From a virus, in the IMG/VR virus record IMGVR_UViG_3300046810_000171, positions 1-25,581 of that record: DNA of 25,581 nt, one strand, 5' to 3'. The translations under genes and the position numbers were made by a program. The notes below the pieces were generated by a model. The model was given only the letters and a program-made list of their open reading frames with translations, searched no databases and was not told the origin of the DNA. Position 1 is the stretch's first letter; the number at the start of each line of letters is the position of its first letter. This document shows, one piece after another, positions 1-25,581 of the stretch.

Positions 1-16
1 TCTGCATCTGGCTTCC

Positions 17-334
17 TTACCCGGATGCTTTGTCGATGATGAAATAGCCGTTGGCTGGATCGCCCAGGAAGCGTGTCATCAGCTGCTGGTCCTGCATCAC
101 GTCCTGGAAGGTTTTATTCAGGCGCCGGGCCCAGGCATCGAGCACGGAAATCGGGATCGATGCGACGTGGCGGTCGCCCATGCCGGTGCGGGTAAGGCCC
201 TGGTTGTGTCGGGCTTTCGCGCGCTCGACGATGCGCGAGACGTTCTCGACGGTCTCGATCGCCTGCTTGCCGTCCTGCTCGTCGTGCAGAAAAGTCGCGG
301 TGGTGCCGTCGAAGGTGAGAAGTCGTTTGCTCAT
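17..334 (-). CDS. Hypothetical phage protein downstream of major capsid gene
   Basis: This 105-residue protein follows the major capsid gene. I recognise no domain and no signal peptide or membrane segment. Small genes at this place in related phages often encode head-completion or tail-connector proteins, but nothing in the sequence proves that here. The start chosen is the ATG giving MSKRLLTFDG. Reading further upstream in the same frame runs through the capsid gene and is not credible. A weak AGGCGG ribosome binding site lies inside the right arm of the preceding terminator hairpin, so the hairpin and the start signal overlap. The gene is complete, with TAA at the left end. The function is unknown. 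Confidence 0.75.
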   Translation of the reverse strand: MSKRLLTFDGTTATFLHDEQDGKQAIETVENVSRIVERAKARHNQGLTRTGMGDRHVASIPISVLDAWARRLNKTFQDVMQDQQLMTRFLGDPANGYFIIDKASG

Positions 335-335
335 G

Positions 336-364
336 AAAAAGCCGCCTGAGTTGCCCCAGGCGGC
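336..364 (-). terminator. Intrinsic terminator after the major capsid gene
   Basis: On the minus strand an 8-bp perfect stem, GCCGCCTG paired with CAGGCGGC, with an 8-base loop is followed by TTTTT. It sits 23 bases after the capsid stop codon and directly before the ATG of the next gene. Confidence 0.85.
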
Positions 365-387
365 TCCGTTAAGGTGTTGCGGTCGGA

Positions 388-1329
388 TTACTGCAGGTCG
401 CGGATCGCTCCCGAGCCGGCCTCGTTCTTGCACTTGAGGGTCCACTCGGTGTTGATCAGGCGCTTTTTGCTGTCGCCAGTTTTCGCCAGATCTTCGCCCT
501 TCATCGGGCGCAGGGTCATCAGCGAGAACAGGTCCGCGTCCAGCAGGAAGATATCGCGCTGGCGGCCGTACCGGCTGTTGATGATCGAGTAGCGGCCGAA
601 GTCGCCGACGTAGACTTCGACGGTCGCGTTCAGCGTCTTGTCTTCGGTCTTGTCGAACTTGGTGGCGCCGCCGGTGAAGGCCGACACCGCAGCGCGCTGC
701 GAGGAGGGCACGAACAGCTTGTCCGGATTGCCACCCTGATCCCAGCACGACTTGGCGACATCCTTCAGCATCTGCTCGGTCAGGGCGCGCAGGGTGCCGT
801 CCGTCGGCGCGGTGTTATTCGCAGGCAGGGGGTTCGGAGCCACGCCGGTGGCGCCCAGGCTGTTGTTGGTCGCCAGCCAGCCGGCGACGCCGCGTGCCTG
901 ACCTGCGACACCAGAGGCAGCCGCAATCGCAGTAGTGTTCTGCAGCGCGGCGAACTCGATGTCGCGCTTGAGCTCGACCATCTTCTTCGCGTCCTGATAG
1001 GCAATCTCGGACTTGCGGCCGGCCTTCGAGACGGCTTCCTGCGAGCCGGTGACCGCATAAGTCTTCTCGGAAATCTGCATGCGGTTGCCGACGCGGGCGG
1101 TCGGGGTGATCGCGACGAAGCCCGATTCGTTACCCTGCTCGACCTTGTTGTTGCCTGCCGGCGCCAGGGCGTCCGTCTGCCATTCTTCGGACTGCGCCGT
1201 GGCCTTTTCCTTGCCGATGGCCGCCAGGAACGGAGTTTCTGACGGGTTGATGTTGTAGATCGCGTCGGCGAGCGATTCGCGCAGGCCGACTGAGTTGAAA
1301 GTGGCGACCGAATTTGCGAGTTGAGCCAT
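388..1329 (-). CDS. Major capsid protein (SU10-type / DUF5309 family)
   Basis: This 313-residue protein is the likely shell subunit of the phage head. The N-terminal stretch with LRESLADAIYNINPSETPFL (about residues 17-36), the later SGFVAITPTARVGNR and the internal VELKRDIEFAAL resemble the SU10-like major capsid family formerly called DUF5309. Length and gene position support the call: it follows an acidic scaffold gene, which follows portal and terminase. ATG is preceded by AAGGAACC. The gene ends at a strong terminator, which fits the highly expressed last gene of a head transcript. The family assignment rests on recognition of the sequence pattern, not on a search. Confidence 0.88.
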   Translation of the reverse strand: MAQLANSVATFNSVGLRESLADAIYNINPSETPFLAAIGKEKATAQSEEWQTDALAPAGNNKVEQGNESGFVAITPTARVGNRMQISEKTYAVTGSQEAVSKAGRKSEIAYQDAKKMVELKRDIEFAALQNTTAIAAASGVAGQARGVAGWLATNNSLGATGVAPNPLPANNTAPTDGTLRALTEQMLKDVAKSCWDQGGNPDKLFVPSSQRAAVSAFTGGATKFDKTEDKTLNATVEVYVGDFGRYSIINSRYGRQRDIFLLDADLFSLMTLRPMKGEDLAKTGDSKKRLINTEWTLKCKNEAGSGAIRDLQ

Positions 1330-1338
1330 GATGGTTCC

Positions 1339-2286
1339 TTACATAGTGTGCTGAAGCAGTTTCGCGAAGTTTTCCAGCGACTTTTTGCTGGCGAACTGCT
1401 TGGCGTGGATTTCGAGACCCGACGTCACAGCGGTAGACGCCTGTTTGGTCGGCTTGACGGGTGCGTTCTTGACCTTGTTCACCGCTGCCGGCGCCTTGGC
1501 CTGAAGTGCCTTGAATTGCATCGCGTCGTGGAGGATACGCACGAAGCGCGGGTCAGCCACCTGCTGCAGCTCCTGGCTGGAATAGCCATAGGTCTGGGCG
1601 GTGGCGTCGAGCTTGCCGACCAGTTCCTTCCCGAAGTTGGGGATGGCGGTCTGCAGCTCGGCCAGCATCTTCTGCTGGGCGTGCTGGAATTGCTGTGCCT
1701 TTTCGGCTTGCTGCTGCTGCTGAACCTGCTGCACGCGGGTGGCGACCCCGGTGCGGTGCCGCTCGAGCAGCTGGAGCTGCGACACAGCGTCGAAGTAGGC
1801 GACCGGGTCGCTGTTCTTGTCCATCGTGGGGATGGCCTTTTCCAGCGCTGCGATCTGTTCGTCGACGAGGTGCAGCGTGCCCAGGTCCTGCGCAAACGTC
1901 TGCGCTACCTGGAACTGCTCCTGGATGTGCTTCGTCGCCTGTTCCCGCTCCTGAGCCAGGGTCTGGGTCTTGTGGCGGTAGTCCTGGTCGCGCATGTAGC
2001 CGGTTTTCAGCTCCGCGACAGGGACTTCGAACTCTTCACCCGACGCGGTCTTCCAGGAAACGACCTTGTCGTCCAGCGATTCCGCAGCGGGTTGATCGCC
2101 TTCATTCTCGACGGGTTCTTCCTGATCGTCCTCCTGCTCGCCGCCGTCCTGCTGATCGTCGTTTTGCGCCTCCGCATCGGGATGGGCGTGTTCGGCGTCC
2201 GGCTGGGAATCGTCCGCGGCTTGCGCGTCATCCCCGCCCAGGGCGGCTGCGAGTTGGTCGATACTGGTGATTTCTTCTTGCGACAT
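1339..2286 (-). CDS. Capsid scaffolding protein
   Basis: This 315-residue protein probably guides assembly of the procapsid inside the head and is then removed. The first 75 residues are very acidic and disordered (many Asp, Glu, Gln). A short folded segment follows at about 75-105 (VVSWKTASGEEFEVPVAELK), then long helices rich in Gln and Ala, with a coiled-coil-like stretch at about 105-225 and a basic C-terminal tail (about 255-315). This acidic-then-basic, helical plan, directly before the capsid gene, is typical of scaffolds. The basic tail would be the capsid-binding end. No protease motif is visible, so it is not a fused protease-scaffold. Confidence 0.85.
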   Translation of the reverse strand: MSQEEITSIDQLAAALGGDDAQAADDSQPDAEHAHPDAEAQNDDQQDGGEQEDDQEEPVENEGDQPAAESLDDKVVSWKTASGEEFEVPVAELKTGYMRDQDYRHKTQTLAQEREQATKHIQEQFQVAQTFAQDLGTLHLVDEQIAALEKAIPTMDKNSDPVAYFDAVSQLQLLERHRTGVATRVQQVQQQQQAEKAQQFQHAQQKMLAELQTAIPNFGKELVGKLDATAQTYGYSSQELQQVADPRFVRILHDAMQFKALQAKAPAAVNKVKNAPVKPTKQASTAVTSGLEIHAKQFASKKSLENFAKLLQHTM

Positions 2287-2323
2287 TGCTCATCCTTCCA
2301 AAGAATGTGACTCCCAAACATAA

Positions 2324-2384
2324 GCCCGCTCGATGGCGGGCCCAGGGTTGGTCTTTTTTCGGGTCGCGCTCGAGGGCGCGCGAC
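2324..2384 (-). terminator. Hairpin pair between two head genes, weak terminator at best
   Basis: Two short dyads lie between the Ala/Pro-rich gene and the scaffold gene: GCCCGC/GCGGGC (2324-2341) and GTCGCG/CGCGAC (2363-2384). On the minus strand the first is followed only by TTATGTTT, so termination would be partial. They may instead stabilise mRNA. Confidence 0.3.
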
Positions 2385-2394
2385 TGGCCCGTGA

Positions 2395-2826
2395 TTAGTG
2401 GGTGCTGCCGTCGCTGTAGGTAGCGGACAGGTCGCCGGCGGCGATCGGGAAGCCCGAGTACACGCCGATGTGGATGCGCGGCTTGGCGGACGGATGCGCG
2501 ATCGCGGTCACCACCAGGCCGGCGTCCTGCGCTGCCTTCTCGTGCAGGGCGATGTAGTCGTCCAGCTCGGGGACCTCTGCTGCTGCCGGCTTGTCCTGCT
2601 CCCTCGGCTCGGCCGGGGCCTGGGCCTGGACCACAGGCTCGGCGGGTTGTTCGGTCGCCTGCGGAGTCTCCGGAGCAGCCGGGGTAGCGGGTTCCGGCGA
2701 TGCCGCGGCGGCCGCTGGCGGCGCCGGATCGGTAGCAGGTGCTGCGGTAGACGCCTGGCCGGCGTCCTGCGCTGCCGACGCCTTCGCGCGCGGCGGCTTG
2801 GTTGTGGTGGTCGGCTCCTTAGCCAT
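2395..2826 (-). CDS. Hypothetical Ala/Pro-rich phage protein
   Basis: This 143-residue protein has a long, low-complexity N-terminal half (about residues 1-90) made of Ala, Pro, Thr, Gln and Glu, which should be disordered. A short C-terminal part of about 50 residues (from LDDYIALHEKAAQDAGL to the end) looks folded, with beta strands such as PRIHIGVYSGFPIA. I do not recognise the domain. It overlaps the preceding gene by 8 bases and lies between portal and scaffold. It is therefore probably a virion or assembly protein, perhaps a head decoration or anchor with a flexible linker. That role is inferred from position only. Confidence 0.75.
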   Translation of the reverse strand: MAKEPTTTTKPPRAKASAAQDAGQASTAAPATDPAPPAAAAASPEPATPAAPETPQATEQPAEPVVQAQAPAEPREQDKPAAAEVPELDDYIALHEKAAQDAGLVVTAIAHPSAKPRIHIGVYSGFPIAAGDLSATYSDGSTH

Positions 2827-3121
2827 TCACGAACTCCTTCACTCGGATTAAAAGGGACTTGCGCTCTTCTTCGGCCTGCAGCTCGGCCCGGGCAATCGTC
2901 CCGGTCTCCATGCAGATGCGGAAAACGTTTTCGAACTGCCGTTTTGCCTGGAGCAGGCGGTGCAGGTGCTCGCGCGCCTCAACGTCGCGGGCCGGCACGT
3001 CCTTCCATGCCTCGGTGATCCCGTCCTCGATGGCCTGCAGTGCCTCCTTGACCATCGCGTCTTCCAGGATGCGCGCGGCGGCGTCGGCGCGGTTGATGGC
3101 CTGGCGTTGATCGTCATTCAT
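2819..3121 (-). CDS. Hypothetical small helical head-region protein
   Basis: This 100-residue protein is almost entirely charged helix (for example AAARILEDAMVKEALQAIED and AELQAEEERKSLLIRVKEF). The start MNDDQRQ is chosen because its ATG overlaps the portal stop codon region, in the string ATGAATGA, which indicates translational coupling. The longer reading of the frame runs inside the portal gene. No known domain is recognised. Small helical proteins between portal and scaffold occur in many podovirus-like head clusters. No function can be assigned. Confidence 0.75.
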   Translation of the reverse strand: MNDDQRQAINRADAAARILEDAMVKEALQAIEDGITEAWKDVPARDVEAREHLHRLLQAKRQFENVFRICMETGTIARAELQAEEERKSLLIRVKEFVNG

Positions 3122-5216
3122 ACGGGATTCCTTCATGCTGCGGTTGCGGTTGGCGATTTGCCGCCTCGTGGTCTTTGCGGTTCTGCTCACGAGCCGCAAC
3201 GGCCTCCTTCAGACCGAGTTCGCGCTCCTTGATTTGGAGCTCAATGGCCTTGATCTGCAGGTCGAGCTGCTTCAGCTCCTTGTCAGCCGCAATCTTCTCG
3301 CGTTGGCCCTGGAGTTTGATCATCTCGACATCCTTCTGTGCGTCGGCCAGCACCTGCTCCGGCATGGGTGGCGGTGGTGGTGGCGTCTGCTTCGGCACGT
3401 TCGCCGGATCGTTGAAGAACAGGTCGATGCCCTTTACGTTCATCGCCTTCAGCATTGCGCGGTAGGCGTTGTACAGCTTCGAAGGGTCGAACATGGGCGA
3501 GTTGGCGGCCATCAGCTGCTTTTGCTCGTTGATGATCAGCATCATGTTCTGCACCAGCTCCTGCTTGTCGCCGGTGCCGAGGCCCACATTCACCGACGCG
3601 TCCATCTCGTCTGACCAGGTACGCGGGTCGAAGTCGACCCACTGGTTGCGGAGCCGGACGGTAGCGGCACGGTCCTGGTGTTTGCACACCAGCTTGAGCA
3701 GCAGCTTGAATAGGTCCTTCACACCGGTTTCGGCCATGATCCGGGCGATCATTTGCAGGCGCTGCTGGCTTGCCGTCATGATCTTCGTCACGCCGGTAGC
3801 CGTTTTATTCAAGCTGTCGGCTTCCAGGCCCTGCGTGTAGCGCGTGACGCCCGTCCGGATTTCGCGGCGCGTGTCCATGAATTCGATACCCTGCAGCGCC
3901 GGCGTGGCAACCGAGTTGGTTACCAGCGGAGAGAGTGCTTCCATCATCGGGGCGTTGCCGCGCACGATGCCGCCGATCCGGTTGTTCAGCAGGTCCTCGA
4001 TGTTGACCTTTGCCGCCATGTTGACGTAGGTCCGCGGGTTGTTCGCCAGGTAGAGCGAGTCGAGATATTGCCGCTGCAGGGCCGTGTTGGTCGCCTGGAT
4101 CGGTGCCGTCACGTCGGCAAGGGCGAGGCCATGCACGCGGTGCGGAATCGGGATCGGGGTGATCAGGCAGTAATCGTGGCCGTCCGCTTCCTCGTTCTTC
4201 AGGGTCAGGTTGCCGCCGCGGAGCACGTATCGCCATTCGGCGATGCCATCGTCGTCGTGGTCGCACTGGATGTAGCCCTCGAACAGCGTGACCTCTTCCA
4301 TGCTCTTGTCGAGGGACTGCTCGTCATCCAGCGCGTCGGTCTCGTCGTCCGCGTGTGCCTTCAGCGAGCGCGCGTCGTCGCCTTGCACCATGTCGTAGCT
4401 CTGCACCGCGAACGCCTGGGCCTTCGGAATGCCCATCTCGACCAGCTCGGACCGGCGAAGCACGGTGTAGTTGCCGACCAGCGGGGCCTCGTAGATCGAG
4501 CAAGCGCGGCGTGACACGATGAAGGTCTCCGGCCGCACGTTGCGGATGCAGACCTGGCCCTTCTTGCGGGTCACCTTCAGCACGACGTCGAACAACATGC
4601 GCGGCGGCTGAGCCAGGGCGGCTTGGACTTGCGCCGCCTGTTCGGGCGCCATGGCGTTGATCGCCCTGGCCAGCTGTTCACGGTGTTGAGCGTCTTCCGG
4701 ATCGGGGTGGGCCTCGTGCTCGAGTACATCGACACCTTCCTGCTGGAGGAGAAGCGTGAGCTGCATCTCGTCCAAGCCCGTGTATTCCTCACGGGTCACC
4801 TTGTCGGCGTCGTTCCAGAACGCACGCACGATACCGACCTTGGCCAGCATGGCGTCCTTCAACCATGTGTTGAAGATCAGGAAGCCCGGGTTCTGCTTCT
4901 TGATCACGTGGTTGATGTAGTCGGTGGCCTGCTGGGCGTACTGTTCATCTTCGACGCCCACCGGCTCGAACTCGCCGATGTTATCGCCAGACAGGAAGAT
5001 GTCGAGCAGCGAGGGCAGGGCGGCTTCCACCACCTCGAACACATCCCAGCTGACGACCTTGGAGCGGCCGTCGACCTCGTTCCCATCGGGCAGACCCAGG
5101 TAGTAGGCGTAGTTCCGCTCGCGATCAGGGTTGATTGCGTGCTGCTGCCAGGATGTCGCCTGGTCGATCTCGTGGTCGACCAGCTTGTCGAATGTTTCAG
5201 CGGATAGTTTCGGCAT
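3114..5216 (-). CDS. Portal protein (P22/SU10-like)
   Basis: This 700-residue protein forms the dodecameric ring at one head vertex through which DNA enters and leaves. The size, the N-terminal region with DRERNYAYYLGLPDG and SWDVFEVVEAALPSLLDIF, and the gene order terL-portal-scaffold-capsid fit large P22/SU10-like portals. A run of six prolines at residues 612-617 is followed by a long charged coiled coil to about 685, which would form the portal barrel or tail-side crown. The start MPKLSAETF is chosen because its ATG overlaps the terL stop in TAATG. A longer reading adds 36 residues inside terL. This portal type suggests short-tailed (podovirus) morphology, but the tail genes are outside the window. 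Confidence 0.9.
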   Translation of the reverse strand: MPKLSAETFDKLVDHEIDQATSWQQHAINPDRERNYAYYLGLPDGNEVDGRSKVVSWDVFEVVEAALPSLLDIFLSGDNIGEFEPVGVEDEQYAQQATDYINHVIKKQNPGFLIFNTWLKDAMLAKVGIVRAFWNDADKVTREEYTGLDEMQLTLLLQQEGVDVLEHEAHPDPEDAQHREQLARAINAMAPEQAAQVQAALAQPPRMLFDVVLKVTRKKGQVCIRNVRPETFIVSRRACSIYEAPLVGNYTVLRRSELVEMGIPKAQAFAVQSYDMVQGDDARSLKAHADDETDALDDEQSLDKSMEEVTLFEGYIQCDHDDDGIAEWRYVLRGGNLTLKNEEADGHDYCLITPIPIPHRVHGLALADVTAPIQATNTALQRQYLDSLYLANNPRTYVNMAAKVNIEDLLNNRIGGIVRGNAPMMEALSPLVTNSVATPALQGIEFMDTRREIRTGVTRYTQGLEADSLNKTATGVTKIMTASQQRLQMIARIMAETGVKDLFKLLLKLVCKHQDRAATVRLRNQWVDFDPRTWSDEMDASVNVGLGTGDKQELVQNMMLIINEQKQLMAANSPMFDPSKLYNAYRAMLKAMNVKGIDLFFNDPANVPKQTPPPPPPMPEQVLADAQKDVEMIKLQGQREKIAADKELKQLDLQIKAIELQIKERELGLKEAVAAREQNRKDHEAANRQPQPQHEGIPYE

Positions 5217-6469
5217 TACACAATTCCCAATTTTCCGTAGTTGATCTCGCCGCCCCAATCCTCGTTGCTCATCGCCTCGGCATTGATCGCGATGTAGCGC
5301 AAGTTGTCGGCGCCGTGCGACCACTCGTCGTGTAGTGGCGCGCCGGCTTCCTGCGTCTGCTTATTGATGTTGCGGCGGTACCGCTTGGCGCACTGCACCA
5401 GGCGCGCGGCCTTGGTCTTGTCGAAGTAGATGCGCGGGAAGGCCATGCGCGTCAGCCGGATGCCGGCCTCAACGCTCATGTTCGGCGTGATCGCCACGGT
5501 CCAGCCCAGCGCCTGCATGATCTCCTCGGCGCTCTTGCCGGTCTTGAAATCCTTATGGCGGCCGTCGTGCGGTAGGAAAAGCGTGCCCCAGTTCAGCCGC
5601 TTCTCCTTCAGCAGCGCCGAGTAGTGATCCAACGTCTTGTGGCTGTCCTCGATGTTCTCGATGACGCGCAGCTCGGAAGAGTGCTTCTGTACCAGGCTGA
5701 TCGACATCGCGTCGTTCCAGCCCAGGTCGAAGATGACGTGCACCTTGAGCAGCGGGTCATACGGCACGTTGCAGATCCGTTTCTCCTCCGTGGCCTTGGT
5801 CACCTCGTCGTAGTAGATCGCACCGGTGACGGCCGGCTTGCACTTGCCCTCCCAGATGTTCTCGTACTCTGCCGCCGGCAGGGTCGCCTTGGCGTGGATC
5901 CGCTCCTTTTCCAGCACGTCGGGGAACCACGGGTTGTCCATGTAGTTCATGTCGACGATGATCGCGTCCTCGGGCTGGTTCGTGATGAACCGGTCGTAGG
6001 TCTCGTCGGTGTCGAGCTCCGGGTTGAACGTGATCCAGATCTCGGAGCCGGGCTTGCGGATGGTCGGGATCAGGACCGCCCAGGATCGCTTGCTCACGGA
6101 CTGGGCTTCCTCGACCCAGACGATGTCGCAGCCCTCGAACGACTTGATCGAGTCGACGGTCTGCTCGGACAGGCCGGAGAAGCTGAACTCGGTGCCGTTG
6201 CGCCCGCGGATCTCGGTCTCCAGCACCTGGTAGAACTGGGTCAGGCCCAGCGCCTCGATCTGATCCTTCAGCAGCTTGTGCACGGACTGCTTGATCGACT
6301 TCTGCACCTCGCGCGTGCACAGGATGCGCAGCTTGGTGGTCGAGCCCAGGATCAGCAGCGCCTTGGCGGCGCTCCACGATTTGCCGCTGCCCCGGCCACC
6401 CTTGGCGCCCTTGTAGCGCGCCTTCTTGGTGAGCAGGAACTGGAGCTTCTCGGGAAATTCAACCTTCAT
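5216..6469 (-). CDS. terL: Terminase large subunit
   Basis: This 417-residue motor protein pumps DNA into the procapsid and cuts it. The ATPase domain has Walker A GGRGSGKS at 24-31, Walker B with catalytic Glu in DIVWVEEA at 115-122, and the coupling motif ITFNP at 146-150. The RNase H-like nuclease domain follows, with likely metal-binding acids in VIFDLGW (Asp248), LPHDG (Asp302) and HGADNLRY (Asp388). The pattern is that of the PBSX/Terminase_3 group. The start MKVEFPEKL overlaps the small-subunit gene by 11 bases. All key motifs are present, so it should be active. Confidence 0.96.
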   Translation of the reverse strand: MKVEFPEKLQFLLTKKARYKGAKGGRGSGKSWSAAKALLILGSTTKLRILCTREVQKSIKQSVHKLLKDQIEALGLTQFYQVLETEIRGRNGTEFSFSGLSEQTVDSIKSFEGCDIVWVEEAQSVSKRSWAVLIPTIRKPGSEIWITFNPELDTDETYDRFITNQPEDAIIVDMNYMDNPWFPDVLEKERIHAKATLPAAEYENIWEGKCKPAVTGAIYYDEVTKATEEKRICNVPYDPLLKVHVIFDLGWNDAMSISLVQKHSSELRVIENIEDSHKTLDHYSALLKEKRLNWGTLFLPHDGRHKDFKTGKSAEEIMQALGWTVAITPNMSVEAGIRLTRMAFPRIYFDKTKAARLVQCAKRYRRNINKQTQEAGAPLHDEWSHGADNLRYIAINAEAMSNEDWGGEINYGKLGIV

Positions 6470-6860
6470 CGCGGGGCTTCACGAAGTCGATCTGCCAGTT
6501 CATGTCGATCGCGCCGCCGCCGTCGCCGGTCAGCTGCACCTTGCTACCGTACTTCCGCGGCTTCATCTTCTGCACGGCCTCAATGCGCGCGTAGATCTGC
6601 AGCTTGGCCTTGGCCACGGCGTCCTTGTCGGCCTTGCACTTGTCGGCGATCTCGATGATCTCCTCGACATGCGCGTCGGCGCGGTCGTCCGTGGCCTGCT
6701 CGTACAGCGTCACGAACTCGGGATGCTCGCGCAGCCAGCGGAACACGGTCGCCTTGCTGGGCATGCCGGTCTTGGCGCACACGGCGCGTAGCGATCCACC
6801 TTCCGCGACGGCGGCGCAGAACTTGGCGGCCAGTTCGAAGGTATAGGCGGTTTTGCTCAT
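6459..6860 (-). CDS. terS: Terminase small subunit (Sf6 gp1-like)
   Basis: This 133-residue protein recognises the packaging site and hands the DNA to the large subunit. The N-terminal helix-turn-helix (about residues 10-46, with GGSLRAVCAKTGMPSKATVF) and the following helical oligomerisation segment (DDRADAHVEEIIEIADK) strongly recall Sf6-type small terminases. The C-terminal end (about 105-133) is likely the contact with TerL. The start MSKTAYTF is preceded by a terminator U-tract instead of a good ribosome binding site. A longer frame with a TTG start has no better signal. The direct overlap with terL supports the role. Confidence 0.92.
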   Translation of the reverse strand: MSKTAYTFELAAKFCAAVAEGGSLRAVCAKTGMPSKATVFRWLREHPEFVTLYEQATDDRADAHVEEIIEIADKCKADKDAVAKAKLQIYARIEAVQKMKPRKYGSKVQLTGDGGGAIDMNWQIDFVKPRDEG

Positions 6861-7056
6861 GGCATTCGAAAAAAAATGCCCCGACTGTTCGTTGGGCGGC
6901 CGGGGCGAAAGCCCTGTTGGAGCACAGGGCGGAGACAAGGTGTGGTGAGACGCAACGCAAGAAGCCGACTAGGGCAGGGTGGTTGGTCGTGCGTTCACCA
7001 CACGGATGCGCTCGGGCAGAACGCATGCGTGTGGTGCCCGGTTTCCCGGGCTTCGT
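6861..7056. other. Hairpin-rich gap upstream of terS, possible packaging region
   Basis: No gene is seen in these 196 bases. They hold a 15-bp inverted repeat with one mismatch (6996-7010 and 7022-7036, CACCACACG...CGTGTGGTG). A third copy of GTGTGGTG lies at 6940-6947. A CCCGG/CCGGG dyad lies at 7037-7050, followed by the two hairpins before terS. The place beside the small terminase gene fits a cos or pac site, but no cutting site can be shown. Confidence 0.4.
6869..6906 (-). terminator. Intrinsic terminator just before terS
   Basis: On the minus strand GCCCCG pairs with CGGGGC across a 17-base loop, followed by an 8-base U-tract that ends only 8 bases before the terS start codon. A second hairpin, GCCCTGT/ACAGGGC (6911-6930), lies immediately upstream. 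Transcripts reaching terS must read through it. Confidence 0.75.
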
Positions 7057-7320
7057 CTATCGATGGTGCTGACGGTTGCGCGACACACCGCGCTTCTTCG
7101 CCGCGGTGCGCTGCTGCCGGGCCATGGTGATGCCGGCGCCCTTGCGGCCGTAGCGGCCCAGGCTGGAGCGACCGCCGAAGACAGCACGCTTGCTGACGGT
7201 CACGGGGCGGGGCGCGGAGCTGGTCATGGCCGGCTGGTTCACCATGGATGTGACCGAGTAGCCCGCGCCGAGGATAGCGGCCACGGCGAGCGCAAAGGAT
7301 CGAGACATCGAGCTGAGCAT
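7057..7320 (-). CDS. Hypothetical small protein with hydrophobic N-terminus
   Basis: This 87-residue protein starts with a hydrophobic stretch (SFALAVAAILGAGYSVTSMV, about residues 7-26) that could be a signal peptide or membrane anchor. The C-terminal half is strongly basic (GGRSSLGRYGRKGAGITMARQQ, then KKRG and RQHHR). The start MLSSMSRS has a good ribosome binding site, GGAGAAATC. The basic tail could bind nucleic acid. No family is recognised. It is the first gene of the late block after a terminator and precedes the terminase genes by about 200 bases. Confidence 0.6.
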   Translation of the reverse strand: MLSSMSRSFALAVAAILGAGYSVTSMVNQPAMTSSAPRPVTVSKRAVFGGRSSLGRYGRKGAGITMARQQRTAAKKRGVSRNRQHHR

Positions 7321-7341
7321 GATTTCTCCTGAGTCTGAATG

Positions 7342-7374
7342 AAAAAGCCCCGCGTGGTTGTCGATCGCGGGGCT
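7342..7374 (-). terminator. Intrinsic terminator in the late region
   Basis: On the minus strand the 9-bp stem AGCCCCGCG/CGCGGGGCT (7346-7354 with 7366-7374) is followed by TTTTT. It lies between the plus-strand gene at 7440 and the minus-strand gene that ends at 7057. Confidence 0.85.
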
Positions 7375-7439
7375 CAATGAAAATCGGTGCCTATGTCGTG
7401 TTACTGTTGCGATCCCAACAATTTAAGTCGAGGTATCAC

Positions 7440-7646
7440 ATGGATTACGCAAAGCTGCTTCTGGCGGCCGAAGTGCGGAAGCTGGCTCTCGGTATGACGA
7501 ATCAGGAAGTTCCGAAAAATTTGACGGAAGACGAACGCCAAAGACTTTTTGTCGAAAAATACCGCGAGAACGTCAGCGCGGCGTTAGACGAGTTTCAGTT
7601 CACGGCCAAACTCATTGATGAAATCCATCAGGCGAAGAAGCCCTAA
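7440..7646 (+). CDS. Lone plus-strand small gene in the late region, candidate moron
   Basis: This 68-residue protein (MDYAKLLLAAEVRKLALGM...) is the only plus-strand gene between cro and the left edge. The start is set by GAGG eight bases before ATG. It is helical and charged, with no recognised domain, and is visibly richer in A and T than its neighbours. Terminators at 7342-7374 and 7653-7692 bracket it. This is the layout of a moron, an independently expressed gene inserted in a phage late operon. No convincing promoter is seen upstream. The role could be expression from the lysogen, but this is inference. Confidence 0.6.
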   Translation: MDYAKLLLAAEVRKLALGMTNQEVPKNLTEDERQRLFVEKYRENVSAALDEFQFTAKLIDEIHQAKKP

Positions 7647-7652
7647 AGCCGC

Positions 7653-7692
7653 AAAAACGAAAAGCCCCGCGTCATCGCTGACTGCGGGGCTT
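7653..7692. terminator. Terminator between the plus-strand gene and the leftward genes
   Basis: The 9-bp stem AAGCCCCGC/GCGGGGCTT (7662-7670 with 7684-7692) is followed on the minus strand by a T-rich tail, TTTTCGTTTTT, and on the plus strand by TTCTTC. It can stop leftward transcripts well and may also end the plus-strand gene at 7440. Confidence 0.75.
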
Positions 7693-7790
7693 CTTCGGAG
7701 ACGCCGCGGGCTGCCTTCAGGCAACCGCGCACGTCGTGATAGACGGAAATAAGTTGTAGATGCGAAATTTACTGCTGAGATTGCGGGCTG

Positions 7791-8219
7791 TCAACTAATT
7801 TCGTTCAGGAACTTCATGAAGCGTATGATTTCGGCTGCGGCGCGCGTGATAGCACGGCGGGTGGCAGCTGCAGGGTCATCGCCTGGAACTTCCTGTGCGA
7901 ATACGTTTCGAGGCTGACTTAGACCATCAGGCGATGTGATGCCAACAACGCCCTTGCATATGACTGCCGAATCGAACACTTCGACGGTGAACTTGAGCCG
8001 GACTAGCAGGTTGAACGCATCATCGCTGTGCACCAGCGAGTTCCAGGCGTAGACGGTTGAGCCATCGGGGAAGTTCAGGTTTCCATAGCCCTCGCCATCG
8101 ACCTCTACGAAGTCAGCATTGAGTGCTCGTGCGGCCTGCAACAACAGCTCATGATCCTCTCGCGAGATTTCCTTACGCGGCCCGCACGGCAGCTCGTCAA
8201 CCTCGTAACTCTCGTCCAT
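7791..8219 (-). CDS. Hypothetical protein, possible phage ABA-sandwich family
   Basis: This 142-residue protein has an LLLQAARAL helix near the N-terminus, a central WNSLVHSDDAFNLLVRL segment and a C-terminal ATRRAITRAAAEII helix. This pattern resembles small phage proteins called ABA sandwich or DUF2591/NinX-like, which have no firm biochemical role. The start MDESYEVDELP overlaps the end of the Q-position gene by 23 bases and has GGAG upstream. An earlier in-frame start would lie deeper in that gene. It is the last leftward gene before the terminator at 7653-7692. The family call is tentative. Confidence 0.7.
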   Translation of the reverse strand: MDESYEVDELPCGPRKEISREDHELLLQAARALNADFVEVDGEGYGNLNFPDGSTVYAWNSLVHSDDAFNLLVRLKFTVEVFDSAVICKGVVGITSPDGLSQPRNVFAQEVPGDDPAAATRRAITRAAAEIIRFMKFLNEIS

Positions 8220-8595
8220 TCCAGTGCTCCATGTTCTTTTCGACAACCGATTCTATCGCACGCTGGGCATCGCGGAACAGGTTGATGAAGATCGTGGCCG
8301 GTCGGTGCGCGATGCTGACCTTGCGGCAGACGACCTCCATGGGCGCGCCGCGGATGTAGCACCACCACAGGATGAGCCGATGCTTGGTATCGAGCTCGCG
8401 CATGCCACGCTCGATCGCGTGCGCGTCGTCCTCGTCGATTTTACGGCGCTCGGGCGACGCTGAGGTATCGCCCTCGGCCTCGCGGCGCAGCTGGTCGCAG
8501 TAGGCGGCCGTCGGGCTGATGCCCTGGCGCGGGCGGTCTTGGTAGACGCGCGCCCAGTTCTCCAGGCGCGAGCCGATGTCGCGGCGTTCGGTCAA
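8197..8595 (-). CDS. Q-position protein, probable late gene antiterminator
   Basis: This 132-residue protein begins with TTG. The choice rests on a GGAGGAGA ribosome binding site and on a TTGA overlap with the stop of the preceding gene. The C-terminal half (RELDTKHRLILWWCYIRGAPMEVVCRKVSIAHRPATIFINL) has a helix-turn-helix-like plan seen in small phage proteins that sit at the place of lambda Q. The role inferred is to let RNA polymerase pass terminators and express the late genes. Support is positional: it lies after RusA, directly before the late genes, which contain several strong terminators. It lacks the zinc-finger Cys pattern of lambda Q, so a direct transcription activator is the alternative. 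Confidence 0.65.
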   Translation of the reverse strand: MTERRDIGSRLENWARVYQDRPRQGISPTAAYCDQLRREAEGDTSASPERRKIDEDDAHAIERGMRELDTKHRLILWWCYIRGAPMEVVCRKVSIAHRPATIFINLFRDAQRAIESVVEKNMEHWNGRELRG

Positions 8596-8768
8596 GGTCC
8601 GATCTCCTCCGGCGCGACCAGCAGCGGGTCGACCGCGCCCAGCTCCTTGGCCTGGTGCTGGAGCTGGTCCAGGTTGCGGCGCATGGCGTTCAGCATGTTC
8701 TCTGCGACGTTCAGGCCGAGCCACAGGCCGAGGCCGGCGCCCAGGGCGAAAGCGGCGAGGGCGGTCAC
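8592..8768 (-). CDS. Small membrane protein between rusA and the Q-position gene
   Basis: This 58-residue protein has one transmembrane segment at the very N-terminus (ALAAFALGAGLGLWLGL, about residues 4-20), followed by a charged helix (NMLNAMRRNLDQLQHQAKEL). The GTG start overlaps the rusA stop in GTGA and its own stop overlaps the next start in TTGA, so it is embedded in a tight operon. No family is recognised. A spanin-like or holin-like job is possible by size, but the early-operon position speaks against lysis. Confidence 0.65.
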   Translation of the reverse strand: MTALAAFALGAGLGLWLGLNVAENMLNAMRRNLDQLQHQAKELGAVDPLLVAPEEIGP

Positions 8769-9241
8769 GCAGCCTCTCCCAGCAGATCCGCCTGCGGCTG
8801 CACCACCGGAATGCTGGTGATCGTCACGACCACGCGCGCCTCGCCGTCCGGCTCCATGCGCTCGGCAGTCAGGCGGCGCACCCACTTGTCGTCCTCGATC
8901 GCCACATCCTTGAGCGCGTCCAGCAGCACCTTGTTGGCGTTGTCCAGGTCCAGGCACTGCACGCCGTCGTCCCAGGCCGCGCCCAGCTTGCGCTGGCGGG
9001 TCTGCCAGTCGAGCGGGCGGTGCGGGTAGAGCTGCACGTCGATGCGCACGCGCCCGGGCAGCGGACGGCGGACGCCGGCGGCTACGCACAGCGCTTCGAC
9101 CTCGCCCTTATACGCCTTCGCCTCGGGCGTCACGTAGGTCAGGGACATCGCCTTGCGCGCGCCCTTGGCGGGGATCGTGCGCGTGGCCCAGTAGCGGTTC
9201 GCGCTGATCGGGTAGGGCAGGGTGAGGGTGATCGGGGTCAT
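8765..9241 (-). CDS. rusA: RusA-type Holliday junction resolvase
   Basis: This 158-residue endonuclease resolves four-way DNA junctions formed during phage replication and recombination. The N-terminal LPYPISANRYW and the central LDLDNANKVLLDAL...VAIEDDKWV carry the conserved aspartates of RusA (equivalent to Asp70, Asp72 and Asp91), so the active site looks intact. The length is slightly above E. coli RusA (120), with an extended C-terminus. The ATG start (MTPITLTL) overlaps the preceding stop in ATGA. A GTG two codons upstream is an alternative. The position in the replication operon fits the role. Confidence 0.93.
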   Translation of the reverse strand: MTPITLTLPYPISANRYWATRTIPAKGARKAMSLTYVTPEAKAYKGEVEALCVAAGVRRPLPGRVRIDVQLYPHRPLDWQTRQRKLGAAWDDGVQCLDLDNANKVLLDALKDVAIEDDKWVRRLTAERMEPDGEARVVVTITSIPVVQPQADLLGEAA

Positions 9242-9426
9242 TTCCACTCGCTCCGAGGCAGCAGGCGCGCCGCCAGCGTCTTGGTGTCAACTTCGATGCG
9301 TCCGTAATCGCCGTACTCGAAATATTCTTCGCAGAACTCATCACGCTTGCGTTCGCTGCGCGGATAGGCACCTTTGATGATTTCGTAGATGGCGTCTGGG
9401 CTTTTGAATTTGATGACGACCTTCAT
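9238..9426 (-). CDS. Hypothetical 62-residue phage protein
   Basis: The start MKVVIKFKSP has a strong AAGGAG site at proper spacing, and the stop overlaps rusA in ATGA. The protein has a predicted beta strand at the start and an acidic-aromatic centre (DEFCEEYFEYGDYGRIEV). No domain is recognised. Tight coupling with rusA suggests a role in DNA metabolism or only shared expression. Confidence 0.75.
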   Translation of the reverse strand: MKVVIKFKSPDAIYEIIKGAYPRSERKRDEFCEEYFEYGDYGRIEVDTKTLAARLLPRSEWK

Positions 9427-9484
9427 TCGTGTTCTCCTTGTCGTTGTTGTTGCCGCCCGGCTGGCCGGGCGGGGTGGTGGTGGG

Positions 9485-10351
9485 TCAGCCCGGGTAGTAC
9501 GGCTGGCTGTAGCCGGAGGCATCGCTGGCGGCGGCCGGCGCGTCGACGATCAGCCAGTCCTCGGCCAGCGCATCGCTGCCGCTGGGCGCCCAGGTGCTCA
9601 CGGTGTCGTCTGCGCCCTTGAGCGCGAGGTAGGCGTTGTACGGGACCAAGCCGCCGTCGCCGAAGAAAGCCTTGGCCGCGCCGGTCTGCGCCGGGTAGCT
9701 GTTGGCTGGCACCAGGTAGGCGAACATGCCCTTGCCGTTCCAGCCGGCGCGCGCCACACGATTACCAGCCTTGAGCGCGACCAGTGCGTAGCCGAAGGTC
9801 AGGCCGGAAGCGGGCATTGGCGAAGCGTCCGGCAGCGGCGCTGGGCCGGTGGCCTTGGCTCCGTCCGCGTAGGCCTTCGTCTCGATGCTGGGCGCGGCCT
9901 GGCCGTCGATGTGCGCCTGGTACACCTCGGCCGCCTTCAGCACATCCCGGTGATTGCAGATGCCGGGCGTGCGCAGGGCCATTTCGACGGCCTGGGCCCG
10001 CAGGTACGCAGCGTCACGTGCGCTGGCGCCGATGATTTGGCCGCCGCATGCCGTCGACAACTGAGTCTTCGGCTCATCGCCGCGCGCCAGTTCGGTCTCG
10101 GCCTTCTCCGCCTGCTGCTTCTGGTACGGCATCCAGTGCCACGACTGCAAGCAGCCGGGCTCCTGCTCGGGATCTGCGTGCGTGACGGTCGGCTTGTTGC
10201 CCCAGTCGGTGTCCGTGACGTTCAGCGGGAACACGTACAGGTCCGCATTGAACGGGCCGTTGCCCTTGATGACGATGGCGGGACGGACCTCGCCGTCGGC
10301 GCCGCGGTACCAGACGATGCGGCCAGGTGTCGGGGTGATGGTGGTGCTCAT
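9485..10351 (-). CDS. Three-part protein with C-terminal DUF2829 (Tad2-like) domain
   Basis: This 288-residue protein has three parts. Residues 1-80 (GRIVWYR...RPAIVIKG...LYVFPLNV...WHWMPY) are a small beta-barrel-like segment common in phage proteins. Residues about 93-151 are a short helical segment. Residues about 184-271 are a DUF2829 domain, seen in LTFGYALVALKAGNRVARAGWNGKGMF and in the ending WAPSGSDALAEDWLIVD. DUF2829 contains Tad2, a phage protein that binds the signal molecule of Thoeris defence and, in some members, CBASS cyclic nucleotides. The inference is that this phage can soak up a host immune signal. Single-domain Tad2 proteins are about 80-100 residues, so the N-terminal fusion is notable. 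ATG is preceded by GGAGAAGC. Confidence 0.88.
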   Translation of the reverse strand: MSTTITPTPGRIVWYRGADGEVRPAIVIKGNGPFNADLYVFPLNVTDTDWGNKPTVTHADPEQEPGCLQSWHWMPYQKQQAEKAETELARGDEPKTQLSTACGGQIIGASARDAAYLRAQAVEMALRTPGICNHRDVLKAAEVYQAHIDGQAAPSIETKAYADGAKATGPAPLPDASPMPASGLTFGYALVALKAGNRVARAGWNGKGMFAYLVPANSYPAQTGAAKAFFGDGGLVPYNAYLALKGADDTVSTWAPSGSDALAEDWLIVDAPAAASDASGYSQPYYPG

Positions 10352-10402
10352 GCTTCTCCTTCAGGTTGGTGCTGCGGTGGTGCGCTCGCGCGCGAAATGG
10401 TC

Positions 10403-10618
10403 TCAACGCTTCCTGCTGTCCCGCTGCCGAAACTCCGCCAGCAGTTCCTGCCCGCTCTTGGCGCCGTTCCTGGCTTCGAGCGATCCGGCGGCCACGAACA
10501 GGACGCACGGGCGGTCGTCAGCTTCTGCTGGCCTGTCGAAGCCAGTGCAGTGGCCCGTTCCCGTTTTCGCGGGGACGAACTTGGCGCAGGCGCCGCAGGG
10601 CGGGTGGTCGCGGTTCAT
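10403..10618 (-). CDS. Small Cys-rich, probably zinc-binding phage protein
   Basis: This 71-residue protein has CGAC at residues 8-11, then HC at 23-24, then Cys38 in DDRPCVLF. Four Cys and a His in this spacing suggest one bound metal ion. Similar short proteins are common beside lambda P-like genes in Burkholderiales phages. The start overlaps the upstream stop in ATGA. The biochemical role is unknown. Confidence 0.72.
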   Translation of the reverse strand: MNRDHPPCGACAKFVPAKTGTGHCTGFDRPAEADDRPCVLFVAAGSLEARNGAKSGQELLAEFRQRDSRKR

Positions 10619-11355
10619 GCCTGGCCAAGCGCCTGTCGTGCGAACAGCACTTGGGTCGGCGTCAGCCTCTCGCCGGCCTTGTGACGCTCCAGCAGCTTCC
10701 GGGCCCAGGCGGTGCCTGCGAACGTGTGCATGACCTGGTCGGCTGCTTGCTTGATCGCCTGGCGCGCCTTCTCGGTGCCGGTGGCCGACTTGCCGGGTGC
10801 AGCCAGCGCCTTCATTGGCCTCGGGATCTCGGCCCACTCGGTCTTCGCCAGCTCCTTCGCCAGCGAGGTTTCCCAGCGCGCGCGGACGTGGCTGTAGGCC
10901 TGCTCGCGCAGCTCGACTGCGATCGGCATGGCGGCCCAGTAGATCGCCGGGTGCGACCATTCGCCCATCTCGCCGTTGACGCGGGCCTGGACGCCGTTGA
11001 CGGCCTCGTAATACGCCTTGAGAGGATCCAGTGCGGGCCGGCAGGCCTGCATGAACTCGGCGACGCTGGGCGGCCAGCCGAAGCGCTTGCGGCACTCGCG
11101 CAGGCCGACCTTGACGTCGTGCGGCGTGATGCCTTCCTCCTCGAACGCTTCGACCCAGCTCTCGGCCCAGTTGTCGATCGCCTGCTGATTCTTGAAGTTC
11201 TGCCGCCACTTGCCCGGGTAGGCGCCGTCCAGGCGGTTGAAGAGGTGGTCGATCAGCGAGATGCCCAGGTCCGGCATCGGGTCGAACCAGTGCGAGAACG
11301 GGCGCGTGGTTGGTGCCGAGGGCAGATGGGCCGGGAAATCGGCGAGGTCGTTCAT
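10615..11355 (-). CDS. Lambda P-like replication protein (helicase loader)
   Basis: This 246-residue protein resembles the lambda P family, which captures the host DnaB helicase and delivers it to the phage origin. The N-terminal half (LIDHLFNRLDGAYPGKWRQNF, AIDNWAESWVEAFEEEGIT, LRECRKRFGWPPSVAEFMQAC) matches the family pattern well. The C-terminal third is more variable and Ala/Lys-rich. It follows the DUF1376 gene with an ATGA overlap, mirroring lambda O-P. No ATPase motif is present, as expected for P rather than DnaC. Confidence 0.88.
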   Translation of the reverse strand: MNDLADFPAHLPSAPTTRPFSHWFDPMPDLGISLIDHLFNRLDGAYPGKWRQNFKNQQAIDNWAESWVEAFEEEGITPHDVKVGLRECRKRFGWPPSVAEFMQACRPALDPLKAYYEAVNGVQARVNGEMGEWSHPAIYWAAMPIAVELREQAYSHVRARWETSLAKELAKTEWAEIPRPMKALAAPGKSATGTEKARQAIKQAADQVMHTFAGTAWARKLLERHKAGERLTPTQVLFARQALGQA

Positions 11356-12158
11356 GGGGCTCTCCGGTTGCGGTTGACGTGGGCAACAGGGTCGAAGGGC
11401 TCGGTGCGGCCGTGGCCGTTGACCTGCTGCGGCTGTGCGGCGCCGCGGGCGTTCAGGCCTGCGGCTTCCTTGGCCCAGCGCTCCAGGATGGCGAAGACGT
11501 AGGCCGGCGCGATGCGCTCCTCCGGCTTCGAGCGTTTCGCGTCGGCGCAGGCGGCCTGCATGGTTTCGACGGTGACGCCCTGTTCGGCCAGGGCGATCAG
11601 GCGCGGGTCAGCAGGCTGGCCCATGATCCCGACGTCGCGCATCGCCTTGCTCAGCAGGCCAACAGGCGTCGGCTGTACACCGTCCCCCGCGCCCAACTCC
11701 GGTTGAGTAGGCGCGGTGTCTCCAAGGGTTTTAGTCTGGAGTCTGGAGTCTGGAGTCTGGCTAAGGTTATTTTCAGAACCCACATGGTTTCCAACAGCAG
11801 AACCATCTGGGTTTTCTTCGGTTGCCGAATTGGTTACTGTTTTCCTCGGCCGCCCACCCTTCGCGCCGTTCTCTCGGTTCTTGTCCGCTTTCGCGCTGGC
11901 GATGCCGATTTCTTCCTCGCAGCGGCCTTGCGTCCAGGTGCCGTCGGTCAGCGTGAAGAACTCGTCGAGCACGTTGGCCAGCGCCTGCAGCTCATCCTTC
12001 GACCTGGCACCGATCAGCCGCGCGGCCTTGTCCTCGGGGATCCCGGCTTCGCGTGTGTAGTAGACGTCCATCAGGCGCGAGTAGATGCCGTGCTCGAGCA
12101 GCGTCAGGTGGCCGGCCTTCTTGATGTAGTCGCCGATGTGGCGTTTGTAGAAGTTCAT
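11352..12158 (-). CDS. DUF1376 (YdaU-like) replication initiation protein
   Basis: This 268-residue protein has an N-terminal DUF1376 domain (MNFYKRHIGDYIKKAGHLT... to about residue 95), typical of phage replication proteins at the lambda O position. A variable Asn/Ser/Gln-rich linker (about 105-155) follows, then a C-terminal domain (about 165-240, with MRDVGIM...LIALAEQGVTVETMQAACADAK) that probably binds partners. The linker is encoded by AT-richer DNA containing four 7-bp tandem repeats, possibly the origin. The start MNFYKRH overlaps the methylase stop in ATGA. Only the general role in replication is inferred for this family. Confidence 0.85.
   Translation of the reverse strand: MNFYKRHIGDYIKKAGHLTLLEHGIYSRLMDVYYTREAGIPEDKAARLIGARSKDELQALANVLDEFFTLTDGTWTQGRCEEEIGIASAKADKNRENGAKGGRPRKTVTNSATEENPDGSAVGNHVGSENNLSQTPDSRLQTKTLGDTAPTQPELGAGDGVQPTPVGLLSKAMRDVGIMGQPADPRLIALAEQGVTVETMQAACADAKRSKPEERIAPAYVFAILERWAKEAAGLNARGAAQPQQVNGHGRTEPFDPVAHVNRNRRAP
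11734..11760. repeat. 7-bp tandem repeat (GTCTGGA) inside the replication gene
   Basis: Three perfect and one partial copy of GTCTGGA lie in the linker-coding part of the DUF1376 gene. About 90 bases of AT-richer sequence follow at 11761-11850. A unit of 7 is not a multiple of 3, so gain or loss of one copy would shift the reading frame. The layout recalls the iterons plus AT-rich tract inside lambda O. Confidence 0.8.
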
Positions 12159-13018
12159 GCGAACATCCTTCCCTGCGCGGCCTGCTGCTCGAGCGCGGCG
12201 GCGCACGCCGGGTTCAGCCAGACGACCTCGGTCGATGCCTTGCCGTGGTCTGCGTTGTGCCGGCGCTCGTAGCGGATCCAGTCCGGATACAGCTCGTCGT
12301 CGTACAGTTCGCTTGGGTAGCCGGACAGTACGACCATGCTCTCGACCTGGTGCAGGGAGGAAGCCAGCGCGCGGTGGGCGGTATCGTCCATCTCGTGGCG
12401 GTACCCGCGGCTCGCTGCCCTGGTGCTGTGGCAGTACGGCGGATCCACATAGATCAGGGTATTGACGGTGTCCATGCGCCGGATGATTTCGAGGGCGTCG
12501 CAGTTTTCGATGAGTACTCCCTGCAGCCTACGGGTGAAGGAGGGGATGGCGTCCGGCCAGGATGAGTACTCGATCGCCGGCAGCACGCGGCCATCGGTCA
12601 TCCTCGAGCGAAACCCGGTGCGGTGCGGCCTGGTGGCCGAATCGCTGCCGAACCCCAGGAACGCCTTCGTCACCAGTTTGTGCGCCCGGTCGAGATCGTC
12701 GACAGGCGGCTCGTATGCCCAGTTGAATTCGTCGCGTGCGAACGGCGTCAGGGCCACGCGGCGCTGCAGCTCAAGCGCACGATCGGGATCACGCAAGATG
12801 CGGAAGAGGTTGACGACCTCGCCGTCCAGGTCGTTGTAGCACTCGGCCCCGACGCGTGGCTTTTGGAGCAGCACGGACGCGGCGCCGCCGAACGGCTCTA
12901 CGTAGACGGTGTGGCGGGGGAAGAAGCTGAGGATCCACGGCGCCAGGCGGAACTTGCCGCCGTGGTAGCGCAGCACCGGGCGGGCCGGCGCTTCGAGAAT
13001 GTCGGTGGTGGTCGTCAT
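12155..13018 (-). CDS. D12-class DNA adenine N6-methyltransferase (Dam-like)
   Basis: This 287-residue enzyme should transfer a methyl group from S-adenosylmethionine to adenine in DNA. It shows YHGGK at 18-22, the cofactor-binding VEPFGGAASVLL at 40-51, ND at 62-63, and the catalytic DPPY at 192-195, in the order expected for the D12 class. The start MTTTTDIL is chosen for its ATGA overlap with the previous stop. A TTG three codons earlier is possible. No restriction gene is adjacent, so it is a lone methylase, perhaps protecting phage DNA or marking the origin. The target sequence cannot be read from the gene. Confidence 0.92.
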   Translation of the reverse strand: MTTTTDILEAPARPVLRYHGGKFRLAPWILSFFPRHTVYVEPFGGAASVLLQKPRVGAECYNDLDGEVVNLFRILRDPDRALELQRRVALTPFARDEFNWAYEPPVDDLDRAHKLVTKAFLGFGSDSATRPHRTGFRSRMTDGRVLPAIEYSSWPDAIPSFTRRLQGVLIENCDALEIIRRMDTVNTLIYVDPPYCHSTRAASRGYRHEMDDTAHRALASSLHQVESMVVLSGYPSELYDDELYPDWIRYERRHNADHGKASTEVVWLNPACAAALEQQAAQGRMFA

Positions 13019-13239
13019 GGCGGGCAAGCCTCCGCCAGTGCGTGGTCAAGCTCACGGGCGGCCCAGGCGCGGTCGTCCTGCAGCTCGCGCTGACGCTGCA
13101 TATAGCTGATTTGCCAGTCGACGATCGCACGCGAACCGGGGTTCATATCGTGGTCGTCGATGCCGAGGCCGCGGTCGAACGCGTCGGCGCCGCGGTCCTG
13201 CATGATCTGTGGGGTGACGGCGCGGATAGATTGGTCCAT
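13015..13239 (-). CDS. Hypothetical 74-residue early protein
   Basis: MDQSIRAVTPQIMQDRGADAF begins a small, charged, mostly helical protein with a C-terminal AWAARELDHALAEACPP. The start shares a base with the preceding stop (TGATG) and the stop overlaps the methylase start (ATGA), so it is a real member of the leftward operon. No domain is recognised. Confidence 0.72.
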   Translation of the reverse strand: MDQSIRAVTPQIMQDRGADAFDRGLGIDDHDMNPGSRAIVDWQISYMQRQRELQDDRAWAARELDHALAEACPP

Positions 13240-13415
13240 CAGCGCTCCCCCAGCGTGTCGACGGCCTCGCGCAGCCGCTGCAGCTCACGATGCTGCGCGC
13301 GCTTGGCCGTGTCGGTCCTTTCGCCGATCGCCTTCTTCTCGGCCCGGCGCCAGGTCTTTGCCTGGTGTGCGATCCGCTCGTCCGGCGTCGCCCGTTTTGT
13401 CTCTTGGTCCTGCAT
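13239..13415 (-). CDS. Small 58-residue basic helical protein
   Basis: The reading frame gives MQDQETKRATPDERIAHQAK and continues as a basic coiled-coil-like helix to LREAVDTLGER. A GAAGGAA motif lies about 10 bases before ATG. The stop TGA shares its A with the next ATG. It fills what would otherwise be a gap in a tightly packed operon. The function is unknown. Confidence 0.65.
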   Translation of the reverse strand: MQDQETKRATPDERIAHQAKTWRRAEKKAIGERTDTAKRAQHRELQRLREAVDTLGER

Positions 13416-13429
13416 ATGGTTCGTTCCTT

Positions 13430-13543
13430 CTAATCTGTGGCTACCCAGGCGAGGGAGCGCGGTTTGAAATCGCCCTTAAAGATGCAGGCGGCGCGAACCA
13501 CCTGCTGCACTGGCGCGGTTCGGGAAGCGGTGCTTATGGCCAT
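13430..13543 (-). CDS. Possible overlapping 37-residue ORF
   Basis: MAISTASRTAPVQQVV... reads in another frame over the 3' end of the gene at 13476-13754, with a GAAGGG motif upstream. It could be a coupled small gene, or the end of its neighbour after a frameshift. The evidence is thin. Confidence 0.25.
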   Translation of the reverse strand: MAISTASRTAPVQQVVRAACIFKGDFKPRSLAWVATD

Positions 13544-13754
13544 GACATGGCCCTTCAGCTTTGCGCTTCGGGAAGCTACGATTCGCGCGGTCCCGTTCGA
13601 TCTTCTCCAGCAGGGCGGCCCGGATGAACGGGGCAACTCGGCTGCCGATGCTCGCGCAGTGCTTGCGGATCGTGCTGTCCTCGACCTCGTTGACCGGGAC
13701 CTTCAGGGGCGGCAAGTCGCGGATCAGGCTTTCGGCGGTAATGGTGGTGCTCAT
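13476..13754 (-). CDS. Hypothetical first gene after the cro terminator
   Basis: This 92-residue protein starts MSTTITAESLIRDLPPLK with a good AGGAGAAACC upstream. Residues about 15-60 form a neat helical segment (VNEVEDSTIRKHCASIGSRVAPFIRAALLEKIERDRA) that may be a small DNA-binding or regulatory domain. The C-terminal 30 residues are basic and look unstructured, and another frame is open here, so the true end is less certain. By position it resembles lambda CII, but no helix-turn-helix can be claimed. Confidence 0.6.
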   Translation of the reverse strand: MSTTITAESLIRDLPPLKVPVNEVEDSTIRKHCASIGSRVAPFIRAALLEKIERDRANRSFPKRKAEGPCHGHKHRFPNRASAAGGSRRLHL

Positions 13755-13832
13755 GGTTTCTCCTATTGGTGCGGTGGTTCAGGACTTCGGGGTGATGCTG
13801 GGCAAGTGCCCTGTTGCAACTTTTTAGGCAAC

Positions 13833-13858
13833 AAAAAAAGCCGCGCGTTACTGCGGCT
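13833..13858 (-). terminator. Terminator overlapping the end of cro (tR1-like)
   Basis: On the minus strand AGCCGC pairs with GCGGCT around an 8-base loop and is followed by a 7-base U-tract. The cro stop codon lies in the loop. Most leftward transcripts would stop here unless antitermination or read-through occurs. Confidence 0.8.
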
Positions 13859-14078
13859 GGGATTCGGGGTGAGGTGGGGCGGTTGCGACGTTGTGCTCCT
13901 TCGCTAGCCGTTCGAGGCCGCTGATAACCTGATAGGACGGGCGCTTTATTCCGGCTTTGCCTGCCTCCATGTCGCTGACAGAGGTCTGCGAAAGGCCAAG
14001 CTCGCGACCGATTTGGGTTTGAGTCAGCCCGGCTTGGCGCAGGCCCTTGACGGTGAATGGGATATTTATGGTGTCCAT
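13848..14078 (-). CDS. cro: Cro-like repressor
   Basis: This 76-residue protein has a helix-turn-helix at about residues 18-41 (LTQTQIGRELGLSQTSVSDMEAG) and is transcribed divergently from the CI-type gene. This is the classical place of Cro, which favours the lytic path by shutting off cI. The start MDTINIPF is chosen because the strong promoter PR would begin transcription at about 14078-14080, right at this ATG, and no ribosome binding site precedes it. The mRNA is therefore probably leaderless. The longer frame (12 more residues) starts upstream of the predicted transcript. A transcriptional activator function instead of repression cannot be excluded. Confidence 0.85.
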   Translation of the reverse strand: MDTINIPFTVKGLRQAGLTQTQIGRELGLSQTSVSDMEAGKAGIKRPSYQVISGLERLAKEHNVATAPPHPESQPQ

Positions 14079-14085
14079 GGAGGCA

Positions 14086-14114
14086 ATTATGGGAACTCCG
14101 GTAAAAACTGTCAA
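14086..14114 (-). promoter_or_regulatory. PR-like leftward promoter of cro
   Basis: TTGACA (14109-14114) and CATAAT (14086-14091) on the minus strand are separated by 17 bases, close to the sigma-70 optimum. Operator copies overlap the upstream edge and lie in the spacer. The predicted start of RNA coincides with the cro ATG. Confidence 0.85.
14089..14102. promoter_or_regulatory. Operator copy in the PR spacer (10 of 14)
   Basis: ATGGGAACTCCGGT matches the operator ACCGGAAAACCGGT at 10 of 14 positions, with one good half-site. It lies between the -35 and -10 boxes of PR, 25 bases from the central operator. Confidence 0.5.
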
Positions 14115-14127
14115 CCGGTTTTCCGGT
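14114..14127. promoter_or_regulatory. Central operator, perfect palindrome apart from the core
   Basis: ACCGGTTTTCCGGT (reverse complement ACCGGAAAACCGGT) has perfect 5-bp arms, and its end base is the first base of the PR -35 box. A binding protein here would block PR. Confidence 0.8.
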
Positions 14128-14137
14128 TATCTTCCAC

Positions 14138-14151
14138 GCAACAATATCGGT
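14138..14151. promoter_or_regulatory. Weak operator copy next to the cI start (8 of 14)
   Basis: GCAACAATATCGGT keeps only the right half-site. Its spacing of exactly 24 bases from the central operator makes it worth noting as a possible low-affinity third site. Confidence 0.3.
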
Positions 14152-14859
14152 ATGTCGATAGGCGAACGAATCAAACAGGCCCGGAAGGCCGCAAAAATGA
14201 GCCAAGAGGTCCTCGCAAAGAGGACTGGCTTGAGTCAAAGCACGCTCTCAGACTTGGAAACAGGCAAGTCAGCAGGGACGACCTACGTTGCTACCTTGGC
14301 GGCATCCCTCGGCGTGAGTGCGCTTTGGCTTGAGACAGGAAAAGGGCAGATGGCGCCGGGCGCTTTCGAGCGATTGCCTCTGCTCGGAGTTTTGGCCGAA
14401 GAGTTCAAGCGCGTGCATGCGGCTGACCAGGACGACCCGACCATGACGCAGATCAGGCGGGTGAAGATCAAGGTGCAGGCCGGCATCACGGGCTTTCAGG
14501 TAGAGCCGGAACACTACGATGGTGAAACCCAAGGCGTGCCCACCAAGTGGATGCTGAAGGAAGGGCTGAGCAAAGACGCGCTGGTGTCGACCACCGTGCG
14601 CGGCGAGAGCATGGAGCCGGCCCTTTACGACGGCGATGTAATTGTGGTGAACACGCGCGATACGCAGCTGGTCTCCGGCGCTGTGTACGTCATCAATTAC
14701 GAGGGCGAAGCGGTTGTCAAGCGGATGCTGCGCGACGCCGGCCAGTGGTGGCTGACTTCCGATAATTCAGATCAGCGAAAATATCACCGCCAGCTATGCA
14801 AAGGCGCCGAATGCATTGTCATCGGCCGAGTAGTTCGTAAAGAAAGCACGCATATCTGA
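14152..14859 (+). CDS. CI-type phage repressor with S24 self-cleavage domain
   Basis: This 235-residue protein maintains lysogeny. The N-terminal helix-turn-helix (about residues 3-60, MSIGERIKQARKAAKMSQEV...GLSQSTLSDLETG) binds the operators. The C-terminal S24/LexA-like domain has the catalytic serine in RGESMEP (Ser153), the lysine in VVKRM (Lys190), and a likely Ala110-Gly111 cleavage site in KVQAGITGF, so RecA-dependent induction after DNA damage is expected. The start MSIGERI is chosen because it begins the helix-turn-helix domain. No ribosome binding site is visible before it, as in the leaderless lambda cI mRNA made from PRM. It is divergent from cro with a 73-base gap holding the operators. 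Confidence 0.95.
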   Translation: MSIGERIKQARKAAKMSQEVLAKRTGLSQSTLSDLETGKSAGTTYVATLAASLGVSALWLETGKGQMAPGAFERLPLLGVLAEEFKRVHAADQDDPTMTQIRRVKIKVQAGITGFQVEPEHYDGETQGVPTKWMLKEGLSKDALVSTTVRGESMEPALYDGDVIVVNTRDTQLVSGAVYVINYEGEAVVKRMLRDAGQWWLTSDNSDQRKYHRQLCKGAECIVIGRVVRKESTHI

Positions 14860-14872
14860 GGAGAGTACTCGT

Positions 14873-15331
14873 ATGTACGAAATAGGCTGCTGGTTTGCGT
14901 TTCTAATTTGGATTGGCTCGCTTGTCTGGCTTGTCATTTCACTGAATTCTCAGCTGGAGCGAAACCTTAATAAAGCAGGTTTTCGCCTTAGTTGGCTGAC
15001 GCTTAGTCCGAAGCCAATGGACAATAATCATTGCAAACGCGGCTTCCTGAGAAAACTTGGGAAATTTTCGGTCACCGCGATTCCAGGCTTGATCGGAATT
15101 TTTTTCAGCTGGCTTTACGTGTCGTATTTTGTCGGCGCGGTTTTGTATTCACGATTTAAGGACGCAGGAGCGCCGGAAACTATAAAGGAATTTCGGTGGC
15201 GTATGCGAAATACAGATATGACTTTTGATGAGGTTGTCGAAGGTCTGGCTTTGGTTTCTAGAAGTACCACACCTATCGATCAGCTAAAAATGGATCTACG
15301 GACGGAGATGGTCGAGCGCGGCAACGCCTAA
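14873..15331 (+). CDS. Two-helix membrane protein behind cI, candidate superinfection exclusion
   Basis: This 152-residue protein has a transmembrane helix at about 5-25 (GCWFAFLIWIGSLVWLVISL), a basic loop, a second helix at about 65-92 (VTAIPGLIGIFFSWLYVSYFVGAVL), and a soluble, charged C-terminal part of about 55 residues. It starts 13 bases after cI with a GAGGAG site, so it should be expressed from the same lysogen transcript. It is lower in GC than neighbouring phage genes, a sign of separate origin. Proteins in this place (as rexA/rexB in lambda) often protect the lysogen against other phages. No domain is recognised and the role is inferred from context. Confidence 0.8.
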   Translation: MYEIGCWFAFLIWIGSLVWLVISLNSQLERNLNKAGFRLSWLTLSPKPMDNNHCKRGFLRKLGKFSVTAIPGLIGIFFSWLYVSYFVGAVLYSRFKDAGAPETIKEFRWRMRNTDMTFDEVVEGLALVSRSTTPIDQLKMDLRTEMVERGNA

Positions 15332-15396
15332 ACTTGCAGGCAACTGTTACGCAAGGCGCCACGGCACGCCAATCTGCCGAACTAGGGAGAAAAAGC

Positions 15397-15663
15397 ATGA
15401 AGAAAGTCGTTCTTGCAGCAGCCATTTTGGCAATCTCGTTTAGCGTATCGGCAAAAGGCGGCCGCGGCGGGCACTCCCACAGCGCACGCCCGGCGAGCGG
15501 CACCGGGTCGAAAGCAGCGCACTCGCACGTGTCCGGCTATACGAAAAAAAGTGGCGCGTACGTAGCTGCGCATGATCGCTCGACGCGCGACAGCACGAAG
15601 ACGAATAACTGGTCGACAAAGGGAAATGTTAATCCCGAGACTGGAAAGAAAGGCGCCAAATAA
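15397..15663 (+). CDS. Small secreted protein, probable lysogenic conversion gene
   Basis: This 88-residue protein begins with a clear signal peptide (MKKVVLAAAILAISFSVSA, cleavage after about residue 19). The mature part is rich in Gly, His, Ser and Lys and ends with GYTKKSGAYVAAHDRSTRD followed by NWSTKGNVNPETGKKG. This last motif is familiar from many short periplasmic proteins of Proteobacteria whose role is unknown. The start has GGGAGAAAAAGC upstream. It lies behind cI and the membrane protein, so it is likely made in lysogens. It has a bacterial rather than phage character. Confidence 0.78.
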   Translation: MKKVVLAAAILAISFSVSAKGGRGGHSHSARPASGTGSKAAHSHVSGYTKKSGAYVAAHDRSTRDSTKTNNWSTKGNVNPETGKKGAK

Positions 15664-16140
15664 AAATAATCCCCGCTCGCGGCGGGGAGTAAGTATCCGG
15701 GGTGATGCCCGGACTGCGGGCCATCAACCTGCATGTGGTGATGGAAGCGAAGGAGGTAGCCGACTGGTCACCGAGGCCCCCGAGGGGAGAACCTCGCCCG
15801 GATGGCTCTTCGTCCTGTAGCGACCTGAGCTCAACCTTGGCAAACCCATGTGGCCCAAGGTGCCAATGCTGCTGCAGCAGCACCGGCTAGCGCCCGGCAA
15901 GGCGCGAACATAAATGCCGACCTAATCAGCCGGCGTGCACGCCAGCGTAAATAGGGCTCAATGCCATGTTGAAACTGACGAAAGCAATACAGGTGAATCT
16001 GAAGGTTGATGTTGCGAAGTGCATCCAAGCTACGACCGGGCTGCTCCTTGCACTGCATCAGATCGGATGGTTGTGACCTGAGCATGAAGCGGGCCGGTTA
16101 CCGCCGGCCCGCCAGTGCTGAACTCTACACCTCATCCCAT
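15664..16140. other. Gap without a clear protein gene, structured sequence
   Basis: About 480 bases follow the secreted-protein gene. They hold a hairpin CCCCGC/GCGGGG (15671-15687) whose minus-strand 3' side is T-rich, a nested hairpin CGAGG...CCTCG with inner CCCC/GGGG (15772-15796), an AAGGAGGT motif at 15750, a 36-codon ORF (15966-16076) and a 9-bp stem GCGGGCCGG/CCGGCCCGC (16089-16112). A small RNA or a type I toxin locus is possible but unproven. Confidence 0.4.
15966..16076 (+). CDS. Possible 36-residue peptide ORF
   Basis: MLKLTKAIQVNLKVDVAKC leads into a mildly hydrophobic end, ATTGLLLALHQIGWL. An AGGG motif lies 11-14 bases before ATG. A strong hairpin lies 13 bases after the stop. 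The size and the hydrophobic end recall type I toxins, but the pattern is weak and no antisense RNA promoter is evident. Confidence 0.35.
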   Translation: MLKLTKAIQVNLKVDVAKCIQATTGLLLALHQIGWL

Positions 16141-16151
16141 CGGTTTACAAC

Positions 16152-16175
16152 AGCCCGCCGCGAGCGGGCTTTTTT
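16152..16175 (+). terminator. First of two tandem rightward terminators
   Basis: AGCCCGC pairs with GCGGGCT (16152-16158 with 16164-16170) and leads into TTTTTT. It ends transcription coming from the cI side. Confidence 0.85.
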
Positions 16176-16264
16176 ACGTCTGGCGCTAGCGCAACAGCCG
16201 CTGCCCATGCGGCTTTCAGCGGTTCTGGAATAGCGTCCGGCGCTGGCGCATGCGCATCCTCCAT

Positions 16265-16287
16265 GCCCGCATTCGCGGGCTTTTTTT
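16265..16287 (+). terminator. Second of two tandem rightward terminators
   Basis: GCCCGC/GCGGGC with a 4-base loop is followed by a 7-base T-run. Together with the previous terminator it isolates the lysogen transcript from the early promoter at 16362. Confidence 0.85.
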
Positions 16288-16348
16288 CGCCCTGACGCCG
16301 GGCCGGCGCGCCCGAACTGTTCGGGCAGGAATATTTTCGCACAAAAAT

Positions 16349-16362
16349 ATCGGAAAAGCGGT
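16349..16362. promoter_or_regulatory. Operator copy at the rightward early promoter (12 of 14)
   Basis: ATCGGAAAAGCGGT differs from ACCGGAAAACCGGT at two positions, and its last base is the first of the TTGACA box, exactly as at PR. Confidence 0.75.
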
Positions 16363-16391
16363 TGACACAAATACCGGAATACCGGTACTCT
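16362..16391 (+). promoter_or_regulatory. PL-like rightward early promoter
   Basis: TTGACA (16362-16367) and TACTCT (16386-16391) are 18 bases apart. Operators flank and fill it. It should drive the recombination genes up to integrase, with RNA beginning near 16398 and the first gene at 16445. Confidence 0.8.
16373..16386. promoter_or_regulatory. Operator copy in the PL spacer (13 of 14)
   Basis: ACCGGAATACCGGT differs by one base from the reverse complement of the central cI/cro operator and lies between -35 and -10, starting 24 bases after the previous copy. Confidence 0.8.
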
Positions 16392-16444
16392 TCATCCCAT
16401 CGCAACCGAGCTCAGCACCCGCTGAGCCGCAGATGGAGAACACG

Positions 16445-16639
16445 ATGTTGGCTATTCCTCACCGCAACCAAGGTCAGCGCTTCCTGCTCAGCCCGGACGG
16501 CCGAGAAGCCGAATGGGTCGACCTGGCAAACGTCCCCGCGCGCTGCGCTGACTGGTCCGACGAGACCGCCCTGAGCATTGATGAGCTGGATGCTCTGGCC
16601 GCCTTTCGCATGGCAATGAACCCGCGCGTTGAGGCCTGA
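16445..16639 (+). CDS. Hypothetical first gene of the rightward early operon
   Basis: This 64-residue protein (MLAIPHRNQGQRFLLSPDG...) has a GGAGAACACG before ATG and lies about 45 bases behind the predicted PL start. The central part is acidic (WSDETALSIDELDALAAF). No domain is recognised. The N-gene position makes an antitermination role conceivable, but it lacks the arginine-rich motif of lambda N. Confidence 0.7.
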   Translation: MLAIPHRNQGQRFLLSPDGREAEWVDLANVPARCADWSDETALSIDELDALAAFRMAMNPRVEA

Positions 16640-16642
16640 ACC

Positions 16643-16996
16643 ATGGACCGGCACGATTTCGACGACGAGCGCGACGCCCAGGTGGCGAAGCTGACCGAGC
16701 AGCTGGTCTGCGACTGGACCCGCAAGCTCGTGGCGGGCGATCAGCGCGCGATCAGCGACCTGCACAACACAGTGCTGGAACGCTTCAGCCAGGACGACGT
16801 GAAGGAACTGTTCGTCCAGGCGGTAACCGGGCGCGCGGCCGCCGACTCGCGCTTCGCCTGCTTGGCGATGGATGCGATGTACGAGGCCTGCAAGGCGGAC
16901 GCGGAGAAGGGCGTCGAGCACCTGGAACAGCGCCGCACCGAATCCCGAAACGACAACCGCATTGCGCAGGCCGAGCTGGGCCGGGCGCTGCACTGA
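16643..16996 (+). CDS. Hypothetical 117-residue early protein
   Basis: MDRHDFDDERDAQVAKLTEQ begins a charged, mostly helical protein with a possible coiled coil at the end (AEKGVEHLEQRRTESRNDNRI). It follows the previous stop by three bases. No known family is recognised. The position suggests an early host-takeover or regulatory protein. Confidence 0.7.
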   Translation: MDRHDFDDERDAQVAKLTEQLVCDWTRKLVAGDQRAISDLHNTVLERFSQDDVKELFVQAVTGRAAADSRFACLAMDAMYEACKADAEKGVEHLEQRRTESRNDNRIAQAELGRALH

Positions 16997-17219
16997 TCTA
17001 CCCAAGCGGCGCGCCTGGGACCGAACGCGCGCCTTGCCAATGCCCGGGTCAGGAAATAGGGCGCCTTCTCCGGGCACAGGAGCGCTCGCACTGCGTCAGG
17101 TGCCGCCAGCTTGGGTTCTGCGCACAGGCCCGCAACGACCGCGGTTAGAGGTCGCCACCCGGTGAAAGTCCGGGACCAACAACAACCGCCGGCGGCGCCG
17201 GCCAGAACGAGGAGCAGGA
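16997..17219. other. Gap between early genes with a small hairpin
   Basis: These 223 bases carry no convincing gene (the best ORF has 41 codons and no start signal). They hold a CCCGG/CCGGG hairpin with loop TGAAAGT at 17158-17174 and a GCCGGCGGCGCCGGC dyad before the ribosome binding site of the next gene. It may be a transcript leader with regulatory structure. Confidence 0.35.
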
Positions 17220-17435
17220 ATGAGCACGAGCAATGGCGGACCGGCATTTCCGGTACCGGGACTGCAACAGGACGAGGACTTCAACGGTATGACGCTGCGC
17301 GACTACTTCGCGGCGCAGGCTCTGACCACGGTCGCGGCCTACGACAGCCACGACGTCGACACCTGGACCCCGAGAGACTTTGCGCACCACGCCTACGCGC
17401 TGGCCGACGCCATGCTCGCGGAGCGTGCGAAGTGA
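17220..17435 (+). CDS. Conserved small phage protein with GMTLRDYFAAQAL motif
   Basis: This 71-residue protein contains NGMTLRDYFAAQALTTVA at about residues 22-39 and a HHAYALADAMLAERAK end. This short protein type is widespread in phages and prophages, and its role is not known. GAGCAGGA precedes ATG. The stop overlaps the next start in GTGA. Confidence 0.8.
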   Translation: MSTSNGGPAFPVPGLQQDEDFNGMTLRDYFAAQALTTVAAYDSHDVDTWTPRDFAHHAYALADAMLAERAK

Positions 17436-17638
17436 CCGCCTCCCGCACCGCGCGCCGCCTGGTGCGCAAGCTCGCCAAGCCGGTCGCCCTGTGGCTGACC
17501 CAGCGCGCACTGCGCCGCGCCGAGGAGCGCGCTGACTACTTCCTGCAGCTGCGCGCCCAGGTGGTGCCGTTCGAGCTGCGCGAGCGCCGCCGCACGGTGC
17601 AGCTGACGGCGCGCCGCAACCAGATCGCGGGGTGGTAG
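17432..17638 (+). CDS. Hypothetical basic helical protein
   Basis: The GTG start is fixed by the GTGA overlap with the previous gene. The 68-residue product is very Arg-rich and helical (RRLVRKLAKPVALWLTQRAL, then EERADYFLQLRAQ). It could bind nucleic acid or the membrane surface. No family is recognised. Confidence 0.62.
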   Translation: MTASRTARRLVRKLAKPVALWLTQRALRRAEERADYFLQLRAQVVPFELRERRRTVQLTARRNQIAGW

Positions 17639-17640
17639 CC

Positions 17641-17745
17641 GTGATCCGCCACATCCGCAACCAGTACCGCCTCGGCCTGCGTGTCGGCTTCGCGCCACGC
17701 CACGCTCTTGTCCGCGCCGTGCGCACCTACGTTTTCGGCTTTTAA
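17641..17745 (+). CDS. Small 34-residue phage protein
   Basis: The frame gives a GTG start and IRHIRNQYRLGLRVGFAPRH followed by ALVRAVRTYVFGF and TAA, two bases after the previous stop. Short basic proteins of this kind occur in related early operons. The gap to recT is only 15 bases. Confidence 0.5.
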   Translation: MIRHIRNQYRLGLRVGFAPRHALVRAVRTYVFGF

Positions 17746-17760
17746 CCCACGAAGGAAACC

Positions 17761-18531
17761 ATGAACGAACTGACCATCCAGGGCGAATCGACGTTCTCCC
17801 TTTCTCCCCGCTCCCTGGCTGAGGCCATGGAGTTCTCGAAGATCATCGCCTCTTCGGACATGGTGCCGAAGGATTACATCAACAAGCCGGGCAATGTCCT
17901 GGTTGCGGTGCAGACCGGCGCCGAGCTGGGCCTGAAGCCGATGCAGTCGTTGCAGGGCATCTCGGTCATCAACGGCCGCCCTGGCGTGTGGGGCGATGCG
18001 ATGCGCGCCCTGGTGATCAGCCATCCCGAGTTCGAAGACCTGCACGAAGAGAAGACGGATAGCCACTGCACCGTCACCCTGAAGCGGCGCGGCCGCTCGC
18101 AGGTGGTCGTCACCTACACCATGGACGATGCGAAGAAGGCCGGCCTGGCCGGCAAGCAGGGGCCATGGCAGACCGCCCCGAAGCGGATGCTGCAGATGCG
18201 CGCCTTCGCCTTCGCCGCGCGTGACCTGTTCGCCGACGCCCTCAAGGGCATCAAGTCGATCGAGGAACTGCGCGATTACCCCACCGACGAGCGCGTCGAG
18301 CACGACATCACGCCTGCGCCGGCAGCAGCTGCGGTGACTGCGGCGCCGGCCCGTGCAGAACTGCCTGTGTGCACACCTGAGAAGTTCGCCGAGAACGCGC
18401 CGGCCTGGCGCGACACGGTCCTTTCCGGCAAGAAGACTCCGGCCGCGCTGATCGCGATGCTCAGCACGAAAGCCATCCTCAGCGAAGACCAGAAGCTCAC
18501 GATCGACAGCTGGGCCCACGAAGGCGAATAA
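17761..18531 (+). CDS. recT: RecT-family single-strand annealing protein
   Basis: This 256-residue protein should coat single-stranded DNA and anneal complementary strands in phage recombination. The RecT core spans about residues 10-185. It shows NKPGNVLVAVQTGAELGLKP and QSLQGISVINGRPGVWGDAM (the signature region), then GKQGPWQTAPKRMLQMRAFAFAARDLF. The C-terminal part (about 185-256) has an Ala/Pro linker and a small helical end that may contact the partner nuclease. ATG follows AAGGAAACC. The next gene is the exonuclease partner. Confidence 0.93.
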   Translation: MNELTIQGESTFSLSPRSLAEAMEFSKIIASSDMVPKDYINKPGNVLVAVQTGAELGLKPMQSLQGISVINGRPGVWGDAMRALVISHPEFEDLHEEKTDSHCTVTLKRRGRSQVVVTYTMDDAKKAGLAGKQGPWQTAPKRMLQMRAFAFAARDLFADALKGIKSIEELRDYPTDERVEHDITPAPAAAAVTAAPARAELPVCTPEKFAENAPAWRDTVLSGKKTPAALIAMLSTKAILSEDQKLTIDSWAHEGE

Positions 18532-18541
18532 GGAGACCACT

Positions 18542-20338
18542 ATGCAAATTCACGATCTAGTCCAAGGCAGCCCGGAGTGGCAGCAATACCGCCTCGAAAA
18601 GGACGGCGCCAGCGAGGCAGCCGCGATGCTCGGCATTTCCACGCTGGTGAAGCGCAACGAGCTGTTGCACATGAAGGCAACCGGCACCGCGCAGGAGTTC
18701 AGCGATTGGGTGCGGGAGCACATCCTTGACTATGGCCACCAAGTCGAGGCGCTGGCCCGGCCGCTCGTCGAGGAACTGATCGGCGAAGACCTCTATCCGG
18801 TCACGTGTTCGGATGGCCGCCTCTCGGCGTCCTGCGACGGCCTGACGATGGGCGAGGACATCGCCTTCGAGCATAAGCAGTGGAACCAGGCGCTGGCCGA
18901 CGCGATTGCGGCCGGCCACCTGCCGGACGAGTACATGCCGCAGCCGCAACAGATCATGATGGTGACCGGCTGCAGCAAGGTCATCTTCGTCTGCTCGGAC
19001 GGTACCCGCGACAATTTCGTGTACCTGTGGGTGCTGCCAGATCCGGCCTGGCAGGCGCGCATCCGCGACGGCTGGAAGCAGTTCGCGGTCGACCGCGCCG
19101 AATACCAGCACGTCGAAGTGCTGCCGCCGCCGGTCGCCGCCGCGGTGCAGGACCTGCCGGCCCTGTCGATCCGCGTCGACGGCCAGCTCACCCTCAACCA
19201 CAACCTGGTCCTGTTCGGCGAGCGCCTGCAGTCGTTCATCGCCGACATCGACACGAACCCGAGCGATGACCAGGCCTTCGCCGACGCCGAGCAGGCCATC
19301 AAGGTGATGGAGCGCGCCGAGACCGCCCTGGGCGCCGCCGAGGCCTCCGCGCTGGGCCAAATCTCGACCGTCGACGAGATGGTACGCACGGTCGCCAGCT
19401 ACAAGGACCTGGCGCGCAAGACCCGCCTGATGCTGGAAAAGGTGGTCAAGGCGCGCAAGGAAACGATCCGCGTCGAGATCCAGCAGGCCGGCAAGGACAA
19501 AGCGGCGGCGCACATCGCTGCGCTGAACACGCGCCTGGGCAAGCCGTACATGCCGGCGGTGGCCGTGGACTTCGCCGGCGCCATGAAGGGGAAGAAGACC
19601 GTTACCAGCCTGCGCGATGCGGTCGACACCGAGCTGGCGCGCTTCAAGATCGAGGCGAACGCCGTGGCCGACCGCATCCAGATGAACCTGACCACGCTGC
19701 GCGAGCTGGCCAGCGGGCACGCCTTCCTGTTCGCCGATGCGCCGTCGATCGTGCTCAAGGCCCCGGACGACCTGACCACCCTGGTTAAGGTGCGCATCGC
19801 CGAGCATGAGCAGGCCGAGGCGGCGAAGGCCGAAGCGCTTCGTGCCCGGATCGCGGAAGAGGAGCGCCTCAAGGCTGAGGCGGCCGAGCGCGCACGTGTC
19901 GCGGCTGAGACGAAGCGTCAGCTGGACGAGCAGGCCGCCGCCGTGGCCGCGGCGCGCGCACAGGAAGAAGCGGCAGCACACGCAGCAACTACGACCAGCA
20001 CCGCGCCAGCACCTGACCAGGTCGAGAAGCAGCAACCGCCCAAACCCACCGCATGGCCATTCCCGACCGATACGCAGCCGGCGCCGACCGCCCAGGTGAC
20101 ACAGATTGAAGCCGCGCGTCCGGCAGCAGCACCGACCACGCTGCCCACCCTACGCCTCGGCCAGATCGCGGAACGACTGGGCTTCCCGCTGACGGCCGAG
20201 TTCTTGAATTCGATCGGGTTCGCCGCCGCCGGCCGCGAGCGCTCCGCAGTGCTGTACCACGAACACGACTTCCCGGCGATGTGCGCCGCACTGATTCGCC
20301 ACGTCACGGCCGTGGCCGACCAGGCGAAGGCGGCCTGA
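18542..20338 (+). CDS. YqaJ/lambda-exonuclease-like nuclease with long C-terminal extension
   Basis: This 598-residue protein pairs with RecT. The N-terminal nuclease (about 1-190) has the PD-(D/E)XK core: SEAAAMLG near 24, GHQVEALARPL with Glu69, SASCDG with Asp99, and FEHK with Glu110 and Lys112. It should digest one strand from DNA ends. The middle (about 215-415) is helical and charged. Residues about 415-480 form an Ala/Glu/Arg coiled coil, then comes a Pro/Thr/Ala linker, then a small C-terminal domain (about 540-595, RLGQIAERLGFPLTAEFLNSIGF). It is much longer than lambda exonuclease (226), so it may carry a second function. Confidence 0.88.
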   Translation: MQIHDLVQGSPEWQQYRLEKDGASEAAAMLGISTLVKRNELLHMKATGTAQEFSDWVREHILDYGHQVEALARPLVEELIGEDLYPVTCSDGRLSASCDGLTMGEDIAFEHKQWNQALADAIAAGHLPDEYMPQPQQIMMVTGCSKVIFVCSDGTRDNFVYLWVLPDPAWQARIRDGWKQFAVDRAEYQHVEVLPPPVAAAVQDLPALSIRVDGQLTLNHNLVLFGERLQSFIADIDTNPSDDQAFADAEQAIKVMERAETALGAAEASALGQISTVDEMVRTVASYKDLARKTRLMLEKVVKARKETIRVEIQQAGKDKAAAHIAALNTRLGKPYMPAVAVDFAGAMKGKKTVTSLRDAVDTELARFKIEANAVADRIQMNLTTLRELASGHAFLFADAPSIVLKAPDDLTTLVKVRIAEHEQAEAAKAEALRARIAEEERLKAEAAERARVAAETKRQLDEQAAAVAAARAQEEAAAHAATTTSTAPAPDQVEKQQPPKPTAWPFPTDTQPAPTAQVTQIEAARPAAAPTTLPTLRLGQIAERLGFPLTAEFLNSIGFAAAGRERSAVLYHEHDFPAMCAALIRHVTAVADQAKAA

Positions 20339-20339
20339 C

Positions 20340-20588
20340 ATGGCTGGCCAGACGCCGCGCCTCTGGACTGTCCTGCGCTGCAAGGAGCAGGACTTCCAGC
20401 GTTTCCTCGGCGTGGCCGACGAGAAATCCGCGGCCGACCGCGTGAAGCAGCTGTGCGAAGTCACCACCCGCACGCAGCTGGACCGCGACCCGGCCGCGCA
20501 GGCGCGCTGGGATGAGCGGATCCGGCGCGCCTACCTGAAACACCAGCAGCACCCCACCAACCACCACAACCAGGACCAGGAGATGTAA
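20340..20588 (+). CDS. Hypothetical 82-residue protein of the recombination operon
   Basis: MAGQTPRLWTVLRCKEQDFQ begins a small mixed protein with a charged helical centre (VADEKSAADRVKQLCEVT) and a His/Gln-rich tail. It starts one base after the nuclease stop and ends three bases before the next gene, so it is co-translated. No domain is recognised. Confidence 0.72.
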   Translation: MAGQTPRLWTVLRCKEQDFQRFLGVADEKSAADRVKQLCEVTTRTQLDRDPAAQARWDERIRRAYLKHQQHPTNHHNQDQEM

Positions 20589-20591
20589 CCA

Positions 20592-21107
20592 ATGTTCGAA
20601 CTGAAACAGCTTGTCAAACTCGCCAACGTGAACCCGCGCGCGGAGCTGCACGGCGAAGACCCGAAGCCCGCCTTCGACTTGAAGATCGAGGCCACCTGCC
20701 CGAGCACCGTGCTCGTGGCCTTCCATCCGGAGCTGCGCCAGCACCTCTTCAAGAAGGACGAGAACCCGGACCTGGCTGACCAGGCTACCGACGGCGACGG
20801 CATGACCGTGCTGCGCTACCCGAAGATGGGCGCCATCAAGTGGGACTGGGAAGGCGCCGGCTACACCGCCACCGTCGACTATGGCCTGGGCGGCGAGAGC
20901 AACATCGTTCTCCGCGACTGCAAGGTCGACCACTTCAAGATCGAAGCCCAGAATGGTGGCTCGGTGGTGATCACCTTCCGTATCATCGCGCACCCGGAGA
21001 GCGAGGACGTGGGCAAGCTGTGCGAGTTCATCCAGCGCGACATCGAGCTGGTGCTGGCCGCGCCCGAGCCGGCGACCCTGGGCCAGCTGTTCGGTGAGGC
21101 GGCCTGA
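20592..21107 (+). CDS. Conserved phage protein of the RecT operon
   Basis: This 171-residue protein (MFELKQLVKLANVNPRAELH...) is predicted mostly beta, with strands such as FDLKIEATC and STVLVAFH and VVITFRIIAHP. It is acidic towards the C-terminus (SEDVGKLCEFIQRDIEL). Its place behind RecT and exonuclease recalls single-strand binding or nuclease-inhibitor proteins, but no OB-fold signature can be claimed. It is complete, with ATG after a short AAC spacer. The function is unknown. Confidence 0.75.
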   Translation: MFELKQLVKLANVNPRAELHGEDPKPAFDLKIEATCPSTVLVAFHPELRQHLFKKDENPDLADQATDGDGMTVLRYPKMGAIKWDWEGAGYTATVDYGLGGESNIVLRDCKVDHFKIEAQNGGSVVITFRIIAHPESEDVGKLCEFIQRDIELVLAAPEPATLGQLFGEAA

Positions 21108-21109
21108 CC

Positions 21110-21319
21110 ATGACGTGCGCCCACTTCACCCACGTCGGCGAGGACCATTGCGCCCAGGGCGTCAGCTACATGGGCCTGGCCGGCGGCGGCGCCTTCCGCA
21201 TGCTGCTGCGCCTGCCGTGCCTTCCGCTCTCGAACCGCCGCGGTGAAGAGGCGCGCACGTGCAGCAAGTACCAACCGGGCGCCAGCTCGGCGATCGATAC
21301 CCAGGGAGCGGTAGCGTGA
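21110..21319 (+). CDS. Small Cys-containing protein, possible zinc binder
   Basis: This 69-residue protein has Cys3, His5, His8, His13, Cys14, Cys37 and Cys51 in the order MTCAHFTHVGEDHCAQGV ... LPC ... RTCSKYQPG. The spacing suggests one metal site. Similar short proteins are common in Burkholderiales phages. Its stop overlaps the next GTG in GTGA. Confidence 0.68.
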   Translation: MTCAHFTHVGEDHCAQGVSYMGLAGGGAFRMLLRLPCLPLSNRRGEEARTCSKYQPGASSAIDTQGAVA

Positions 21320-22014
21320 CCAGGTCGAAAGGGATAAACCGGCCGCGGGCCGTTTGGACCGAGGACCAGGTCTCGACGCTGCGCCAGCTGTATCCGAACT
21401 TCAAGACTGAGGACGTCGCCACCATGCTCGGCCAGCGGATCGATTCGGTCTACCGGAAGGCGAACAGCCTGGGCCTGGAGAAGTCGGAAGCGTTCTACGC
21501 CAGCGGCAGCGGCGGCCGGCTGGATGGCATTCGCGGTGGTGTGACCAGGTTCCGGAAGGGCCAGACGTCCTGGAACAAAGGGTTGAGGGGCGTGAACATG
21601 GGTGAATCGGCGACCAGGTTCAAAACGGGCCAGTCGCCGGCGAACACCCTGCCGATCGGTAGCACAAAGCTCAATAAGGACGGCAGGCTGCTGCAGAAGG
21701 TCAGCAATGCGAAGGGCAACAACAGCGCCCGTTGGCGCGCCGTGCACGAGCTGGTCTGGACTCGGGTGCATGGGCCGGTACCAGAGAAGCACATGGTCGT
21801 ATTCAAGCCCGGCATGGCAACCAACGTCCTCGGGGAGATCACGATCGACAAGGTCGAATGCATCAGTCTCGCCGAAAACATGAAGCGGCGCTCGCGGCAT
21901 AACCTGCCGCCGGAACTCAACCAGGTGGTGCAGCTGCGCGCGGTGCTTACCCGACAAATCAATAAAAGGAGAAAACAAGATGGCCAGGAATCGCACAATT
22001 CAAGATCTGCGTGA
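21316..22014 (+). CDS. HNH endonuclease with N-terminal Myb-like DNA-binding domain
   Basis: This 232-residue protein starts at a GTG that overlaps the previous stop. Residues about 10-55 (AVWTEDQVSTLRQLYPNFKTEDVATMLGQRIDSVYRKAN) look like a Myb/SANT helix-turn-helix. The middle has NUMOD-like loops (FRKGQTSWNKG, RFKTGQSPANTLPIG). The nuclease core at about 140-200 has HELVWTRVHGPVPEKHMVVF and SLAENMKRRS, with the conserved histidines. This build is seen in homing-type nucleases and in phage nucleases of unknown purpose. Its last 35 bases overlap the next gene, so it is well integrated in the operon and not a fresh insertion. Confidence 0.86.
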   Translation: MTRSKGINRPRAVWTEDQVSTLRQLYPNFKTEDVATMLGQRIDSVYRKANSLGLEKSEAFYASGSGGRLDGIRGGVTRFRKGQTSWNKGLRGVNMGESATRFKTGQSPANTLPIGSTKLNKDGRLLQKVSNAKGNNSARWRAVHELVWTRVHGPVPEKHMVVFKPGMATNVLGEITIDKVECISLAENMKRRSRHNLPPELNQVVQLRAVLTRQINKRRKQDGQESHNSRSA

Positions 22015-22237
22015 GCTGCTGTTCGACACCATCCAAGGTGTCAAGGCTGGGACCGTCGACACCGAGAAAGCGAAGGTGATCAGCGACCTGTCCCAGGTGA
22101 TGGTGAACACGGCCAAGGCCGAGGTGGAGTTCATCCGCGCGACGGGCGGCAAGGACAGCGGCTTCATCAAGTCGAGCGAGCCCGAGGACCTCCCCCAAGG
22201 AATTACCGGGATTCGCCAGCACCGTTTGCAGGGCTGA
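21980..22237 (+). CDS. Hypothetical 85-residue phage protein
   Basis: MARNRTIQDLRELLFDTIQG begins after a strong AAAAGGAGAAAA site that lies inside the end of the HNH gene. The first 55 residues form two helices (FDTIQGVKAGTVDTEKAKVISDLSQVMVNTAKAEVEFIRA), a pattern common in small phage proteins. No function is known. Confidence 0.78.
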   Translation: MARNRTIQDLRELLFDTIQGVKAGTVDTEKAKVISDLSQVMVNTAKAEVEFIRATGGKDSGFIKSSEPEDLPQGITGIRQHRLQG

Positions 22238-22246
22238 GGAGCGATC

Positions 22247-23311
22247 GTGAGCGAGAACAGCAAAATCGAGTGGACCGACCACACCTTCAACCCCTGGGAA
22301 GGGTGCCAGAAGGTCAGCCCGGGCTGCGACCACTGCTACGCCGAGACCAGGAACGCGCGCTACGCCGGCGGTACGGCCGTGAACTGGGGCCCGGGCGCGC
22401 CGCGCCGCCGCACCAGCGCCGCGAACTGGCGCAAGCCGCTGGGCTGGAACGCAGCGCACGAACACTTCTTCGCCCAGCACGGCCGGCGCCAGCGCGTCTT
22501 CTGCGCCAGCCTGGCCGACGTGTTCGACAACGCGGTCGACCCGGCATGGCGCGCTGACCTATTCAGGCTAATCGAAGCAACACCGAACTTGGATTGGCTG
22601 CTGCTCACGAAGCGGATCGGCAACGCGCACCAGATGATCGGCGAGGCGCTGATCACCATTACCGGTGATACCAGCCTGCTGCCATCCTGGCCGTGGTCGA
22701 ACGTCTGGCTGGGCGCCAGCTTCGTCAAACAGGTCGAGGCCGACCGCGATGTCCCGAAGCTGCTGGCCACGCCGGCCGCTGTGCGCTTCCTCAGCATGGA
22801 GCCGCTGCTCGGCCCGGTCGACCTGACCACTGTGGCGTGCAAGCCGTGCCCGACCTCGGCCGGCAACCTGTGGATGGATCCGACTACCGGTGCCTACGAG
22901 TGCTGCTCGCGCTGCGACTACACCGGCATCGGGGACGAATGGGGTATCGACTGGGTCATCGTCGGCGGGGAGAGTGGCTCGGGCGCGCGGCCGATGCATC
23001 CAGACTGGGCTCGCAGCCTGCGCGACCAGTGCGCGGCGGCTGGCGTGCCGTTCCTGTTCAAGCAGTGGGGCGAATGGCTGCCCGGCGCGCATTACACCCC
23101 GAAGCTGGCCGCGAAGGATCAGGATCCGCACCAGAGCCGCTACCTGTGCGCGCTGTGGGATGGGGAGGCGTGGGAAAAGGGGAACTTCTCCAGCGACGAG
23201 ATTCACTTCGAGGACGAACCCATGTACCAGGTCGGCAAGAAGGCCGCCGGCCGCCAGCTGGACGGTCTGCAGCACGACGGCTATCCCGGTGCCAAATCTG
23301 GCACTTTCTGA
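22247..23311 (+). CDS. Phage Gp37/Gp68 (DUF5131) family protein, putative radical SAM-like enzyme
   Basis: This 354-residue protein begins with IEWTDHTFNPWEGCQKVSPGC followed by DHCYAE, the family hallmark. Cys20, Cys27 and Cys30 form CX6CX2C, which could hold an iron-sulfur cluster as in radical SAM enzymes. The body has family blocks VFCASLADVFD, DWLLLTKRI, VWLGASF, RFLSMEPLLGPVDL and DWVIVGGESGSGARPM. A Cys-rich insert at about 198-225 (CKPCP ... ECCSRCDY) could bind zinc. GTG follows GAGGAGCGATC. The substrate is unknown. A role in modifying nucleic acid or small molecules is speculation. Confidence 0.88.
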   Translation: MSENSKIEWTDHTFNPWEGCQKVSPGCDHCYAETRNARYAGGTAVNWGPGAPRRRTSAANWRKPLGWNAAHEHFFAQHGRRQRVFCASLADVFDNAVDPAWRADLFRLIEATPNLDWLLLTKRIGNAHQMIGEALITITGDTSLLPSWPWSNVWLGASFVKQVEADRDVPKLLATPAAVRFLSMEPLLGPVDLTTVACKPCPTSAGNLWMDPTTGAYECCSRCDYTGIGDEWGIDWVIVGGESGSGARPMHPDWARSLRDQCAAAGVPFLFKQWGEWLPGAHYTPKLAAKDQDPHQSRYLCALWDGEAWEKGNFSSDEIHFEDEPMYQVGKKAAGRQLDGLQHDGYPGAKSGTF

Positions 23312-23320
23312 AAGGACGAT

Positions 23321-23821
23321 ATGGACAAGAAAGACCTGTGCGAGCACACCCGGATCCGCCTGATCGCGGCGGCGCTAGGGCACCAACATTGCACCGCGAC
23401 GGACGGCACCGAAGTGCAGATCCAGGGCACCGGCAAACGCATCCTGATCGGCGACGATGCTTATCTGGCTAAGGTGGCCTTGCCCGCTGCGGTGCCGGAT
23501 GCGACCGCCGAGATCCTCGCCATGTTGGGCCGGCCGGATCCGTTCGGCACCGAGCAGCAGGCTCAGTGGTACCAGCGCCTGTGCGCCGCGCGCTCAGCCG
23601 ACCAGCCGCTGCCGGTACCGAAGGGCGCGGTCGTCATCTGGCGGGTCGACCTGGTGCTGGCGATGGCGGAGCTGCTCCAGCTGCGGGCGTACCGCGAGCA
23701 CCACCTGGCGAAGGAAGCCAGGAAGCAGGCAGGCCTGCAGCAGCTGGCTGACCAGGCGCAGGAGATGGGTGGCTACGATGTGGCCAGCGTCACGGACAGC
23801 GAAGGTGGCCACCATGATTGA
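23321..23821 (+). CDS. Hypothetical 166-residue early protein
   Basis: MDKKDLCEHTRIRLIAAALG starts a protein with a small N-terminal beta region (TDGTEVQIQGTGKRILIGDD), a central helical part and a charged C-terminal helix (LQLRAYREHHLAKEARKQAGLQQLADQ). AAAGGACGAT precedes ATG. No family is recognised. The stop lies within the next gene start region, so they are coupled. Confidence 0.7.
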   Translation: MDKKDLCEHTRIRLIAAALGHQHCTATDGTEVQIQGTGKRILIGDDAYLAKVALPAAVPDATAEILAMLGRPDPFGTEQQAQWYQRLCAARSADQPLPVPKGAVVIWRVDLVLAMAELLQLRAYREHHLAKEARKQAGLQQLADQAQEMGGYDVASVTDSEGGHHD

Positions 23822-23993
23822 ACGAAAAGCAGACCGGCGCCGCAGCGCGTCGTCGTACTTCAGCAGCCCAATGAATGACCGGCGCCGGCCGAGCTTCGAA
23901 CGCCGCGGCACCGTGCCGGAAGCTTCGGCGCCGTCGCGCGAGGTGCTGCTGTATGGCGAGCGCCGGCTGCTGCCGGATGCTGGGTTGGAATAG
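23814..23993 (+). CDS. Small 59-residue Arg-rich protein
   Basis: The start ATG overlaps the previous stop over 8 bases (ATGATTGA). The protein is strongly basic with repeated Arg blocks (KADRRRSASS, NDRRRPSFERRG) and looks unfolded. It could bind nucleic acid. It ends 9 bases before the excisionase start. Confidence 0.55.
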   Translation: MIERKADRRRSASSYFSSPMNDRRRPSFERRGTVPEASAPSREVLLYGERRLLPDAGLE

Positions 23994-24002
23994 GGAGAGG
24001 AA

Positions 24003-24281
24003 ATGCTGCGCTATGTGACAATTTCAAAGTTTGCAGTCGAATCCGGATACAGCGAAGACGCGATCCGGACCAAGATCCGAGACGGCATCTGGCCAGAAGA
24101 CAAGGTCTGGAAGAAGGCGCCGGACGGTCGAGTATTAATCAGCACGGAAGGGTATGACCAATGGGTAGAGACGGGCGGGGTGTTAAAGCTGCATCGGAAA
24201 GCTCCATCGAAATCAGCTTCATGTATCGGGGCGTCCGGTGCCGGGAAAGGGTCGCTCTCAAGCCCACGGCCGCTAACCTGA
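24003..24281 (+). CDS. xis: Excisionase
   Basis: This 92-residue protein has a winged-helix-like core (MLRYVTISKFAVESGYSEDAIRTKIRDGIWPEDKVWKKAPDGRVLISTEGYDQWVE, about residues 1-56), as in small phage excisionases that bend attachment-site DNA and steer the integrase towards excision. GGAGAGGAA precedes ATG. The last 40 residues overlap the integrase start by 121 bases and look like a non-conserved tail. The overlap suggests coupled control of excisionase and integrase. Confidence 0.88.
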   Translation: MLRYVTISKFAVESGYSEDAIRTKIRDGIWPEDKVWKKAPDGRVLISTEGYDQWVETGGVLKLHRKAPSKSASCIGASGAGKGSLSSPRPLT

Positions 24282-25348
24282 AAAGGGCGGAGCAGCACCG
24301 GGCGGCGATTCTGCACGCGATCAGCAGCGGCACATTCGATTACCGGGCGACGTTCCCAGAGTCGAAGATTGCGGCCAGGTTCGAGGCGGCCACGGCCACG
24401 CCGGGCGAGCTGAAGACGGTGGGCGACTTCCTGGATAAGTGGCTGGACGCGCAGAAGGTGGAGCGCAAGGCAAGCACGTACGACACCTACCGGAAGATCG
24501 TGATGGGCAAGCTGGATCCGTGGTTTGGCAAGCTGAAGCTCGCGGAGCTGAAGCGCAAGCACGTGCGGGACAAGCTGTCCGTCTATCCAGCCGGGAACAA
24601 GACCCTCGGGAATATCCAGAGCGTGCTGCGCGCGGCGCTGGAAGCTGCCGTCGACGACGAGCTGATCGAGGTCAACCCGCTGGCGGGCTACACCTACCGG
24701 AAGAAGGCGGCACCGAGGGTCGAGGACGAGATTGACCCTTTCGACCGGGTCGAGCAGTCGGCGATACTGGCCGCGCTGGAAGGGCAGGGCCGCAACCTGG
24801 TGCAATTCGCATTCTGGACCGGTCTGCGTACATCCGAGCTGGTCGCGCTCGACTGGTCCGACATCGATTTCCTGCGAGGCGTCGTGCGCGTGTCGCGCGC
24901 GCTGACGCAGCATGCAGACGAGCCGGAGGCGACGAAGACGGACGCGGGCCGGCGTGAGGTGAAGTTGCTCGGGATGGCGGCCGAGGCGCTGGCGGCGCAA
25001 AAAGCCCATACCTACCTGAAGGGGCGGGAAGTGTTCCAGAACCCGCAGACCCTGGACCGCTGGGCCGGCGACCAGCCGATCAGGAAGACGCTGTGGACGT
25101 GGGCGCTCAAGCGTGCAGGGGTGCGCTACCGCTACCCGTACCAGACCCGCCACACGTACGCCAGCATGATGCTGTCTTCGGGCGAGCACCCTATGTGGGT
25201 AGCGCAGCAGATGGGGCATGCGGACTGGTCGATGATCGTCCGGCGCTACGGCCGCTGGATGCCCGATGCAGACGACCAGGCCGGCAGCCGCGCGGAAGCG
25301 GTCTACGGAAAGAAAAAGGACGCCGCGAAGATATCCGGGGCGTCCTAA
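24161..25348 (+). CDS. int: Tyrosine recombinase (phage integrase)
   Basis: This 395-residue enzyme inserts and excises the phage. The N-terminal part (about 1-80) is an arm-site binding domain, residues about 85-180 the core-binding SAM-like domain, and the catalytic domain runs from about 195 to 370. Catalytic residues are Arg223 (TGLRTSEL), Lys259 (TKTDAGRR), Arg330 (PYQTRHTYAS), His353 (MGHADW) and Tyr363 (VRRYGRWM). The position usually held by the first His of HxxR is Tyr327, as is usual in this integrase subgroup. ATG has GAAGGG upstream. The gene ends about 100 bases from ssrA, which marks the attachment site. Confidence 0.96.
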   Translation: MGRDGRGVKAASESSIEISFMYRGVRCRERVALKPTAANLKRAEQHRAAILHAISSGTFDYRATFPESKIAARFEAATATPGELKTVGDFLDKWLDAQKVERKASTYDTYRKIVMGKLDPWFGKLKLAELKRKHVRDKLSVYPAGNKTLGNIQSVLRAALEAAVDDELIEVNPLAGYTYRKKAAPRVEDEIDPFDRVEQSAILAALEGQGRNLVQFAFWTGLRTSELVALDWSDIDFLRGVVRVSRALTQHADEPEATKTDAGRREVKLLGMAAEALAAQKAHTYLKGREVFQNPQTLDRWAGDQPIRKTLWTWALKRAGVRYRYPYQTRHTYASMMLSSGEHPMWVAQQMGHADWSMIVRRYGRWMPDADDQAGSRAEAVYGKKKDAAKISGAS

Positions 25349-25451
25349 TTCATGCTGTCATTTTGTTGGCATTACCGAGCTAATTCAGCCCTAATCTACC
25401 CCAACTTATGACGTCCTCAAGTACCTAAGTACTTGATTCTTAACAGTGTAC
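25349..25451. other. Attachment-side spacer between int and ssrA
   Basis: A perfect 8-bp inverted repeat TCAAGTAC / GTACTTGA with a 4-base loop lies at 25417-25436. It may be an integrase or excisionase site, or part of the ssrA 3' processing or terminator region. No T-run follows on the minus strand. The region is clearly AT-rich compared with the phage genes. Confidence 0.5.
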
Positions 25452-25581
25452 TGGTGGAGGCGGAGGGAATCGAACCCTCGTCCGCAAGCACTCTACAGAC
25501 AGTTCTACATACTTAGCACTATCATTTAATTTAACCAATACAACGGGGATGTGCACCCTTTGTACTAGCGAGTTACCTAAA
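25452..25581 (-). ncRNA. ssrA: tmRNA, 3' part (host ssrA); integration site
   Basis: On the minus strand the sequence ends in the T-arm GGGTTCGATTCCC, the acceptor end and the encoded CCA at 25452. Further upstream lie TAGAACTGTCTGTAGAGTGCTTGCGG-type parts known from betaproteobacterial tmRNA. The 5' half and the tag reading frame are beyond the right edge. The molecule rescues stalled ribosomes with SmpB. Its 3' end is a common target of tyrosine integrases, and the phage border (attachment core) must lie in or just beside it. Confidence 0.93.

Follow-up and report, generated by a model that had tools for sequence, protein, structure and literature searches.

A phage protein joins a Tad2-like domain to modules shared with Acb4, RyR and crAss001_48 proteins

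Gene content of the locus

The window analysed here is a 25,581 bp stretch of viral DNA (positions 1 to 25,581 of IMG/VR record IMGVR_UViG_3300046810_000171), and all coordinates refer to it. An ORF on its minus strand, starting from an ATG with AAGGAG ahead of it, encodes a 288 aa protein, as the first-pass annotation of the sequence had claimed, and the span singled out in that annotation (9485–9802) corresponds to residues 184–288 and the stop codon of this fusion protein. The protein had been called early, and the position of its gene, downstream of a P-like helicase loader gene and upstream of the RusA gene, fits a lambda-like early operon. The genes and protein modules are as follows.

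8765–9247, minus strand: RusA resolvase gene (PF05866, E 2.1e-23), the downstream marker of the slot described below
9238–9426, minus strand: small gene (ORF) between the fusion gene and rusA, with a homologue in L006 (tblastn)
9485–10351, minus strand: fusion gene, 288 aa, consisting of an N-module, a helical hairpin, a linker and a Tad2-like domain (ORF, Pfam PF11195, AlphaFold2 model)
9542–9805, minus strand: Tad2-like domain (DUF2829, PF11195), residues 183–270 (Pfam, PDB sequence matches, VIA fold comparison)
9818–9889, minus strand: linker around ETKAYADGAKATGPAPLPDASP, residues 157–178, common to crAss001_48 and Acb4+crAss001_48 proteins (pattern scan)
9902–10027, minus strand: mid-module, residues 109–150, a two-helix segment
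10082–10351, minus strand: N-module, residues 1–90, an SH3/Tudor-like small barrel plus helix with the motifs PTxGRIVWYR and WMPYQxxQA (AlphaFold2 model)
10403–10621, minus strand: small cysteine-containing gene, the upstream slot marker, with homologues that precede the slot in L004, L005, L165, L168, L170, L188 and L191
10615–11355, minus strand: P-like helicase loader gene (PF06992, E 2e-12; phrog_109)

The early operon also includes a gene for a D12-class adenine methyltransferase (PF02086; 12155–13027), which may have an anti-restriction function. PADLOC returned no match.

An unusual setting for a Tad2-like domain

The only Pfam domain in the 288 aa protein is PF11195, matched by residues 185–269 at 77.2 bits against a cut-off of 25 (E 1.5e-21), which is far above chance. 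The closest relative of solved structure is the Tad2 of Myroides odoratus (PDB 9eib, E 2.8e-25; 8v3e, E about 3e-25), followed by AcrIIA7/HgmTad2, SPO1 Tad2 and SptTad2, and the window domain is identical at 50 of 85 residues (59%) to the Tad2 in the M. odoratus XSfan locus (L088). The Pfam match and this identity bear out the earlier proposal that the last third of the protein is DUF2829/Tad2.

An AlphaFold2 model of the 288 aa protein, built from a 60-row alignment, had a mean pLDDT of 78, rising to about 87–97 in the Tad2 part; with a pTM of 0.49, it leaves open how the modules are arranged with respect to each other. The model is of a single chain, and Tad2 proteins assemble as homotetramers in which the ligand pockets lie between protomers. 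When compared using VIA-align, the Tad2 part matched solved Tad2s with Z of 12.8–11.2 over 73–90 residues, including 9eib (Z 12.3, 86 residues, rmsd 2.7, 58% identity), and the next group of matches was that of the N-module with Tudor barrels, at Z about 6.5. The residues common to solved Tad2s (GWNGK, MF and W..S..D.LA.DW), judged by conservation in pairwise alignments to those proteins rather than by ligand contacts, are kept at positions 203–210 and 253–266. The structural comparison that had been suggested as a check on the assignment thus found a predicted Tad2 fold with its conserved residues retained, and we conclude that the protein is a member of the Tad2 family in an unusual architecture.

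The N-module and its partner domains

The two extra segments that had been noticed beside the Tad2 domain are genuine modules. The first, described as beta-barrel-like, is the N-module, which in the AlphaFold2 model is an SH3-like barrel of five strands with a C-terminal helix and pLDDT mostly above 90. Its best VIA matches were Tudor-type barrels (Z 6.5, rmsd 2.2–2.8 over 55–59 residues), a generic level of similarity; Foldseek gave E 0.05 at best and a search of PDB sequences returned nothing beyond a chance-level match. An alignment of 14 N-modules, one of them 37% identical, contained 15 invariant columns.

When the N-module alone or its alignment was used as the query, leaving out the Tad2 part, the relatives returned carried differing C-terminal parts. 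Pfam recognised only PF11195 (nine proteins), PF21825 (five), PF13876 (three) and PF02026 (two) among 23 N-module proteins, counts that are descriptive and not frequencies because one protein, L028, was drawn from a search that included the Tad2 part, in which the first three families also turned up. The partners of the N-module in phages are a closed set of Pfam families, namely Tad2, Acb4, RyR and crAss001_48, found singly or combined. Acb4 is the partner in L163, L166 and L196, and RyR in L164 and L196. The 340 aa protein encoded by L196 (2007–3026) thus has an N-module together with two unrelated counter-signalling domains, Acb4 (PF13876) and RyR (PF02026), and it has matches to 9e4w, an Acb4 structure, as well as to RyR structures. 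As stand-alone N-module proteins are also found (L193, L194, L195 and L198), the module has a life outside this partner set. In L168, L172, L370 and L374, the front modules, here called the chassis, are present and the C-terminal part, or payload, is not a recognised one.

Two of these partners are characterised. PF13876 is Acb4, a 3'3'-cGAMP sponge, and all eight members tested bind 3'3'-cGAMP; extensions on several Acb4 members were remarked on as unexplained by the authors (PMC11722364). The phage PF02026 proteins, RyDEP, cleave or sequester cADPR signals, with binding seen for six of the eight homologues tested (PMC13232231).

Many Tad2 proteins have instead a second type of N-terminal module (IGTKxxNAxPMTR...GYVSWSP). 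In 27 such proteins, hand-picked for variety so that the counts give a range and not a frequency, Pfam found only PF11195 (19 proteins), PF21825 (eight) and PF13876 (four). This module behaves like the N-module in its partner set. In a 419 aa protein (L211, 1498–2754; the same gene is in L058), it is followed by Tad2, Acb4 and crAss001_48 in a single chain, and an Acb4 and Tad2 fusion is present in L234.

The same families are also found as neighbours. A separate Acb4, crAss001_48 or RyR ORF was present in 29 of 77 Tad2 loci, and 32 of 33 such ORFs were on the same strand and within 610 bp of the Tad2 gene. The loci extend up to 5 kb each side; these counts are descriptive, as the flanks are often cut short where a contig ends and the set includes near-duplicate loci. 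Genes resembling p26 (PDB 8h2j, E 3.9e-18), which we take to be Acb2, lie 15–110 bp from IGTK+crAss001_48 or Tad2 genes in L287 (970–1236), L052 and L202.

The mid-module, the linker and crAss001_48

The second extra segment, described as helical, corresponds to helices at residues 110–126 and 133–147, which form a weaker hairpin in the model (pLDDT about 56–74). A search with the window mid-module sequence alone found nothing, and homologues became visible only via L165, L168, L305 and L352. The mid-module recurs with Tad2 (L165), with crAss001_48 (L305, L352 and L365) and without a recognised payload (L168, L370 and L374). Scanning all ORFs for the linker pattern ETKxYxDG...G.APLP detected it in the window, in L165 and in two crAss001_48 proteins, L288 and L292. 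As the profiles were built from the same loci, the mid-module and linker counts describe this distribution rather than test it. With PF21825 considered as an identity for the mid-module, neither the window protein nor the record had a PF21825 match at the thresholds used, with one of these searches run without a positive control.

Among 69 distinct crAss001_48 proteins, 11 also match Acb4 and one Tad2; apart from these, a strong Pfam partner was seen in just one case, an ABC/AAA-type protein. PF21825 is repeatedly fused to, or adjoins, Acb4 and Tad2 (L268, L223, L206, L285–L364). It was found four times in 301 bacterial genomes, too few for use. The family is modelled confidently as a two-helix hairpin (mean pLDDT 93 over the whole L268 protein). 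In comparisons with PDB sequences and folds nothing matched specifically; the hits were helical hairpins of a generic kind (Z about 8), and kinship with Acb2 could not be shown. We consider crAss001_48 a candidate signal-binding domain of a new type or, alternatively, a hairpin that serves oligomerisation.

Different payloads in the same slot

In related phages, the position of the fusion gene is marked by the small cysteine-containing gene, followed by the payload gene, rusA and a Q-like gene, with some loci lacking one or other marker. The RusA proteins are 65–87% identical across the same-slot loci. The slot holds a mid-module and Tad2 in the window and in L165, Tad2 in L004, L170 and L188, Acb4 in L163 and crAss001_48 in L002 and L191, and in L172 the C-terminus belongs to no recognised family. 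When the same-slot loci were compared using blastn, DNA similarity extended from approximately 53 bp upstream of the ATG (in most, from window position 10404) to codon 83–86 or thereabouts. After this break it resumed, in most loci, at the stop codon and continued for 45–70 bp. The two boundaries in the window are as follows.

10352–10404, minus strand: 5' boundary, a conserved leader upstream of the ATG, with ACCATTTCGCGCGCGAGCGC at 10382–10401, continuous with the N-module coding DNA
9421–9488, minus strand: 3' boundary, the stop codon and an intergenic hairpin, CGCCCGGCCAGCCGGGCG, with a perfect copy at 9452–9471 (blastn, alignment, folding)

Within the window, the leader and the hairpin flank the fusion gene only. 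There is one copy of ACCATTTCGCGCGCGAGCGC, with 0.02 expected, and CGCCCGGCCAGCCGGGCG is found in one place, with 0.06 matches expected by chance. The hairpin folds with −17.6 kcal/mol (z −2.65) and is conserved in nearly all of ten aligned loci, including those with RyR and unrecognised payloads, with one arm missing from L191. The lack of a T-run after it keeps us from calling it a terminator. Among 16 hairpins located on viral contigs by a pattern scan that was independent of the domains, 9 followed genes with these modules and others followed genes of other kinds. The leader also preceded unrelated genes. The idea that the leader and hairpin are exclusive to these modular genes was therefore dropped. 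The two sequences look like gene-border sequences in this phage lineage, and they may drive the exchange of payloads by serving as homology. As one border lies within the reading frame, it would be part of a protein that is exchanged. Tad2 was not found elsewhere in seven related phage records that have a non-Tad2 payload, which is weak evidence as viral records may be fragments.

Several further genes were seen at these borders. L172 (2009–2647) and L375 have a related C-terminal part of the FDPDALVQNLVVGMLG type, in the same slot or ahead of the same hairpin, that is possibly a further payload; in L172 this part had no Pfam match. Genes of other kinds lie directly ahead of the same post-stop hairpin in L371, L372 and L377 and, by eye, the product in L377 resembles a PAPS-reductase-like protein and that in L372 a MazG-like protein. 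An FRKKPV... segment, of a kind frequent in phages, is fused to crAss001_48 in L300, L302 and L318, with the same leader and hairpin around it in L300 and L318.

A probable modular anti-signalling protein

We think it probable that the 288 aa protein is a modular anti-signalling protein with a payload that is exchanged as a cassette, in this case Tad2, a predicted sponge for an ADP-ribose signal made by TIR proteins. The SH3-like N-module and helical mid-module would be a chassis shared with proteins bearing Acb4, RyR or crAss001_48, and may support oligomerisation, avidity or placement of the payload. The payload would be swapped between phages as a cassette bordered on one side by the leader and N-module coding DNA and on the other by the conserved post-stop hairpin.

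The extra modules could themselves be ligand traps, making the protein a multi-specific sponge in which Tad2 takes the ADP-ribose signal and the N-module, the mid-module or both take another. Fusions of more than one sponge payload exist (Acb4 with RyR in L196; Tad2, Acb4 and crAss001_48 in L211; Acb4 with Tad2 in L234), and the N-module is also found as a protein on its own. However, proteins with very different payloads share the N-module, as would be expected of a chassis more than of a trap for one ligand. The fold similarity of the N-module is also of a generic level (Z 6.5), and the mid-module is a short hairpin modelled at low confidence. We regard a multi-specific sponge as unlikely.

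A little less likely still is that the N-module takes no part in trapping signals, its DNA being kept as a homology arm for recombination and the protein part being a passive fusion partner. The high DNA similarity across the leader and N-module, which ends sharply where the module ends, is what such an arm would look like, but the N-module protein is constrained, with 15 columns invariant in a 14-member alignment that includes a sequence of only 37% identity, and some genes encode the N-module alone. Both of these suggest that the N-module protein itself is under selection.

The predicted ligand

Returning to the Tad2 payload as a signal sponge, MoTad2 binds His-ADPR and SPO1 Tad2 binds gcADPR (PMC13299392), and PDB entry 9eib is, by its title, the hisADPR complex of M. 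odoratus Tad2. The binding of dinucleotides by Tad2s has been ascribed in a review to an insertion between beta2 and beta5 (PMC12043709). In pairwise alignments, this insertion, about 15 residues in HgmTad2/AcrIIA7, is absent from the window domain, which by length groups with ModTad2 and SPO1 Tad2. As the residues of solved Tad2s are kept, MoTad2 binds His-ADPR and the dinucleotide insertion is absent, an ADP-ribose-type signal is favoured. The C-terminal domain would sequester such an immune signal from the TIR proteins of Thoeris systems, and, with ModTad2 so close a relative, the likeliest ligand is His-ADPR; we put the chance that this prediction is right at about even. The first-pass annotation was correct as to the Tad2 family; it named gcADPR for a binding assay, whereas the closest solved relative binds His-ADPR.

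That annotation had also raised the binding of CBASS nucleotides, known for some family members, and HgmTad2 and SptTad2 can bind cyclic dinucleotides. The fold is the same, and SptTad2, solved as a cGG complex, had the top Z (12.8), tied with ModTad2 (12.3). However, the window domain lacks the insertion of the solved members that bind cyclic dinucleotides, to which dinucleotide binding has been tied (PMC12043709), and is in the length class of ModTad2 and SPO1 Tad2, the latter of which does not bind 3'3'-cGAMP (PMC11722364). A role against CBASS is thus very improbable, and we dropped this reading. Repurposing of the domain, for example as a protein–protein inhibitor in line with the name AcrIIA7, is more improbable by a shade. 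In its favour, the deposited entry for AcrIIA7/HgmTad2 describes a type II CRISPR-Cas inhibitor, but the window domain is 59% identical to the protein that binds His-ADPR and about 44% identical to AcrIIA7, and the residues common to solved Tad2s are kept.

Implications

Since other phages join the same front pieces to other alarm-disarming parts, these counter-defence proteins appear to be built of exchangeable modules. The sharing of the extra modules with other anti-signal proteins is new relative to the first-pass annotation. In the literature searched, which excluded most subscription papers, no relevant paper treats Acb4, Tad2 and RyR together and none mentions crAss001_48. The sponge families Tad2, Acb4 and RyDEP have so far been described singly, and this architecture links them as interchangeable parts.

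More broadly, and more tentatively than the ligand prediction, phages may assemble counter-signalling proteins combinatorially from a small kit of parts, swapping payloads at a fixed slot via DNA borders within the gene. The kit would include two N-terminal chassis, the helical mid-module, a mobile linker and the payloads Tad2, Acb4, RyR and crAss001_48. If so, anti-signal domains still to be discovered would include crAss001_48, the mid-module and unassigned C-terminal parts such as those in L172 and L375, and others would be found by way of the slot. The architecture itself offers a means of predicting new inhibitors of immune signals from sequence alone, as whatever sits behind these modules or in the slot. 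It makes PF21825, for which no function is known, directly testable, and it poses the question of what a sponge gains from the shared N-terminal chassis.

Comparison with known systems

ModTad2, from an M. odoratus prophage (9eib, 8v3e), is like the window domain in length class and predicted fold and is 59% identical to it, but is a free protein of 88–89 aa, whereas in the window protein the domain is preceded by a linker and the two extra modules. SPO1 Tad2 (8sme, 8smf, 8smg) is of the same family and fold and also lacks the long insertion; it differs in being a stand-alone gcADPR binder with about 42% identity. HgmTad2/AcrIIA7 and SptTad2 (8kbi, 8kbj, 8kbk, 8wjd) share the family and fold but are longer (101–104 aa), as they carry the insertion with which the binding of cyclic dinucleotides has been linked.

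Acb4 proteins (PF13876, 9e4w) share the N-module (L163, L166 and L196) and the genomic slot (L163) with the window gene, but their payload, the 3'3'-cGAMP sponge, has a fold unrelated to Tad2. RyDEP and other phage RyR-domain proteins (PF02026) have the N-module in common with the window protein (L164 and L196), and their payload, which cleaves or sequesters cADPR, is helical and likewise unrelated to Tad2. The crAss001_48 family (PF21825) shares the N-module, mid-module, linker and second N-terminal module with Tad2 fusion proteins, and differs from the Tad2 payload in being a predicted two-helix hairpin with no known function.

In lambdoid phages, short conserved boundary DNA is found at gene borders, with unlike genes between. 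The window slot resembles these boundaries in having short conserved border DNA around unlike genes, but differs from them in that one border is inside the reading frame.
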